Origin: Thalassomonas sp. RHCl1
Lineage (GTDB): Bacteria; Pseudomonadota; Gammaproteobacteria; Enterobacterales; Alteromonadaceae
Assembly: GCF_947387555.1 (NCBI RefSeq)
Contig: NZ_CANDNZ010000001.1
Span: 992,001 to 1,056,000, forward strand
Direction of reading: 5' to 3'
DNA: 64,000 bases
The first letter of the stretch is position 1; every line of letters begins with the position of its first letter. The notes under the pieces are model-generated. The model was not told the origin of the DNA. It did not search any database and was given only the letters and a program-made list of their open reading frames with translations. This document shows positions 1 through 64,000 of the stretch, one piece after another. A program made the translations under genes and the position numbers.

Positions 1-2
1 CA

Positions 3-272
3 AATCAGCTTGCCCTTAACGAAATCGGCAATTGTGTGATGCAGACCACAGAAGCCTTACATTTTGATGCCTATCGCAGTAATAAGTCCACCGGTGCCTT
101 TATTGTCATCGATCGCCTGAGCAATATCACGGTCGGGGCGGGTATGATCAATGAAGCGGTGGAAGTTAAGCAGGCGCATCAATATTCAGAGTTTGAGCTG
201 GAATTTAACGCCCTGGTTTGTAAGCATTTCCCTCACTGGGGCGCGCGTGATTTATCTAAGCTAGTCGACTAG
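3..272 (+). CDS. cysN: Sulfate adenylyltransferase large subunit (C-terminal part)
   Basis: This is the last 89 codons of the GTPase-coupled subunit of ATP sulfurylase, which with CysD makes adenosine 5'-phosphosulfate from sulfate and ATP. The 5' end lies outside the window. The stretch FIVIDRLSNITVGAGMI is the typical C-terminal beta-barrel signature of CysN; no GTP-binding motif is inside the visible part. The frame is open from base 3 to a TAG at 270-272. It is followed after 91 bases by a sulfate-type permease and then cysC, so the block is a sulfate activation operon. A GC-rich hairpin at 300-323 without a T-run lies between this gene and the permease. Confidence 0.9.
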   Translation, partial: NQLALNEIGNCVMQTTEALHFDAYRSNKSTGAFIVIDRLSNITVGAGMINEAVEVKQAHQYSEFELEFNALVCKHFPHWGARDLSKLVD

Positions 273-363
273 CTCTGTATATTCGTTCTGTAAAGTAAGC
301 CCTGCCGGGTTTTTAAGGCAGGGTTGACTAACTGATTTGATGGCCGGGTAAAAGGAATATTCA

Positions 364-2091
364 ATGACAGCACCCCAATGGCTGATGGTGATTATTTTTC
401 TGGCCACCCTGTTTGGCCTGATCAAATACCAGCAAAAACCTGAGCGTGTTTTTGCCTGCGCCACCTTATTGTGTCTGGCGACCTCTTTTGTTTCTACCGA
501 TGATATCCTGGCGAACGCCGTTAATCCCGGGTTAGTGACGCTGATCTTGCTGGTGTTATGCTCTTTTGTTTTTGAACGCAGCAGCGTGTTGCGCCATCTG
601 GCCGTGTTGATTTTTAACGGCTCTAAAATCAAATCTGTGGTGCGCACGTTATTTTTCAGTGCTTTTGCTTCGGCGCTCATGAGTAATACCGCGGTGGTGG
701 CCAGTTTGATCAGCACCATCAAAAACAATAAGGTGATCAATCCGGGTAAACTGCTGCTGCCGTTATCTTATGCGGCAATTTTAGGCGGTACCCTCACCCT
801 GGTGGGCACCTCAACCAATTTGATCGTCAACAGTATGCTGATAGAGCAAAATCACCCCGGGCTGGATTTTTTTGATTTTACCCTGATAGGCGCTGCTGCG
901 CTGCTGCTTTGTCTCGGGGTTATTTTTGTGCGCCTAAGAAGCCTGCCGGATATGGATGTCTCCCGTTTAGAGGGACAAAACTATATGGTGGAAGCGGAGG
1001 TGACACCGCAATCAGCACTGGTAGGGAAATCCGTGGAAGAAAACGGTTTGCGCCACCTGGATTCCCTGTTTTTGGTGGAAGTGATCCGCTGCGGCCGGCT
1101 GATTTCGCCGGTAACGCCGGAAGAAGTGCTGCAGGGAGAGGATAAGTTGATTTTCAGCGGTGATATTTCCAAAGTACTTACCCTGCAACAGTTTGACGGT
1201 TTAACCTTATTTGCCCAGCAGGACGGTCTGCTGCGGGATAATCTCACCGAAGTGCTGATCAAACCCGATGCTGCGGTAGTCGGTAAAAGTTTAAAAACCG
1301 CCGGTTTTCGCGCCCGTTTTGATGCCGCCGTGGTGGCGATTCGCCGTGAAGGTGGCGCCCTGTCCGGCAAACTGGGGGATATAGTGATCCAGCCGGGGGA
1401 TTTCCTGGTGCTGGCAGTTGGTAAGGATTTCAGTGCCCGAAGCAACCTCTCCAAGAATTTCTTTATTATCTCGGGCCACAAACCCGATGATATGTTGCAT
1501 GGCTGGCGTAATAAACTTGCGGTTTTTGGTTTTCTCGGGGCCATTACCGTCTCGGTTTCTACTGCGATTTCCCTGTTAGAGTGTTTGCTGTTTTATGTGG
1601 CACTGCTGATTTTTACCGGCTGTTTAACCATCAATGAAATCAAGCGCCGCTTCCCGCTGGAAATCTGGTTGATTGTGCTCAGTGCCCTAACCTTAGCCAA
1701 GGCGCTGGAAAACAGCGGCGTCTCACTGGTCATTGCCGGTGGCTTTGAGCAGCTGTTGTTGGGCTCAAGCATTTATATCGCCTTTATTGCCGTTTTTGTC
1801 ATGACTTTAGTGATCACCGAAACCGTGACCAATAATGCCGCAGCGGCCTTGGTTTTCCCCATTGCCTACAACATGGCATTGGGCCTGGGTGTCAGCCCGT
1901 TGCCGTTTGTGATGGCGGTGGCTTTTGCCGCCAGCGGCAGTTTTATCAGTCCTTACGGTTACCAGACCAATGTCATGGTTTACAGCGCGGGTAATTATAA
2001 GTTATCGGACGTGGTAAAATTCGGCATTCCGGTATCCCTGACCTATAGCGTGATCGTGTTATTGATGATCCCGCTAATTTATCCCTTTTAA
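364..2091 (+). CDS. SLC13-family permease with two TrkA-C domains, probable sulfate transporter
   Basis: The 575-residue inner-membrane protein has hydrophobic blocks at about 1-195 and 385-575, flanking a cytoplasmic insert at about 205-370. The insert contains two RCK-C/TrkA-C-like repeats, each with a VVGKS/LVGKS core. Both halves contain the SNT/TNN hairpin motifs of the DASS/SLC13 fold (ALMSNTAVVAS, GTSTNLIVNS, TETVTNNAAAAL). SLC13 proteins are sodium-coupled anion transporters, and versions with TrkA-C inserts are commonly annotated as sulfate permeases. Its position between cysN and cysC supports sulfate as substrate. That is inference from context; no residue seen here fixes the anion. 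Confidence 0.88.
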   Translation: MTAPQWLMVIIFLATLFGLIKYQQKPERVFACATLLCLATSFVSTDDILANAVNPGLVTLILLVLCSFVFERSSVLRHLAVLIFNGSKIKSVVRTLFFSAFASALMSNTAVVASLISTIKNNKVINPGKLLLPLSYAAILGGTLTLVGTSTNLIVNSMLIEQNHPGLDFFDFTLIGAAALLLCLGVIFVRLRSLPDMDVSRLEGQNYMVEAEVTPQSALVGKSVEENGLRHLDSLFLVEVIRCGRLISPVTPEEVLQGEDKLIFSGDISKVLTLQQFDGLTLFAQQDGLLRDNLTEVLIKPDAAVVGKSLKTAGFRARFDAAVVAIRREGGALSGKLGDIVIQPGDFLVLAVGKDFSARSNLSKNFFIISGHKPDDMLHGWRNKLAVFGFLGAITVSVSTAISLLECLLFYVALLIFTGCLTINEIKRRFPLEIWLIVLSALTLAKALENSGVSLVIAGGFEQLLLGSSIYIAFIAVFVMTLVITETVTNNAAAALVFPIAYNMALGLGVSPLPFVMAVAFAASGSFISPYGYQTNVMVYSAGNYKLSDVVKFGIPVSLTYSVIVLLMIPLIYPF

Positions 2092-2125
2092 CCCCAAGTA
2101 ACAGACTTTTTAGCAACAGGTTTTT

Positions 2126-2725
2126 ATGAAAACAGAAAATACCGTGTGGCATGACCAACACATCAGTAAAACGCAGCGCGCTGAATTAAAGCAGCAAAAA
2201 CCTTGTTTACTCTGGTATACCGGCTTAAGCGGCTCGGGTAAGTCGACCATTGCTAATGCCGTCGATGCCTTGTTATTTCAGCGGGGTTGCCATACCTATT
2301 TGCTTGACGGCGACAATGTTCGTCACGGCTTAAACGGCGATTTAGGCTTTAGCGATGATGACAGGGTGGAAAATATCCGCCGTATCAGTGAAGTGGCAAA
2401 ACTTTTTACCGATGCCGGTTTGATTGTCTCTACCGCCTTTATCTCGCCTTTTGCCGCGGACCGGGCCATGGCGGCAGAAAAGTTAGCACCGGGGGAGTTC
2501 ATCGAAGTGTATATCGATACCCCTATCAGTGTTTGTGAGCAAAGAGACCCTAAAGGTTTGTATAAAAAAGCCAGGGCCGGTGAGATTAAAGATTTCACCG
2601 GCATCGACTCCGCTTATGATGTGCCCGAGGCGCCGGCTATCCATGTCAAAACCGCCGAGTTATCCGTGCTTGAATGTGCACAGCAGATAGTCGATTATCT
2701 GCTTGAACATGATTTCGTAAAATAG
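2126..2725 (+). CDS. cysC: Adenylyl-sulfate kinase
   Basis: The 199-residue enzyme phosphorylates APS to PAPS. The P-loop GLSGSGKST is at about residues 33-41, followed by the family motifs LLDGDNVRHGLNGDLGFS and the FISPF segment. DPKGLYKKARAGEIKDFTGIDSAYDVPEAP is the usual substrate-lid region. Length and order match typical bacterial CysC. It starts 34 bases after the permease, inside the same transcription unit. The next gene follows after only 12 bases. Confidence 0.97.
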   Translation: MKTENTVWHDQHISKTQRAELKQQKPCLLWYTGLSGSGKSTIANAVDALLFQRGCHTYLLDGDNVRHGLNGDLGFSDDDRVENIRRISEVAKLFTDAGLIVSTAFISPFAADRAMAAEKLAPGEFIEVYIDTPISVCEQRDPKGLYKKARAGEIKDFTGIDSAYDVPEAPAIHVKTAELSVLECAQQIVDYLLEHDFVK

Positions 2726-2737
2726 GAAAGGGACGTT

Positions 2738-3697
2738 ATGCATTTTGATGTTTTTAACGGTGATGCCGACGGCATTATCGCTTTGGTTCAGCTGCGCCTG
2801 GCACAGCCGAAAGAATCACAGCTGATCACAGGTGTTAAACGTGATATCAGTTTACTGAAACAGGTCAGGGCACAGGAGGCTGAATCCGCCACTGTGCTTG
2901 ATATTTCTCTGGAGAAAAACAGCGAGGCTTTACAGAGCTTGTTGGCGCACGGGGTCGAGGTGTTATATGTGGACCATCACAGGGCCGGCGACATCCCCCG
3001 GGATGACAAGCTTAAAACCATTATCAACACAGATGCCAACACTTGTACCAGCTTGCTGGTCAATGAGCTGCTGAAAGGGAAGTATGTCAACTGGGCCATT
3101 GCCGCCGCTTTCGGCGATAATATGAAAGCCGCTGCCCGTGCCCTGGCACAAGAGGTGGGTTTGCCGAAAGCGCAGCAGGATTTGCTTGAAGCGCTGGGTA
3201 TTTATATTAACTACAACGGCTATGGCCGCGATCTGGACGATTTGCATTTTCATCCCGCCGAGTTATTTAAACTGCTGGTGAAATACACAGATCCGCTTGA
3301 GTTGATTGCTGACAGTAATTCTGTTTTTGCCACCCTGCAAAGCGCCTATCAGCAGGATATGGCTAAGGCAGAGTCTGCCCGGGTATTATTTGATGGCCCG
3401 AGCTGTAAAGTGGTCTTGCTTGCCGATGAAGCCTGGGCCCGTCGGGTCAGCGGCGTGTTTGGCAATGAGCTGGCCAATGCTTCCCCGGATAAGGCACATG
3501 CGGTATTAACCCTTAATGCCGATCTCAGTTATACCGTCAGCGTCAGGGCGCCGCTTAATAATAAGCAGGGGGCCGATAACATTTGTGTGCAATTTCCCAC
3601 CGGAGGCGGCCGTGCGGCGGCGGCGGGGATCAATCATTTACCGCAAGAAAAACTTGAAGCTTTTATCGAGGCAGTGTCAAAATACTATTTAGCATAA
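2738..3697 (+). CDS. DHH/DHHA1 phosphoesterase, possible pAp phosphatase/nanoRNase
   Basis: The 319-residue protein carries the metal-binding DHH signatures in order: NGDADG (residues 7-12), VLDIS with Asp55, VDHH (78-81) and an FGDN block near 130. A C-terminal DHHA1 glycine motif FPTGGGR with a following AAAGIN completes the fold. The NrnA branch of this family removes the 3' phosphate from pAp and degrades very short RNAs. The gene starts 12 bases after cysC, the last PAPS-making step. PAPS use releases pAp, so a pAp-recycling role fits the context. The family is clear from sequence; the substrate is inference. Confidence 0.85.
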   Translation: MHFDVFNGDADGIIALVQLRLAQPKESQLITGVKRDISLLKQVRAQEAESATVLDISLEKNSEALQSLLAHGVEVLYVDHHRAGDIPRDDKLKTIINTDANTCTSLLVNELLKGKYVNWAIAAAFGDNMKAAARALAQEVGLPKAQQDLLEALGIYINYNGYGRDLDDLHFHPAELFKLLVKYTDPLELIADSNSVFATLQSAYQQDMAKAESARVLFDGPSCKVVLLADEAWARRVSGVFGNELANASPDKAHAVLTLNADLSYTVSVRAPLNNKQGADNICVQFPTGGGRAAAAGINHLPQEKLEAFIEAVSKYYLA

Positions 3698-3709
3698 AGT
3701 TAATACGTT

Positions 3710-3724
3710 AGAATATTATATTCT
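3710..3724. promoter_or_regulatory. 15-bp AT-rich palindrome upstream of galE
   Basis: AGAATAT-T-ATATTCT is a perfect inverted repeat in the 87-base gap between the DHH gene and galE. It could be a regulator site or part of a weak terminator. There is no T-run after it, and no regulator is evident. Confidence 0.25.
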
Positions 3725-3784
3725 GACAAGTGCATTTTTTGATACAAGCGCTGACAAGCATCCCTGATAAGACAAAGGATAATT

Positions 3785-4798
3785 ATGAGTCTGTTAATTA
3801 CTGGCGGCACCGGATATATCGGCAGCCATACCGTGGTAGAACTCCTCAATACCGGCAAAGATATTGTGATCGTCGATAATTTATCGAATTCGTCGACCCT
3901 GGTACTGGAGCGTATCAGCGAAATTACCGGTAAGTCGGTGACTTTTATAAAAGCGGATATCTGCGACCGTGATGCCATGGAGCAGGTGTTCGAGCAGCAT
4001 GATATCGAGGCGGTGATCCACTTTGCCGGTTTAAAAGCCGTGGGCGAGTCCAGTGAAATTCCGCTGAGCTATTATCATAATAATGTCAGCGGCTCGCTGG
4101 TATTATTTGAGACCATGGCAAAACACCAGGTGAAAAACCTGGTGTTCAGCTCTTCCGCCACCGTTTATGGCGAAGGCAATGTTTCGCCGCTGGATGAAAC
4201 CATGGCCACTTCCGCCACTAACCCTTATGGCCAGACCAAGCTGATGGTGGAGCATATTCTTTTTGATCTGGCAAAAAGCGATCCAGAGTGGTCTATCGCC
4301 TGTCTGCGCTACTTTAATCCTATCGGCGCCCATGAAAGCGGCAAGATAGGGGAAAACCCTAACGGTATCCCTAATAATTTACTGCCTTATGTCGCCCAGG
4401 TGGCGATCGGCCGTTTGCCGCAACTGCAGATTTTCGGTGATGACTATGATACCGCTGACGGCACCGGAGTCAGGGATTATATCCATGTTGTTGACCTGGC
4501 GCTAGGGCATGTTAAAGCGCTGGGGAAGCTCAGTGATATCAGTGGCTGCCAGCCGATCAACCTGGGAACCGGTAACGGCACCTCAGTACTGGAAATCGTC
4601 AACACCTTTAAAAAGGTCAGCGGCCGGGATATTCCTTATGCGATCGTACCCAGAAGGGCGGGAGATCTGGCAACGGTTTATGCCGATGCCAGTGTTGCCA
4701 AAGCATTGCTGAACTGGCAGGCTACGCGGGATATGCATACCATGATCACCGATACCTGGCGCTGGCAGTCACAAAACCCTAATGGTTTTGCCGATTAG
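3785..4798 (+). CDS. galE: UDP-glucose 4-epimerase
   Basis: The 337-residue extended short-chain dehydrogenase interconverts UDP-glucose and UDP-galactose. The NAD-binding GGTGYIGSH is at residues 7-15, VIHFAG is present, the catalytic serine region is FSSSATVYG, and the catalytic YGQTK (YxxxK) follows near residue 150. RYFNPIGAHESG and the YDTADGTGVRDYIHV block are highly characteristic of GalE. Length is normal. It stands alone behind the sulfate block and ends at a strong terminator. Confidence 0.97.
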   Translation: MSLLITGGTGYIGSHTVVELLNTGKDIVIVDNLSNSSTLVLERISEITGKSVTFIKADICDRDAMEQVFEQHDIEAVIHFAGLKAVGESSEIPLSYYHNNVSGSLVLFETMAKHQVKNLVFSSSATVYGEGNVSPLDETMATSATNPYGQTKLMVEHILFDLAKSDPEWSIACLRYFNPIGAHESGKIGENPNGIPNNLLPYVAQVAIGRLPQLQIFGDDYDTADGTGVRDYIHVVDLALGHVKALGKLSDISGCQPINLGTGNGTSVLEIVNTFKKVSGRDIPYAIVPRRAGDLATVYADASVAKALLNWQATRDMHTMITDTWRWQSQNPNGFAD

Positions 4799-4834
4799 CC
4801 GCTGATGTTTCTAGCCCTGCTTGACGGCAGAGAT

Positions 4835-4864
4835 AAAAAAGCGCGGTGAGTCCCGCGCTTTTTT
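4835..4864 (+). terminator. Rho-independent terminator after galE
   Basis: A perfect 12-bp stem (AAAAAAGCGCGG / CCGCGCTTTTTT) with a six-base loop starts 36 bases after the galE stop. The T-run makes it intrinsic; the A-run would also allow termination on the other strand. Confidence 0.92.
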
Positions 4865-4968
4865 GTTATTTTTCCTTAATCTTCTCAACAATAACCTCCT
4901 GCCGGGATTGGCATCCCTTTTCAGGTATTACTATTATAAATAAATGACTTAGCTATTGATGCCTGGCG

Positions 4969-5715
4969 ATGCCGTCTGTACAACTCGTGGATAAAAAAAT
5001 TCTGATCACCGCAGCGGCCAGTGACCTTGGCAGGCACTTGACGCAATATTATTTAACCCGGGGAGCTGAAGTCATCTCACTGGATATGGCGGTTGAGCCG
5101 TTGCAGGAGCTGAAACAGGCTTATTCCGGTTTAACCTGTATTCCCTGCGATATTACTCAAAGTAAAGAAATAAGCGCGGCATTTGCGCAAATAGAGCGGC
5201 AGTTTGGTTATGCCGATGTGCTGATCAACAATGCTTCAATAACACACAACGAACCCCTGTTTTGTTTTTTCAGGCAAGGGGACAGGAAACACCATCTTGA
5301 TGCCTGGCAAAGCGTGCTGGATATCAACTTAACCGCCCCTTTTGTTATTTCTGGTTATTTTGTTGAGTTGCTGGCGGCAAAAAGTAACCCCGGGGTGATT
5401 GTTAATATCAGCTCGGCTTTTCCTTCACAGGGAGGCAAGGGAGGGCAAAGTGCTTATGCCGCAAGTAAAGCCGGACTGCATGCCTTAAGCAAAAGCTGGA
5501 GCCGGGAGCTAAGGCCCCTGGGGATCAGGGTGGTATCAATAGCCCCGGATGATATTAATTTTATTGTTGACGAGGCTAAAAATAGCGTAACGAAAGAAAC
5601 AGCCTTAAGGACACTGGCCGGCAAAGAGGCGGTTCTTGATTTGGTAAATCTGGCGATAAACCATGAGCTGATGAACGGGAAAGTGATTGATTTGGGTGAT
5701 TCAGCAGGGGCCTGA
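4969..5715 (+). CDS. SDR-family oxidoreductase with a degenerate cofactor motif
   Basis: The 248-residue protein has a classical short-chain dehydrogenase core: VLINNAS after strand 4, NISSAF with the catalytic serine, and YAASKAG with catalytic Tyr and Lys. The N-terminal nucleotide loop is TAAASDLGRHL. The usual TGxxxGxG has lost its first two glycines (Ala and Ser/Asp in their place) and keeps only the last one. Cofactor use may therefore be altered. The ATG at 4969 has no clear Shine-Dalgarno sequence. The substrate cannot be told. The neighbours galE and the EAL-HDOD gene give no pathway. Confidence 0.8.
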   Translation: MPSVQLVDKKILITAAASDLGRHLTQYYLTRGAEVISLDMAVEPLQELKQAYSGLTCIPCDITQSKEISAAFAQIERQFGYADVLINNASITHNEPLFCFFRQGDRKHHLDAWQSVLDINLTAPFVISGYFVELLAAKSNPGVIVNISSAFPSQGGKGGQSAYAASKAGLHALSKSWSRELRPLGIRVVSIAPDDINFIVDEAKNSVTKETALRTLAGKEAVLDLVNLAINHELMNGKVIDLGDSAGA

Positions 5716-5766
5716 CTTTCGGTCAGGGGTTTACTTGCTTAACAGGAGCCCCGGCTCCTGTTAAGC
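5711..5766. terminator. Tandem hairpins, bidirectional terminator region
   Basis: Two inverted repeats fill the gap between convergent genes. CCTGAC/GTCAGG (5711-5727) overlaps the stop of the SDR gene. Further on is a 14-bp perfect repeat GCTTAACAGGAGCC/GGCTCCTGTTAAGC (5737-5766). The T-runs are short, so strength is uncertain. Confidence 0.6.
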
Positions 5767-5773
5767 ATGGTAT

Positions 5774-6997
5774 TTAGCTTTCTACCTGTATCGTTTGCTC
5801 ATCGGCCCACACCAGGGCGTCGTGATAGCACTGGATCACTTTGTCTTTATTGAGACCAAGCTCAGTAAGTTCTTCGGAAATTTCATTCCATTGGGCGTGT
5901 TCGATAAAACTGACAATTCTCAGCAGGGAGGCCAGGGTGCCTTTACCTACTAATAAGGTATCTTTGATCTCCTGGGCCAGCGGCAGCTTTTCCAGGATAC
6001 TGGCAAGATCTTCGTCTAAGATGGCATCTATCATAGACAGTAAGCCGGTGAGGAAGGCGATGGAGATATCGACATTTTCTCTGGCTTCATTGGCCATCAA
6101 TTCACAAAACTTTGCCCGGGTCATGGAGACATTGATCAGTTCGCTCGGTTTGTCGGGATTGACATTTACGGCAAACATCAAGCCGATAAAACGTTTCAGC
6201 TCACTGGAGCCGAGGATCACCAAAGCCTGTTTGATGGTGGAGATCTCACTGCGACGCCTGAAAATAGCAGAGTTGGCATAACGCAACAGCTTATATGACA
6301 ACGAGATATCGCGCTCAAAAACCGAGGTGATGCTGGCAAGGTCGAGCTCGGGTTTAGAAGTTTCATATAAGAGCTCGGCCATGGCTACCTGGGAAGGGGA
6401 CAGGTTCTTGCTTTTCACCATTTCCGGCTTGGAGAAGAAAAAGCCCTGGAACAGCTCGAAGCCGTGTTCCAAAGCCTCGTTATATTGCTCGTAAGATTCC
6501 ACTTTTTCAGCCAGCAGCTGGATATGTGGATAGGCACTGATGGCCTGTTGAATAACCTTGACTTCATCAAAAGAGGTTTTATGTAAATCGATTTTGATGA
6601 TTTTGACAAAAGGATAAAAATGCTGCCAGACCTTCTGGTGTTCATAGTCATCGAGTGCCAGGATATAGCCTTTATCAAAAAGCTCTTTGCACAGGGCCAG
6701 TAATTTTTTGCCGGGTTTGACGGTTTCCAGAATTTCCACCACCACTTCATCCGGGGTCAGCATGGCAGGATAACCTTTGCTCATGGTTTCCAGGGTGAAA
6801 TTGATAAAGGCGGGTTTATTGCCGGTAAACTCACTGATGCCGAGATTAAATTGGCTGGCTTCGATCATTTTACTGGTGGCAATATCCCCGTCTACTTCGG
6901 GGAATACATTGTCTATACTGTCTCGGAACAATAACTCATAAGCGAAGAGATTTTTATTTTTGTCCAGAATGGGCTGTCTGGCCGCATAAAAGTACAT
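5774..6997 (-). CDS. EAL-HDOD signalling protein (CdgJ/YuxH type)
   Basis: The 407-residue cytoplasmic protein has an N-terminal EAL-like domain at about 1-195 and a C-terminal HDOD domain at about 200-395. The EAL catalytic signature is replaced by YELLFRD, and later parts read ALDDYEHQ and LAEKVE. The domain looks degenerate for c-di-GMP hydrolysis and more likely acts as a binding or protein-interaction module. The HDOD half shows the usual LSYKLLRYANSA and IKQALVILG segments. Proteins of this architecture control motility and biofilm in Vibrio. It is monocistronic. Confidence 0.88.
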   Translation of the reverse strand: MYFYAARQPILDKNKNLFAYELLFRDSIDNVFPEVDGDIATSKMIEASQFNLGISEFTGNKPAFINFTLETMSKGYPAMLTPDEVVVEILETVKPGKKLLALCKELFDKGYILALDDYEHQKVWQHFYPFVKIIKIDLHKTSFDEVKVIQQAISAYPHIQLLAEKVESYEQYNEALEHGFELFQGFFFSKPEMVKSKNLSPSQVAMAELLYETSKPELDLASITSVFERDISLSYKLLRYANSAIFRRRSEISTIKQALVILGSSELKRFIGLMFAVNVNPDKPSELINVSMTRAKFCELMANEARENVDISIAFLTGLLSMIDAILDEDLASILEKLPLAQEIKDTLLVGKGTLASLLRIVSFIEHAQWNEISEELTELGLNKDKVIQCYHDALVWADEQTIQVES

Positions 6998-7160
6998 AGA
7001 ATAGGGGTCCTCGGTAACAATTAGCCGCTTAACCCTGGATTACCTTTAGTTTGTAAGGTTTATCAGGCGGCTGGCTCAGGCTATATTCAGGAATTAAAGT
7101 CACTATAATTTAATCCCTGCAATATAGCCATTACTTTGTGACTCCGCTGCTCAAGAGGGC

Positions 7161-8624
7161 TTATTTTTTCTCCAGTAAAGCCCGGTAAACCCGCTCGCTG
7201 CCTTGTTCCTGCTCAGGAAACAGCAGGCTGAACAGGTAACCGCAGAACAATGCGCTGATAAAGCCAGGGACAATTTCATATAAATCAAAAAGTCCGCCGC
7301 TGAGCTGTTTCCATAACACCACTGTTAACGCTCCGGAAACAATGGCCGCCAGTGCCCCGATGCGGGTAAATTTAGACCAGAACAGGGCCAGTAGCATGGT
7401 AGGACCGAAAGCGGCGCCAAAACCGGCCCAGGCGTAGCTGACAAGTCCTAGGACAGTACTTTGCGGATCTGTGGCTATAAACGCCGCCAACAGGGCGATC
7501 AGCAGCAGGGACAAGCGCGACAGCCATACCAGTTTTTGCTCGCTTGGTTTGCCTTTGCTGAGTTGTTTATAAAAATCTTCGACGATGACACTTGAACACA
7601 CCAGTAATTGCGAGTCTATGGTACTCATGATCGCAGATAAGATCGCAGCGATTAAAATGCCGGCCACCCAAGGATTGAGCAGGACATGGGCCAGCTGGAT
7701 AAAGACGGTTTCGCTGTTCTCAAGCGGCGCCTCGATAAAGTAGGCCATGCCGACCACACCCACCGCCAGTGCCCCTACCAGGGAAATCACCATCCAGGCC
7801 ATGGCAATATTGCGGGATTTTGGAATATCGGCGACCGAACGGATGGCCATAAAACGCGATAAAATATGGGGCTGACCGAAATAACCCAGTCCCCAGGCCA
7901 TCAGTGAGCAAAAGCCGAGCCAGCTAAAGTTTTTGAAAAAGTCATCATAGTGGGGATCTGCCTGCTGTAAGATCTGCTGAGTTTGTTCTATGCCGCCCAA
8001 TTCATTAAGGGTCACTACAGGTAAAATCACCAGAGCAAGTAACATCAAACAGCCCTGAAAAAAATCGGTCCAGCTTACCGCCAGAAAACCGCCGAGAAAG
8101 GTATAGGAGACTATGACTACAGTGCCGATCAGCAGGGCGTTTTGATAGTCGATGGCGAAGACTTTCTCAAACAAGATGGCGCCGCCGACCAGGCCGGAAG
8201 AAACATAAAAGGTAAAAAACACTAAAATGGTCAGGGCGGAGATAAAACGCAGGATATTGGATTTATCGTCAAAGCGTTTGGCGAAAAAGTCCGGCATGGT
8301 TAAGGCGTCATCGGCATGTTCGCTAAAGTGCCTGAGCCTGGGAGCCACCAGCAACCAGTTTAGCCAGGCGCCAAACACCAGACCTACCCCGATCCAGACT
8401 TCACTGACCCCGGACAAATAAATGGCCCCGGGTAAACCTAGCAATAGCCAGCCGCTCATATCCGATGCGCCGACGCTCAGCGCCGTGACCGCAGGCCCCA
8501 GTTGTCTGCCGCCTAAGATATAATCGCTTAAGGTATTGGTGGCCTTAAAGGCCAGGTAGCCAATGAGCAAAGTGGTTAATAAATAAGAAATAAAAGTGAT
8601 CAGGGTAGGGAGTGAAAACGCCAT
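7161..8624 (-). CDS. putP: Sodium/proline symporter
   Basis: The 487-residue protein of the sodium:solute symporter family has about 13 membrane segments. The start MAFSLPTLITFISYLLTTLLIGYLAFKAT, then YILGGRQLGPAVTALSVGASDMSGWLLLGLPGA, the GYFGQPHILSRFMA segment and the STIDSQLLVCSSVIVEDFYK region are diagnostic of PutP. It imports proline with Na+, consistent with a marine sodium economy. No putA is adjacent. Confidence 0.93.
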   Translation of the reverse strand: MAFSLPTLITFISYLLTTLLIGYLAFKATNTLSDYILGGRQLGPAVTALSVGASDMSGWLLLGLPGAIYLSGVSEVWIGVGLVFGAWLNWLLVAPRLRHFSEHADDALTMPDFFAKRFDDKSNILRFISALTILVFFTFYVSSGLVGGAILFEKVFAIDYQNALLIGTVVIVSYTFLGGFLAVSWTDFFQGCLMLLALVILPVVTLNELGGIEQTQQILQQADPHYDDFFKNFSWLGFCSLMAWGLGYFGQPHILSRFMAIRSVADIPKSRNIAMAWMVISLVGALAVGVVGMAYFIEAPLENSETVFIQLAHVLLNPWVAGILIAAILSAIMSTIDSQLLVCSSVIVEDFYKQLSKGKPSEQKLVWLSRLSLLLIALLAAFIATDPQSTVLGLVSYAWAGFGAAFGPTMLLALFWSKFTRIGALAAIVSGALTVVLWKQLSGGLFDLYEIVPGFISALFCGYLFSLLFPEQEQGSERVYRALLEKK

Positions 8625-8798
8625 GCGGTAGCAAGTCCATTGTTATCAGTTATTATCATTTTGGCGATATGCTAGCAAGAGAGACTGACTTGGGCCAGCT
8701 TAAGCTGATAATATTTTTGATTAAATAAAGTCAAAACTAAAAGGGAAGGGGATATTGCAACGGCTTTACCTGTGAAAGCCGTTGCTGGGTATTCGTCG

Positions 8799-9512
8799 TT
8801 AAATCGACCAGCTGACATTGTCCTTGATATCTTCTTGCCACTGCTCGATAGGCTCGTTCTTATCGCCGATAACAATCACATTATTGTCATGCATCAATAA
8901 GGTTTTGCCATTGAAGTTCTCGTCATTGAAGTCTTCAATAAATTCAAGTTCTTCATGATTAGGTACTATCAGTACCGTAACCGGGCTGGATTTTCCCTGG
9001 AATACCAGGTGCAAACTTTTCACCCCTTGAAAAGGGCAAAACTGTGCGGAAATCAGTTCGCCAAAGCCCTGCTCAAAGCTGCCATTAAAAGTTGCCATCT
9101 TATCGTTGAGCGCCGCCAGGGAGACCCTGACTTGATCATCGTTGCTGAACTTGCCTTCTTCATGGTAAACATGGGCTAATGCGTATTCACCCAAGGTTGA
9201 ATAAGGGGTGGAATACTGCATAAAATTAAAGGTTAGGCCCAGGGCAAAGGCTACGGATGCCGCCATCGCCAGTTGTATCCGGTTTTTTCGCTTTTGCTGC
9301 CTGTGACTGTCCAGGGTCTGGCGCAAAATGAGCTTATCGTATAAGTCATCCGGCACCGGCACTTTCATTGCTTGCGCCAGCTTGTCGTCCAGGGCTTCTA
9401 TATCCCTGACAAACTGCTGCTTAGTCGGATCGCCGTCAATTGCTTCCTGCATTGCTTCATCCCGGGATTTAGGATCTGCATATATACTGCGTCTAAATTG
9501 CAAATCATCCAT
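8799..9512 (-). CDS. DUF3379 protein, probable anti-sigma factor
   Basis: The 237-residue protein has a charged N-terminal half (MDDLQFRRSIYADPKSRDEAM) and one predicted transmembrane segment around residues 76-95 (IQLAMAASVAFALGLTFNFM). A periplasmic C-terminal half with a Cys-containing patch (SAQFCPFQGVKSLHLVFQG) follows. The layout is that of a single-pass anti-sigma factor. Its start overlaps the 3' end of the ECF sigma gene by eight bases, so the two are translationally coupled. Recognition as DUF3379 is from memory of the domain that accompanies this sigma subgroup; anti-sigma function is inferred. Confidence 0.75.
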   Translation of the reverse strand: MDDLQFRRSIYADPKSRDEAMQEAIDGDPTKQQFVRDIEALDDKLAQAMKVPVPDDLYDKLILRQTLDSHRQQKRKNRIQLAMAASVAFALGLTFNFMQYSTPYSTLGEYALAHVYHEEGKFSNDDQVRVSLAALNDKMATFNGSFEQGFGELISAQFCPFQGVKSLHLVFQGKSSPVTVLIVPNHEELEFIEDFNDENFNGKTLLMHDNNVIVIGDKNEPIEQWQEDIKDNVSWSI

Positions 9513-10074
9513 TGTACTGACCTCGTTGTATCGGTTCGTTATCCAGCGCGTCTTTTAACTGGTTACGCGCTCTGAACAGGCGTGTCATAACGGTGTTTTT
9601 ATTTAAGTCCAGCATCTTGGCAATATCGTCACCGCTAAAACCGCCGATGACCTGCAATACCAAGGGCTCCCGGTACTCTTCCGGCAGCTGGGCTATTTTC
9701 TCCCTGAGCCAGTGATTTTCAATTTCCTGTTCACTGCCAACCGCTTGGTTATCGGCAATGGTCACTTCTTCATAATCCGCCATATCTAAACGTTTACGTT
9801 CGAAGCGTCTGGCATTTTCCCGTCTTAAAATTGTGATCAACCATGACTTGGCTGCTTTTTCATCTTTTAATGAATCAAGGGCCCGCCATGCACGTAAAAA
9901 AGTTTCCTGTACTAAGTCTTCAGCTACCTGTTTATCATGACATAACCAATAGGCATATCGGTATAAATCTGTGTGCAGGGCTTTAACCAGTGCTTCGTAT
10001 CGAATTTGTTTAGTCGCCATGTTGTTAGAGACCTGATCGCGATCAGATTTATTTCGAAATAATTTTTTAATCAT
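9505..10074 (-). CDS. ECF-type RNA polymerase sigma factor
   Basis: The 189-residue protein has sigma region 2 (LYRYAYWLCHDKQVAEDLVQETFLRAWRALDSL) and region 4 (LPEEYREPLVLQVIGGFSGDDIAKMLDLNKNTVMTRLFRARNQLKDAL). It lacks regions 1 and 3, as expected for an extracytoplasmic-function sigma factor. The ATG at 10074 gives an 18-residue basic extension; the internal ATG at 10020 (MATKQIRYEAL) is an equally plausible start. It is coupled to the DUF3379 gene. No ECF-type promoter was recognised upstream. Confidence 0.88.
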   Translation of the reverse strand: MIKKLFRNKSDRDQVSNNMATKQIRYEALVKALHTDLYRYAYWLCHDKQVAEDLVQETFLRAWRALDSLKDEKAAKSWLITILRRENARRFERKRLDMADYEEVTIADNQAVGSEQEIENHWLREKIAQLPEEYREPLVLQVIGGFSGDDIAKMLDLNKNTVMTRLFRARNQLKDALDNEPIQRGQYNG

Positions 10075-10234
10075 AAATCTTTTTAATCTCTATAAGCTAA
10101 GATATTGATAGGCAAGCTAAAATAGATAGCTTGCCCTTGTATGCTGACACTATTATATCTCTTTTACTGGCGAGTTAGCTGTCATCTGCCGCCTTGTCGC
10201 TGCCTTTTATCTCTTTTATCTCTCTTGATATTTA

Positions 10235-11959
10235 TCATGGATTTAAGGCAATAGCGACCTCGGCTGTCTTTTTCGATTGCTTTTTATTGATGTTGACCAG
10301 GATGGTTAACAGCTTTTTCCCCTGCCAGGCAGGCAGGCTTGCTGTTGTTTTGGCGTGTTCTCTGCTCTGCTCTTTACCATGGCCCTTACCGTAGTAATGG
10401 TGCTGGAGTTCATTGATCACTTCGGTAAAATCTTGACGGTCGATCACCTTGATCACTTCATCCAGGGTGGAGACCTTTTTGCGCCCGGTACTGAAATTAT
10501 GTTTGCCGCTGTTAATCCAGGCGGGTAACAGGCTGATCACCTGTTCGCCGTTATTTTGCTTACAGGCGGCCATTAACGCCAGGTAGGGGTCGACATGTTT
10601 AACCGGCTCACTGCCTGCTCCCTGTGTTTGCTGTTGTCTTTTCCCCCGGGCGCTGACGAACCAGGCCAAGGAGGTTAACAGCCACAAGGCCATAAACAGC
10701 CAGGTTAACCAGGAATGCTCTTTTACGGTCACGGTTTGCACTTCCTGTCCCAGGGGAGCGACATTATCGCCTTGGGGCATTGCAAAAGGCGCGTTATTTG
10801 CTGTTTGTACCCCGGGTAATACTTCAATTTCCTGCGCCGCTATGGTGCTGGTTTCATAGCGGTTGGTGACGGTATTCCACCAGGGAATAGAAATTTCCGG
10901 CAAGGTATATTTGCCGGGTTTGCTGGCCACCAGGGCAAAGTTCCTGACTTTCTGGCTCACCAGGCGGTCTTTATTTAAACTGGTATGCAGCTCTGCCTGG
11001 TCCGGATAGACTTTTAATCCCGGTGGCATCTCCATGGCAAGCTCGGGTAACTGCTCTTCCGATAAACCGGCGGCAGTCAGGGTAACGGTGCGGGTGATCG
11101 GCTCGCCGACGGTAAATTTCGTCAGTTCAGGCTGCCATTCCTGATGCAGGGTTAACAGCTCGCTCGGCAGCCATTGTCCCTGGAATGTATCCGGCACCGG
11201 GCGGACATTGAGGGAAATGCTCTCTCCCATCACAGAGACCGGCTTGGTTTCTGAAAAGCTGAAAAAGCTCGAGCGGCGGCGGCTATTGGCCATCACTTCA
11301 CCGGAAAATACCGGGGCGGCAATCACAAAGTCACCACTTTGCTGCGGGGTAATGGCATAGGTACGCTCAATCACCCGGTAGCGACGGCCGTTGATGATGC
11401 TTTCGCTTTCGCCGTCTTTACCCACTTGCTGGATATTGGCGCCTTCGAGCTCCGGCTCGCTTAACGTGCCGCGTTTTAATTCGGTGCTAAAGTGCAATTT
11501 AACCGACATGGTAACCAGCTGCTGCACATAAACATCATTGTTTGACACTTCTGCGGTGATGAAAATGTCCTGCTGGTTGTTGCCTGCTTTGGCGCTTGAT
11601 GCCGGCACCACCTCCAGGTTAATGGCCTGGGTTTGCGTCGAGCCCACCGTCAGCGGCGGGATAGTGACATTGCCCGCTTTACGGGCGAATAATACCGTGG
11701 TCCAGGTGGTGCTGTAGGAGGTTTTAAAGTTCACCATGCTGGTTTGCGAACTGACCGAGGTGCGCCCGACGATAAAGTCTTTTTGCAGCGGTGTCGTGTC
11801 CAGGGCATTGCTGCCGACATCTTCATTGGCCACCACTGAGAGTACAAAAGACTCATTGAGCATAACAGGGTTTTTATCTACGCTGGCACTAACCTGTGGC
11901 GCGGCCATCGCGGCCTGTGAAAGCAAAAGGCCTATCAAACATAAAATTGCTTTTACCAC
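10235..11959 (-). CDS. batD: BatD family protein (last gene of the moxR-bat operon)
   Basis: The 574-residue protein has a Sec signal peptide (MVKAILCLIGLLLSQAAMAA), a long periplasmic beta-rich region of about 400 residues and one membrane span near residues 418-437 (HSWLTWLFMALWLLTSLAWFV). A charged cytoplasmic tail follows. The N-terminal pattern VSASVDKNPVMLNESFVLSV and the later GxYTLPEISIPWWN motif are typical of BatD/oxygen tolerance proteins. The exact molecular role of Bat proteins is unresolved; they act with MoxR ATPases and VWA proteins at the envelope. The start overlaps the batB/C stop by seven bases. Confidence 0.9.
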   Translation of the reverse strand: MVKAILCLIGLLLSQAAMAAPQVSASVDKNPVMLNESFVLSVVANEDVGSNALDTTPLQKDFIVGRTSVSSQTSMVNFKTSYSTTWTTVLFARKAGNVTIPPLTVGSTQTQAINLEVVPASSAKAGNNQQDIFITAEVSNNDVYVQQLVTMSVKLHFSTELKRGTLSEPELEGANIQQVGKDGESESIINGRRYRVIERTYAITPQQSGDFVIAAPVFSGEVMANSRRRSSFFSFSETKPVSVMGESISLNVRPVPDTFQGQWLPSELLTLHQEWQPELTKFTVGEPITRTVTLTAAGLSEEQLPELAMEMPPGLKVYPDQAELHTSLNKDRLVSQKVRNFALVASKPGKYTLPEISIPWWNTVTNRYETSTIAAQEIEVLPGVQTANNAPFAMPQGDNVAPLGQEVQTVTVKEHSWLTWLFMALWLLTSLAWFVSARGKRQQQTQGAGSEPVKHVDPYLALMAACKQNNGEQVISLLPAWINSGKHNFSTGRKKVSTLDEVIKVIDRQDFTEVINELQHHYYGKGHGKEQSREHAKTTASLPAWQGKKLLTILVNINKKQSKKTAEVAIALNP

Positions 11960-13842
11960 TTTTTCTTAACTCCTGCTGGCGTACCGTTCTGGCGGCGTTT
12001 TTGATACTCAATCTGCATTTTGTTGCGCAGTAACAAATAAGGGTCATCCGTAACCTTATTCAATAATTGCTGATGTTTTTGCTCGGTTTCCTGATCGGCT
12101 TTTTCCTGGGCTAACCTGGCCTGTTGCTGCTCGGGTGTTTCTTCTCCCTGCTCTTGCTCGGCCTCTCGCTGTTTGGCTTCCTGCTCGGCTTTTTCACGCT
12201 CAGCCTGCTCTTGCTCCGCCTGTGATTGCTGCTCTTGTTTTTCCTGCTCAGACTGCTGATCTTGTCCCTGCTGCTGGTCGTTTTGCTCTTGTTGTTTTTC
12301 CTGCTCCGACTGCTGGCCTTGTTGCTGGTCGCTTTGCTGCTGTTCATCATTCTGCTGCTGCGACTGCTGATCCTGACCTTGCTGTTGTTGCTGCTGCGAG
12401 TCTTGACCTTCTTGCTCCTGGTCCTGATTTTCCTGGTCCTTGTTTTGTTGATCCTGATTTTGCTGCTGTTGTTGTTCCTGCTGCTTTTTCAACTCTTCGA
12501 TCAGTTGCTTGTTTTTTTGCGCATCAATCAGCTCGGGATCTTTTTCCAGCGCCTGCTCATAGGCTTTGAGGGCCTCATCAAACTTTTGCATTTTCGCCAG
12601 GGTATTGCCCTTATTGTACAGGGCATCGGCGCTGTCGAACTTTTCAAACGCTTCCAGGGCTTTTTCATAGTCGCCCGCTTTATAGTGGGCGCTGCCCGCC
12701 CATAGGGGGTCCTGAAAGTTCTTGGCTGCCTGGGAATAGTTTTGCTGGTTAAACTGCTGTTGTGCCTGCTGATCTTTGGTTTTCCACAGGTCCTGCCACT
12801 CCAGTGCATAAGCCTGCTGGTTTGGCATCAGCAAGAAGGTTAACGGCAACAGGGCAACTACCGTGCCGCGGCGGAAATACCCCAGTAACAGGGGTAAAAG
12901 TAATAACAGCAGGTAAGGACCCGCTTCCTGCCACTGGTCTCCCAGGTTTTGCGACTCGCCTTCTTCCTTATCGGACTCCATGCCCGGAGGCAGGGTGATC
13001 AGGGCATTGATGTCGGCGTTGTCATTGGTGATGGTGCGGTAAGTGCCGCGCCCTTTACTGGCCAGGCCGTATAAACGTTTCTCATTGGTTCTTGGCACGA
13101 CAATCGCGCCGGAATCATCTTTCATCAACTCGCCGCTGGGTAAAGTGATCGGCGCACCTGCGCTGCTGCCGACCCCTAAAATATTCAGGCGGTGGGGGAA
13201 GCTGCGGCTCCAGTCATTGATATCTTCAATATCCTCAAAGTCTATGCCGTCGGTAAACCAGTAGATATCTCCCTCGAGATGACCGGCATTGCTCAGCATT
13301 TCATGGGCCAGGGTTAATGCCGCCAGCGGGTTACTGCCTAGCTCAGGCATGATCTCCGGACTGATGGCGGGCAATAACAACTTAATGTTATTGATGTCTT
13401 CCGTTAACGGGCTGATGGTAAAGGCATCCCCGGCATAGGCGATCAGGCCGATTTCGCCTTCGTTTAGGCTGTCGAGTAAATCGCTGGCCTTATATCTTGA
13501 CCGGGTTAAACGGTTTGGCGCCAAATCGGTACTGTACATGGAATAAGACATATCCATGAGCAGCACAGAGCCGCGTTCTACCTGATATACCGGCTGCGGT
13601 AGTTTTTGCCAGGTTGGCCCGGCCAGGGCCAGTATGCCCAAAGTGCCGATAATAAAAGGCAGGGTCAGGGATAAAGGTTTACTTTTTTGCGTGCCGTTAA
13701 TCAGTACCTTGGCCAGGTGGCCGGGTAAAAACTGCTGCCAGCCGGAATGGGCGACCGACATGCGCTTTAACAGCCATAACACTAATAATAAGGCAAAAAA
13801 TGCCAGCAGGGCCCAGGGGCGGATAAAATGAAAATCTGCCAT
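11953..13842 (-). CDS. VWA-TPR membrane protein, BatB-BatC fusion
   Basis: The 629-residue protein has membrane spans near residues 8-25 and 57-76 and a von Willebrand A domain from about 90 to 270. Its MIDAS motif is DMSYS (DxSxS). Another hydrophobic hairpin lies at about 303-345, TPR repeats at about 365-445, and a Gln/Glu/Asp-rich tail from about 450 to 590. The first half corresponds to BatB and the TPR half to BatC. The low-complexity tail is coded by CTG/TTG-rich DNA on the plus strand and makes long leucine-rich shadow frames. The C-terminus is basic (KRRQNGTPAGVKKKW). Confidence 0.9.
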   Translation of the reverse strand: MADFHFIRPWALLAFFALLLVLWLLKRMSVAHSGWQQFLPGHLAKVLINGTQKSKPLSLTLPFIIGTLGILALAGPTWQKLPQPVYQVERGSVLLMDMSYSMYSTDLAPNRLTRSRYKASDLLDSLNEGEIGLIAYAGDAFTISPLTEDINNIKLLLPAISPEIMPELGSNPLAALTLAHEMLSNAGHLEGDIYWFTDGIDFEDIEDINDWSRSFPHRLNILGVGSSAGAPITLPSGELMKDDSGAIVVPRTNEKRLYGLASKGRGTYRTITNDNADINALITLPPGMESDKEEGESQNLGDQWQEAGPYLLLLLLPLLLGYFRRGTVVALLPLTFLLMPNQQAYALEWQDLWKTKDQQAQQQFNQQNYSQAAKNFQDPLWAGSAHYKAGDYEKALEAFEKFDSADALYNKGNTLAKMQKFDEALKAYEQALEKDPELIDAQKNKQLIEELKKQQEQQQQQNQDQQNKDQENQDQEQEGQDSQQQQQQGQDQQSQQQNDEQQQSDQQQGQQSEQEKQQEQNDQQQGQDQQSEQEKQEQQSQAEQEQAEREKAEQEAKQREAEQEQGEETPEQQQARLAQEKADQETEQKHQQLLNKVTDDPYLLLRNKMQIEYQKRRQNGTPAGVKKKW

Positions 13843-13846
13843 GGAA

Positions 13847-14839
13847 TTATCCCCTCTGCCAGATGTGGCTCGGGCGGTTGAGCCAGATTAAATATAAAAA
13901 CGCCAGCAGCATCGCCGCCGCTAACGGGAACTGGAACAGGGCGGACAGAGGTCTCATTTGCTGGTGATCCTGCTCTACCGGCTCTAATTGATCCAGCAAC
14001 TGGTAAATGGCCGCCATCGACTGGCTGTCGCGGGCACGGAAATAGCGGCCGCCGGTTTCTTTAGCCAGTTTCTGTAAGGTGCCTTCATCGAGCTCGCTCG
14101 ACGGGTTTACCTGACGGGTGCCAAACAGGGATTTTTGCAGCATGACATCGGCGCCTATGCCTATGGTATAGATAGTAATATCTTTGGCGATGGCAAGCTC
14201 CAGCGATTGCTCGGGAGAAATTTTTCCGGCGGTGTTCTGGCCGTCAGTTAACAGCAGCAATACCCGGTTGGACTCTTTCTTTTCATCAAAACGTTTTACC
14301 GCCAGGGCGATGGCATCGCCAATGGCGGTTTTTTTGCCCACCAGGCCCAATACCGTTTCATCGAGCATTTGTTTGACGGTTTTACGGTCAAAGGTCATCG
14401 GGGTTTGCATATAGGCGTCGTCGCCAAATAAAATCAGACCGAGACGATCGCCAACCCTGTCGTCGATAAAATCCCCCAGCAGCACTTTTAGCATTTCCAG
14501 GCGGTTCATGGTTCGGCCGTTCAGGTTCATGTCTTCAACCTGCATACTGCCGGATAAATCCACGGCTATCATCATTTCCCGGCCTTCGGTGGGAATGTCT
14601 ATTGCTTCTCCCAGCCATTGCGGCCGGCTTACCGCCAGCACAACCAAACACCAGATAAGCGATAAAATGATTAACGGCGCCCGGTTTCTATGTTCGACCT
14701 GAGCGCTGGTGGTTAAGCCGGAAACTAAAATGGGCATTTTTAACGCGGCGGTAGTCGCCTTGTTTTTCGCCGGTAGCCAATAAACTAAAAGGGGTAAGGG
14801 CAGGGCCAGTAACAGCCATGGCCATTGAAAATGGATCAT
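13847..14839 (-). CDS. batA: VWA-domain protein BatA
   Basis: The 330-residue protein has two N-terminal spans (about 5-25 and 52-72), a VWA domain at about 85-285 and a C-terminal span near 300-320. The MIDAS site DLSGSM is intact, with the matching TDGQNTAG segment. Gene order moxR-DUF58-DUF4381-batA-batB/C-batD and a four-base gap to the next gene place it in the aerotolerance-type operon. VWA domains bind metal and partner proteins and are thought to work with the MoxR ATPase. Confidence 0.92.
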   Translation of the reverse strand: MIHFQWPWLLLALPLPLLVYWLPAKNKATTAALKMPILVSGLTTSAQVEHRNRAPLIILSLIWCLVVLAVSRPQWLGEAIDIPTEGREMMIAVDLSGSMQVEDMNLNGRTMNRLEMLKVLLGDFIDDRVGDRLGLILFGDDAYMQTPMTFDRKTVKQMLDETVLGLVGKKTAIGDAIALAVKRFDEKKESNRVLLLLTDGQNTAGKISPEQSLELAIAKDITIYTIGIGADVMLQKSLFGTRQVNPSSELDEGTLQKLAKETGGRYFRARDSQSMAAIYQLLDQLEPVEQDHQQMRPLSALFQFPLAAAMLLAFLYLIWLNRPSHIWQRG

Positions 14840-15435
14840 GCCGGCTCTCCTTGTTTTTGATATTTACTGGTGTCGGTGACTTCAGCAGGTGCGGCTGTTT
14901 TGTTTGTGTTTTTATCTGTACTCACCTTAGCCGACCCTTTATTTTTCTCTGAGTTGTCGGTTTTGTTTTTCTTGGCGGGTTTTTTCGGCGGCAGCGCCTT
15001 TTTCAACCATAAAATCGCCGCCTGGCTCAGGGCGATATTGCTGTCGTCGCTGGCATCTTTTTGATAAAGGTGATCAAAGGCATCGCCGCATTGCTCTGTG
15101 AACGCCTGTTGGTGTTTTTCCGGTAACTGCTCGGTTAAAAACTGCTGGAATTGACGGCCAAATAAACTGGCGCTGCTCTTCCTTGGGAAATAGGTCATAG
15201 TCGTCCATTTTAAAATGGCAATGATTTGCGCATTATTGGGAATGGGTGACTGATTCAGCTGGCGCAGGGCAAAGCGTTTTTGCTTGTTCAAACGCCAGGT
15301 TTTTACCGCTTTATAAAGCACAATGGCGGTTAAAATGCTGACTAAAATCAGCAATATCCACCAGCCGGGGGCAAGCGGGTAGTTATGCACCTGCTGGGGT
15401 AAATGTATGTCTTGTAATTGGGCTAGCGGGTCCAA
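14836..15435 (-). CDS. DUF4381 domain-containing membrane protein
   Basis: The 199-residue protein has a short N-terminus with LAQLQDIHLPQQVHNYPLAPGWW, one membrane span at about 27-47, a helical cytoplasmic domain, and a Lys/Thr/Ser-rich disordered tail from about 152. The N-terminal motif and position between DUF58 and batA are those of DUF4381 proteins. Its stop overlaps batA by four bases and its start overlaps the DUF58 gene by 13, so it is tightly coupled. Function is unknown beyond operon membership. Confidence 0.85.
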   Translation of the reverse strand: MDPLAQLQDIHLPQQVHNYPLAPGWWILLILVSILTAIVLYKAVKTWRLNKQKRFALRQLNQSPIPNNAQIIAILKWTTMTYFPRKSSASLFGRQFQQFLTEQLPEKHQQAFTEQCGDAFDHLYQKDASDDSNIALSQAAILWLKKALPPKKPAKKNKTDNSEKNKGSAKVSTDKNTNKTAAPAEVTDTSKYQKQGEPA

Positions 15436-16451
15436 GTGCTGACTCCGTTTTTAAGCTGAAATTCCAATGTTTTGTCGGCACCGAAGGTTAAAATCCGGGC
15501 GCCGGCCTTGCTGATAAAGTTTTGCCGCTCTTCGCGCATGGCTTCTGCCTTCTGTTGATACAGATCTGCGGTGCGCTTATCCCCTAAGGTCAGCTGCTGA
15601 TCTTGTCTGCCGTCGGTGATGGCAACATTAAACCTGTGTTTGCTTTCGGGCAGATGATGTTCCAGCGGATCTGTGATCTGGCATACCACCAGTTCGCAGT
15701 GGCGGCTGATTTGCGACAAATGGCGTATCGCTTCTTTGCTGAGCAGATAACCGTCGGTGATCAAATACACTAAAGAGCCGGGACGGGCAAGCTGGCGCAA
15801 GCGGGCGCAGTTTTGCTCAAAAGCTGTGGTGCTCATTTGGTTAGCCGGAGGCTGCCCGGCACTTTGTTCACTACTTTGCTGGTGGATCTGGGTCAGTGCA
15901 TGCAGGTAATGTAAGACACCGGCCTGGCGGCTGCGGGGTTTTAATTCCTGGTGCTGCTGGTTGTTAAAGACAATACCGCCGATGCGGTCGCCGCGGCCTT
16001 TGGCGTGCCAGGCCACTAATGATGCCAGGTGCGCCGCCTGTACCGATTTAAACAGCAATTGGCTGCCAAAAAGCATGCTGGCGCTAAGGTCGGTGGCGAT
16101 CAGGACCGGGCGTTCGATTTCCTCGCGAAATAACTTGGTATGGGTTTTACCGGTACGGGCGGTGACCCGCCAGTCGATGGCGCGGATATCATCACCTGTC
16201 TGGTAATGGCGCACCTCGTCAAACTCCATGCCCCGGCCTTTGCTGCGGGCCAGGTAATTGCCGGACATGCGTCCGTGTAAATTTTTATTGGCTGCCAAAT
16301 CTATCAAAGAGGTTTTTGTCTGGTACTGGAGTAACTCTTCGATAGACAAACCAACGCCGCTTGCCATGATGCTGTGCAAGACCTGGGCGGCGTCGATTTT
16401 CTGCGTTTGTTTGGTTGATTTACTAAACCACATATTTAAACCATTTATCAC
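15423..16451 (-). CDS. DUF58 domain-containing protein
   Basis: The 342-residue cytoplasmic protein carries the signature RGMEFDEVRHYQTGDDIRAIDWRVTARTGKTHTKLFREEIERPV typical of DUF58, followed by a VWA-like fold with DLSAS and a LVYLITDG strand. It is soluble, unlike BatA/BatB. DUF58 proteins always accompany MoxR ATPases and are presumed adaptor or client proteins. It is separated from moxR by a 128-base gap that holds a nested hairpin. Confidence 0.9.
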   Translation of the reverse strand: MINGLNMWFSKSTKQTQKIDAAQVLHSIMASGVGLSIEELLQYQTKTSLIDLAANKNLHGRMSGNYLARSKGRGMEFDEVRHYQTGDDIRAIDWRVTARTGKTHTKLFREEIERPVLIATDLSASMLFGSQLLFKSVQAAHLASLVAWHAKGRGDRIGGIVFNNQQHQELKPRSRQAGVLHYLHALTQIHQQSSEQSAGQPPANQMSTTAFEQNCARLRQLARPGSLVYLITDGYLLSKEAIRHLSQISRHCELVVCQITDPLEHHLPESKHRFNVAITDGRQDQQLTLGDKRTADLYQQKAEAMREERQNFISKAGARILTFGADKTLEFQLKNGVSTWTR

Positions 16452-16468
16452 TCGTTGTTAATTGCATA

Positions 16469-16511
16469 AGCCCGGACCTTTACCTGTTTCAGGTGTGCCC
16501 GGGCTGTTTTT
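16469..16511. terminator. Nested hairpin between moxR and the DUF58 gene
   Basis: AGCCCGG (16469-16475) pairs with CCGGGCT (16499-16505), enclosing ACCT/AGGT (16482-16485 and 16491-16494). A T-run follows only on the plus strand. For the minus-strand operon it is an internal structure that could attenuate or stabilise mRNA. Confidence 0.4.
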
Positions 16512-16579
16512 TGCTGTTCTATCCTTGTTTGCTTATCTAGGTTAAGCCAAACAACAGCACTGCCAAATAACAGCTCGGG

Positions 16580-17536
16580 CTAACCGACAGCCACTAAGCT
16601 TAACAAGTGATCCAATAACTGGTTGGTGGTAATGCCTTCCGCTTCTGCCTGGTAGGTCAGCAGGATGCGGTGACGCAAGACATTATGAAATACCGCCTGG
16701 ACATCTTCCGGGCTGACAAAATCACGACCGTTTAACCAGGCACGGGCGCGGGCACAGCGGTCCAGGGCTATGGTTGCTCGCGGGCTTGCGCCGTAGGCCA
16801 GCCACTGCTTGAGTTTGTCGTCATATTTTTCCGGCGCTCGGGTGGCCATGATCAAATCCACCAGGTATTTTTCCAGCGAAGGCGCCATATGGATATTCAG
16901 CACCTCTTCACGGGCGGCAAAAATATCTGCCTGGCTCAAGACTTCAAGGGATTTTTTCGCCTGCTTTAACGCTTCACCGCGGTTAAGTTTTAAAATTTCC
17001 AGCTCGCTTGCCGCATCCGGGTAATCAATTTCCAGGTGCATTAAAAAGCGGTCAAGTTGTGCTTCCGGCAGCGGATAGGTACCTTCCTGTTCAATCGGGT
17101 TCTGGGTTGCCATGACCAGGAACAGCTCCGGCAGCGGGTAGGTTTTTCTGCCGACGGTGATCTGGCCTTCCGCCATGGCTTCTAATAATGCCGACTGTAC
17201 TTTAGCCGGGGCACGGTTGATTTCATCCGCCAGCACCAGGTTACGGAATAATGGACCTGCCTGGAAAACAAAGCTGCCGTCTTCGGGACGATAAATATCG
17301 GTGCCGGTTAAATCCGCCGGCAATAAATCCGGAGTAAATTGAATACGGTGGAAGTCGGCTTCCAGGCCTTCGGCCAGGGCATTGACCGCACGGGTTTTTG
17401 CCAGGCCCGGAGGACCTTCAACAATAAGATGGCCGTCGGCCAATAAGGCGATCAGTAAGTTTTCAACGAGGGCCTGCTGGCCGATGATCTGCTGCGATAA
17501 ATGTTCTTTTAGTGAAGAAAATTGTGTAATTGCCAT
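16580..17536 (-). CDS. MoxR-family AAA+ ATPase
   Basis: The 318-residue protein has Walker A GPPGLAKT at about residues 39-46, Walker B VLADEINRAP, sensor 1 MATQNPIEQEGTYPLPEAQLDRF and sensor 2 GASPRATIAL. These are the standard MoxR landmarks. MoxR ATPases act as chaperones for VWA-containing partners, here the DUF58/BatA/BatB proteins encoded downstream. It is the first gene of the operon. The 430-base gap upstream is shared with the divergent fadIJ unit. Confidence 0.94.
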   Translation of the reverse strand: MAITQFSSLKEHLSQQIIGQQALVENLLIALLADGHLIVEGPPGLAKTRAVNALAEGLEADFHRIQFTPDLLPADLTGTDIYRPEDGSFVFQAGPLFRNLVLADEINRAPAKVQSALLEAMAEGQITVGRKTYPLPELFLVMATQNPIEQEGTYPLPEAQLDRFLMHLEIDYPDAASELEILKLNRGEALKQAKKSLEVLSQADIFAAREEVLNIHMAPSLEKYLVDLIMATRAPEKYDDKLKQWLAYGASPRATIALDRCARARAWLNGRDFVSPEDVQAVFHNVLRHRILLTYQAEAEGITTNQLLDHLLSLVAVG

Positions 17537-17798
17537 ATTTATAATTATCTAATTGTTCAATTGATTCGATTGTCTTTTACGACGTTTGTCTTTAACTGCA
17601 CTGCTTTAGCGCCTGTCTTAATGACACCTGTGTTGATATATGGTTCCCTATTTAAAAAACAAGCACCAGCGTAAAGTTGTAACTATTTTTAACAAACTTA
17701 AGCGGTCATTGTACCTATTTTTACTGGCCCGGGTATTTTATTTATGCTTTTCTTCTGCCGGTTTACCGCGCTTTTCGCTGTCGATGGTTTTTCAATGA

Positions 17799-17826
17799 TT
17801 GAATTATTCTCATAGTTCGTTAAAAT
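17799..17826 (+). promoter_or_regulatory. Predicted sigma-70 promoter of fadIJ
   Basis: TTGAAT (17799-17804) and TAAAAT (17821-17826) are spaced by 16 bases. This would start transcription near 17833, about 135 bases before the fadI start codon. It was chosen because the FadR-like palindrome lies just downstream, where a repressor would block the polymerase. The rest of the 17537-17798 stretch shows no gene. Confidence 0.45.
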
Positions 17827-17840
17827 CAGGGGTAATATTT

Positions 17841-17855
17841 AGAGGTCTGACCTCT
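17841..17855. promoter_or_regulatory. FadR-like operator upstream of fadI
   Basis: AGAGGTCTGACCTCT is a 15-base inverted repeat whose inner nine bases GGTCTGACC match the core of the enterobacterial FadR box (GGTCnGACC, from general knowledge). It lies between the predicted start point and fadI, consistent with repression relieved by long-chain acyl-CoA. The outer bases (AGA/TCT) differ from the usual ACT/AGT. Confidence 0.6.
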
Positions 17856-17966
17856 TGGTCGGGCAGTCAGCTTTACCTACCCTGTTATTTTATGTGGTGA
17901 AAGAGTACACAATATTCCGGTACTCCTGATAAGGTATGGGTAGGGATAAATCAGTCGGGGAATAAG

Positions 17967-19283
17967 ATGTCAAAAACAAATACACTGACAACAGCAAAGG
18001 GCGAACGTATTGCTATTGTTGCAGGTTTAAGAACACCTTTCGCAAAACAGGCAACGGCCTTTCACGGGGTGCCAGCGGTTGACTTAGGTAAAATGGTAGT
18101 CAACGAGTTATTACAAAAACACGAAGTTGACCCAACCATTATCGACCAGCTGGTTTTCGGTCAGGTAGTACAAATGCCGGAAGCGCCGAACATTGCCCGG
18201 GAAATTGTGTTAGGCACCGGCATGAATGTACACACCGACGCCTACAGTGTTTCCCGCGCCTGCGCCACCAGTTTCCAGTCTACCGCCAACGTGGCGGAGT
18301 CTATTATGGCGGGGATCAGTGATGTCGGTATCGCCGGCGGCGCTGATTCTTCTTCTGTGGCGCCTGTGGGCGTATCGAAAAAACTTGCCAGAACCTTAGT
18401 CGATATGACTAAGGCGAAAACCTTTGGCCAGAAGTTTGGTTTAATCCGTCAGCTGGGATTAAAAGACTTATTGCCTGTTTCTCCGGCGGTTGCAGAATAT
18501 TCTACCGGTATCTCTATGGGACAAACGGCGGAGCAGATGGCGAAAACCTACCAAATCTCCCGCGCCGATCAGGATGAGCTGGCCCACAGATCTCATACCC
18601 TGGCCGCGAAAAACTGGAAAGAAGGCAATCTGGCGGGTGAAGTGATGACCGCGCACCCTGAGCCGCACAAAACCTTTATCGACCAGGACAACTGTTTCCG
18701 CGAAAACTCGACCCTGGAAGGTTACGCCAAACTCAGACCGGTATTTGACCGCAAGCACGGCTCGGTAACCGCTGCCAATAGTACGCCGTTAACCGACGGC
18801 GGCGCCGCGGTACTGATGATGCGCGAAGGCCGTGCCAAAGAACTGGGTTACAAGCCGTTAGGTTATATTAAAAGCTTTGCCTTTGCCGCCATCGATGTAT
18901 GGCAGGACATGCTGATGGGGCCAAGCCACGCGACGCCGCTGGCGTTAAAACGTGCCGGTATGGAACTGGCGGATCTGGATTTGATCGAAATGCACGAAGC
19001 CTTTGCCGCTCAGGCATTGGCCAATATGAAAATGTTTGCCAGCGACAAATTTGCCAGAGAGCATTTGTCACACCTGCGCGATAAAGCTATCGGTGAGATC
19101 GACATGAGCAAGTTCAACGTGATGGGCGGCTCTATTGCCTACGGTCACCCGTTTGCCGCTACCGGTGCGCGCTTGATCACCCAAACTTTGAATGAATTAA
19201 ACCGCCGCGGCGGTGGTGTTGGCCTGACAACCGCCTGTGCGGCCGGTGGTTTAGGTGCTGCTATGATATTGGAGACGGACTAA
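17967..19283 (+). CDS. fadI: 3-ketoacyl-CoA thiolase FadI
   Basis: The 438-residue thiolase cleaves 3-ketoacyl-CoA in beta-oxidation. It carries the nucleophilic cysteine in [11 protein letters not shown], the GGADSSS loop, the [15 protein letters not shown] block, MHEAFAAQ with the catalytic His, and the C-terminal catalytic Cys in [14 protein letters not shown]. Length and the [16 protein letters not shown] start match FadI rather than FadA. The stop codon overlaps the fadJ start (TAATG), so the pair is translationally coupled. Confidence 0.96.
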
Positions 19284-21472
19284 TGACCCAGATGAACGAA
19301 GTAACAGAAGTTACCGAGGTAAGTGAGATGACTGAAGAAACAACCAGCAGTAGCGCGAGTGCCTTTACTTTGGTGCGTCAGGAAAACGGCCTGGCCCATT
19401 TAGTCATGGACGTGGTCGGCGACACCATGAACACCCTCAAAGCTGAATTTAGCGAGCAGGTTGCCGAAGTATTACAGGAAATTAAAGGCGATAAAGATAT
19501 TAAAGGCATAGTACTGCTAAGCGGTAAGAAAGACTCTTTTGTTGCCGGTGCCGACATTAACATGCTTAACGCCTGTCAAACCGCAGAAGAAGCCACGGTG
19601 TTATCCCGCCAGGGACAAATGCTGTTCGACCAGCTGGAAAAAATGGATATTCCGGTAATTGCCGCAATTAACGGTCCGTGTTTAGGCGGCGGCTTGGAGC
19701 TGGCCATGGCTTGTCATGCCCGGGTATGTACCGACAGCCCGAAAACCGCTTTAGGTTTGCCTGAAGTGCAGCTTGGATTGTTGCCGGGCAGCGGCGGTAC
19801 CCAACGCTTACCAAAACTGGTAGGTATTCAAAAAGCATTGGACATGATGTTAACCGGCAAACAGCTAAGAGCAAAACAGGCATTAAAAGCCGGTTTGGTT
19901 AACGACATGGTGCCGGAAAGTATTTTGATCCGCACCGCAGAAGAAATGGCGCTAGCGGGCAAGCCTAAAGCCAAAAAGCGCAAGATGTCGACCATGGACA
20001 AATTGCTTGAAGGCAACAGCTTTGGCCGCAATATCGTATTCAAGCAGGCGGCGAAAACCGTACTCGCAAAAACCAAGGGCAAATACCCTGCGCCACTGAA
20101 AATTATCGACTGTGTGAAAACCGGCTGTGAGCAGTCTCCGGCCCAAGGTTACCAGGTAGAAGCCAATCACTTTGGTGAGCTGGTGAAAACCCCTGAGTCG
20201 GCCCAGCTGAGAAATATTTTCTTTGCCACCACAGACATGAAAAAAGAGCAGGGCGTTGCCGGTGTTGAGCCGGAAAAAGTCGCCAAAGCCGGTGTACTCG
20301 GCGGCGGCTTGATGGGCGGTGGTATCGCCTTTGTTACCGCCACCAAAGCCAAGGTGCCGGTACGTATTAAAGACATCAGCCATAAAGGCATTAATCACGC
20401 GCTGAAATACGGCTATGACCTGTTAAACAAAAAAGTAAAACGCCGCTTTATGATGCACAGCGAAATGCAAAAGCAAATGTCATCTATTACCGGCACGGTA
20501 GACTACAGCGGTTTTAACGACTTGGATATTGTTGTTGAAGCGGTATTTGAAGACTTGGCCCTGAAGCAAAAAATGGTCGCCGATGTGGAAGAATTCTGTA
20601 AACCGACCACTATTTTTGCCAGTAACACTTCCAGCTTGCCTATCGGGCAAATTGCCGCCAAAGCGGCGCGTCCGGAAAACGTGATTGGTCTGCATTACTT
20701 CTCACCGGTAGATAAAATGCCGCTGGCGGAAATTATTGCCCATGAAGGTACTTCCGACCAAACCATCTCCACGACCGTAGCCTTTGCCAAGAAACAGGGG
20801 AAAACCCCGATTGTGGTTAAAGATAAAGCCGGTTTTTATGTGAACCGTATTTTGGCGCCCTATATGAACGAAGCCGCCAATTTGCTGCTTGAAGGCGAGT
20901 CTATCGAAAAACTGGATAAGACTTTAGTGAACTTTGGTTTCCCGGTTGGCCCGATGCAGTTGCTTGATGAAGTCGGTATCGACATTGGCGCTAAAATCGG
21001 TCCTATCCTGCAGGCAGAATTAGGCGACCGTTTCACGACACCTCCTGCCTTTGACAAATTATTGGCGGATGGTCGTTTAGGTAAGAAAGCGTCAAAAGGT
21101 TTCTACCTGTACGGTAAAAAAGTGAAGAAGAAGCAGGTAGACGAAAGCATCTACAAAGTGCTGAACATCACCCCGCAAGGCCGTTTGTCTGACGATGAAA
21201 TCAGCCAGCGCTGCGTATATATGATGTTGAACGAAGCGGTAAGGTGTTTAGACGAAGGCATAGTACGTAATGCCCGTGACGGCGATATTGGTGCCATCTT
21301 CGGCATAGGTTTCCCGCCGTTTTTGGGCGGGCCGTTCCGTTATCTTGACCAGGTAGGCGCAGCCAATGTGGTGAGCCAGTTAAACCGCTGGGCAGCTCAG
21401 CATGGCGAACGCTTCAAGCCGTGCGATGCCCTGGTGAAAATGGCCGAAGAAGGCCGTACCTGCTACGAATAA
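19283..21472 (+). CDS. fadJ: Fatty acid oxidation complex alpha subunit FadJ
   Basis: The 729-residue multifunctional enzyme has an enoyl-CoA hydratase domain at about 25-215 ([51 protein letters not shown]). It continues with a 3-hydroxyacyl-CoA dehydrogenase domain: a Rossmann motif near residue 335 ([13 protein letters not shown]), [17 protein letters not shown], and the C-terminal 3HCDH domains. The N-terminus has an unusual Glu/Val/Thr-rich 25-residue extension before the hydratase domain. It forms the beta-oxidation complex with FadI. Confidence 0.96.
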
Positions 21473-21520
21473 TTGCCGGGCAGGTTAGCGCCGGGTTAAG
21501 CCCGGCCTGAAGATTAAATA

Positions 21521-21557
21521 ATGTTGGCAATGCCGTATGGTTTGCCAACATTTTTTT
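21521..21557 (+). terminator. Intrinsic terminator after fadJ
   Basis: The 10-bp perfect stem ATGTTGGCAA/TTGCCAACAT has an 11-base loop and a run of seven T. It lies 48 bases after the fadJ stop. Confidence 0.9.
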
Positions 21558-21590
21558 GCTTGGTGTTAAAGTTCGCTGCTGGGCGAAGGC

Positions 21591-21854
21591 TCAATTCAAT
21601 TTGGTTTGGGGAGTGACCACAATGCCGTCCTGAATCATACCGATAACGGTATTAATATCGACATCGCTGAGGAAAGATTTGAACTTCATGGCCTTATATA
21701 ATAACTCTTCGCCATATCGCTCTTCCACTTCGCCAATTGCAGCCTGAAAGGCTAAAATGGCTTCCCAGCCCGAACCGGATGTCTTAACGGCTTCTGCAAA
21801 GAGCTGATAGATCTCACCGGCAACTAACTCTACTAACTTTTCATCTTGAGCCAT
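21591..21854 (-). CDS. Small conserved-looking hypothetical protein
   Basis: The 87-residue acidic, helix-rich protein has no membrane segment and no motif I recognise. A good ribosome binding site (AAGGGAA, about six bases before ATG) supports translation. It is convergent with fadJ and is probably a monocistronic gene. Function unknown. Confidence 0.65.
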   Translation of the reverse strand: MAQDEKLVELVAGEIYQLFAEAVKTSGSGWEAILAFQAAIGEVEERYGEELLYKAMKFKSFLSDVDINTVIGMIQDGIVVTPQTKLN

Positions 21855-22152
21855 AATTTCCCTTGCTTTTTACTCCATGATCTTTCGCTCGTTATTCTTG
21901 CATAAATAAATTGTTAGTTGCCAGCAAACTGAGCAACAAATATAAATAGATTGAGTTAGCGGAAATAATTTACCGCCTGTTTTCCGGAAGTAGGCAATTT
22001 TTTGCCTCCTGTATTTCTGCCGTTTTCCTCCTGTGGTTTGATCATTCAAGTTATTTTAACTTTATATTTATTAACCAGTAATTGATTGCTTTATCATCAG
22101 GTGGAAGTTTGCTATATTACGTCGCCTGAAGTTAGTAGTAGGATGTTTTGTA

Positions 22153-22353
22153 GTGTTGTTACTTACCGGATTGATTGGTTTTATTTCTGCGTTATTCTTT
22201 TATTGCCAGGCGCTGGCAAGCGGTTTGGGCCGCAAGCGTTGGGCCTTTGCGGGTTTGGTATTCGGGCCTTTTATCTGGCCGATGTTTTGTATGAAAAAAA
22301 GAATGAAAACCAACCGTAAGTTTGGCTTTGGCGGTTTGATTTTCCGCGCCTGA
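22153..22353 (+). CDS. Small membrane protein, hypothetical
   Basis: A 66-residue ORF with GTG start preceded by AGTAGGA about 10 bases upstream. It has one clear N-terminal span (LLLTGLIGFISALFFYCQAL), a basic loop (GLGRKRW), a second short hydrophobic stretch (FAGLVFGPFIWPMF) and a basic C-terminus ending FGFGGLIFRA. The RW-x-x-AGLVFGPFIWPMF pattern resembles short conserved membrane proteins of marine gammaproteobacteria. Function unknown. Confidence 0.55.
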   Translation: MLLLTGLIGFISALFFYCQALASGLGRKRWAFAGLVFGPFIWPMFCMKKRMKTNRKFGFGGLIFRA

Positions 22354-22425
22354 TATTTGACAGCTAGCGTTTTTGCGTGGGAGCTTTAGCTAGGGCCTTG
22401 TAACTGCGTAAAATGCTGTATGAGG

Positions 22426-22512
22426 GGGAATGTCGGTTTAGTCATCTATAACTATGATTTTGGCCTGATAAGGCTCTTAAACGGCTTTCTCCTTGTTTAT
22501 TACGACATTCCC
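22426..22512. repeat. 10-bp perfect inverted repeat with a 67-base spacer
   Basis: GGGAATGTCG (22426-22435) and CGACATTCCC (22503-22512) frame a 67-base stretch in the gap after the small membrane protein. It could be a structured RNA, the stem of a small element, or chance. No coding function is supported for this stretch. Confidence 0.4.
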
Positions 22513-22556
22513 ATTAATTATTTTTCACTTATCCTTCCTTTGTATGTTGTAAATGC

Positions 22557-22661
22557 TTATCTCCACCAGGTATTGGCGGGCATTTCTTTTATCTCGATGC
22601 TGGCGGCTATGGCATTTTCTTTAATTTGATAGTTGAACAGAGCTTTAAGTAATTTGATCAT
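22557..22661 (-). CDS. 34-residue micro-ORF with strong ribosome binding site
   Basis: ATG at 22661 is preceded by AGGAGA at an ideal distance. The reading gives 34 residues beginning MIKLLKALFNYQIKENAIAA and ending in PANTWWR, with an amphipathic basic N-terminus. It begins nine bases after the stop of the 68-codon ORF upstream on the same strand, so the two may be cotranscribed. It is too short for homology judgement; evidence is the start signal and the tandem arrangement only. Confidence 0.4.
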   Translation of the reverse strand: MIKLLKALFNYQIKENAIAASIEIKEMPANTWWR

Positions 22662-22670
22662 ACTCGTCTC

Positions 22671-22877
22671 CTAGATTCTTACAGAGCGGCGGCCTGTTTC
22701 AGTCATCTTTAACTTATTCATTTTAGATGCTGTTATTTTATCATTTTTGCTTTGCTTACTTACGATGGCTCCTACTGGGCCATTATTAACTTTCATCTCT
22801 TCTTGTGTAGAAACTTCGATATGGTCACTGGGAGTTGAAGTTGAAATAAACAAAGATAATAAAATTGAATTAAGCAT
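22671..22877 (-). CDS. Small hypothetical protein with hydrophobic N-terminus
   Basis: The 68-residue ORF starts at ATG 22877 with AGGAAA seven bases upstream. A short hydrophobic start (MLNSILLSLFIST) is followed by a polar, Lys/Ser/Thr-rich body ending TGRRSVRI. It could be a weak signal-peptide protein or a peptide precursor. It is followed immediately by the 34-codon micro-ORF. Nothing here identifies a family. Confidence 0.45.
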   Translation of the reverse strand: MLNSILLSLFISTSTPSDHIEVSTQEEMKVNNGPVGAIVSKQSKNDKITASKMNKLKMTETGRRSVRI

Positions 22878-23064
22878 AATTTTCCTGGTAGCTGCTAGTA
22901 GTTTAATAAACTTAATTAAGCAAGTAATAGACCAAAAATATATGTATTAATTTTTGAACGAATTGGGGGAGTAATAGCCAGAAAACATTCGTTAATGACT
23001 TAGCTAGGAAGGAAGAGAGTTATTTTAGTTAGTACAGAACAAAGTTTAGCTGTTTAGAAAACGT

Positions 23065-23090
23065 ATAGGTGTCACTGTTTTGACACCTAT
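23065..23090 (-). terminator. Hairpin after the propeller-EAL sensor gene
   Basis: ATAGGTGTCA/TGACACCTAT is a perfect 10-bp stem with a six-base loop, starting three bases after the stop of the upstream minus-strand gene. The downstream T-rich tract on the minus strand is short (ACGTTTTC). Confidence 0.6.
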
Positions 23091-23092
23091 AT

Positions 23093-26000
23093 TTAGGCAA
23101 AGCTGGTAGATTTGTCAGTAATTTGATACGAAACTAAGTATTTTTCGAAATCGCTTGTGGAAAGGGGTTTAGAGTATAAATATCCCTGTAATTGCTCACA
23201 CTTCAGCTTGGCTAAAAATTCTAGTTGCTGGTTGGTTTCTACCCCTTCTGCAACGACCTGCATCCTTAGGTTATGGGCAATGGTGACTATAGTGGCTACC
23301 ATATTCCGCCCCTGTTCAGACTGTTCAATATCATCGACAAAAGCCTTGTCAATTTTAAGAGTATTTAGCGGGAATTTCTTTAAATAAGCTAGTGATGAAT
23401 AGCCGGTACCAAAATCATCTAATGCCAGGTGAACGCCAAGGGCGCGAATCTGTAACATAGTTTCTATTGCTTTTTGTGGCGAGTCCATTACTGTGCCTTC
23501 GGTGATCTCTAGTTCTAAATAACGGGCGGGTAATTGGCTTTCTTCCAAAACATTCGCGATTAAGGTCACTAGGTTAGGCTGGGTAAACTGCACTGCAGAA
23601 AGGTTTACTGCAATCCGTCCATCAAATAAACCTGCATCTACCCATTGCTTAGTAGCAAAACAAGCTTTGCGTAACACCACTTCACCAATGTCAATAATTT
23701 GGCCTGTTTCTTCTGATACAGGAATAAAAACTACCGGACTTATCAAACCTTTGGTTGGAGTTTCAAATCTTACCAGGGCTTCCATACCGGCTATTTTACC
23801 GGTTGAAATTTCAATTTTAGGTTGATAATAAACCGAGAATAAATCTTTCTTCAGGCCGTGGCGAATTAAGCTTTCTATTTGTAAGCGAGTAACCGCCTTT
23901 TTATTCATAGATTCGTTAAAGAACTGGTATTTATTACCACCAAGACCTTTAGCATGGTACATGGCAGTATCAGCATTTTTTAGCAATTCTTGTGGAGTGG
24001 CACCATCTTCAGGATATAACACTATGCCTATGCTGCTATAAAGCACTATTTCCTGATTTTTTAACTTCAACGGCTGGGCAATAGTATCAAGAATGTTTTT
24101 AGCAATAGTGGTGATAGTATGAATATCATTGGTTTCCTCAATAATAATACTAAATTCATCCCCTCCAAGGCGATATACTGTATCTTGCTTACGGCTGGCG
24201 TTTACCATACGCTCGGCTACCTTACATAGCAGTACATCACCTACTTGGTGTCCCATGGAATCATTAATTTTTTTGAAATTATCTAGGTCAAATACCAAGA
24301 GTGCATGTGGGGTTTTATTTTTCACCAGTTGCAGCTGGTTAGCCTGAAAATAAGAACGGTTAGGCAAGCCGGTTAAAGTATCTGTATTGGCCAGTTTTCT
24401 TAACTCTGCTTCGGTCTCTTTGCGTTGACTGATATCAGAGAACACGGCGACAAAGTTCGAGATGCACTGGTTTTCATCGCGAATAACATCAATATTAAAA
24501 TCGGCTAAAAATACGCTGTTATCCTGACGGGTATTTTCTACTTCGCCATGCCAGCTACCTTTAGTTAACAGATGTTTCTTAATGTTTGTGCTGAAACTGG
24601 TTGGATAGCGCGGGAATCTTAGTGACCTACCTACCATTTGTTCCCGGCTTTTGCCGGTAATACGTAAGAAGGCTTTATTAACATCTAAAATTACAAATTC
24701 TCGGTCGTAGATTACTACGGCATCGGAAATATTAGCAATACACTTGGCAAATAGCTTCAACCGCTCTTCTGCTTTTTTGATCTGGCTGATATCTTTTAGT
24801 GTGCCAGTCATTCGGGTGGCGATACCTTTATCATCCCGCTCTACTATTTTTCCGCGATCTAGCACCCAAATCCAATTACCTTCTTTATCCTTTACTCGAT
24901 AGGTAGATTCAAAGTGCTCGGTTTTATCTTCAAAATGGGCTTCTAACGCTGCCTTAACCCGAGGGATATCCTGCTGATGGATATTAGTATTTTCTGACGG
25001 AGATTTAGGTTGATTGGCATTATTACCGTCTTTGCCCATGTTTGAGCTAGAGCTGGCATTACGCTGGCCGTCTTGAGGAAACTCTAGTAAACCCCAGATA
25101 TTAGAGCGGAATATTTTTCCGGTTTTAATATTCCAGTCCCACATTTCATCACCACTGCCCCAGAGAGATAATTTAAGTCGCTCTTCGCTAAGTTTAATTT
25201 GCATGTGATATTTGCGCTTATGGCGCATTTGAAGGACTACATAACCAATGCAGCTCAAGGCTATTAAGCTATAAACCAGCATCGCCCAACTTGATAACCA
25301 CCAAGGAGGTAATACTAGAATCTTTAAGTTATTAGTTTGGGTTAAGCTGGTATCTTGTAGATCATAGGCTTGTACCTCAAAGTTATATTCACCAGCACTT
25401 AAGTTAGTATAAGTGGCGCGGCGATTGTTATCATCGGTTTCTATCCAGTCTTCATCTAAGCCAAACAATCGGTAGCGGTATTTTAATTGGCTTGGCAGTT
25501 TGGCATTAGGTGCTACAAAATCAATACTCACAGGTGATTGATAGTGTTGCAGTCGTAATACATCAACTGTGTTTAATTGTTTGTTTAGGGTAGAGTTTGG
25601 TTTACTATCGGATTCATGAGAGTGTTTATGTTTGGAAGAATCCTGCGCTATATCTATTTTTTTGTTGGCAATGAAAACATCGGTAAAGAAAGGCTTCTCT
25701 ATCTGAGGAGTAACTTTGAGTAATTCTTTTGGATTAAAGCTGATATAACCATTTGTACTACCGAAATATAATAAGCCAGTTGAACTTTTTAGGGCGCTAA
25801 ATTGAATAAAGTCATTATTTGAAGCGAAGAAGTCATGATCAAAATTTCTTACTAATCCTGTATCAGGGTTTATGACACTAATACTTTTATTTGTTGCCAA
25901 CCAAGCATTGTTGTTTTCATCAATTAAAATATCCGAAATAAAGTTGTTTGATAACTGGTTGTCTTCATTGAAAACTGTCGTCGTCTTTGTGTTTTTGTCA

Positions 26001-27721
26001 ATTAAAGCTATGCCTTGGGATTTAGAACCTAACCATAACCATTGTTGTGAACTAGCGATGTTGCTGGTATGCGCAATAGAAAAATTTGCAGGTTTATTAA
26101 ATTTAACTTGAGTAAAGTTGCTGTTTTGGGGATGAAAATAAAAGACTTTACCAGCAGTAGAGGTAACCACAATACGTCCGTTATCTATTACTTGTAAACT
26201 GGACAGACTGGTATTGCTGTTTGGCTGAAAATGAGTAAATTCTTGTGTTTGAGTATTATATGATGTCAGTAAACCATCAGTGTTTATATACCATATATGT
26301 TTATTTAAAAATGCTAGTCGTTTTTCTGAAGAATGCTTTGCATTTTTGAACCAACTCTTATGTTCACTAATCAAGGAGTTACTTGTATCTAATTTGTATA
26401 AATGTTCATCTACGGTTCTGAGCCATAAATCAGAGCTATCGGTGATTAGATGAGTAATGTCTTTGCCTACACTTATAGAGTGCTTTTCTATAGAGCTTTC
26501 ATTTTTGAGGTAGTATAAATCCCCTTGTTCAGTTGCAAACCAGATAATATCATCACTGGTGCTTCCTATTGATTCTACCCATAAATTTTTATTGTCTAAT
26601 CCTGGATAGAAGCTATTTTTTAGAGGGTTGTACTGATTTACACCACCTCCATAGGTTCCGAGCCAGACGTTACCGGAATTATCTTTAAAGATATCCATCA
26701 ACCAGTTTTCTGAGAGTGAAAACTTATTGGAATTATTTTGGTAAGCAGTCAATTTATTATTTGATAAATTTAAACTGTTTAAGCCTTTATTAGTTGCCAA
26801 CCAAACTTGGGTTTCACTTACTTGTTCTATTGCTCTTATCTCATTAGATAAAGTTGGGTTTTTACTAGTGCTGTTGAAGTGTTCTAATATTTGGAAATCG
26901 TAGGAGATTATGTAAACACCATTATTAGTTGCCAACCAATATTGATCATCAATTATCTTTATATCAAACAAGGCATTGGCATTTAGGTTAAGGTTCCATT
27001 TATTGTCTTCATGGACAGCTATTGCATATGATAAATTGCTGTTAATCCAATACAAGCCTTGGCTGAAGCTACCTAACCAATAATTCCCTCTATCATCTTG
27101 GAATATTCTTTTTATTTCTTTGAATTTATCTTCAAACCCTTGGATTTGGATACGAGTAAAATTATTACTTTCAGGATTAAATTGATGTACTCCTGTAGCT
27201 GTAGAAATCCACAGAGGATTATTTTTTTTGGGGTTATTCTTGTTGGGCCATTTTTGATAAATATCCCAGATAAGATTGTCTTTTAGTGATTGGCTGTCAT
27301 CGACAATATTAAAAAAATTATCAAAGTTATCCAGTTCTGCATTATAACGACTAAGACCATTTTGGGTGCCAACCCATAGGGTATTATGCTGATCAACAAA
27401 CACTTTACGTATAAGGTTGTCAGCTATGGAGTGAGGGTCTGTAGCACTATAGCGGTACTGGGAAAAATCATGGCCGTCAAAACGGTTTAAACCGTCCTCA
27501 GTAGCAAACCATAAAAAGCCATTGTGGTCCTGAGCGATACTAAACACGGAATTTTGTGATAAACCATGTTCGGTAGAATATTGTTTAAACTTCAGTTGTG
27601 TGTTGGCTTGTAGCGCAGATGCAGGTGCTATTAACGTCGCCAATAACAGCAAAGAAATAATGGCAAATGAACTGACATTTGAAAAAAACGAAGGCAAATG
27701 TCGAAAAAAAGATAAAAGCAC
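23093..27721 (-). CDS. Propeller-type membrane sensor with PAS, GGDEF and EAL domains
   Basis: The 1542-residue protein has a signal peptide (about 1-40) and a periplasmic two-component-regulator propeller of many reg_prop repeats (GLNRFDGHDFSQYR, TLWVGTQNGLSRYN, VWLGTYGGGVNQYN). A Y_Y_Y domain ends near 800 and a membrane span lies at about 812-835. The cytoplasmic part has two PAS/PAC units (about 850-1110), GGDEF (about 1115-1280) and EAL (about 1290-1535). The cyclase motif RLGGDEF and the inhibitory RxxD (RKQD) five residues before it are intact. So are EAL (GMEALVRFE) and DDFGTGYSSL. It may therefore make and degrade c-di-GMP in response to a periplasmic ligand. Confidence 0.93.
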   Translation of the reverse strand: MLLSFFRHLPSFFSNVSSFAIISLLLLATLIAPASALQANTQLKFKQYSTEHGLSQNSVFSIAQDHNGFLWFATEDGLNRFDGHDFSQYRYSATDPHSIADNLIRKVFVDQHNTLWVGTQNGLSRYNAELDNFDNFFNIVDDSQSLKDNLIWDIYQKWPNKNNPKKNNPLWISTATGVHQFNPESNNFTRIQIQGFEDKFKEIKRIFQDDRGNYWLGSFSQGLYWINSNLSYAIAVHEDNKWNLNLNANALFDIKIIDDQYWLATNNGVYIISYDFQILEHFNSTSKNPTLSNEIRAIEQVSETQVWLATNKGLNSLNLSNNKLTAYQNNSNKFSLSENWLMDIFKDNSGNVWLGTYGGGVNQYNPLKNSFYPGLDNKNLWVESIGSTSDDIIWFATEQGDLYYLKNESSIEKHSISVGKDITHLITDSSDLWLRTVDEHLYKLDTSNSLISEHKSWFKNAKHSSEKRLAFLNKHIWYINTDGLLTSYNTQTQEFTHFQPNSNTSLSSLQVIDNGRIVVTSTAGKVFYFHPQNSNFTQVKFNKPANFSIAHTSNIASSQQWLWLGSKSQGIALIDKNTKTTTVFNEDNQLSNNFISDILIDENNNAWLATNKSISVINPDTGLVRNFDHDFFASNNDFIQFSALKSSTGLLYFGSTNGYISFNPKELLKVTPQIEKPFFTDVFIANKKIDIAQDSSKHKHSHESDSKPNSTLNKQLNTVDVLRLQHYQSPVSIDFVAPNAKLPSQLKYRYRLFGLDEDWIETDDNNRRATYTNLSAGEYNFEVQAYDLQDTSLTQTNNLKILVLPPWWLSSWAMLVYSLIALSCIGYVVLQMRHKRKYHMQIKLSEERLKLSLWGSGDEMWDWNIKTGKIFRSNIWGLLEFPQDGQRNASSSSNMGKDGNNANQPKSPSENTNIHQQDIPRVKAALEAHFEDKTEHFESTYRVKDKEGNWIWVLDRGKIVERDDKGIATRMTGTLKDISQIKKAEERLKLFAKCIANISDAVVIYDREFVILDVNKAFLRITGKSREQMVGRSLRFPRYPTSFSTNIKKHLLTKGSWHGEVENTRQDNSVFLADFNIDVIRDENQCISNFVAVFSDISQRKETEAELRKLANTDTLTGLPNRSYFQANQLQLVKNKTPHALLVFDLDNFKKINDSMGHQVGDVLLCKVAERMVNASRKQDTVYRLGGDEFSIIIEETNDIHTITTIAKNILDTIAQPLKLKNQEIVLYSSIGIVLYPEDGATPQELLKNADTAMYHAKGLGGNKYQFFNESMNKKAVTRLQIESLIRHGLKKDLFSVYYQPKIEISTGKIAGMEALVRFETPTKGLISPVVFIPVSEETGQIIDIGEVVLRKACFATKQWVDAGLFDGRIAVNLSAVQFTQPNLVTLIANVLEESQLPARYLELEITEGTVMDSPQKAIETMLQIRALGVHLALDDFGTGYSSLAYLKKFPLNTLKIDKAFVDDIEQSEQGRNMVATIVTIAHNLRMQVVAEGVETNQQLEFLAKLKCEQLQGYLYSKPLSTSDFEKYLVSYQITDKSTSFA

Positions 27722-27890
27722 TGAAAATACCTAAATAACCGGGTTAACTCATTTATCCCGTGGCGTTATTGTTATTATTTTTGGTTAATACCCCATTACA
27801 AAGCATGGCTGGCGCTAAGTCAACACTTTCAGGGTTTTAACTCCGCTATTATGAGACTTACAGGTCATTTCTTGTATGGTTATTTAGCAT

Positions 27891-30029
27891 TTAGTGATCA
27901 GTGAGTCTTTTACTTAAGTCTGGTATGGTTATTTTACCAATAAAAGTATTGGCAGCCTGGAGGTTATTAAGAATCAACTTATTGTTTTGTATTGATAAAC
28001 TTTGTGTTGCTACACCCTGGATATTTATTTTCTTGTTTTGTTGTGTGGCGTAATTAAATTGGTAAATATTATTTACTGAATCAAGATGATAAATCGCACT
28101 CTTACTAACAGCCCAAAGTTTATTATTATTATTGAACGTTATTTGGGTGAGGTAATGTTTGGTTTTATCAATTTCCCAATTATTGGTTAGTTGAAAAATT
28201 CCTGGTTCAGTGATGCTTGAAGCGTAGTATTCTCCTATGTTGTTAGCTGTACTATTAGTTACGTTATTACAAAAGTTATGAATTGATGTTAGGCCGGTTG
28301 TTAGTAGTTTTGTGTCTTGGGTAAATATATTGACTCGGTATAGCCCCCAACCCCCCTGTTTTTTAGCGATCACAAGAATATTTTCATTAGAGTTACATTG
28401 CCAGGTAAAGTTCTTTGCGTACTTTGTTGGTTGAGTTATTGTAATTACTTCTCTGGTATCAATATTCAATACTTTTAATTTATTATCTTTTAAAAATAAT
28501 AAATTTTTGCCGTTCAGTGAAAAAGACAAATCTTCAATATAAGGTTTTCCCTCAAACTGGGTTAGTTGTTGTAATTTGTTATGTTCTTTTAACCAAATTT
28601 GGTAATTGCCGGAACGGTTAGAAACAAAGGCGATTTTTTCTCTTTCACTATTTTCGTAGATAGCTGCAGAGTGGTCTTTAAAGCTAGAATTAATCAAGTT
28701 TGAAACCACCAAATCGGGTTTGCTTAAATCTACCTGTTTAATATCAGATTTGTAGAGATCTCCAAATGACACTAAAAAGTTCGTTTCAGAGAGCATTACA
28801 GGATCTAGCAGTTGCTTAGTATGTTGGAAAAGTGGGATGTGTTTTTTGGTATTAATGTTTACAGCATTAATAGTATTGGTGTCTCCACCTGTATAAAGTA
28901 TATGATTACCAAACTTGGACCAACTGAGAGGGTATGGTGAATATGATGGCTTTATTATCGAACTAAGCTCACCATTTAGTAGGTTTAACACCATGATTTC
29001 TCTTGAATAATCGTCATGTACACGCATAACTGCAAGCTTGCTGTCATCAGGGCTTAAACTTAAGAATTTGTCACCAGCGAATTTTATTGATGATGTGGTT
29101 AAGGTTTCTATTTGATTACTCTTTAAATGAAAACGTTTAATTATGCTGGGTGAAAGAGTTGATTCTCTATAAATATAATAAAGCCAATTTAAGTCTTTAC
29201 TTATAGCTATGGAAGTAAACTCATTAAAATTAGATGATTGCCCACAAAAAACCACTTTCTCCGGGAGAGATGCTATTAACTCGCTGGAAATAGATACTTT
29301 TTTTATAAAGCATTCTTTCTCTGAAAATGATTGATAAAATAGTACTCTGCTTTCTGGCTGCCAAAAAGGGGAACCAGTGCTGTTATCAGGTTCTATTTTT
29401 AGTACTTGTTTACTTGATTGTTCTTGAACAATGACTTGGTAATGAGTGTTTCTATTTGATTGGTGGGTGAATGCTAATAAGGTTTGATCTGCAGAAATAG
29501 CTGGGGCTTGTTCCCAACCCTCCATATAAGTTAAAGGTACTACGGATATATCTTTTTCAATTAATAGCGGAGGTTGTGTTGTTTTCTCTTGTTTTAAAGG
29601 AGTTATTTGTAACCATGAAATGCTCCATAAAGCGAAGCATAAAATAAGAGAAAAGACTACGTATTTATTTAAGCTTTTGATTTTTTTCGTCTTATTAGCT
29701 ACTGGCTTCCCCAAAAACTCAACCTGGCAATTTAATGAATAACCAAGCTTAGGGTGGGTTTTAATAAAATCATCCCGCTCGCCACCAAGTATTTTTCTTA
29801 ACCTTGATATCGCCGAATTAACAGTTCTGTATTCCACATGCCGGTCTTGCCAAACATCCTGTATTAGCTGATCCCGTGTAACCAGCGCATCACCGTTTTT
29901 CGCCAAATATTCCAGCAGTACAATATATTTGGCTTCTATTGTCGTTTTGTTATTGTCTGGGTCGATAAGAGTGTTGTTAACAGGGTCTAAGGTCCACTGA
30001 TTAAGTTTGATGAGTCTAGACTTGTCCAT
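27891..30029 (-). CDS. CadC/ToxR-like winged-helix regulator with PD40 repeats
   Basis: The 712-residue protein has an N-terminal OmpR/PhoB-type winged helix (about 5-105: EAKYIVLLEYLAKNGDALVTRDQLIQDVWQ, RTVNSAISRLRKILGG, IKTHPKLGYSL). A single membrane span follows at about 127-145 (VVFSLILCFALWSISWL). The large periplasmic region holds WD40-like PD40 beta-propeller blades (DQTLLAFTHQSNRN, PDDSKLAVMRVHDD, REKIAFVSNRSGNYQIWL). Such proteins bind DNA from the membrane. It lies downstream of the exporter gene of the bacteriocin locus on the same strand. PhoB-type helices bind 11-bp-spaced direct repeats, which occur upstream of the exporter and adaptor genes. That link is inference. Confidence 0.88.
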   Translation of the reverse strand: MDKSRLIKLNQWTLDPVNNTLIDPDNNKTTIEAKYIVLLEYLAKNGDALVTRDQLIQDVWQDRHVEYRTVNSAISRLRKILGGERDDFIKTHPKLGYSLNCQVEFLGKPVANKTKKIKSLNKYVVFSLILCFALWSISWLQITPLKQEKTTQPPLLIEKDISVVPLTYMEGWEQAPAISADQTLLAFTHQSNRNTHYQVIVQEQSSKQVLKIEPDNSTGSPFWQPESRVLFYQSFSEKECFIKKVSISSELIASLPEKVVFCGQSSNFNEFTSIAISKDLNWLYYIYRESTLSPSIIKRFHLKSNQIETLTTSSIKFAGDKFLSLSPDDSKLAVMRVHDDYSREIMVLNLLNGELSSIIKPSYSPYPLSWSKFGNHILYTGGDTNTINAVNINTKKHIPLFQHTKQLLDPVMLSETNFLVSFGDLYKSDIKQVDLSKPDLVVSNLINSSFKDHSAAIYENSEREKIAFVSNRSGNYQIWLKEHNKLQQLTQFEGKPYIEDLSFSLNGKNLLFLKDNKLKVLNIDTREVITITQPTKYAKNFTWQCNSNENILVIAKKQGGWGLYRVNIFTQDTKLLTTGLTSIHNFCNNVTNSTANNIGEYYASSITEPGIFQLTNNWEIDKTKHYLTQITFNNNNKLWAVSKSAIYHLDSVNNIYQFNYATQQNKKINIQGVATQSLSIQNNKLILNNLQAANTFIGKITIPDLSKRLTDH

Positions 30030-30163
30030 GTGCTTTCTGCTGATACTGCTGCGCTACTGCTTCGGGGAATATTGTCGCGGCTATTATAATGATTTTGTTG
30101 TTAATAAGAAATATTTACCTGGCGCTGTCGTTTTTTGTTATTGAATATAGCGTTCGTATTAGA

Positions 30164-30580
30164 TTAACGATAGATAATTCTCGCCAGCTTGGTGTGAAAG
30201 TAAAATGCCAGCACCAGCAAAAAAATGACTTTGGTGGTTATGGCTAAAGTTATCGTCATATCTTGCGCCAGGGCTAAAACAAAGCCGGTGGATAATGCCG
30301 CGAAAATTTTATTAGATGCCGTTACCTGGTTCATGATCACTGAAAAGAAATAACCGAACATTACTAACAGGCTGAAACCGGTAAACAGCATGTTGGTGGT
30401 AAAAAGCAAAAAGAGCGAAAAAATCAGTAGGTACTGGCTGAGGATCAGCCAAGTAAATTGTGCGGCTTCCCGGTGATAGCTTTCGGTGTAGCTATTTTTA
30501 AAATTAAGGCGAAAGCCCTCGTTATTGCTTGTCCTGTTTTCGTCGCTGTTGTCAGTGGTTAAGGTATTGTCTTTTAACAT
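30164..30580 (-). CDS. Hypothetical membrane protein downstream of the exporter
   Basis: The 138-residue protein has a polar 40-residue N-terminus and about four predicted membrane segments between residues 42 and 130 (FTWLILSQYLLIFSLFLLF, MLFTGFSLLVMFGYFFSVIM, ALSTGFVLALAQD, TITLAITTKVIFLLVLAFYF). It lies 145 bases after the C39 exporter on the same strand. It may be an accessory or immunity protein of the bacteriocin locus, or unrelated. No family recognised. Confidence 0.6.
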   Translation of the reverse strand: MLKDNTLTTDNSDENRTSNNEGFRLNFKNSYTESYHREAAQFTWLILSQYLLIFSLFLLFTTNMLFTGFSLLVMFGYFFSVIMNQVTASNKIFAALSTGFVLALAQDMTITLAITTKVIFLLVLAFYFHTKLARIIYR

Positions 30581-30725
30581 TCCATGTTTCCCTTGGCCTA
30601 GTTTGATTGTTATTTACTGTATTCACTTGGGCTTATGTGTCTCTAACTTTTTAGCCCTAGGTTTTGAGTGATGTACTCTGCTGCTAAAGCGCTGTAGGTA
30701 TTTGTTTTTGTATTCGTTACCTATT

Positions 30726-32888
30726 TTATGCTTGCTCGTTATGCTGCCGGGTTATGGTGTTGTCTGCCACAAGCAGCTGGCCTTGCTCCAGTTGCAGCAC
30801 TTGCCCCGCCTGGTTAATGGTTTCCGGGCGGTGGGCGATAATAATTCGGGTTATATTGAGCTTGCTTATTTGTTTGCTGATCTTCGCTTCGTTTTTTATG
30901 TCCAGATGGCTGGTGGCTTCGTCCATGAATAAAATGTCCGGTCTTTTGTACAGGGCACGGGCCAGCAGCAACCTTTGTATTTGTCCGCCGGATAAATTGG
31001 CCCCCATGTCGCCTACCAGGGCATTGTAGCCCATGGTCATCAGGCAGATGTCTTTGTGTATGGCGGCCAGACGTGCGCATTGTTCAATGCGTAGGGTATT
31101 TGGCTCAGGGTCAAAAAAGCAGATGTTGTCGGCAATTGAACCTGCCAGCAGGGTGTCGTCCTGCATTACCGCGCCTACCTGCTGGCGGTAGTTTTTCAGG
31201 CCCAAGCGGGTAATGTCCTGGCCGTCGAATAATATCCGGCCGCTTGTGGGTTGCAATAAGCCGAGCATAAGTTTGGCCAGGGTAGTCTTACCACAGCCTG
31301 AATGGCCGGTAATGGCGATTGAGTCACCAGCTTTTATGGTAACGGATAAATTGTCTATGATGTAATGTTCGTCTTCACCGTAGCGGAAACTGACGTTTTC
31401 CAGCACCAGTTCGCCTTTTTGCGTTAAGCCGTAGTTGATCATTTGTGTGCCGTCACCGTCGCGGTTAGGCTCTTGCTCGTGCAGGGCGATATCGGCCAGG
31501 CGGTCTAGGTGAAGGCGCATCATTTTAAATTCGATCAGCTGTTCAATGAAGCTGGCAAATCTTTGGGTCAGCTGGCTTTTGTAGGCGATAAAGGCCAGCA
31601 CCATGCCTATGGTCAAGTTGCCTGTCATCACCAGGTTGGCAGCCAAATACACTACCAGTACGTTTTCCAGACCAAACAGGAGTTTGTTTACCGCGTCAAA
31701 ACTTATCTGTAATTTGCCCAGGCGGATATCGGCGTTGATCACCTCTGCGTAACGGTTTTGCCAGATGCCCTGGCGCTGGGCTTCGTTGCCGAACAGTTTA
31801 ATGGTTTGTATGCCGCGGATATTTTCTAAAAAGTTACTTTGCTCTTTGGCGGCGTTTTGGATGGATTCTTCGGTTGCACGATGCAGCGGCCGGTACAGGC
31901 TAAAGCGGGCAATGACATACAGGGTAATGGCAGCTACTACTACCAGGGTGAGCTTAATGCTATATAGTGCCATCATCACCAATACCGTAATCGACATCAG
32001 GCCGTCAACACTGGCTTCTACCAGCCCTGTGGTGATACGTTCGCGAATTTGCGCCAGTGAGCCGAACCGGGATACTACATCGCCGACATGGCGCGATTCA
32101 AAGTAGTTCATGGGCAGGCGCAGCAAATGATGCAGCAGGTTTACTCCCATTTGCATGTTGAGCAAACTTGATATTCTTAACACCAGATAGCTGCGTACTG
32201 TGGTGGCGAGCACATTGAAAAGACACAGCAGGGCAAAGCCGATAGCGAGTACGGTCAGCAAAGGCTGGTCTTGGCTGATCAATACTTCGTCTACTACCCA
32301 TTGCATATAATACGGGCTTGCCAGGGCAAACAGCTGTAATACCAGCGACAGGGCAAATAACTTTAACAGAGAGCTTTTTAAGCCGGAGATATTGCTCCAC
32401 AGCTGGCCGAGTTTCATGCGCTGGCGTTCGTTTTTTACTTCAAATTTGTTGGTAGGAGTCAGCTCCAACGCTATGCCGGTAAAGTGCTGGCTAAATTCAT
32501 TCAGGGTTAGGGTCTTTTTGCCGGTGGCGGGGTCGTTAATGGTGATGCTTTTGCCGCTGACCTTGGTTAATACCACAAAATGGTTCATGTCCCAGTGCAA
32601 AATACAGGGCAGGGCGAGCCGGGGTAAGTCTTCTACCGGACATTGCAGGGCGCGGCTGGCCAAACCTAAGCTGTCGCCAAGGTCTATCAGCTGTTGCAGA
32701 TTCATGCCTTTAAGGTTGGCACTAAAGCGCTTGCGCATGGTCGGCATGTCTAACTGGTGGCCGTAGTATGAAGCGATCATTGCCATTGAGGCCAGGCCGC
32801 ATTCCGCTACTTCCGCCTGTAAAATTAGCGGTACGCGTTTGGCGTTTGAAAACTCCAGTAGTTGCTCTGCGTTTGCGGTATTGTCCAT
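30726..32888 (-). CDS. Peptidase-C39 bacteriocin ABC exporter
   Basis: The chosen ATG at 32888 has AGGA seven bases upstream and gives 720 residues; an upstream in-frame start at 32957 is less likely. Order: peptidase C39 (about 18-140), six-span ABC membrane domain (about 165-455), ATPase (about 490-715). The protease is intact: Gln24 and Cys30 in QAEVAECGLASMAMIASYYG, His in DMNHFVVL, Asp in INDPATGK. The ATPase has GHSGCGKTT, LSGGQIQRLLLARAL and ILFMDEATSHLD. Such exporters cut peptides after a double-glycine leader and secrete the core. Two matching precursors lie at 34814-35126. The partner adaptor is the HlyD protein at 35379. Confidence 0.95.
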   Translation of the reverse strand: MDNTANAEQLLEFSNAKRVPLILQAEVAECGLASMAMIASYYGHQLDMPTMRKRFSANLKGMNLQQLIDLGDSLGLASRALQCPVEDLPRLALPCILHWDMNHFVVLTKVSGKSITINDPATGKKTLTLNEFSQHFTGIALELTPTNKFEVKNERQRMKLGQLWSNISGLKSSLLKLFALSLVLQLFALASPYYMQWVVDEVLISQDQPLLTVLAIGFALLCLFNVLATTVRSYLVLRISSLLNMQMGVNLLHHLLRLPMNYFESRHVGDVVSRFGSLAQIRERITTGLVEASVDGLMSITVLVMMALYSIKLTLVVVAAITLYVIARFSLYRPLHRATEESIQNAAKEQSNFLENIRGIQTIKLFGNEAQRQGIWQNRYAEVINADIRLGKLQISFDAVNKLLFGLENVLVVYLAANLVMTGNLTIGMVLAFIAYKSQLTQRFASFIEQLIEFKMMRLHLDRLADIALHEQEPNRDGDGTQMINYGLTQKGELVLENVSFRYGEDEHYIIDNLSVTIKAGDSIAITGHSGCGKTTLAKLMLGLLQPTSGRILFDGQDITRLGLKNYRQQVGAVMQDDTLLAGSIADNICFFDPEPNTLRIEQCARLAAIHKDICLMTMGYNALVGDMGANLSGGQIQRLLLARALYKRPDILFMDEATSHLDIKNEAKISKQISKLNITRIIIAHRPETINQAGQVLQLEQGQLLVADNTITRQHNEQA

Positions 32889-33374
32889 GAGGATCCTTTG
32901 AAAAATGTAGCTGTTTTTACCGGGAAGCAAGTTATCAAGTGTTTTTGCTCTCAACAATGGGCTAAATTCTGCCTGGGTGGTACAGTTTTTTAAGTGGTTG
33001 TTTTTACTTGGATATACCCTTGTTGTAATTATATTGGGAATATATTGGGAAAAGGTTGGGTAAGATATAATGTCGAAATTGTTTGTTTTTAATACGGAAA
33101 TGGTGACTCTACCCGGGGGAAGAATATGGCTTTAATTCGCTTTATCAATTGTTTGTAAGTTGTCAGAGGAGCGTCAGCAGCGTGAAATAGCGCCGTCTTA
33201 GTTGCTTGATGGGGGGCTAAATTTAATACCTTGATAGCATCAATTGCCAGCGATGATATTATATGATGAACAGTCGTTGTGTCCTGTTCTGCTCTGCTTC
33301 GTTTAAATGAGTTGTTTTGGGAGAAATATCAGGTTGAAGCTTACAGCTCTCAATTAGCGATATGGTATTTTTAG
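32889..33374. other. Intergenic region upstream of the C39 exporter
   Basis: No gene is supported in these 486 bases. The part near 33022-33065 holds four 11-bp direct repeats with a TATATC hexamer next to them, which likely form the exporter promoter region. I saw no double-glycine leader in any frame of the rest. Confidence 0.6.
33011..33065 (-). promoter_or_regulatory. Four 11-bp direct repeats upstream of the exporter gene
   Basis: On the plus strand the units begin at 33022 (GTTGTAATTAT), 33033 (ATTGGGAATAT), 33044 (ATTGGGAAAAG) and 33055 (GTTGGGTAAGA), exactly 11 bases apart. Read in the gene direction this is a series of CCAAC/CCAAT boxes ending about five bases before TATATC (33016-33011), a possible -10. 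The layout resembles PhoB/OmpR-class activator sites overlapping a weak -35. The same unit, with ATTGGGAAAAGGTTG conserved as TTGGGGAAAGGTTG, occurs upstream of the HlyD gene. Confidence 0.6.
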
Positions 33375-33662
33375 CTAATCATCGTGATATTCAGATAGGG
33401 AGAAAAATACGTCTAAATATTTTTGTAAAAACAAACTTGCTAAGATCCCTAAAATGACAACCAATTCGGCTTCAATATTTAATGAATAACCAAGTACGCC
33501 ACAAAAAAGGCCTATAATCACACTATTTATTAATACGTCGAATGTTTTTATCTTGAGGTTTTTACAACAATATGGGCAGGTAAAATAGGGGTTCTTAAGG
33601 CTCTGTTTAATATATTTAATTTCTATTAATTTATTGCAACAAGGACATTTTCTAGAAAACAA
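33375..33662 (-). CDS. Small zinc-ribbon membrane protein, immunity candidate
   Basis: The 95-residue protein starts with a four-cysteine cluster, CPCC at residues 7-10 and CPYCC near 29-33, typical of a rubredoxin-like zinc ribbon. Two membrane spans follow at about 45-62 and 66-84. GGAG lies 10-13 bases before the ATG. It is AT-rich like its neighbours in the bacteriocin locus and is the last small gene before the exporter. A function in self-protection or in membrane assembly is possible; no family assigned. Confidence 0.6.
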   Translation of the reverse strand: MFSRKCPCCNKLIEIKYIKQSLKNPYFTCPYCCKNLKIKTFDVLINSVIIGLFCGVLGYSLNIEAELVVILGILASLFLQKYLDVFFSLSEYHDD

Positions 33663-33720
33663 TTTATTCGCTCCAGGTAGACTCAGTAAACCTTGTTTAT
33701 TAAAGCCGGTAAAAGTGAAG

Positions 33721-33909
33721 TTAGCTTGATATTAAGCTTTTTATTTTATACTTGCTTTCCTTCAATGATATCAAATTATTAGAGACTAAATAATTGCTCT
33801 GGCAATAACTTTTACTGTAGATATAAAACAGCACAAATGCGCCGAAAAAGATGGTGAAGATAAAAATCATTGCCAGTAGGTTTTTTGATTTTGTTGCCGA
33901 TGTGAGCAA
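33721..33909 (-). CDS. Small single-span membrane protein with uncertain start
   Basis: The 62-residue reading from a TTG codon has one strong membrane span (NLLAMIFIFTIFFGAFVLFYIY) and a polar tail with one cysteine. The open frame continues 17 codons further upstream, to the end of the preceding gene, without ATG, GTG or another TTG. That part reads as plausible protein (KNHLLSILEQQTEHPLL), so translation may begin at a rare ATA/ATT codon by coupling. It is part of the AT-rich block between the peptide genes and the exporter. No family recognised. Confidence 0.45.
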   Translation of the reverse strand: MLTSATKSKNLLAMIFIFTIFFGAFVLFYIYSKSYCQSNYLVSNNLISLKESKYKIKSLISS

Positions 33910-33953
33910 TGGATGCTCAGTCTGTTGCTCTAAAATACTTAATAAATGGTTTT

Positions 33954-34184
33954 TTATTTCTTATTGTCATTAAGGCATTCCTTTTTTTTATGAAGAATTC
34001 TTTTCAATGAATTTGGGAGTAAGTCCTTGCCTAATATGCAGCTGATTAAAAGGTGTATATTGATCAAAAGTAAGACGATAAGAAATACCACCATCTCAAT
34101 CGCTAATGAATTAAAGGTTATGATTAATGTAAAAATTAACTTTAATGCCGAAAAAGCAAATATTGGAACTAACAATCCTTTCAT
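33954..34184 (-). CDS. Small two-span membrane protein, immunity candidate
   Basis: The 76-residue protein has two hydrophobic helices (about 4-24 and 28-52) and a strongly basic tail (KRILHKKKECLNDNKK). Its ATG overlaps the stop of the CPBP gene (ATGA), showing translational coupling. Size, topology and place directly behind the peptide and CPBP genes fit a bacteriocin immunity protein, but no family match can be claimed. Confidence 0.6.
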   Translation of the reverse strand: MKGLLVPIFAFSALKLIFTLIITFNSLAIEMVVFLIVLLLINIHLLISCILGKDLLPNSLKRILHKKKECLNDNKK

Positions 34185-34636
34185 ATGTAAAATACCTGCA
34201 GGACAAATAAGAAAATCGCATTATTGATGGCGTGTAGCAGTATGGGCAGTCGTATGCTTTTTGATTTTATACGTGTCAGGGCTAAAATTCCCCCTAAAGT
34301 AAATAACATAAAAGAAACTAATAAATTAGTTTTAAAATGCACTAGCGCCCATAAAAAAGAAGACATTAATATCGCAATAACAGTATTAATGCGGAGCAGA
34401 AAGTTAAATAATACACGGCGAAAAATGAATTCTTCTATTATTGGAGCTAAAAAAATCACGGCAACTGCGAAAAGCCAGATATTAGCGCCGTGAAGTAATG
34501 CCAGGCTTTCTTTTAATTCATCATGAAGAAACGTTGTTTGTGTATATAGAACATACATTGCAACTTGGTAGAGTAAAAAAAAAGCAAAAATAGTTTTTCT
34601 AAAATCAAAATCTGATTTACTGGAAAGCTTAAGCAA
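34181..34636 (-). CDS. CPBP-family intramembrane metalloprotease, probable immunity protein
   Basis: The 151-residue membrane protein has the CPBP/Abi motifs: EEFIFRR (EExxxR) at about residues 68-74, FLWALVHF with the second conserved His, and ILLHAINN with the third (HxxxN). About four membrane spans. The TTG start is supported by AGGAGAGGGAG directly upstream. Members of this family confer self-immunity in many class II bacteriocin loci. Here it follows the two precursor genes and is coupled to the next small membrane gene. It is shorter than typical CAAX proteases but complete in motifs. Confidence 0.82.
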   Translation of the reverse strand: MLKLSSKSDFDFRKTIFAFFLLYQVAMYVLYTQTTFLHDELKESLALLHGANIWLFAVAVIFLAPIIEEFIFRRVLFNFLLRINTVIAILMSSFLWALVHFKTNLLVSFMLFTLGGILALTRIKSKSIRLPILLHAINNAIFLFVLQVFYI

Positions 34637-34724
34637 CTCCCTCTCCTAAATATCCGTTGTGTTTATCTTTTTTATTTTTTGAACTGATAAAATATGGGCT
34701 GCGGTAATCACGGCTAGCGCCCAT
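34629..34724 (-). CDS. 31-codon micro-ORF overlapping the CPBP start
   Basis: ATG at 34724 opens a 31-residue frame (MGASRDYRSPYF then a Lys/Asn/Ser-rich part, ending GYLGEGVA). Its TAA overlaps the TTG start of the CPBP gene. The overlap suggests a coupling peptide that feeds ribosomes into CPBP, but there is no clear ribosome binding site. It lacks a double-glycine leader. Confidence 0.3.
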   Translation of the reverse strand: MGASRDYRSPYFISSKNKKDKHNGYLGEGVA

Positions 34725-34753
34725 ATAAATCAATTCGAAATAGTTTTTTATAA

Positions 34754-34782
34754 CGCTCTAACTAGTGTGATTTATTAGAGCG
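34754..34782 (-). terminator. Hairpin between the peptide genes and CPBP
   Basis: CGCTCTAA/TTAGAGCG forms an 8-bp stem with a 13-base loop, 31 bases after the second peptide gene. On the minus strand TTATAAAAAAC follows, so it is a weak terminator or a processing signal that may make peptide mRNA more abundant than immunity mRNA. Confidence 0.4.
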
Positions 34783-34813
34783 CCAGTAGCTTATGCTAGT
34801 TGAGTTGATAGTT

Positions 34814-34990
34814 TTAAAGCTTTTGGCTACCTCTAAAGTTACCGTTGTTATATGACCAGCTGCCAAATGATGCCGCACCGCCATTTACCCAGCCCGAGCC
34901 AGCATTCCATCCCTTTACAAAGGCTGTTGCAAAAACGGCCCAAACTCCGCCATTAATTGCCTTAATTTCTTTCGTATTTAATTCTCTCAT
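34814..34990 (-). CDS. Double-glycine bacteriocin precursor, peptide 2
   Basis: This 58-residue ORF is too short for usual gene calling. GGGAGA stands five bases before the ATG. The leader MRELNTKEIKAINGG matches the class II bacteriocin type, with conserved MREL, EI and I-N-Gly-Gly at positions -4 to -1. The predicted core is 43 residues: a hydrophobic start (VWAVFATAFVKGW) followed by a Gly/Ser/Asn/Trp-rich part (GSGWVNGGAASFGSW) with a GxxxG (GWNAG), and a basic end. The leader is nearly identical to that of the gene 10 bases upstream. Family: class IIb lactobin/cerein-like peptides, judged by leader and size. Confidence 0.88.
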   Translation of the reverse strand: MRELNTKEIKAINGGVWAVFATAFVKGWNAGSGWVNGGAASFGSWSYNNGNFRGSQKL

Positions 34991-35000
34991 GTTTATCTCC

Positions 35001-35126
35001 CTATCTCATGCTTTTTGCGAATGAATACCATGCGTAAACATTTCCAGCCTGTACTAATGCATATACAGCCAGAGGTGGAATGCCGCCGTTGATTTCTTGA
35101 ATTTCATTGGTGTGTAATTCTCTCAT
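35001..35126 (-). CDS. Double-glycine bacteriocin precursor, peptide 1
   Basis: This 41-residue ORF starts at ATG 35126 with AAGGA about seven bases upstream. The leader MRELHTNEIQEINGG is followed by a 26-residue core that starts IPPLAVYALVQAG and ends SFAKSMR. The core is hydrophobic with two Trp/Tyr pairs, an AxxxA segment and a cationic C-terminus, suited to insert in a membrane. It precedes peptide 2 in one unit, as in two-peptide class IIb bacteriocins. Cleavage after Gly-Gly by the C39 exporter is inferred from family knowledge. Confidence 0.88.
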   Translation of the reverse strand: MRELHTNEIQEINGGIPPLAVYALVQAGNVYAWYSFAKSMR

Positions 35127-35378
35127 TACTTTTCCTTGTTAATGCCCGGTGTTTTTAATTGCCGGATAAGTTTGTGGTTGGCTAAGTTTTATCAAAGCTA
35201 ACCGGTTTACATTGCTGGCACGATAGTTTATCGGCTAACAAAATTTGCTTAATTGTTTATGGGAGCTATGTCTTTTTCGTGACGACTGTTGCTAATGGTT
35301 TAAGCTGAACTCTTTGATATTAAATGAGTATTTTTGAGCGGTTTCTTTTTATATTCTGCTCGCTGCTTTATAACCTGG

Positions 35379-36626
35379 TTAACTCAATCTGCCATGCAGG
35401 CTGTAAATTGGTGCCATTATCCATTCGATAAGGCTACGCTTGTCCAGGATGATATCGGCGTTAATTAACATGCCGCTTTTTAAGTGGAACTCTTCACCGT
35501 AGGCGTTAATAAATTGCCGGTCGAGTTTGGCTTGCAGCCGGTAAACCGGCTCTTTGATCGGCACCGGAAAGTCGACATCGTTTTGGGTGATCAGGGTTTT
35601 GTCGATTCGATCAATTGTTCCTGTTAAAAAGCCGAACCGCTGGTACGGGAAAGCGTCAAAACGCATGTGTGTGAGGTCTCCTGTTGAGATAAAACCAGCG
35701 GAACGGGACGGAAGTAATAACTCCGCAACCAGTTGTGCCCCGTGGGGCAAAATTGTCAGTAGCGGCCTGTGAGTTTTTAAGGTTTCACCGTTTACTACTT
35801 GTATTGAGGTAACTATGCCGCTGTGGGTGGCTTTCACTACATAGCTGTAATTATTTTCGGTTTCGCTCAGGCGCCGGGTTAGTTCTGATTGCTGTTGCTT
35901 GATGGCGCGCTTTTTCGCCAGATACTCCGGTGCAATGGTTTTTTCTTCGTATTCAAGCTGGGCCAGTTGGTCCTGTAGTGTTATTAGGGTACGCTCCAGG
36001 GCTTCGACTTCCTGCCTGACATTGATATGGCGCTCTTGTTGCTGCTGATAGTCAAGCTCAGATAAGTATCCTTGTTTTACCAGTTTGCGGTATTGCACTT
36101 GCTTGTCGTTGAACAAGGCTAATTTTTCTTTTAGCAACAGTTGTTGTTTGATACTGATCCTGGTGTTTTTTTCCAGAGACTCTTGTTTTTCCAGGTTGCG
36201 GCTAATGGCTTGGCGCTCCATCCGGTCAAGTTGGCGTAGCTCTTGTGCCAATAGGGCTGCTTGAGATTTTAATTCGTAAATAAGTTTTGTGCTGAGCTCT
36301 TCACCATTGTTTAGGCTGCGTGATTTGATAATGCTGACTAACGGTGTGCCTATTTCCACAAAGTCTCCTTCCTGCACAAAGACTTGCTTAATGGTGCCGG
36401 TACCGGGAGCATAACTTTTGATCACACCTTTGTCGGGGCGTAAAAAGCCTTGCACTGTTGCCTTGCGGGCATAATGGCTGTTAAACAGGAAAACGATCAT
36501 GGCGATGACCACAGCAACAAAAATCACCACGGTAGATGTTATTGATTTAGGTTGTGTCAGGGATACCGGGCCGGTTAAACGGTGGGTTTGTGCCTCTACT
36601 GCTTCTTTTCTAAATAGTTGTGTCAT
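35379..36626 (-). CDS. HlyD-family periplasmic adaptor of the bacteriocin exporter
   Basis: The 415-residue membrane fusion protein has one N-terminal span (about 30-50, STVVIFVAVVIAMIVFLF), a biotinyl-lipoyl-like strand (ATVQGFLRPDKGVIKSYAPGTGTIKQVFVQEGDFVEIGTPLVSI), a long coiled coil at about 115-255 and a second lipoyl half with ATHSGIVTSIQVVNGETLK. It would join the C39 ABC exporter to an outer-membrane TolC-type channel, which is not in this window. It lies 252 bases upstream of the peptide genes on the same strand. Its own upstream region has the 11-bp repeats. Confidence 0.93.
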   Translation of the reverse strand: MTQLFRKEAVEAQTHRLTGPVSLTQPKSITSTVVIFVAVVIAMIVFLFNSHYARKATVQGFLRPDKGVIKSYAPGTGTIKQVFVQEGDFVEIGTPLVSIIKSRSLNNGEELSTKLIYELKSQAALLAQELRQLDRMERQAISRNLEKQESLEKNTRISIKQQLLLKEKLALFNDKQVQYRKLVKQGYLSELDYQQQQERHINVRQEVEALERTLITLQDQLAQLEYEEKTIAPEYLAKKRAIKQQQSELTRRLSETENNYSYVVKATHSGIVTSIQVVNGETLKTHRPLLTILPHGAQLVAELLLPSRSAGFISTGDLTHMRFDAFPYQRFGFLTGTIDRIDKTLITQNDVDFPVPIKEPVYRLQAKLDRQFINAYGEEFHLKSGMLINADIILDKRSLIEWIMAPIYSLHGRLS

Positions 36627-36993
36627 CTTTAGCTATCCTTGTTGCTGTCTTTGCCTGTGTTGCAGGGGGGGCCTTGCTTTTCTCTGCTGGCGGCGGGCAA
36701 GTTAGCAATAGCGGGCAGGGCTAACAAGTTGGGAAATATTGTCAATGTGAGTTGTTGGTAACTGTTTGTTTTATATTGATAAAAGTTCTTTTTTATGTGG
36801 TGTTGGGGAAAGGTTGAGAAAAGGTTGTGAGATTTTTTGCTTGTATTTTGAGCACTTGTCGAGGTTACTAAAAATCTGACGAGGCGTTTATGAGGGAAGT
36901 GTTAATGAAATAAAGGGGGAAGGGGCTTGCCGGTACCCTGAAAATAGCATACCGGCAAAAAGTACTAAATGTTTGCGAAATAACCGCAGTTAA
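36627..36993. other. Intergenic region upstream of the HlyD gene
   Basis: No gene or double-glycine leader is supported in these 367 bases. They hold the three 11-bp repeats at 36802-36834 and AT-rich promoter-like sequence between these and the start codon. Confidence 0.55.
36802..36834 (-). promoter_or_regulatory. Three 11-bp direct repeats upstream of the HlyD gene
   Basis: Plus-strand units start at 36802 (GTTGGGGAAAG), 36813 (GTTGAGAAAAG) and 36824 (GTTGTGAGATT), exactly 11 bases apart. In the gene direction they read as CAACCTTTTC / CAACCTTTCC boxes ending four to five bases before CATAAAA, a possible -10. The same box and period occur upstream of the exporter gene, suggesting one regulator for both. 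Confidence 0.6.
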
Positions 36994-39780
36994 TTAATAT
37001 TTCCTCGCCATGGTCTCGTTTAATTCATCCTCCCGACTAATGACCATACCGCCGAGTTGTTGTTTCAAGTCATCAAAGGTCAAGCCCTCTTTGCACGCTG
37101 TGGTCACCAGCAGCAAGCGGTCGGGATCGGCGCTTTTAAATAGCTTAGTGCGGATAAAGGTTTTCACTTCGTCAAAGCTCAGCGCTAAGATGGCATCGAT
37201 TAAGTTTTGTTTGTGCTTAAACTCAGTGTCCTTGTTGCTGATCGCCCCCCAGAAGCGCTGGCTTTTAATACGCAAACTGGCGTCGTTCTCCTGTAACTGG
37301 CCTGCCAGGCCGTGTTGCAAATGCTGCCAGTCTTCATTGCTTAAATTTTCCAGTTTTTCCAGACAGGTGTGGATAAAATCATCCATGGCCTCCGTCAGAG
37401 CATCAGGCATGGTGTGGGGTGACTGGATATAAAAGGCAATGCCCGGGTAGCGGTTGATGGGAATGTAACCGACCCCCACCAGGTAGCCGTATTGTTTCTC
37501 GGTGCGCATTTCCTGGAAAAACAGCGGCGATAACAAATGGCTGGTGATCATGGTTTTGGCTGTGGTGTTAACTGCTTTATCCGGTTGGGGATAATATAGT
37601 ACCGAGGCATGGTCGTGATCCGGCAGGGTGACCGGCAAGATCAGTTGTCCCTGATCTTTGATGTCGATCACCGGGCAGTTTACCGCGTATTCTTTCCGGT
37701 AATAGCCGTGGAAGGTTTGTTTGATACAGGCGGATATCTGCTTGGTGTGTTCGGGCAGCCAGTTACCGTGTACCAGTGCCTCTATGGTGACTTGGGTAAA
37801 CAATTGCTCGCTAAAGCGTATAAACTGCTGGTAGCTGACACCGCTTAGCGCTTCTGCCAGTTTTTGGCTGCTGAGATTATTGGGCTGCATTGCCGAGCTC
37901 ATGGTGGCGAAAAGCTGGGAGATGGATTTGCTTTTGTCGGCATTGGCCCAGTGGCTGATACTTTGTTGTTTGAACAGTTCAAAGCGGTTTTCTGGCGCCA
38001 CATGGTGTTGCAGGCTGACCAGAAGTTTGGCCAGTAAATCCCCTTGTTTTTCGCTCAGGCCGGATACCTGCAAGGTCATGCCCCCCTGGTGGGCATATAA
38101 ATGATAATGGATACCGGCAAGCTCGGCGTCGTAGTTCTCTTCGATGACGTCGTCGGTATAAAGGTCGACAAATAGCCGGGTCATGGCAATATTTTCCGCA
38201 CTGGCGACAGAGAACGGCGAGTCGATACCGATATAGATATAACCCTTTGGCACCTTGAAGGTGATGTCTTGTTTGAACCACAAACTGAAGCCGTCGGTTT
38301 TTTCTACCAGGGTGGGTATTTTTGAGCCGTTATGCGGCGCTATCACCTGCGGGTTTCTGACGATATAAGGGTTGGCCGGTGGCAAGAACAGCGCTTTATT
38401 TAGCGGCATCTGTTGCCATTTGGCTAATTTGTCTTTGGTGATCGGACCAACATCGTAAGGCACCTGATACCAGTAGCTGGTTTTACTCGGCTGCTGATTT
38501 TTACTGATGTGCACCAGGCGCATATTGCTTGGGGTTAAATAGCCAAGCAGTTTTTTGATGGTGTCATGGCACATGCTATCCATGACATAATCGCCGAAAA
38601 TATAATCTTCCGGCGGATAATGCTGCATGTTCAGCACCAGCTGGCAGACATTGTCCAGCGGCGAGCTTTTTTCATGATAGGTAAAAGACAGCTCTGCGAT
38701 GGCCTGTTTTTCCCGATAATAATGCTCGGGTAACTGCTCTTTTTTGAGCAGGGTAATATAGCTAAAGACGGTATCGACAATTTCATCCAGGTGCTGTTCA
38801 CCCAATTCAGTCAGGGAAATACTGACGTTAAAGTCTTTAAAGTTGGAGCCGTTAATGCCCGAGCCGGCGGAGATGCCCATAGCCCATTGTTGTTTTTTCA
38901 ATAACGACAAAATACTGCCCGGGCCTTCGTGGCCGATAAGGTAAGCAAGTACCGACTCTGGCTTGTGGCGGTAATATTTGTCGATACTGGGCATGGCAAA
39001 ACTGATGATCAGCTGGCGGTCATTTTTTACCGGCATTACCTGAATATTAATGCCCTGGTGCTCGGGTAAATAAAGCGGCTCGGTCACTTGGGGCAGGGGA
39101 TCGACGGCACTGGGAATATCGCTGAATTTTAAGGTTGCCAGGGTGGACAGCTCATCAAGCGATTGTGGACCTTCCAGTGCCAGGGTCATAAATTCGGCGC
39201 GGTAATAGCGGTGGAAAAAGTTGCGGACATCATCTTTTACCGGCTGATTTTCTCTATCCGCCAGGGTGTCGATATTACCCACGGAAAATTTTGAAAACGG
39301 GTGTTTCTGGTTAATGGTTTCTTTATGCACATCGTACAAACGGCGAATGTCGTCTTTAAGCTTTAATTTAAACTCGGCATCGATGTTTTGCCTTTCTTTA
39401 TTGACAAACTCGGCTGATAATAAAGGCGCGATAAAAAATTGACTGAATCTGTCAATGGCCTTAGTGAAATGGCTGTGATGAATATCAAAGAAAAAACAGG
39501 TGTGTTCGGTGGATGTCCAGGCATTGTTATTGCCGCCGTACTGGGAAATAAATTTTTGATATTCGCTGCCGTCCGGATAACGTTCGGTGCCCAGGAACAA
39601 CATGTGTTCGAGAAAATGGGCTAATCCCTGGCGATTTTCGGGATCATTAAAATGGCCGACATTTACGGCAAGAGCGGCAGCTGACTTTTCGCTATGAGTA
39701 TTTTGTATCAACAGTACACGTAAGCCATTTTCCAATGTAACTGTTTGATAACGTTTGCTATCATTTGGGCTTTGTTTCAA
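36994..39780 (-). CDS. M16 zinc metalloprotease, pitrilysin-like
   Basis: I place the start at TTG 39780 because AGGAG stands seven bases before it; a GTG start at 39801 would run through this site. The 928-residue protein has the inverted zinc motif HFLEH (residues 55-59) and a downstream NIDAEF segment with the third ligand. Four M16 half-domains are typical of pitrilysin/insulinase, with the C-terminal RTEKQYGYLVGVGYIPI block. No signal peptide is visible, whereas E. coli pitrilysin is periplasmic, so location is uncertain. It ends 368 bases from the HlyD gene and is probably separate from the bacteriocin locus. Confidence 0.92.
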   Translation of the reverse strand: MKQSPNDSKRYQTVTLENGLRVLLIQNTHSEKSAAALAVNVGHFNDPENRQGLAHFLEHMLFLGTERYPDGSEYQKFISQYGGNNNAWTSTEHTCFFFDIHHSHFTKAIDRFSQFFIAPLLSAEFVNKERQNIDAEFKLKLKDDIRRLYDVHKETINQKHPFSKFSVGNIDTLADRENQPVKDDVRNFFHRYYRAEFMTLALEGPQSLDELSTLATLKFSDIPSAVDPLPQVTEPLYLPEHQGINIQVMPVKNDRQLIISFAMPSIDKYYRHKPESVLAYLIGHEGPGSILSLLKKQQWAMGISAGSGINGSNFKDFNVSISLTELGEQHLDEIVDTVFSYITLLKKEQLPEHYYREKQAIAELSFTYHEKSSPLDNVCQLVLNMQHYPPEDYIFGDYVMDSMCHDTIKKLLGYLTPSNMRLVHISKNQQPSKTSYWYQVPYDVGPITKDKLAKWQQMPLNKALFLPPANPYIVRNPQVIAPHNGSKIPTLVEKTDGFSLWFKQDITFKVPKGYIYIGIDSPFSVASAENIAMTRLFVDLYTDDVIEENYDAELAGIHYHLYAHQGGMTLQVSGLSEKQGDLLAKLLVSLQHHVAPENRFELFKQQSISHWANADKSKSISQLFATMSSAMQPNNLSSQKLAEALSGVSYQQFIRFSEQLFTQVTIEALVHGNWLPEHTKQISACIKQTFHGYYRKEYAVNCPVIDIKDQGQLILPVTLPDHDHASVLYYPQPDKAVNTTAKTMITSHLLSPLFFQEMRTEKQYGYLVGVGYIPINRYPGIAFYIQSPHTMPDALTEAMDDFIHTCLEKLENLSNEDWQHLQHGLAGQLQENDASLRIKSQRFWGAISNKDTEFKHKQNLIDAILALSFDEVKTFIRTKLFKSADPDRLLLVTTACKEGLTFDDLKQQLGGMVISREDELNETMARKY

Positions 39781-39995
39781 CGTTTGGCTCCTCGCAAACA
39801 CTTTTGGATCACTTACTTCAGATTCAGGAGCAGCGTTTGGCTTGTTTTTAGATATAAAACAGTTTTAAATTACCGCAAGGAATAACGAGAGTCCATTTTA
39901 TTCTTAACTGTTGTTACTATATTGTAATCGTTTCTATTACTATAGCCGCTAATTTTGGCTAGTGTCCGCGAAAACTTGAAGTGCGGGAGATATTT

Positions 39996-40496
39996 ATGCA
40001 ACTGTATATTATGCGTCATGGTCAGGCAAGCCCGATAGCGAACTCTGACGCAGAGCGACAACTGACAAAACAAGGGCAGTTCGAAGCCGAAATTATGGGT
40101 AAGTGGCTGAAAAATATGCAGGTGAACTTAGATCATGTGCTGGTAAGTCCTTATATCCGGGCGCAGCAAACCGCAGCTATGGTAAAAGCGACCTTGAATT
40201 GGTCTGGCCCGGCGACTACTTGTGATCTTATTACGCCTTCAGGAAACGCTGCCCAGGTGCATGACTATCTTGACGGCATGTTGGCTCAAAGCCGTGGCAA
40301 AAGTAATTCCGACAAGGGGATACAAGAGTTGTTGGTGGTATCTCATATGCCGCTGGTAAGCTATTTGGTTGAAGATTTAACCTTTGACCGTAAGTCGCCG
40401 ATTTTTCAAACGGCGGGTATCGCTCAGATAGACTATGACCTTGGCAGCATGAAGGGGGAGTTGGTACGTTTGGTATCCCCGCACGATCTTTGTTAA
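39996..40496 (+). CDS. sixA: Phosphohistidine phosphatase SixA
   Basis: ATG 39996 is chosen because GGGAGA lies seven bases upstream; an earlier GTG (39981) would place that site inside the gene. The 166-residue protein begins MQLYIMRHGQASP with the catalytic RHG of the histidine phosphatase superfamily. SPYIRAQQTA is present, and the second catalytic His is in LLVVSHMPLVSYL. SixA dephosphorylates phosphohistidine on phosphotransfer proteins. It is divergent from the M16 protease gene. Confidence 0.93.
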   Translation: MQLYIMRHGQASPIANSDAERQLTKQGQFEAEIMGKWLKNMQVNLDHVLVSPYIRAQQTAAMVKATLNWSGPATTCDLITPSGNAAQVHDYLDGMLAQSRGKSNSDKGIQELLVVSHMPLVSYLVEDLTFDRKSPIFQTAGIAQIDYDLGSMKGELVRLVSPHDLC

Positions 40497-40940
40497 CCTC
40501 AGCTTAAACTTATCTCGTAAAATTTTTCTTCTCTTGTTTTATCACCGATTAGTGCCGGACGTTCCGGCTTTAATAAGGCGTGACTTGGCACTATACAGTA
40601 GTACTACCGAACAAATCTTATGAAAGCCCAGCAGTGTGCGGGAGCTTAACCTTGCAAGCTGGTTTGGCTACGCAGCCCTGGTGGGTGATGTTTTTATCTA
40701 TATAGGCAGGGAGGCCATTGTCCGGTGGCAATATTGATGGTATTGCCGTATGCGCGAATGACCGGAACTAAAAGACAATTGATGATGAGCAGCCGGAGAA
40801 ACTGGCCACAGGTCATCATAGTAAAGGCTCCGATAACTTAATCGCGAAGGAGTTTGAGCATAGCTATCAGTATCGCTAATTGGGTTTTTTACTGAAGAGG
40901 CGGGGGGTTAACTGGTATTGTTCACAGCTCCGTACAGGGA
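40497..40940. other. Non-coding stretch with a possible decayed ORF
   Basis: No intact gene was found in these 444 bases. A plus-strand frame from 40706 to 40879 is open except for one TAA (40769-40771) and reads as ordinary protein (TIDDEQPEKLATGHHSKG, then EFEHSYQYR at the end). It has no start codon after the stop, so it may be a gene remnant. Family unknown. Confidence 0.25.
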
Positions 40941-41483
40941 TTAATCCCGATAGAATTTATCTTTCAGCTCTATCAATACCAACAGGGCGCCGTTGCCGCC
41001 CCATTCCAGCGGCGCCTGATGAAAGGCCATGACATCCGGGTGCTGTACCAGCCAGTGAGGCACCTTGGTTTTTAATATTCTCGAGCCTATGCCGTGCACA
41101 ATACACACACATTGGGCGTGTTCTTTCTGGCAGGCGTAGAGCAGGGCGGCAATTTCCTGTTTGGCCTGGTGCTGGTCCAGGCCGTGCAAGTCCAGGATCA
41201 GATCCGGGGGATACTGGCCGCGGCGCAGGTTTTTGGCCTCAAAGGTATCGACGTCGTGGCGAACATATTTCATCGGCCCCTGACTGTTGAGATCCGGTTC
41301 AAACTCATCGGAAAAATGAAACTGGGCAGCCTGCTTGGCGCTTTTGTCTTTTTCAAGCCGGATTTTCTGCTTCGCCTGCTTGATGCTCGGGCGAATTTTA
41401 TCCTGCTCCATAGGTTTTACTTTGCCTATGGCTTCTTTGAATAGCTGCTTTTCCTGGGCGCTCAGGGCGTTCTTTAGTTTCAT
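40941..41483 (-). CDS. smrB: Smr-domain endonuclease SmrB
   Basis: The 180-residue protein has a basic N-terminal half and a C-terminal Smr domain. The signature DLHGLDQHQAKQEI is near residue 97 and IVHGIGSRILKTKVPHWL follows; the LEWGGNGALLVLIE end is typical. SmrB cuts mRNA between collided ribosomes in E. coli. It is divergent from prmB, the usual arrangement in gammaproteobacteria. Confidence 0.93.
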   Translation of the reverse strand: MKLKNALSAQEKQLFKEAIGKVKPMEQDKIRPSIKQAKQKIRLEKDKSAKQAAQFHFSDEFEPDLNSQGPMKYVRHDVDTFEAKNLRRGQYPPDLILDLHGLDQHQAKQEIAALLYACQKEHAQCVCIVHGIGSRILKTKVPHWLVQHPDVMAFHQAPLEWGGNGALLVLIELKDKFYRD

Positions 41484-41688
41484 GGCGCAAGTCTAAAAAC
41501 ATCTGCAGGCAAATTCAACTACTAATGCCGCTGCGCGGGTATTTTACCGAGGTATTTACCGTGACTGCTTTGTTTTATGTCGCTTTTCTTTTTCTGCTTA
41601 ACTATCTATTCAACGATCTGTTCAATAAGGGGCGTTTAGCGGTAGAATAACCGCGAGCCTTATTTTTACCATCCTTTGAGGAAGCTTT

Positions 41689-42630
41689 GTGAGTACCTTT
41701 GATACCGTGCCCGTAAGTGCGCAATTACATACCATAGGCGATTATTTGCGTTTTGCCGCCAGCCAGTTTAACCGCGCTGAGCTCTATTTTGGTCATGGTA
41801 CCGACAATGCCTGGGACGAGGCCGTTACCCTGGTGATGTATGCGCTGGACTTGCCTGAACAGTTAACCGAGCAGGTGATGGCGTGCCGCTTGCTGGATCA
41901 GGAAAAATCCGAGCTGTTGGCGATTATTGAGCGCCGGGTGGTGGAGAATATTCCCGCCGCTTATATTACCAATCATGCCAGGTTTGCCAATTTATCTTTT
42001 TATGTCGATGACAGGGTACTGGTGCCGCGCTCGCCGATTGGCGAATATATTGAAAAGCAGTTTGCGCCGTTAATTGATGCCAATAAGCCGCCGGAGCGTA
42101 TTCTGGATTTATGTACCGGCAGCGGCTGTATTGCCATCGCCTGTGCCTATGCTTTTCCGGAAGCGGAAGTGGATGCCCTGGATTTGTCGGTAGATGCTTT
42201 GAACGTTGCCCAGATTAATATCGAAAATCATGGGCTTAGTGAACAAGTTATTCCAATTCAATCTGATGTTTTTTCTGGGATCCCGGGACTGACTTATGAT
42301 TTAATTGTGACCAACCCGCCGTATGTCGATCAGGAAGATGTTGATTCCCTGCCGCAAGAGTATATACATGAGCCGGAAATGGGCTTAGGCTGTGGTGTCG
42401 ACGGTCTGGATATCGTGCGGAAGATTCTTGCCCAGGCGTCGGAGCACCTTAATGATAACGGCCTCTTAATTTGCGAAGTCGGTAATTCGCAAATTCATGT
42501 CGAGGAAGTGTATCCCGAAGTCCCTTTCACCTGGCTGACATTCGAGCGCGGCGGGCACGGGGTCTTTATGTTAACTAAGGCACAACTACTTCAATATGCT
42601 GAAACTTTTAAACAACAGGTAATAGATTAA
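41689..42630 (+). CDS. prmB: Ribosomal protein uL3 glutamine methyltransferase
   Basis: The 313-residue protein starts at GTG with GAGGAAG upstream. It has the SAM-binding [19 protein letters not shown] and the glutamine-binding TNPPYVD motif that defines PrmB/PrmC. The N-terminal [31 protein letters not shown] segment separates PrmB from PrmC. It methylates Gln of L3. The next gene, aroC, begins two bases after its stop. Confidence 0.95.
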
Positions 42631-42632
42631 TA

Positions 42633-43724
42633 ATGTCAGGTAATACATTCGGAAAGTTATTTACGGTGACCACTTTCGGGGAAAGTCATGGTCTGGGCTT
42701 AGGGGCGATTATTGACGGTTGTCCTCCGGGACTGGAGCTGACGGAAGCCGATTTGCAGGCAGATCTCGACCGCAGAAGACCGGGCACCTCCCGCTATACC
42801 ACGGCGCGCCGCGAACCGGATCAGGTCAAGATCATGTCCGGGGTATTTGAAGGAAAAACCACGGGTACGCCGATCGGTTTACTGATTGAAAATACCGATC
42901 AGCGCTCGAAAGATTATTCTGATATTGCCCAAAACTTCCGTCCCGGCCATGCCGATTATACCTATTGGCAAAAATACGGTATCCGTGATTACCGCGGCGG
43001 CGGACGCTCTTCTGCCCGGGAAACGGCGATGCGGGTGGCTGCCGGTGCGATTGCGAAAAAATACCTGAAGCAAAAGTTCGGTATTGAGATTAAAGGCTGT
43101 GTCACCCAGATTGGCGATATTGCCGCGCAAAATTATGACTGGAATATTGTTGAAGAGAATCCGTTTTTCTTCCCGGATGAAAGCAAACTGGAGCAGCTGG
43201 ACGAAAAACTGCGGGAAATTATCCGCGCCAAAGACTCTATCGGCGCCAAGGTGATGGTGCTCGCAGATAATGTGCCTGTTGGCCTTGGCGAGCCGATATT
43301 TGATCGTTTGGATGCCGAGATTGCCCATGGCCTGATGGGCATCAATGCGGTAAAAGGGGTGGAGATTGGCGACGGTTTTGCCGTGGTGAACCAGAAAGGC
43401 TCTGAGCACAGGGATGAACTGACGCCTGAAGGTTTTGCCAGTAACCATGCCGGTGGTGTTTTAGGAGGCATTTCTTCCGGTCAGCAGATTGTTGCCAATA
43501 TCGCGTTAAAACCGACTTCCAGTATCGGCGTGAGCGGTAAAACCGTGGATTTACAGGGTGAGTCCACGGATATCATTACCAAGGGCCGTCATGATCCTTG
43601 TGTCGGTATCCGTGCGGTGCCGATTGCCGAAGCTATGCTGGCATTGACCCTGATGGATCACTTTTTAAGGCACAGGGCGCAAAACGCCGATGTGGTATGT
43701 CCGACCCCGGTGATCACCGACTAG
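42633..43724 (+). CDS. aroC: Chorismate synthase
   Basis: The 363-residue FMN-dependent enzyme makes chorismate from EPSP, the last shikimate step. It has the start [38 protein letters not shown], the [20 protein letters not shown] block and [18 protein letters not shown], all signature motifs. Normal length. Cotranscribed with prmB, as in E. coli. Confidence 0.98.
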
Positions 43725-43861
43725 CTTGTTCCCTGTCAGGGGCAATCTTGGCAAGGCAGAGCAAACAATGAGATAGCACCAGGTGCAGGGCTAATAGTAA
43801 AGCGCGGCATAACCCCTGATTTTTTCATCTCTATATGTTCGCAGGGTGAATAGCCACTTAT

Positions 43862-43890
43862 AAAAAAAGCCGCAAACAGCGGCTTTTTTT
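43862..43890. terminator. Bidirectional terminator between aroC and lipA
   Basis: The perfect 12-bp stem AAAAAAAGCCGC/GCGGCTTTTTTT has a five-base loop. The A- and T-runs serve both converging genes. Confidence 0.93.
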
Positions 43891-43949
43891 ATGCAGGATG
43901 TTGCCGTGGTGTCACGATTGGTATCACGGCGATATCGACAGCAGAAGTT

Positions 43950-44918
43950 TTATTTTACTTCTTCACCGGCAGCTTGTTTGTCGGCATGGTAGCTAGAGCG
44001 TACCAGCGGGCCACAGGCGGCGTGGTCAAAGCCCATCTTCATGGCTTCAACGCGGAACATCTCAAATTCATCCGGGTGTACGTAGCGCTCAACCGGCAGG
44101 TGATGTTTACTTGGCTGCAGGTACTGGCCTATGGTCAGCATAGTCACGCCGTGGTTGCGCAGGTCCTGCATCACTTCGAGGATTTCTTCATTGGTTTCAC
44201 CCAGGCCTACCATTAAACCGGATTTGGTCGGCACGGTCGGGTTGGCTTCGCCGAATTTTTTCAGCAAATCCAGCGACCACTGGTAGTTGGCGCCGGGACG
44301 GGCCTTAGTATATAAACGTGGTGCGGTTTCCAGGTTGTGGTTAAACACATCCGGCGGCGACTGGTTTAAGATCTCCAATGCCTTGTCCATGCGGCCGCGA
44401 AAATCCGGTACCAGAATTTCTATCTTGGTATTGGGGGCATGCTCCCTGATTTCCCGGTTACAGTCGGCAAATTGCTGGGCGCCGCCGTCGCGTAAATCAT
44501 CACGGTCAACGGAGGTGATCACCACGTATTTCAGCGCCATGTCTTTTAACGTCAATGCCAGCTTTTTCGGCTCTTCGGCATTGGGTGCCAGCGGACGGCC
44601 ATGGCCGACATCGCAGAACGGACAACGGCGGGTACAGATGTCACCCAAGATCATAAAGGTGGCGGTGCCGTGGTTAAAACATTCCGACAGGTTCGGACAG
44701 GAAGCTTCTTCACAAACCGAATGCAGATCATGTTTACGTAATGCCGACTTTATTGAGTCGATGCGCTCAGTGGTACGGGGAAGTTTGATGCGCAGCCATT
44801 CGGGTTTGCGTAACATGGTTTCCCGCTCTGAGGTGACCACTTTGATCGGAATATGTGCCATTTTGTCTGCGTCACGCAACTTAGTGCCCGGGGCAATGCG
44901 TGATGATTTAGTCGTCAT
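43950..44918 (-). CDS. lipA: Lipoyl synthase
   Basis: The 322-residue radical SAM enzyme inserts two sulfurs into octanoyl groups. It has the auxiliary cluster [12 protein letters not shown] (Cx4Cx5C) and the radical [13 protein letters not shown] (CxxxCxxC), with the C-terminal RSSYHAD serine motif. It follows lipB on the same strand after 86 bases. Confidence 0.97.
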
Positions 44919-45004
44919 ATCTTCTTTTCCAAACCTGTTGTTGTGGATGGTATTCTTTCGTTTTCTTTTCTTGCTAAGCTGTTATCCGTCGATGGCGCTA
45001 GTGC

Positions 45005-45667
45005 CTATTCATCAACCAGCAGGCTTTCTAAGCCGTCCTGGTAACGGATTTCTTCTGCTTCGAATAACCGGGTTAAATGCTCGATTAAACTTTTGCCGGC
45101 TTCTTCGACATTGTCCGGGCCGTTATAGTCGCAGGTTTGCACCATTTCCAGTCCGGCATAACCACAGGGGTTGATGCGCAGGAAAGGGGACAGGTCCATA
45201 TTGACGTTTAACGCCAGGCCGTGGAATGAGCAGCCTTTACGTACCCTAAGCCCTAAAGAAGCGACTTTTTTGTCGTCGACATACACGCCGGGAGCATCTT
45301 TTTTGGCGTAGGCGGTAATATTATAATCTGCCAGGGAAGCGACTATGCTGTTCTCAATCAAAGTTACCAGCTCGCGTACGCCGATTTTTCGCCGGCGCAG
45401 GTTGATCATAAAATAAATCACCTGCTGGCCCGGGCCGTGATAGGTCACCTGGCCGCCGCGGTCAACTTTCACCACCGGGATATCGCCCGGCATCAACAGG
45501 TGTTCTTCTTTGCCTGCCTGTCCCTGGGTAAAGACCGGGGGGTGTTCTACCAGCCATAATTCGTCTAAGGTGTCGTCATTACGGTTGTCGGTAAAATGTT
45601 GCATCGCCTGCCAGACCTTAGTGTAGTCCATGTTGGCAAGTTGCCGAATTATTAACGTATTTTGCAA
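45005..45667 (-). CDS. lipB: Octanoyltransferase
   Basis: The enzyme transfers octanoyl from acyl carrier protein to lipoyl domains. It has the family motif [20 protein letters not shown], the catalytic Lys in [21 protein letters not shown] and the catalytic Cys in [12 protein letters not shown] prefer the TTG start at 45667 (then QNTLIIRQL), which has AGGG about nine bases upstream and matches known N-termini. An in-frame ATG at 45727 would add 20 atypical residues. Part of the dacA-ybeD-lipB-lipA series. Confidence 0.95.
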
Positions 45668-45784
45668 GTCAGAGCCCTGATATATTCGGAATGTGCTTAG
45701 TATATTAAAATTATAAGGGAATATCACCCCGGCAGCTGTATGGTTATTGCAACACCGGGATAACAGACAAAAACAATCCTTGAT

Positions 45785-46048
45785 TTACAGGACGTAGCGT
45801 ACCTGCTCAATGGCATTCAGGCTGGTATAAATCAATTCGACATGTTCTTTGCTGGTCACGGTAACGGCAACAGAAACCGAGTGATAATTGCCTTTTGAGC
45901 TCGCTTTTACCGTCGGGGCATAATCGCCCGGGGTATGTTTTTGCAGCTCGGCGACGATAAGATCGGGTAATTCATCACAGGCGATACCCATTACTTTAAA
46001 GTTTAATACCGCGGGAAAATCTAATAACTCATCAAAACGGGTTTGCAT
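45785..46048 (-). CDS. ybeD: DUF493 protein YbeD
   Basis: The 87-residue protein matches the YbeD/DUF493 family: [35 protein letters not shown], a ferredoxin-like fold of unknown function. It lies between dacA and lipB, its conserved position. The gap to dacA is widened to 413 bases and holds an inserted repeat element. Confidence 0.93.
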
Positions 46049-46180
46049 TTAATTTCTCTTTTACAATGTCATTATTTAAGTGTTTGTTTCGTTGGCCAAA
46101 ACACACTAGTTGCGCCAAAGTTGGCCACTCAAGCCAGCTATTTGTGGTTATTTTATCACTAATTGATGGGGCAGGGCTAA

Positions 46181-46338
46181 TACCAAACGAAATAATTAGT
46201 TAACCATCTTCAATGGTCTAAACACTCAACTTCTTCGTTGCGCTCAATCCCAATAGCTGGCTATTGCTCAATCACGCGCCTTGAATTTGAGTATTTATCC
46301 TCATTGAATCTTGGCTACCTAACTATTACGTTTGGCAT
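46181..46338. mobile_element. MITE-like inverted-repeat element
   Basis: The ends TACCAAACGAAATAATTAGT (46181 on) and the reverse complement of 46312-46338 (TGCCAAACGTAATAGTTAGG) are about 26-bp imperfect terminal inverted repeats. Symmetry continues inward (TCAATG...AACACTCAA against its partner) down to a central CAATAGC-TG-GCTATTG. The roughly 158-base element is nearly one long hairpin without a real gene. I believe similar elements are repeated in Colwelliaceae genomes. It sits between ybeD and dacA. Confidence 0.7.
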
Positions 46339-46416
46339 GATATCTCAGCAAACTAAGATATCCTTTATGGTGATGTTATCGGTAATTTCAACTATCTTGT
46401 TAAGCTTCGGACATAA

Positions 46417-46446
46417 AAAATCCCGACCAAGGCCGGGATTTTCTTT
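46417..46446 (-). terminator. Terminator after dacA
   Basis: AAAATCCCG/CGGGATTTT with an 8-base loop lies 19 bases downstream of the dacA stop, followed by a T-rich tract on the minus strand. Confidence 0.85.
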
Positions 46447-46461
46447 AAAGTGAAATGGAGA

Positions 46462-47646
46462 TTAGTTAACAAACTGAAGTTTAACGTAATCCACCAAACG
46501 GCTGAACATACCGCCTTCGTTAACTTCCTGTAAGGTAACTAACGGGTAGTTAGCGATGTCCTGGCCGTCGAGTTGTAAAAACAGTTTACCAACCACTTCG
46601 CCTTTAGTGAGCGGCGCGGTTAACTGACGATCCAGCTCGATGTTGGCTTTGAGGTTCTTGCTTTGCCCCCTGGGGATAGTGATCGGCGTGTCAACTAAAA
46701 TACCTAAATCGACTTCTTCCCTATCCCCCATCCAGACGCGGTTGGCGGCAAACTTTTCACCGGCATGATACGGGGTGATGGTTTCGAAGAAACGGAAACC
46801 ATAGTTCAGCAGCTTTTTGCTTTCCACTTTACGGGCGCGTTCGCTTTCTGTGCCCATCACCACGGTAACCAGGCGCATATCATTTTTTGTGCCCGAGGTA
46901 ACCAGGCTGTAGCCTGCCTTGGAGGTATGGCCGGTTTTTAAACCGTCGACATTCAGGCTTTTATCCCACAGCAGGCTGTTACGGTTATATTGCTTGATAT
47001 TGTTGTAGGTAAAAGATTTTTGTTTATAAACCTTATATTCTTCCGGCACGTCGCGAATAAGGGCGATAGCCAGGGTCGCCATATCGCGCGGTGTGGTTTG
47101 GTGCGAGTCGCTGTCCAGGCCGTGGCTGTTTTCAAAAAAGCTGCTGTTCATGCCAAGCTGTTCGGCATGGGCATTCATCAAATCGGCAAAGGCGCTTTCG
47201 CTGCCGGCGATATGCTCGGCCATGGCGACACAGGCGTCGTTCCCCGAGGCCACGATAATGCCCTGGTTAAGCAGGTCCACCGAGACTTCGGTGCCGACTT
47301 CGATAAACATTTTTGACGACTCGGGGAAGTTTTTCGCCCAGGCGTTTTCACTGATGGTGACTTTATCGTCTTTACTGATGTTGCCGGTTTTGATTTCCTG
47401 GCCGATGATATAGCTGGTCATCATTTTAGTCAGGCTGGCAGGGGCTAACAGGGTATCGGCATTGCCTTCTGCAATCACCTTGCCTGTGGTGTAATCCATC
47501 AGGATATAACCCTTGGCATTAATTTCCGGAGGGCTGGGAATGATCACCTGTTGCGCCAGGGCTGAGGCGCTGATGATAAGAGAGCCGAAAAGAGTAATAA
47601 TTTTGCTTCGAGCAAAGACTCGTTTGCCTGCCAAATTCTTGGGCAT
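46462..47646 (-). CDS. dacA: D-alanyl-D-alanine carboxypeptidase, PBP5/6 type
   Basis: The 394-residue protein has a signal peptide (about 1-31, ending SASALAQQ). The penicillin-binding triad is intact: SLTK in LAPASLTKMMTSY, SGN in VASGNDACVAM, and KTG in DGLKTGHTSKAGYSLV. The C-terminal beta domain and amphipathic end (MFSRLVDYVKLQFVN) match membrane-anchored PBP5. It trims the terminal D-Ala of peptidoglycan. Confidence 0.96.
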   Translation of the reverse strand: MPKNLAGKRVFARSKIITLFGSLIISASALAQQVIIPSPPEINAKGYILMDYTTGKVIAEGNADTLLAPASLTKMMTSYIIGQEIKTGNISKDDKVTISENAWAKNFPESSKMFIEVGTEVSVDLLNQGIIVASGNDACVAMAEHIAGSESAFADLMNAHAEQLGMNSSFFENSHGLDSDSHQTTPRDMATLAIALIRDVPEEYKVYKQKSFTYNNIKQYNRNSLLWDKSLNVDGLKTGHTSKAGYSLVTSGTKNDMRLVTVVMGTESERARKVESKKLLNYGFRFFETITPYHAGEKFAANRVWMGDREEVDLGILVDTPITIPRGQSKNLKANIELDRQLTAPLTKGEVVGKLFLQLDGQDIANYPLVTLQEVNEGGMFSRLVDYVKLQFVN

Positions 47647-47815
47647 AATGATCCTTTGAAATTCTTATTTTGTTTGATGCTTACTGGCTTATCAGGTTCA
47701 TCTTTTTTTGGATAACCTTTGCTAATAAATAGCAATAAATAGCCAACAAAAATTTTTCCCGAGTATAACATTATCACCGCCGTTTACTATGGGGCAGGGG
47801 TAAAGTTTTCCGGGG

Positions 47816-48667
47816 TTATTGTAATAATTTACGTCGGTAAGCGCCGGAATAGCCATTTTGTTGCAGAGTCGTTAATAAGCTGTTTAATGACTCTCCCTGC
47901 TCCAGCGGACCCATTTGTACCCGGAAGATGCCGTTTTTCTCTCCCAGGCTGACTTTTTGTTGATATAAGCTGGCCAGGGCAGTGGCGGTTGCCTGTGCCT
48001 GTTTTTGATCCCGGGTTGCCAGGATTTGAATATAATAGCGATCTTTGGCCGGGCTTTTGGCTGAAGGAAAGGCCGGCTCAGGGGAGCTTGCTACCTGAGT
48101 GATGACAGCCGGCGCCTGTTTTTGGCCTGGCTTTTGGCCTGGCTTTTGGCCAAAATCGGTAATCGCCGTGATGCGTACCTTGGCGGTGCCGGTTTTTAAC
48201 ATATCCAGCTTATAGGCGGCGCTGTAGGATAAGTCGATGATCCTGCTCTCGTGAAAAGGACCGCGGTCATTGACCCTGACAATTACGGATTTGTTATTGC
48301 TCAGGTTGGTGACTTTGGCATAGGTAGGCAGGGGCAGATTTTTATGGGCGGCGCTCATGGCGTACATATCATAAATTTCACCGTTGGAGGTCAGGTGGCC
48401 ATGAAACTTTTTCCCGTACCAGGAGGCGATGCCGGTCTGAGTGAAATCTTCCGCGCTTTTTAGCACCTGGTAATGCTTGCCGCGCACGGTATAGTTTTTG
48501 TTGCCGCCGCGGCTATGGGGTTCGGCGCGGGGCACGGCGTCGTGCAGTTCGCCGGCGCTTGGCAAACGGGCAGGCGTGCTGTCGTTGGCTTGCTGATAAC
48601 GGCCGTATTGTTTACTACAGGCAGTTAAAAATAAGGTGATAAAGATGAGTAGCGCCGTTTTGTTCAC
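47816..48667 (-). CDS. rlpA: Septal ring lipoprotein RlpA
   Basis: The 283-residue lipoprotein has the lipobox FLTACSK (Cys near residue 18). An RlpA-like double-psi barrel follows at about 75-170 (TGIASWYGKKFHGHLTSNGEIYDMYAMSAAHKNLPLPTYAKVTNL, VRVNDRGPFHESRIIDLSYSAA), with a SPOR domain at about 205-280. A small tandem repeat KPGQKPGQK (12-bp units near 48120-48157) lies in the linker. It is a lytic transglycosylase acting on naked glycan strands at the septum. Confidence 0.95.
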   Translation of the reverse strand: MNKTALLIFITLFLTACSKQYGRYQQANDSTPARLPSAGELHDAVPRAEPHSRGGNKNYTVRGKHYQVLKSAEDFTQTGIASWYGKKFHGHLTSNGEIYDMYAMSAAHKNLPLPTYAKVTNLSNNKSVIVRVNDRGPFHESRIIDLSYSAAYKLDMLKTGTAKVRITAITDFGQKPGQKPGQKQAPAVITQVASSPEPAFPSAKSPAKDRYYIQILATRDQKQAQATATALASLYQQKVSLGEKNGIFRVQMGPLEQGESLNSLLTTLQQNGYSGAYRRKLLQ

Positions 48668-48788
48668 TGTGTTTCTTCTTATTATTATTTCGAGGTTTGT
48701 TGCTGGTTATTAATTATGTCTTCGTTATGCCAGGCTCTGCCGGTTTTGGCGAGCCGCTTGTTATGGGCGGCTCTTTATACCCTCTTTT

Positions 48789-49907
48789 TTATGAGCCAAT
48801 AAAGCGCCTGTGGGTACTGATGGCCATCAATATGCCAAATCCCGCCATTAATGTCACCATGGAAGTACCGCCATAGCTGACCAGGGGCAGGGGCACACCC
48901 ACCACGGGCAATAAGCCGGAAACCATGCCGATATTAACGAACACATAGACAAAAAAGGTCAGGGTCAAACTGCCTGCCAGTAATTTGGTAAAGGCCTGCT
49001 GGGCATTTACCGCAATCCATAAACCGCGCATAACGATGGCTAAATACACCAGCAGCAACAGGGCAACGCCGATCAGGCCGAATTCTTCACTGAAAACGGC
49101 AAAGATAAAGTCGGTATGGCGCTCGGGCAAGAACTCCAGTTGGGACTGGGTGCCCTGCAACCAGCCTTTGCCGTGCAGGCCGCCTGAGCCGATGGCGATT
49201 TTTGACTGGATAATATGGTAGCCCGAGCCGAGCGGATCCTGCTCGGGGTTTAAGAAGGTCAGCACCCGCTGTTTCTGATACTCTTTCATCAGGTAAAGCC
49301 ATAAAATCGGGGCAAACGCCGAGCCGAGTCCGATGCAGCTGGCAATCAGTTTCCAGCTGGCGCCGGCGAGGAATATGACAAAAATGCCCGAGCTGGCGAT
49401 CAATAACGAGGTACCCAAATCTGGCTGTTTGGCGATCAGTAACGTTGGGATCAGTACCAGGATAAAGGCAAAAATAATGGTGGAGATTTTTACCGGCAGA
49501 TTATCCTGGCTGATAAACCAGGCGATCATGATAGGCACTATCAGTTTCATGATTTCCGAGGGCTGAAACTTGGTAAAGCCTAAGTCCAGCCAGCGTTGCG
49601 CGCCCTTGCCGACATGGCCGAAAAGCAAGACCAGCACCAGCAGGATCAAACCGATAACAAATACCGGCACCGCCCATTTTCGGTAACTTAAAGGGGGGAT
49701 TTGCGCCACCACGAACATTACTGCCACGGCTATGCCCAGGCGCACTGCCTGGCGGATCACTATATCCATGTCCTGGCCGCCGGCACTGTAGATCACGAAC
49801 AAACTTAATATCATCAGGCATAACAGCCCTGCCAGTAACGGCAGGTCTATATGCAGCTTTCGCCAGATACCGGCTTTTTTTTCCTGATCGTGGCCGGTGC
49901 TACGCAT
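48789..49907 (-). CDS. mrdB: Peptidoglycan glycosyltransferase RodA (MrdB)
   Basis: The 372-residue SEDS polymerase has ten or so membrane spans. It shows PSEIMKL, the QRVLTFLNPEQDPLGSGYHIIQSKIAIGSGGLHGKGW block with catalytic-loop residues, and LPERHTDFIFAVFSEEFG. It works with PBP2, encoded 29 bases upstream, in lateral wall elongation. Confidence 0.96.
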   Translation of the reverse strand: MRSTGHDQEKKAGIWRKLHIDLPLLAGLLCLMILSLFVIYSAGGQDMDIVIRQAVRLGIAVAVMFVVAQIPPLSYRKWAVPVFVIGLILLVLVLLFGHVGKGAQRWLDLGFTKFQPSEIMKLIVPIMIAWFISQDNLPVKISTIIFAFILVLIPTLLIAKQPDLGTSLLIASSGIFVIFLAGASWKLIASCIGLGSAFAPILWLYLMKEYQKQRVLTFLNPEQDPLGSGYHIIQSKIAIGSGGLHGKGWLQGTQSQLEFLPERHTDFIFAVFSEEFGLIGVALLLLVYLAIVMRGLWIAVNAQQAFTKLLAGSLTLTFFVYVFVNIGMVSGLLPVVGVPLPLVSYGGTSMVTLMAGFGILMAISTHRRFIGS

Positions 49908-49936
49908 CGCTGGTATCTCTTATCATCAATAGGCTG

Positions 49937-51931
49937 TTAATCACTTTCCTGTACACCATATAAATCATCATGCTGGGGATGCATGTTTTTATCTTTACTG
50001 AGGATCACCCGGTTGCCGAAATATTGATCCATGATCTGGCGGGCAACGGGGGCGGCATTGGTGGCGCCGCCGCCTTTGGCAACGTTTTCTATTGCCACCG
50101 CCACCACGATTTCGGGATTTTCATAAGGAGCAAAGGCGATAAACATGGCATTATCCCGTTTATGCTCCTGAGTGGTTTCCGCATCATATTTTTCATCCTG
50201 GCCCAGCCGGGCGACCTGGGCGGAGCCGGTTTTCCCGGCGGCATCATAAGTGCTGCCTTTAAAGGCGTTGTAGCCGGTAGCGCCGGGTCTTTGCACCGTA
50301 TTGTGCATGGCATCGAGCACCAGCTGCCAGTTATCGTGATTTTTGAGTTTTATCGGCGGCTTGTTCTCATAAAAAATGGTTTCAACCTGCCTGCCTAGCT
50401 TGTCGGGATTTTCCGCACTCTTGATGATTTTTCCCTGATCCTGAGAAGCGAGTTGCTGTGAATCCGACATTGCCATCAACAGGTGGGGAATTTTGATCTC
50501 ACCTTTGTTGACCAAAATAGAGGTCGCCTGGGTCAGCTGCAGCGGCGACACCGTCCAGTAACTTTGTCCTATGCCCACGGAAATGGTTTCACCTGTATAC
50601 CAGGGCTGGTTGTACCTGGCCCGTTTCCAGCCGACGCTGGGCACCACTCCCCGGGTTTCTTCATGCAGGTCTACGCCGGTGTAGTCGCCAAAACCGAACT
50701 TTTCCATCATGGTGCTGATGCGGTTAATGCCGAGCTTATAGGCCAGGTTATAAAAATAGACGTTGCAGGACTCTTCTATTGCCTTGGTCAGGTTAACCCA
50801 GCCATGGCCCCATTTTTTCCAGTCGCGGTATTTGTTGTCTATGCCCTTCATCTGGTACCAGCCGGGATCCCAGATACGGGTTTGTGGGGTGATGATTTCT
50901 TCTTCCAGCCCCAATAATGCCATAAAAGGTTTTACCGTCGAGGCGGGGGGATAACCCTGGATGCTGCGGTTGATCAGCGGCAGGTTTTTCGAGTTCAGCA
51001 ATTTGCTGTAATTTTTGCTGCTGATGCCGTGCACAAACAGGTTGCCGTCGTAACTCGGATTTGAATACATGGCCAGGATGCCGCCGTCGCGGGGATCCAT
51101 GGCCACCACAGCGCCGCGTTTGCCCGACAGGGCGCGTTTGGCGATCATTTGCAGTTCGATATCCAGGGTCAGGGTTAAGTCTTTGCCCGGTACCGGCGGG
51201 GTAAAATTCAGGGTGCGGATAATGCGCCCCTGGTTATTGATCTCAACTTCCTGGTGGCCGATAGTGCCGTGCAAGATATCTTCGTAATACTTTTCTATGC
51301 CGAGCTTGCCGATGCCGTGGGTGGCGGCATAATTTTCCGATTTACCCTGGGCATCGAGTTTTTTCACGTCTTCGCGGTTGATACGGGCGACATAACCCAG
51401 GTTATGTGTGGTTAAATCGGCGAACGGGTAATAACGCTTTAGCCTGGCGTCGATAAAAAAACCGGGAAATTTATGCTGGTTGACGGAAAACAGCGCCACC
51501 TGCTGGTCGCTGAGTCTGGAATGTAATTCGACCGGTTTAAAGCGGCGCTTTCGTTTTAAAGCTTTAAAGAATTTTTGCTGTTTTTCCTGGCTGATTTCTA
51601 ACAGGGCGCTGACTTCGGCCACCGAGGCTTTGATATCTTCCACTTGTTCGGGAATAATTTCCAGGCTGTAAATGGCCTTGTTTTCTGCCAGCAAGACGCC
51701 GTTTCTGTCGTAAATTAAACCGCGGTTCGGCGCCACCGGCAACAGCTTGATGCGGTTGCTGTTAGAGCGGGTTTGGTATTTTTCGTAGGAGCTGATTTCC
51801 AGATCAAAAATATTACTGAATAAAAGCAGCAGCACCATCAGCACGCCGATAAAGGCGATAAAGGTTCTGCGGGCAAACAAGTTTGCTTCAGCGCTGTGGT
51901 TTCGGATCGCAATACGTCTACGTGGCGCCAT
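49937..51931 (-). CDS. mrdA: Penicillin-binding protein 2
   Basis: The 664-residue class B transpeptidase has an N-terminal span at about 26-47. A PBP dimerisation domain follows, then transpeptidase motifs SxxK (PASTVKPFMAL), SCN (EESCNVYFYN) and KTG (AAGKTGSAQV). It starts with a basic cytoplasmic tail (MAPRRRIAIRNH). It is the partner of RodA in the elongasome. Confidence 0.96.
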   Translation of the reverse strand: MAPRRRIAIRNHSAEANLFARRTFIAFIGVLMVLLLLFSNIFDLEISSYEKYQTRSNSNRIKLLPVAPNRGLIYDRNGVLLAENKAIYSLEIIPEQVEDIKASVAEVSALLEISQEKQQKFFKALKRKRRFKPVELHSRLSDQQVALFSVNQHKFPGFFIDARLKRYYPFADLTTHNLGYVARINREDVKKLDAQGKSENYAATHGIGKLGIEKYYEDILHGTIGHQEVEINNQGRIIRTLNFTPPVPGKDLTLTLDIELQMIAKRALSGKRGAVVAMDPRDGGILAMYSNPSYDGNLFVHGISSKNYSKLLNSKNLPLINRSIQGYPPASTVKPFMALLGLEEEIITPQTRIWDPGWYQMKGIDNKYRDWKKWGHGWVNLTKAIEESCNVYFYNLAYKLGINRISTMMEKFGFGDYTGVDLHEETRGVVPSVGWKRARYNQPWYTGETISVGIGQSYWTVSPLQLTQATSILVNKGEIKIPHLLMAMSDSQQLASQDQGKIIKSAENPDKLGRQVETIFYENKPPIKLKNHDNWQLVLDAMHNTVQRPGATGYNAFKGSTYDAAGKTGSAQVARLGQDEKYDAETTQEHKRDNAMFIAFAPYENPEIVVAVAIENVAKGGGATNAAPVARQIMDQYFGNRVILSKDKNMHPQHDDLYGVQESD

Positions 51932-52051
51932 GGTGGATGTCAGTCCCGGTAAAAATAGAGAGCATTGATAATAGCCGATACCCGGTATCAGCTATTAGAC
52001 CCTTTGATAAGAAAATTGTTGCGACATATGTCAGCTTATTGTTTTTTGGCA

Positions 52052-52522
52052 TTATTCTCTATGGTAGGGGTGGTTGTTGTTAACACTCCAGGCGCGATAA
52101 AGACTTTCCGCCACTACGATCCTGACCATAGGATGAGGCAAGGTCAGCGGCGATAACGACCATTTTTGCTCCGATGCCCGGATACAGGCGGGAGCCAAAC
52201 CTTCAGGGCCGCCCACCAGTAAGGCGACGTCCCTGCCGTCTAACTGCCAGCGTTCCAGTTGCCCGGCAAGTTGCGGGGTGGTCCAGGGTTTGCCTTCGAC
52301 TTCCAGGGTGACGATACGGTTTCCTTTGGGGATGGCGGCGAGTAACTGCTCACCTTCTTTTTCCAGGATACGGGCGATATCGGCATTTTTACCGCGTTTT
52401 CCCGGTGGGATCTCCACCAGGTGAAACGACATGTCCCGTGGGAAGCGTCGGCTGTATTCATTAAAGCCGGCAGTCACCCATGAAGGCATCTTGTTGCCGA
52501 CGGCATATAAAGTTAAGCGCAT
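52052..52522 (-). CDS. rlmH: 23S rRNA pseudouridine1915 N3-methyltransferase
   Basis: The 156-residue SPOUT enzyme has the SAM-binding [13 protein letters not shown] and the C-terminal [35 protein letters not shown], both diagnostic of RlmH. It is followed by mrdA and preceded by rsfS in the conserved order. Confidence 0.97.
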
Positions 52523-52534
52523 AGGATAAGTTTA

Positions 52535-52852
52535 TCAGGCCCACAATTGTTCAAGCTGATAACGGTCACGTATTTCATCTGTCATCACATGGACAATCAC
52601 ATCACCGAGATCCACCAGCGACCATTCGCCGACGTCATTGCCTTCTACCCCCAGCGGGGCTTTATTGATGGCGCGGCACTCCATGGCAACATTTTGTGCG
52701 ATGGATTTAACGTGGCGGTTAGAGCTACCAGAGCAAACCACCATATAATCGGCGAAATTTGCTTTATCGGTCAGATCTAAGGTTATGATATCTCTGCCTT
52801 TGATGTCTTCAATCTTTTCAATAACAAATGCTGTTAACTCTTTACTGTGCAA
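52535..52852 (-). CDS. rsfS: Ribosomal silencing factor RsfS
   Basis: The 105-residue protein has the RsfS core IEDIKGRDIITLDLTDKANFADYMVVCSGSSNRHVKSIA and GEWSLVDLGDVIVHVMTDEIRDRYQLEQLW. It binds L14 and blocks subunit joining. Its stop is 12 bases from the rlmH start. Confidence 0.97.
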   Translation of the reverse strand: MHSKELTAFVIEKIEDIKGRDIITLDLTDKANFADYMVVCSGSSNRHVKSIAQNVAMECRAINKAPLGVEGNDVGEWSLVDLGDVIVHVMTDEIRDRYQLEQLWA

Positions 52853-52939
52853 GGTTTTATTCCTAATTTGATATAATTTTTCAGGTCATGGTGCGCTAAT
52901 CGCACCTGTAATGGGGCCATAGTACCACTAATTGACCTT

Positions 52940-52967
52940 GCCGTTAACCGTCCATACGGCTAACGGC
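52940..52967. terminator. Hairpin between nadD and rsfS
   Basis: GCCGTTA/TAACGGC (52940-52946, 52961-52967) encloses CCGT/ACGG, a strong structure in the 153-base gap. There is no T-run on the minus strand, so it may be a processing or attenuation site rather than a full terminator. Confidence 0.35.
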
Positions 52968-53005
52968 CAGATTATTTGGCCTGAATTCGCCTTATTTGGC
53001 CGTGT

Positions 53006-53695
53006 TTAACGGTATAGCTGATGTTGCCTGATATAAGCCAAGACCGGAGCAGGCAGTAAAGACTGACAATCCAGACCTGATTTAAGCTGTTGGCGTATTT
53101 GGGTGGAAGAGATATCCCAGCGGCTTTCAGGGGCAAGGATAATATTGCCCGCCAGGCTTTGCTTGAGTGCGCTCACATCCGTGACCTGGTGCCTGGCCAG
53201 CAATTGCCGGGTATCAGCCGGCATATCCGCCAGTTCGTAACCGGGACGGGTATTAACCACCAAATGGCATAAGGTCAGGATTTCCTGCCATTTGTGCCAC
53301 TTGGTAAAAGTGAACAGGGAATCCATGCCGATCACGAAAAAGATCCGCTGGTGCGGGTGTTCTTTTTTGATTTCCAGCAGGGTATCTAAGGTATAACTGG
53401 TGCTTTGGCGTTTTAGTTCCCGTTCATCACAATGAAAGACTTTTTCCTGCTCACAGGCAAGTTTCACCATCTGGGCTCTTTGCTGCGCCGAAGCCGAGGT
53501 GCCAGCTTTATGGGGCGGAATGGCGGCGGGCATTAACACCAAATGGTCCAGGCCTAGCCATTTGAGCAGTTCTTTGGCGGGATTGAGGTGGCCGAGGTGG
53601 ATAGGATCAAAAGTGCCGCCCAGGATGCCGATATCACTGGTCTTGTGCATGACTTTATGTGATTTGTTTACGTGGCCGCTATCAGAGGTTTTCAT
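53006..53695 (-). CDS. nadD: Nicotinate-nucleotide adenylyltransferase
   Basis: The 229-residue enzyme makes deamido-NAD. It has the nucleotidyltransferase motif GILGGTFDPIHLGHL and the C-terminal ISSTQIRQQL. The ATG at 53695 overlaps the holA end by 14 bases; an internal ATG at 53650 (MHKTSDIGILGG) is the alternative and would match typical N-terminal length better. Confidence 0.95.
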   Translation of the reverse strand: MKTSDSGHVNKSHKVMHKTSDIGILGGTFDPIHLGHLNPAKELLKWLGLDHLVLMPAAIPPHKAGTSASAQQRAQMVKLACEQEKVFHCDERELKRQSTSYTLDTLLEIKKEHPHQRIFFVIGMDSLFTFTKWHKWQEILTLCHLVVNTRPGYELADMPADTRQLLARHQVTDVSALKQSLAGNIILAPESRWDISSTQIRQQLKSGLDCQSLLPAPVLAYIRQHQLYR

Positions 53696-54725
53696 AATCC
53701 AGGCTAAAATTTTTCATGGTCTGGCCGTGATACAGGGTGACACAGATATCTGCCAGCAAGATAAAGGGATTAAAATCGCTGCTGGTTTTACTGAGTAAAT
53801 CCAGCTGGGCCACCCGGGCACAGGCCAGTTTAAGATTGGCCAGCGGGATGTTGTTCAGCGCTTGCTGGTATAGAGGTTTGCGCTTATCCCAGATACGGTA
53901 TTGCTTAAACAGGGCATTGATATTTTCTCCCTGTTGCAGGGCTTCGGTCATCGCCAGTAGTTGATTGATTTCCTTATGGAAGAACCAGATGATCTGACCG
54001 GCGGCAACCCCTTGCTGCTGCTGTTGGTCTAACATGGTCATGCATTTGTTGCACTGGCCAAGCAGCATGGCATCTATGATCTGAAAGGGATTAAATTTGG
54101 CCTGTTTTACCAGTAACTGCTCGGCAGCTTCGAGGGTAATGGTTTGCTGGCCAAATAAAATCACCAGCTTTTCCAGCTCCTGGGACAGCGCCGGCAGATT
54201 GCCCTCGAATAATTCAATTAGCAGCTGGGTTACTTCGCGTGAGAGCTTGAGGTTTAATCCCCGGGCCTGCTGTTGTATCCACATCGGCAGGCCTTTGGCA
54301 TCGAGCTCATACAAAGGCAGGTAAATACCTTGTTGGTCAAGGGATTTAAACCATTTTTTATTGCTGGTGGCAGTTTCGAGTTTCGGGCCGTGAAACAGTA
54401 AAATCACGTCATTGTGCAGCTGTTCGAGCAGTGCCAGAATGGCTTTAGAGCCAAGGTCGCCAATTTTGGTGGTGGTTAATTCTATTTCGAAAATTCGCAG
54501 GCTGGAAAACAGGCTTAACGCCTGGTATTCCTGTAGCAGGAGTTGCCAGTCGAATTTATCATCAACGCTAAAACGCACGGTTTCGCTATAACCCTGCTGC
54601 TCAGCCGCTGTTTTTATCCGGGCCAGACTGTCATTTTTTTGCCAGGGTTCGTCACCAAAGACTAACCATACCGGTTTTAACGGCTGGTCGAGGAAACCCT
54701 GGAGTTTGTTGTGATAAATGCGCAT
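53682..54725 (-). CDS. holA: DNA polymerase III delta subunit
   Basis: The 347-residue clamp-loader subunit starts MRIYHNKLQGFLDQPLKPVWLVFGDEPWQKNDSL, with the usual FGDEP motif. The AAA-like fold and C-terminal collar domain follow (AKFNPFQIIDAMLLGQCNKCMTMLDQQQQQGVAAGQIIWFFHKEIN). It lies between lptE and nadD in the conserved order. Confidence 0.95.
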   Translation of the reverse strand: MRIYHNKLQGFLDQPLKPVWLVFGDEPWQKNDSLARIKTAAEQQGYSETVRFSVDDKFDWQLLLQEYQALSLFSSLRIFEIELTTTKIGDLGSKAILALLEQLHNDVILLFHGPKLETATSNKKWFKSLDQQGIYLPLYELDAKGLPMWIQQQARGLNLKLSREVTQLLIELFEGNLPALSQELEKLVILFGQQTITLEAAEQLLVKQAKFNPFQIIDAMLLGQCNKCMTMLDQQQQQGVAAGQIIWFFHKEINQLLAMTEALQQGENINALFKQYRIWDKRKPLYQQALNNIPLANLKLACARVAQLDLLSKTSSDFNPFILLADICVTLYHGQTMKNFSLDYENL

Positions 54726-54772
54726 CTGTTTTGATTGCTAATGTAAGCCGGGATTAGCCAGGAGCACCCGCC

Positions 54773-55288
54773 TTAGCGGGTGATGGCAGCCATATCACGT
54801 AAAATGCGGTCTGCCGCCGAGCGGCGCATTTCTTTTAACATCAGGGACAATTCCCGGCTTTTCGCCAGGGCCAAATCGGGATCGTCCTGATAGTCGCGAT
54901 ATAAATCAAAGCTATAATCACGGGGGGCTTGTCCGGCAAAGACCAGCTGGTATTTGACCGTGTAGATCAGCTCATACTCCGCTACCTGGCCGTTGGCAAA
55001 GATAGACAAGGTACGCCGGTTTAACTCATCTTTAAGGATGCGTAACTCGGGTTTATCCCGCTCGGGGCTTTCCAGCACATTCACCTGGTTAATTTTCAGG
55101 TGTTGCTTGACCGTGCGGGTAAGCTCGCCGTGGATATCCTGAGAGCTGATATACAGGGTTTTTAATTCGGGGGCCAACAAGTAGTCGCCCCTGAGTTTAA
55201 AACCACAACCGGACAGCAGGGAAGTGATCAGTACTAAACTGATCACCGCGCTTTTGCTAACCAAATGCTTTTTTAATAAATTAATCAT
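54773..55288 (-). CDS. lptE: LPS assembly lipoprotein LptE
   Basis: The 171-residue lipoprotein has a signal peptide with lipobox LLSGC (Cys near residue 28), followed by GFKLRGDYLL, typical of LptE (RlpB). It partners LptD for lipopolysaccharide insertion at the outer membrane. Its start is adjacent to the leuS stop, with a one-base overlap. Confidence 0.94.
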   Translation of the reverse strand: MINLLKKHLVSKSAVISLVLITSLLSGCGFKLRGDYLLAPELKTLYISSQDIHGELTRTVKQHLKINQVNVLESPERDKPELRILKDELNRRTLSIFANGQVAEYELIYTVKYQLVFAGQAPRDYSFDLYRDYQDDPDLALAKSRELSLMLKEMRRSAADRILRDMAAITR

Positions 55289-57867
55289 TAATTTGCGACT
55301 ATGTTAAGCAGTTTACCCGGTACGTAAATCACTTTACGTATGGTTTTATCGACAATGAATTTACTGACATTGTCGTCGCTATAGGCAATTTTCTCTACCT
55401 CGTCCTGGGCCAGGGCCGCAGAAACGGTGATTTTTGCCCTTAACTTGCCGTTGACCTGGACAATGATCAGTTTCTCATCTTCCACCAGGGCGTTTTCATC
55501 AACTACCGGCCACAGGGTATCTTCAACGGCATTGCCGTCGCCGATAATATTCCATAAGTGGTGGCTCATGTGCGGTACGATAGGTGTCAGCATCAGGACC
55601 ACGGCGCGCACGGCTTCGCCCATGACGGCACGGTCTGCATCGCTTTCCATGCTCGCCTTGGTCAAGTGGTTCATCAGCTCCATAATCGCGGCGATGGCGG
55701 TATTGAAGGTGTTGCGGCGACCGATATCGTCACTGACCTTGCCGATGGTTTTATGCAGTTCGCGACGCAGTTTTTTCTGTTCGCTGTTCAGGCTTAAACC
55801 GTCAAGGGAAGGCGCAGCGCCTTTTTCATTGAAATCAAACGCCAGTTTCCACACCCGCTTCAGGAAGCGGTGCGCCCCTTCTACACCCGAGTCGGACCAT
55901 TCCAGGGTTTGCTCCGGCGGTGAAGTAAACATGATAAATAAACGCACGGTATCGGCGCCGTATAAATCAATTACTTCGTGCGGGTCGATACCGTTGTTTT
56001 TTGATTTCGACATCTTGCTCATACCGGCAGAAGTGACCGGCAGGCCGTCAACTTTACTGACCGCAGAAGTTACCTGGCCTTTTTCATTGCGCTCAACGCT
56101 AACGTCAGACGGTGAAATCCATTCCTGGGCGCCGTTGTCGGCTTCGCGGTAGTAGGTATCCGCCAATACCATGCCCTGACATAACAGGCTCTTGAACGGT
56201 TCGTCGGATTCAACCAAACCGACATCGCGTAATAACTTATGGAAGAAGCGGGCATATAATAAATGCAGGATCGCGTGCTCGATACCGCCGATATATTGAT
56301 CCACCGGTAACCAGTAGTTGGCCTTTTCCGGGTCTAACATGCCGGTTTCGTTATCAGGTGAACAGAAGCGGGCGTAGTACCAGGACGATTCCATGAAAGT
56401 ATCGAAGGTGTCGGTTTCACGCAGGGCGTCCTGACCGTTATAGGTGGTTTTTGCCCAGGCGGGATCGTCTTTGATTGGTGAAGTCACACCGTTCATGATC
56501 ACATCTTCGGGTAGTTCCACCGGCAGCTGGTCTTCAGGAACAGGTACGGATTCACCGTTTTCCAGGTTGATCATCGGGATAGGCGTACCCCAGTAACGCT
56601 GGCGGGAAACACCCCAGTCTCTTAAGCGGTAGTTAACGGTAACCTTGCCTTTGCCTTCGCTGATTAATTTGTCTGAGATGGCTTTAAAGGCGGCGTCAAA
56701 GTCCAGGCCGTCAAATTCGCCTGAATTGATCAAGGTGCCTTTTTCTGTGATGGCGGCAGTTTCGATTGACTCATCTTCTGTACCGGTGATCACTTGTTTG
56801 ATCGGCAGGCCGTAGGCAGTGGCAAATTCCCAGTCGCGCTGGTCGTGTCCGGGTACCGACATCACCGCACCTGAGCCGTAATCCATTAAGACGAAGTTGG
56901 CGGCCCATACGGAAACCTGCTCGCCGGTGATCGGATGCACGGCTTTTAGGCCGGTATCGACGCCTTTTTTCTCCATGGTCGCCATGTCGGCTTCCGTGGT
57001 CTTGCTGTTTTTGCACTCGTCGATAAAGGCAGCCAGTTCGCTGTTGTCTTTGGCAGCGGCTAACGCTAACGGGTGCTGGGCGGCAAGTGCCACATAGGTG
57101 ACTCCCATCAGGGTATCGGGACGTGTGGTGTAGATATCAAAAGTTTCGTCGCTGCCTGAAACCTTAAAGGTCATCTCCACCCCTTCGGAGCGGCCAATCC
57201 AGTTGCGCTGCATGGTTTTAACCTGCTCAGGCCAGTCGGTTAACTGGTCAAGATCGGTTAATAACTCTTCGGCATAGTCGGTGATCTTGATAAACCACTG
57301 GGGAATTTCTTTGCGCTCAACGATAGCGCCTGAGCGCCAGCCGCGACCGTCGATGACCTGCTCGTTGGCCAATACCGTCTGGTCAACCGGGTCCCAGTTC
57401 ACTGTGGCGTTTTTCTTGTATACCAGGCCTTTTTCATAAAGCTTAGTGAAGAACCACTGTTCCCAGCGGTAGTAATCTTTTTGACAGGTGGCCAGTTCAC
57501 GGTTCCAGTCAAAACCAAAACCTAAGGATTTTAACTGGTTGCGCATGTAATCAATGTTTTGGTAAGTCCACTTGGCTGGCGCCGAATTATGCTTGATGGC
57601 GGCATTTTCTGCCGGCAGGCCAAAAGCATCCCAACCCATAGGCTGCATGACGTTTTTACCCTGCATGCGCTGGTAGCGGGCAATCACATCACCTAAGCTG
57701 TAGTTGCGCACATGACCCATATGCAGACGTCCGCTCGGGTAAGGGAACATGGCAAGGCAGTAGAATTTCTCTTTGCCAGGCTTTTCAACGGCCTGGAAGG
57801 TTTTATTTTCAGTCCAGTACTGCTGTACCTGGGCTTCGATTGACTTAGGATTGTAAGTGGATTCCAT
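55288..57867 (-). CDS. leuS: Leucyl-tRNA synthetase
   Basis: From ATG 57867 the protein is 859 residues, the usual length (E. coli 860). A longer in-frame reading to 57999 adds 44 residues without LeuS character. It has [16 protein letters not shown] (HIGH-type HMGH), an editing domain, and [12 protein letters not shown] (KMSKS). It is the first gene of the leuS-lptE-holA-nadD series. No leader peptide was evident in the 300 bases upstream. Confidence 0.98.
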
Positions 57868-58168
57868 TAAGATGTTCTCAAACGCTTGAATTTTGGGGCT
57901 GGTAAAGCGCAAGGAGTTCCCGGCTTGGGGATCACTTGCCCGGCAGCGACCTATAAAAAATATCGGCATAGAATACCTTATCCATGGGGTTAACAACAAG
58001 TTTAATCTAGGCGGTGTTTATCTTTTGTGGTTGAATTTTGTCAATATAAATGTCTTTTGCTTAAGTCACTTAATTAAGCCGCCAAGGGAGTGGCTTGCTT
58101 GACTATAATCAAGGTAACAAACAAGAAACTGATCTAGTGTAAACCTCAGGATCAAAAGGAGCACTGTG

Positions 58169-58654
58169 ATGGCTGAAAATAAAAGCGGTTTTGAGCGGGT
58201 TTATGATAACTTGTCTAACTGGTTCGCCGATATCAAGGCGCACGAAATCACCAGGATAGTGGAGGTGGTGGAAACGGCAAAAGGCTTGTTGGCGGCGGCG
58301 GAGAGTTTGCCGGAAGAAAGGGTGCGGCAGTTTCTCGACAACTTCAGGTATGATTTGCGCGAATTTTACCGGCAAAACCAGTCACAGGCGCAACATTCGG
58401 TTTATTTGGGGTTACTTAACGAAGAATTTTGGGACACCCTGGCCAAGATGACAGACAGATCCCAGGTGGAGTGGAGCGAGCTTTGCGACGATCTCGAACA
58501 CCAGGGGATATACCACAGCGGTGACTTTATCGGTTTCGGCGTACTCGAATGCCAGCACTGTCATGAAAAACTGACCATCTCTCATTTTAGTGAGGTTGCC
58601 GACTGCATGGTCTGCGGCGGTAAAAGTTTTGTCCGCCACGGTCTGACCCCCTGA
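58169..58654 (+). CDS. Zinc-ribbon protein, YbeL/DUF1451 family
   Basis: The ATG at 58169 is preceded by AGGAG at seven bases; an overlapping GTG at 58166 is less well spaced. The 161-residue protein is helical in its first 115 residues and ends in a zinc ribbon with CQHC and CMVC (CxxC pairs). It matches YbeL of E. coli by pattern and by its place near leuS. Function unknown. Confidence 0.85.
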   Translation: MAENKSGFERVYDNLSNWFADIKAHEITRIVEVVETAKGLLAAAESLPEERVRQFLDNFRYDLREFYRQNQSQAQHSVYLGLLNEEFWDTLAKMTDRSQVEWSELCDDLEHQGIYHSGDFIGFGVLECQHCHEKLTISHFSEVADCMVCGGKSFVRHGLTP

Positions 58655-58729
58655 TTCAGGTAAAGGGCGGGAAAAAGCCGGCCACAGGCATCAGCTATGG
58701 CCGTTATTAACAGCTAAGAGCTGGACGCT

Positions 58730-59728
58730 TTAGAGTTTGACCAGTAATTTGCCTTTGTTTTCTCCGGTGATAAACAGATTGAGTCCCGAAATAGCAGACT
58801 CCAGGCCATCGAGCACATGGCAGCGGTATTTAATTTTCCCTGCCATCACATACGGGGTGAGCTTGGCTAATAGTTCGGGTACCTGGTGAAAGTGATCCGG
58901 CATGGTAAAGCCTTGAATGGTTAAGCGCTTTTTAATGACAGGGATCCAGTTAGGCCCCGGACCGGGAACCTCTTTGGCATAATCGGCTATCATGCCGCAA
59001 ACCACGATACGGCCATGGGCATTCATGCGCTCGAACACCAGGTTCTGGACAGGACCGCCGGTATTTTCAAAATAAATATCGATACCTTTTGGGGTTAAGG
59101 CGCTGAGCTGGCCGTCAATATCATCTGACTTATAGTTAATGGCGCCGTCAAAGCCGAGCTCATCCACCATCCAGGCGCATTTTTCATCGCTGCCGGCAAC
59201 CCCTATTACCCTTAATCCTTCCGCTTTGGCCAACTGGCCCACCAAGGAACCGACAGAGCCGGCACCGCCGCTGACCACTAAGGTTTCTCCCGCTTTAGGT
59301 TTACCGACATTAAATAACCCTTGGGTGGCGGTTAATCCGGGCAGGGCGAATACCGATAATGCCGTTTGGGCATCAACCCCCGGCGACACCTTGTTTAAGC
59401 CCTCGCCTGTACTTAAAAGATACTCTGCCCAGCCGGTCATACCCATGACCTGATCGCCGACGGCAAAGTCAGGGTTTTTACTGGCAATAACTTCGGCAAT
59501 GCCCGATGAGCGCATGGTGCTACTCAGGGCAACCGGGGGAATATAACTCTCGGTATCCGGCGTCATCCAGCCGAACATGGCGGGATCTAAGGACATATGG
59601 GTTTGCTTGAGCAGAATTTGTCCATCGCCTGGCTCGGGAATGTCTTTGCTGACCACTTCAAATAAATCTGGTGTGACTGGGCCGCCGGCAAAGTGTTTAA
59701 TTAATTTGATTTCGCTATAGCTGGGCAT
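58730..59728 (-). CDS. NADP-dependent medium-chain oxidoreductase (CurA/leukotriene B4 reductase type)
   Basis: The 332-residue enoyl/alkenal reductase-like protein has the N-terminal FEVVSKDIPEPGDGQILLKQTHMSLDPAMFGWM and the Rossmann motif VVSGGAGSVGSLVGQLAKAEG. GFDGAINYKSDD, IDIYFENTGG and a C-terminal TIQGFTMPDHF follow. These match zinc-independent MDR proteins such as YncB/CurA, which reduce conjugated double bonds. It is divergent from the LysR gene, which may regulate it. Confidence 0.9.
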   Translation of the reverse strand: MPSYSEIKLIKHFAGGPVTPDLFEVVSKDIPEPGDGQILLKQTHMSLDPAMFGWMTPDTESYIPPVALSSTMRSSGIAEVIASKNPDFAVGDQVMGMTGWAEYLLSTGEGLNKVSPGVDAQTALSVFALPGLTATQGLFNVGKPKAGETLVVSGGAGSVGSLVGQLAKAEGLRVIGVAGSDEKCAWMVDELGFDGAINYKSDDIDGQLSALTPKGIDIYFENTGGPVQNLVFERMNAHGRIVVCGMIADYAKEVPGPGPNWIPVIKKRLTIQGFTMPDHFHQVPELLAKLTPYVMAGKIKYRCHVLDGLESAISGLNLFITGENKGKLLVKL

Positions 59729-59802
59729 CTGGGGCTCCGGGAAAATAAAAAGTTAATGAAAATAAAATATTACATCTGCTTACTGCCTTCTCAGGCTATT
59801 AT

Positions 59803-59820
59803 TGACCAGTTTATTGGTAA
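59803..59820. promoter_or_regulatory. Dyad in the divergent oxidoreductase/LysR promoter region
   Basis: ACCA-N6-TGGT with extended partial symmetry (TTGACCAgtttaTTGGTAA) lies in the 205-base gap between divergent genes, about where a LysR-type operator would be expected. Support is the dyad only. Confidence 0.3.
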
Positions 59821-59933
59821 GATATATAACCAGAATAGCTAAGCTTGATTGCTAAAAAGACAATAATGTTTGATGATGTTGCTGTTGATAGCGAATGACT
59901 TTTTATAACAGCCGGTAAGGGACAGGTAAGGCA

Positions 59934-60842
59934 GTGGATCAGCTTAGGGCGTTAAGATATTTTTCAAAAGTAGTGGAAAGCGGTAGCTTTACGCAGGCGG
60001 CAAAGAGTTTTGGCGTGCCGGCTTCTTCTTTATCAAGAAGGGTGGCAGATCTGGAAACAAGCCTTGGCGCGAGTTTGCTTATTCGCTCCACCCGTCAGGT
60101 TAAACTCACGGAAATAGGCCGGATTTACTTCAACAGTATCCAGGATATCTTGCATCAGCTGGAGCAAAGCGATGAAGCGGTGCGCAGCTATCAGGCAAAA
60201 CCTATGGGGCAGCTGCGCATCAGTGCTATGGTCGGATTTGGTGAGCGTATCTTATTGCCTTTACTGGATGAATTTAGCGAGCTTTATCCCGAGATCACTT
60301 TAGATGTAAACCTCAGCGATGAGTTATCCACTTTAGGGCATGATGAAGCGGATATCGCCATTCGCGGCGGTATTGCCCCTAATGAGCGGGTGGTGGCGAT
60401 AAAGCTGATGCAAAACCAGTTTATCCCGGTGGCCTCTCCCGGCTATCTTAAAGAGTGGGGGCAGCCCGAAACGGCCGGTGATTTGTTACATCATAAAGGT
60501 TTGTATTTTAATACCCCGAGGGGACCGACTCCCTGGCTGGCACAAATTGACGGTCAATGGCAAAATGTTTCGGCCCCGGCGGCTTTTTTATCAAATAAAG
60601 GCAGCTGGATTTTGGAAAAGGCGCTGCAGGGGCGTGGTATTTTGATGTTGCCGCGCTGGGTGGTGGCGCCTTATATTGCCTCAGGACAGTTGCAGGAACT
60701 CTTTATTAAACCGGCCGTATCTGTTACCACCAATAAAAACTTTGCCGTGTATCTACTGTATCAAAAACAGGAGATTATTGTGCCTAAGGTGAAAGTGGCG
60801 GTAGACTTTATCCGTGACAGGGTGCAGGCACTTTACAGCTGA
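59934..60842 (+). CDS. LysR-family transcriptional regulator
   Basis: The 302-residue protein starts at GTG with AAGG close upstream. It has an N-terminal helix-turn-helix (RALRYFSKVVESGSFTQAAKSFGVPASSLSRRVADLETSLGASLLIRSTRQVKLTE) and a C-terminal periplasmic-binding-protein-like effector domain from about residue 90. It is divergent from the oxidoreductase and probably controls it, as common for LysR pairs. Ligand unknown. Confidence 0.92.
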   Translation: MDQLRALRYFSKVVESGSFTQAAKSFGVPASSLSRRVADLETSLGASLLIRSTRQVKLTEIGRIYFNSIQDILHQLEQSDEAVRSYQAKPMGQLRISAMVGFGERILLPLLDEFSELYPEITLDVNLSDELSTLGHDEADIAIRGGIAPNERVVAIKLMQNQFIPVASPGYLKEWGQPETAGDLLHHKGLYFNTPRGPTPWLAQIDGQWQNVSAPAAFLSNKGSWILEKALQGRGILMLPRWVVAPYIASGQLQELFIKPAVSVTTNKNFAVYLLYQKQEIIVPKVKVAVDFIRDRVQALYS

Positions 60843-60871
60843 CAATTAAGCAAATATGAGTAGGAACAAAT

Positions 60872-61318
60872 ATGTTAACAATTCGCCAGGGGAGTTTTGA
60901 AGAAGCCATCGCCATCAAGGCCAATATTCCGGAGATGCTCGAGGTTGAGCCGGTAAGTCAACTGCTTGAGCGCATAGGTTCAAGTCCTTATCTGTTGTTG
61001 ATCGCCGAAGTTGATGGCGAGCTTGCCGGTTTTAAACTCGGCTATGAAACATCAAAGGCCCAGGCATGTTTCTACAGCTGGCAGGGAGGAGTTTTACCTG
61101 CTTATCGTAGCCAGGGCATAGCGAAAAAGTTACTACGGGCCCAGGAAATTCAGGTAGCCGAGTTGGGATATAAAAAGATCACGGTAAAATCCATGAACCG
61201 CTTTCCCCATATGATGAAAATGTTGCTTTCAAACGGTTATCACATTAGCGGTTATCAGGAAAAAACCGGGCCGGATGATGCAAAGATCTCTTTTTATAAG
61301 CGGCTGAATAATCGTTAA
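60872..61318 (+). CDS. GNAT-family N-acetyltransferase
   Basis: The 148-residue protein has the GNAT acetyl-CoA loop in GGVLPAYRSQGIAKKLLRAQE (Q/RxxGxG/A type, here RSQGIA) preceded by a beta strand ACFYSWQ. A C-terminal strand pair gives SFYKRL. It follows the LysR gene after 29 bases and may be cotranscribed. Substrate unknown. Confidence 0.85.
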   Translation: MLTIRQGSFEEAIAIKANIPEMLEVEPVSQLLERIGSSPYLLLIAEVDGELAGFKLGYETSKAQACFYSWQGGVLPAYRSQGIAKKLLRAQEIQVAELGYKKITVKSMNRFPHMMKMLLSNGYHISGYQEKTGPDDAKISFYKRLNNR

Positions 61319-61771
61319 GTGTAAAGTTCCACATCAAGGTGAATTGATATTAAACATTGTCGGGCTTTTGGGTGGAAAAGTCCCTGATGTCTAATTTGGG
61401 CTGCCAATATTAGGGTGAGTTACTTTCACAGCTAAAATGTATGCTTTCCCCTTCATATAAAGTGAGTGATATAGGCCTGGGCTGTTTGTCTGTGATGCCA
61501 ATGCCTGTGGTGCATTTACCAGAGAAGCTATGGTTTTTGCGTGTCCGGGGAACTCCTATGCCGGAAACCCAAAAGCCAATAAACTGGTTAACAGCAACTT
61601 TTTGCAAGTAAGCTCATATTTAGCGCCATACCCCGACTTTTTATAGCTTACTGATTAAAAAGAATATTTGAATAAACCTGTATCAGGTGTTATAAAGGCG
61701 CTCAATTAATAACCTGTAGTTTTAGCGGTCGCTTTCCTAGATATTAAGGAAAGTGTAGAAAAGGTATATTT
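61319..61771. other. Intergenic region without a supported gene
   Basis: These 453 bases hold only a 65-codon minus-strand frame (61410-61607) from a TTG codon with no ribosome binding site. I do not accept it as a gene, though its C-terminal half reads like an ordinary folded protein and could be a remnant. The last 40 bases should hold the promoter of the PEP-CTERM gene. Confidence 0.4.
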
Positions 61772-62464
61772 ATGTCGAGAAAATTTTTAAACCTTGCTTT
61801 GGCAGGCTTGGTTTTATTAAGCAGCAATTTCGCCAATGCTTCTTTGATCACCCACAGCGGTTACACCCTGAACACCGAAACCAATATTGTTACAGGTGAG
61901 ACTCTTGAGTGGCTGCAATGGGATGAAACCGCCGGGCTTACCGTGGAGCAAGTGTTAAATGACTATGATGGCTGGTCTCTGGCCAACAGCAGTCATATGG
62001 CGCAATTATTTTCTGACTTTTTCCCTGAATATACCTGGGTGGCGGATGAAAACCTTAATCAGGATAACTGGGGCACTTTTGGTGTCGACAGTGTTCATAT
62101 GAACTTTGTTGAGTTGTTTGGGGCCACTTATACCGTGCCCGCTGACAGGCAAGGGCTATATTTTGATGAATATGCGGTCACATCAGCTTATTTTGGCCAT
62201 GACGATGATCAGGACGGAGCTATCAATGCGGCGTATGTGCGTGACGGTTATGGTTTTGCCAGCTCCGGCAGTGAAATTCCGCCTGTTGCCGTGTTATATA
62301 CTGACTGGGTGACCCCGGCAGATCAGGGGGAGAGCCGTTATGGTGTTGCCCTGGTAAGGACGGTCGGTAGCGGCGAAAATACTGTGGCCGTGCCTGAGCC
62401 CAATATCCTGGTGATATTTGTCTTAGGTTTGCTGGTCGTTGGCTCTCGTCGTTTGTTAAAGTAA
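61772..62464 (+). CDS. PEP-CTERM sorted exported protein
   Basis: The 230-residue protein has a Sec signal peptide (about 1-23, ending SSNFANAS). An acidic, aromatic-rich exported domain follows with DYDGWSLANSSHMAQLFSDFF and GHDDDQDGAI. It ends in a PEP-CTERM tripartite tail: VPEPN, a hydrophobic helix (ILVIFVLGLLVVG) and a basic end (SRRLLK). The tail is recognised by an exosortase and used in exopolysaccharide-linked surface display. No exosortase gene is in this window. Substrate or binding function unknown. Confidence 0.9.
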   Translation: MSRKFLNLALAGLVLLSSNFANASLITHSGYTLNTETNIVTGETLEWLQWDETAGLTVEQVLNDYDGWSLANSSHMAQLFSDFFPEYTWVADENLNQDNWGTFGVDSVHMNFVELFGATYTVPADRQGLYFDEYAVTSAYFGHDDDQDGAINAAYVRDGYGFASSGSEIPPVAVLYTDWVTPADQGESRYGVALVRTVGSGENTVAVPEPNILVIFVLGLLVVGSRRLLK

Positions 62465-62494
62465 GATTTTCTTTATTTCTTGTTAAGCTAAAAC

Positions 62495-62517
62495 GGCTGG
62501 TTAATCACCAGCCTTTT
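62495..62517. terminator. Bidirectional terminator between the PEP-CTERM and kinase genes
   Basis: GGCTGGT/ACCAGCC stem with loop TAATC and a T-run on the plus strand (an A-run on the other side) lies between the two converging genes. Confidence 0.8.
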
Positions 62518-63886
62518 ATTTGTCACTTAGCGGCAATTTTACTGTGGCGATGCTTCCGGGTTTATCGCTGCGGTTATTCAGGTTTAATTTACCTTCATGC
62601 ATTTCCAGTATCTGCCGACACAATACTAAACCTATACCCGAACCTTGTTTTTTGGTGCTATAAAAAGGCACAAACAGGTTTTCGGGGTTGCTGATGCCGG
62701 TACCCTCATCGGTTATTTTCAGGATGAAGACGTCATCCTGTCGTTGCCAGGAAATCATAATTTTCCCCGGTGTTTCCTTATTGGTATCCGAACTCACATT
62801 TTGCATGGCTTCCTGGGCATTTTTAAGCAGGTTGATCAATACCTGTTCTATTTGTACCGGGTCGATCAACAAGCTGATGTTGGCTCCCGGTTTTACGATC
62901 AGCTCCTGCTCTTGAAAAAGCGGGATAATTTTGTTGAGCAAGTCATTGATCGCGGTTTGTTTCTTATCCGGCTCAGGCAAGCGGGCAATTTGTTTGTAGC
63001 TGTTGACAAAGTTTTTCAGGTTATGGCTGCGCTGTGAAATGATGGACAGGCCTTCAAGTAGATTCTCTTGCTGTCCCTCAAGCGTTGCCTGGCGCTCAAT
63101 CAAGCGCCTTAATGTCTGACTGATGGAGGCAATCGGTGCTAGGGAGTTATTGATTTCATGGCTGATCACCCTTACCAGGCTTTGCCAGGCGTTGCGTTCT
63201 TCGTTTCTGAGCAGGGTGCTGACATCAGTGAGAAACAATAATTTATGTTGCAGGCCGGTTTCCCTGAACTCTTCCATATGGACTTTAAATTTTCCCTGGC
63301 GCTGGCCGAAGGTGAGCGGCATGACTTTACTCTGGCCTGCTTCAAGCGCTCCCAGTTGTGCCAGCGGCAGTAAGTCGGCGTTTGCGGTGTTATTCTGTGT
63401 TAAGCCCAGCAGTTTATCCGAGGCGGGATTGCTGAGCACAACCTCCCGGTTTTCATTTAAGGCGACTATGGCAACGTCAATATTATTGATCACTGTTTGC
63501 AGCAATAGCTGGCTTTCGGCGGTTTCTATGCGCTGGCGGTTGAGTTTTTGTGCCAGGCCGTTAATGGTATTCACCAGCTCGTTAAGGGCATCATGGTTGT
63601 GATCCGATCGTGCCCGCAGGCTGTAATCGTCCTGAAGCATGGCTTCGAGTATGTTGGTTAAGCTGCGAAACTGGTAGGCGGATTTTTGGTGGATTTTGAC
63701 ATGGCAATATATCAGGGTGAGTCCCGACAGCAATGCCGTCAGCAAGATCAGGTATATTGAGATCCCGGCATAATACATGGCCGGGATCAGCAGGCAAAAA
63801 AGCGGCAGCGAGGATATTAACGACAGCCGGGTTAATTGGGCTTCAAAGGAGGATCTTTTCGGGCCTGGTGCGCCATACTTTGCCAT
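62516..63886 (-). CDS. Sensor histidine kinase, NtrY/AtoS-like
   Basis: The 456-residue protein has two membrane spans near residues 22-65 with almost no periplasmic loop. A HAMP-like linker, a PAS domain at about 125-220 and a histidine box HEINNSLAPIASISQTLRRL (His near 240) follow. The HATPase has NLLKNAQEAM, DEGTGIS and GSGIGLVLCRQILEMHEG. The missing periplasmic domain suggests sensing in the membrane or cytoplasm. It begins two bases after the stop of the partial response regulator, so they form one operon. Confidence 0.9.
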   Translation of the reverse strand: MAKYGAPGPKRSSFEAQLTRLSLISSLPLFCLLIPAMYYAGISIYLILLTALLSGLTLIYCHVKIHQKSAYQFRSLTNILEAMLQDDYSLRARSDHNHDALNELVNTINGLAQKLNRQRIETAESQLLLQTVINNIDVAIVALNENREVVLSNPASDKLLGLTQNNTANADLLPLAQLGALEAGQSKVMPLTFGQRQGKFKVHMEEFRETGLQHKLLFLTDVSTLLRNEERNAWQSLVRVISHEINNSLAPIASISQTLRRLIERQATLEGQQENLLEGLSIISQRSHNLKNFVNSYKQIARLPEPDKKQTAINDLLNKIIPLFQEQELIVKPGANISLLIDPVQIEQVLINLLKNAQEAMQNVSSDTNKETPGKIMISWQRQDDVFILKITDEGTGISNPENLFVPFYSTKKQGSGIGLVLCRQILEMHEGKLNLNNRSDKPGSIATVKLPLSDK

Positions 63887-63888
63887 TG

Positions 63889-64000
63889 TTATTCACTTTT
63901 CCCCAACCGGCGGTAAAAAGCGCTGCGGCTTAACCCCAGTGATTTTGCCGCCTTGATGGCATTGCCGTTGAAATGGGACAACCTGAGTTCGAGAATTTCC
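63889..64000 (-). CDS. C-terminal end of a Fis-type (NtrC-like) response regulator
   Basis: The last 36 codons of a minus-strand gene run off the window. They read EILELRLSHFNGNAIKAAKS with a following LGLSRSAFYRRLGKSE, a Fis-family helix-turn-helix typical of the C-terminus of sigma-54 activators. It precedes the kinase by two bases, so it is very likely its cognate regulator. The receiver and AAA domains lie outside the window and are inferred. Confidence 0.85.
   Translation of the reverse strand, partial: EILELRLSHFNGNAIKAAKSLGLSRSAFYRRLGKSE

What the first reader, a model, noticed from the sequence alone, without database searches (positions are those of the whole stretch)
34814..35126. 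Two unannotated double-glycine bacteriocin precursors in tandem
Seen: two adjacent minus-strand ORFs of 41 and 58 codons, each with a good ribosome binding site, have leaders MRELHTNEIQEINGG and MRELNTKEIKAINGG. They share 11 of 15 leader positions, but the cores are unrelated to each other (26 and 43 residues). Known: such leaders mark class II (lactobin/cerein-type) bacteriocins cut by C39 exporters. Inference: a two-peptide toxin of a marine gammaproteobacterium, whose core sequences I do not recognise.
Basis: partly seen in the sequence, partly recalled or inferred. Interest (0 to 1): 0.88.

Follow-up and report, generated by a model that had tools for sequence, protein, structure and literature searches.

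The report
Two-peptide bacteriocin cassette in marine bacteria
Two small neighbouring genes in a marine bacterium very probably encode a pair of exported peptides, most likely a two-part toxin against rival bacteria, and they recur beside the same likely protection gene in other marine bacteria.

Summary
In detail: two minus-strand ORFs (35126-35001, 41 aa; 34990-34814, 58 aa), double-glycine leaders identical at 11 of 15 positions, cores of 26 and 43 aa unlike each other; no such ORF in 300 simulated windows. They lie between an HlyD-type adaptor and a C39-peptidase ABC exporter. A same-genus genome keeps the locus, cores at dN/dS 0.05. Shewanella benthica KT99 has relatives of both cores in order, then a relative of the window's 76-aa membrane protein. 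A genome of a third genus has HlyD, A, B, CPBP, 76-aa relative, exporter in the window's order, but its B core matches the window's no better than shuffles. Best reading: an unmodified two-peptide bacteriocin exported by type I secretion, with a small membrane protein and a CPBP/Abi protease as immunity candidates. Both peptides miss curated cut-offs for the cerein-7B and class IIc models, so they are not filed there. Against strict pairing: one genome shows peptide A without B before its contig ends. Killing, cutting and cooperation are untested.

The parts
35379..36626 (-). HlyD-family adaptor of the exporter, 415 aa
   Evidence: PF13437 3.3e-14, over cut-off; TIGR01843 1.4e-36 but below its cut-off
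35001..35126 (-). peptide A precursor, 41 aa: 15-aa double-glycine leader, 26-aa core (charge +2)
   Evidence: core kept unchanged in G003 and related in KT99 and G547
34814..34990 (-). peptide B precursor, 58 aa: 15-aa double-glycine leader, 43-aa core (charge +3)
   Evidence: one core change in G003, related core in KT99
34751..34785 (-). RNA hairpin after gene B, perhaps a partial terminator or RNA stabiliser
   Evidence: fold z -4.3; hairpins at the same place in G003, KT99 and G547, regions chosen by eye; not called as terminator by the scan
34181..34636 (-). CPBP/Rce1-like (Abi) intramembrane protease, 151 aa, TTG start; second immunity candidate
   Evidence: PF02517 9.4e-19, over cut-off; relative in the same place in G547; none found in KT99's genome
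33954..34184 (-). 76-aa membrane protein, first immunity candidate; start overlaps the CPBP stop by 4 bases
   Evidence: relatives next to the peptides in KT99 and G547; two hydrophobic segments; two long helices in a low-confidence model, mean pLDDT 65.5
33375..33662 (-). 95-aa protein with two CxxC pairs and two hydrophobic segments, role unknown
   Evidence: kept in G003 with dN/dS 0.15; no family above cut-off
30726..32888 (-). C39-peptidase ABC exporter (from the ATG at 32888; longest frame from 32957)
   Evidence: PF03412 4.7e-35, PF00664, PF00005; peptidase Cys, His and Asp matched to solved bacteriocin transporters 8vp3 and 4ry2

Best explanation
An unmodified two-peptide bacteriocin locus of a Gram-negative marine bacterium. 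Shown: two precursors with double-glycine leaders and unlike cationic cores, beside a C39 exporter and an HlyD adaptor. Inferred: the C39 domain cuts both after Gly-Gly and, with the adaptor and an outer-membrane channel encoded elsewhere, sends the 26-aa and 43-aa cores out; outside, A and B act together on the inner membrane of related competitors, probably by pairing as membrane-inserted helices; the 76-aa membrane protein protects the producer, with the CPBP protease as a second or helper factor. Peptides and immunity genes seem to move as a cassette into or between exporter loci.
For: Exporter with intact C39 residues and adaptor on either side. Cores under stronger constraint (6 synonymous, 1 non-synonymous change; dN/dS 0.05) than leaders (2 and 3; 0.33), small numbers. 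Both cores recur side by side in KT99 (z 9.4 and 7.8, 0 of 1000 shuffles each), followed by a relative of the 76-aa protein (E 1e-13). Same gene order in G547 of another genus. Core A and the 76-aa protein were found in the same 3 of 246 family genomes. A second, unrelated pair with its own small membrane protein is shared by G001 and G002. Immunity proteins of two-peptide bacteriocins carry transmembrane segments and some are Abi proteins (PMC6957408 passages).
Against: G516 has a peptide A relative and no B before its contig end. G547's core B is no closer to the window's than shuffles (726 of 1000; 10 of 1000 to KT99's). No GxxxG in any of the three A cores nor in G547's B. Both peptides are below the curated cut-offs. 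In Colwelliaceae-like relatives single GG peptides are commoner than tandem ones (83 of 113 listed clusters). No promoter found upstream. No activity data.
Confidence: 0.6

Rival explanations
1. Two separate one-peptide class II microcins that share one exporter, each with its own immunity protein.
For: Microcin pairs sharing one export system are known (PMC9746304 passage). Two or three small membrane proteins lie behind the peptides. Peptide A occurs without a visible B in G516.
Against: The two cores stay adjacent and in order in KT99, where one small membrane protein follows directly; the unlike cores sit ten bases apart; similar tandem pairs recur.
Confidence: 0.22
2. Peptides that act on the producer or its kin rather than on rivals: autolysis or signalling, as with the Nap peptides of Neisseria gonorrhoeae.
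For: Nap peptides are cationic double-glycine peptides with a C39 peptidase and a LagC-like protein, yet do not kill competitors and promote autolysis (PMC11798529 passages). No target has been tested here.
Against: No receptor-like gene is conserved beside the peptides: KT99 and G547 do not share the regulator genes that flank the window's locus (neighbourhoods read only to the ends of the loci).
Confidence: 0.13
3. Chance ORFs or decayed genes.
For: Both are short; peptide genes are often missed or wrongly called.
Against: 0 hits in 300 simulated windows; cores conserved within and between genera.
Confidence: 0.01

Closest known systems
Class IIb (two-peptide) bacteriocins of Gram-positive bacteria, e.g. 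lactococcin G, carnobacteriocin XY
   Same: Two unlike cationic cores with double-glycine leaders encoded side by side; C39 exporter; small membrane and Abi-type proteins nearby (features from PMC6957408 passages, and recall)
   Different: Gram-negative host with HlyD adaptor; no family model above cut-off; GxxxG only in some B cores; cooperation untested
Class II microcins (microcin V type)
   Same: Double-glycine leader, C39 ABC exporter with Cys/His/Asp, membrane fusion protein, small membrane immunity candidate (components as in PMC9746304 passages)
   Different: Verified ones are, as far as I recall, single peptides; cores here are shorter; 'class IIb microcin' is a different term from 'class IIb bacteriocin'
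Nap peptides of Neisseria gonorrhoeae
   Same: Several cationic double-glycine peptides with a C39 peptidase and an immunity-like protein in a Gram-negative (PMC11798529 passages)
   Different: Naps promote autolysis and did not kill competitors; no sequence comparison with them was made here
McbABCI of Moraxella catarrhalis
   Same: Exporter genes, double-glycine bacteriocin and a 74-aa immunity protein in one operon (PMC2761928 passages)
   Different: One bacteriocin peptide; no comparison of sequences was made here
Thalassomonasins A and B, viridisin (Thalassomonas)
   Same: Multi-peptide bacteriocin-type products from a genus that may be the host's (PMC11433236 passages)
   Different: Lanthipeptides with Cys; the cores here hold no Cys and no modifying enzyme gene was seen beside them

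Membership tests
Class IIb two-peptide bacteriocins | Two different precursors side by side with double-glycine leaders | tested here: met
Class IIb two-peptide bacteriocins | Short cationic cores | tested here: met
   26 aa, +2; 43 aa, +3
[quoted passage not shown]
   B has three GxxxG; A has only GxxxG-like motifs (e.g. GNVYA), which are easily met by chance; G547's B has no GxxxG
Class IIb two-peptide bacteriocins | Dedicated C39 exporter | tested here: met
Class IIb two-peptide bacteriocins | Membrane-bound immunity protein | tested here: inconclusive
   candidates at 33954-34184 and 34181-34636; no function tested
Class IIb two-peptide bacteriocins | Both peptides needed for full activity | not testable with these tools
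   needs synthetic peptides
TIGR03949, lactobin A/cerein 7B family | Score over the curated cut-off (21.5 bits) | tested here: not met
   18.4 and 18.3 bits; the model also rings weakly, below cut-off, in 3 of 14 control genomes
PF10439, Bacteriocin_IIc | Score over the gathering cut-off (27.1 bits) | tested here: not met
   no match for A; 17.5 bits for B
Class II microcins | Double-glycine leader, C39 exporter with Cys/His/Asp, membrane fusion protein | tested here: met
Class II microcins | TolC-type outer-membrane channel | not tested
   not searched for in this genome
Class II microcins | Antibacterial activity | not testable with these tools
   needs an assay
Abi/CPBP self-immunity proteins | Motifs ExxxR, FxxxH and a further invariant His (PMC6957408 passage) | tested here: inconclusive
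   EFIFR and a later His (LLHAINN) present, second motif reads WALVH instead of FxxxH (read); PF02517 over cut-off

The most novel reading that the evidence does not exclude
Marine Gammaproteobacteria hold a large, little-recognised set of true two-peptide bacteriocins in which peptide pairs, with small membrane and Abi-type immunity genes of Gram-positive style, are exchangeable cassettes set between a fixed HlyD adaptor and a fixed C39 exporter, and whose two peptides must both cross the outer membrane of Gram-negative targets to work together.
Probability: 0.35. Interest if true: 0.72.

Novelty: new variant of a known kind. Interest (0 to 1): 0.57.

Why it matters
Unmodified two-peptide bacteriocins are known, as far as I recall, from Gram-positive bacteria. 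Among the titles and abstracts listed by my paper searches (several lists were capped) I saw no tested unmodified two-peptide bacteriocin of a Gram-negative, although class II precursors are predicted across Gram-negative phyla (PMC12648078 passage). If the pair works, it poses a clear question: how two peptides that act together at the inner membrane both get through an outer membrane. The set of A, B and the 76-aa protein in three genera gives a direct and cheap test.

Tried and rejected
ORF 33721-33909 (62 aa) as an immunity gene: dropped, its frame is not kept in G003. The 95-aa protein as a relative of the CxxC protein in G022: not supported (E 0.23). G022's pair as full relatives: mixed; its first core matches G547's A (1 of 2000 shuffles) and G516's (1 of 2000) but not the window's or KT99's (353 and 317 of 2000); its second core matches the window's B (0 of 2000, over 18 residues) but not KT99's or G547's (446 and 140 of 2000). 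Plasmid records: for peptide B one weak hit, Pantoea sp. Lij88, residues 1-32, E 0.04, not followed; for the 76-aa protein none among plasmids or phages. A 23-base word of gene B in viral contigs: 0. Profiles of A and B over 394 order genomes (drawn from a larger group): beyond the own genome, 10 and 4 genomes matched at E<=0.001, best 2.2e-6 and 5.8e-5; most of these matches cover mainly the leader, and where they run further (G305, G012) the cores look different by eye. The expectation that CPBP belongs to every such locus: not borne out by KT99. Promoter scan upstream: 0 found, 2.0 expected by chance. A fold search with the model of the 76-aa protein was not run because its confidence was low. 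Paper searches with Thalassomonas and with S. benthica plus bacteriocin showed nothing on this locus in their listings; a draft-genome note mentions bacteriocin clusters in general (PMC4400438 passage).

Full report
Observation. Searches show two minus-strand ORFs as described: 35126-35001 (41 aa) and 34990-34814 (58 aa), with leaders MRELHTNEIQEINGG and MRELNTKEIKAINGG (11 of 15 identical) and cores of 26 and 43 aa. The cores are not alike (704 of 1000 shuffles as good). A strict and a loose pattern for such ORFs each found these two and no other in the window, and nothing in 300 first-order Markov windows.

Surroundings. On the same strand, in order: HlyD-family adaptor (36626-35379), peptide A, peptide B, a CPBP/Rce1-like membrane protein (34636-34181), a 76-aa membrane protein (34184-33954) whose start overlaps the CPBP stop, a 95-aa protein with two CxxC pairs (33662-33375), and a C39-peptidase ABC exporter (30726 to 32888, or 32957 with the longest frame). 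The exporter aligns with solved bacteriocin transporters 8vp3 and 4ry2 over its residues 17-707, with Cys, His and Asp of the peptidase matched. The ORF 33909-33721 is probably not a gene, since its frame is lost in G003.

Host. The window lies in a 7.56-Mb genome, in a genus of which three further genomes of 6.5-7.9 Mb were reached. Size fits Thalassomonas (7.7 and 7.4 Mb for two species, abstract of PMC4400438), but no call names the organism; this is inference.

Selection. Against the same-genus genome G003, which has the same locus, the two cores differ by 6 synonymous and 1 non-synonymous change (dN/dS 0.05), the leaders by 2 and 3 (0.33); HlyD 0.07, exporter 0.09, 95-aa protein 0.15, CPBP 0.16, and the 76-aa protein 0.77, with its first 32 residues unchanged and its tail varied. 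The counts for the peptides are small.

Relatives of the pair. A pattern-based scan of genome contigs with peptide B, which reaches close relatives only, returned one locus: Shewanella benthica KT99. There, after HlyD and a C39 exporter (71% identical), stand a 45-aa and a 50-aa double-glycine peptide and then a 67-aa membrane protein. Core A: z 9.4, 0 of 1000 shuffles; core B: z 7.8, 0 of 1000. The 67-aa protein matches the window's 76-aa protein at 36% over 66 residues, E 1e-13. No CPBP relative was found in that genome at E<=1e-5. A profile of the 76-aa protein found it in 3 of 246 family genomes (G000, G003, G547) and in 1 of 129 genomes of KT99's genus. In G547, another genus of the family, the order is HlyD, peptide A (46 aa), peptide B (53 aa), CPBP (40% identical over 130), 75-aa membrane protein (41% over 69), C39 exporter (70% over 705), among other flanking genes. 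G547's core A matches (z 10.8 to the window, 20.1 to KT99); its core B does not match the window's beyond shuffles (726 of 1000) and matches KT99's modestly (10 of 1000). A profile of core A found the same 3 of 246 family genomes, and 2 of 129 in KT99's genus: KT99 and, weakly (E 4e-4), G516.

Counter-example. G516 has HlyD, C39 exporter and a 45-aa relative of peptide A (core z 14.9 to G547's, 7.4 to KT99's, 3.7 to the window's) but no other double-glycine peptide in the 9 kb read; the contig ends 384 bases past peptide A. Either the A family can act singly there, or the partner is lost, elsewhere, or beyond the contig end.

A parallel case. Genome G001 of the same genus has the HlyD (86%) and exporter (90%) of the same locus, beside what reads as the same insulinase-like gene (the name is recalled), but other content between them: two other double-glycine peptides (a weaker third place is listed), a 70-aa membrane protein, a prolyl oligopeptidase and genes that I read as transposase-like. 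Neither CPBP nor the 76-aa protein was found in G001 or G002. G002 has relatives of both G001 peptides (z 20.9 and 13.0) and of its membrane protein (z 35.6), beside an exporter 57% identical to the window's. So of four genomes of the genus, two carry this cassette and one carries another at the same exporter. Cassette exchange is the simplest reading, not a proof.

Breadth. A 30-row profile of double-glycine peptides matched 72 of 246 family genomes at E<=0.001 (its rows include the window's and several of those genomes' own peptides). The call listed 150 places in 69 genomes and left more unlisted. At 400 bases these 150 form 113 clusters: 83 single, 30 with two or more, the latter holding 67 places in 28 genomes. 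Tandem peptides are thus common here, but single ones are commoner. TIGR03949 matched 14 of 59 relatives at E<=0.1, over the cut-off in 4, and rang weakly in 3 of 14 control genomes, none over the cut-off.

RNA. A stable hairpin follows gene B in the window, G003, KT99 and G547 (z -4.3, -4.5, -6.0, -2.7; regions picked by eye, so the z-scores are flattered). In G547 it is followed by a run of T and looks like a terminator; in the window it is not, and the scan does not call it one.

Chemistry. Core A: 26 aa, +2, no GxxxG; core B: 43 aa, +3, three GxxxG. None of the three A cores has GxxxG; KT99's B has one, G547's B none. The 76-aa protein and G547's relative show two hydrophobic segments, KT99's only one at the threshold used. 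An AlphaFold model of the 76-aa protein has two long helices and a C-terminal helix at mean pLDDT 65.5.

Mechanism. Shown: precursors, exporter, adaptor, conservation of cores, linkage to one small membrane protein. Inferred: cutting after Gly-Gly, export, joint action on membranes, immunity. Immunity proteins of two-peptide bacteriocins carry transmembrane segments, and some belong to the Abi family (PMC6957408 passages), which fits both candidates. The 76-aa protein is the better one, because KT99 has it and no CPBP was found there.

Known or new. Both peptides are below the curated cut-offs of TIGR03949 and PF10439, so they are not filed there. The locus is built like a class IIb bacteriocin exported like a class II microcin. 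Class II precursors are predicted in Pseudomonadota (PMC12648078 passage), so the kind is known; the pair, its companion genes and the apparently exchangeable layout are the new part. Papers were seen as search listings or passages, none in full.

Noticed in passing
L034 (G002) 5920-8231: A long array of double-glycine peptides: four nearly identical copies of one core in a row, then two other core families, in one exporter neighbourhood.
   Followed up: partly
L034 (G002) 9994-11974: An ATP-grasp protein (RimK and MvdD pre-ATP-grasp domains) beside three short ORFs with a shared MHPFSLKKE...TGG start; looks like a graspetide cluster (name recalled).
   Followed up: no
L031 (KT99) 6077-6175: A 32-codon ORF with a leader-like start (LDINEIDDVQALQ) in which the double glycine is missing; maybe a decayed or variant peptide (read).
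   Followed up: no
L104 (G516) 385-522: A peptide A relative standing alone behind HlyD and the C39 exporter, near a contig end.
   Followed up: partly
window 27891-30029 and 30164-30580: A membrane-linked winged-helix regulator with beta-propeller repeats (PF00486, PF07676) and a 138-aa membrane protein beyond the exporter; both are also present in G001 and G003.
   Followed up: partly
own genome G000:C6:218493-220568 and G000:C2:985279-987342: Two further exporters 52% and 46% identical to the window's; what they export was not looked at.
   Followed up: no
L011 (G018), L015 (G021), L040 (G305), L046 (G261), L051 (G335), L053 (G396): Other tandem pairs of double-glycine-type peptides of 42-59 aa with differing cores.
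   Followed up: partly
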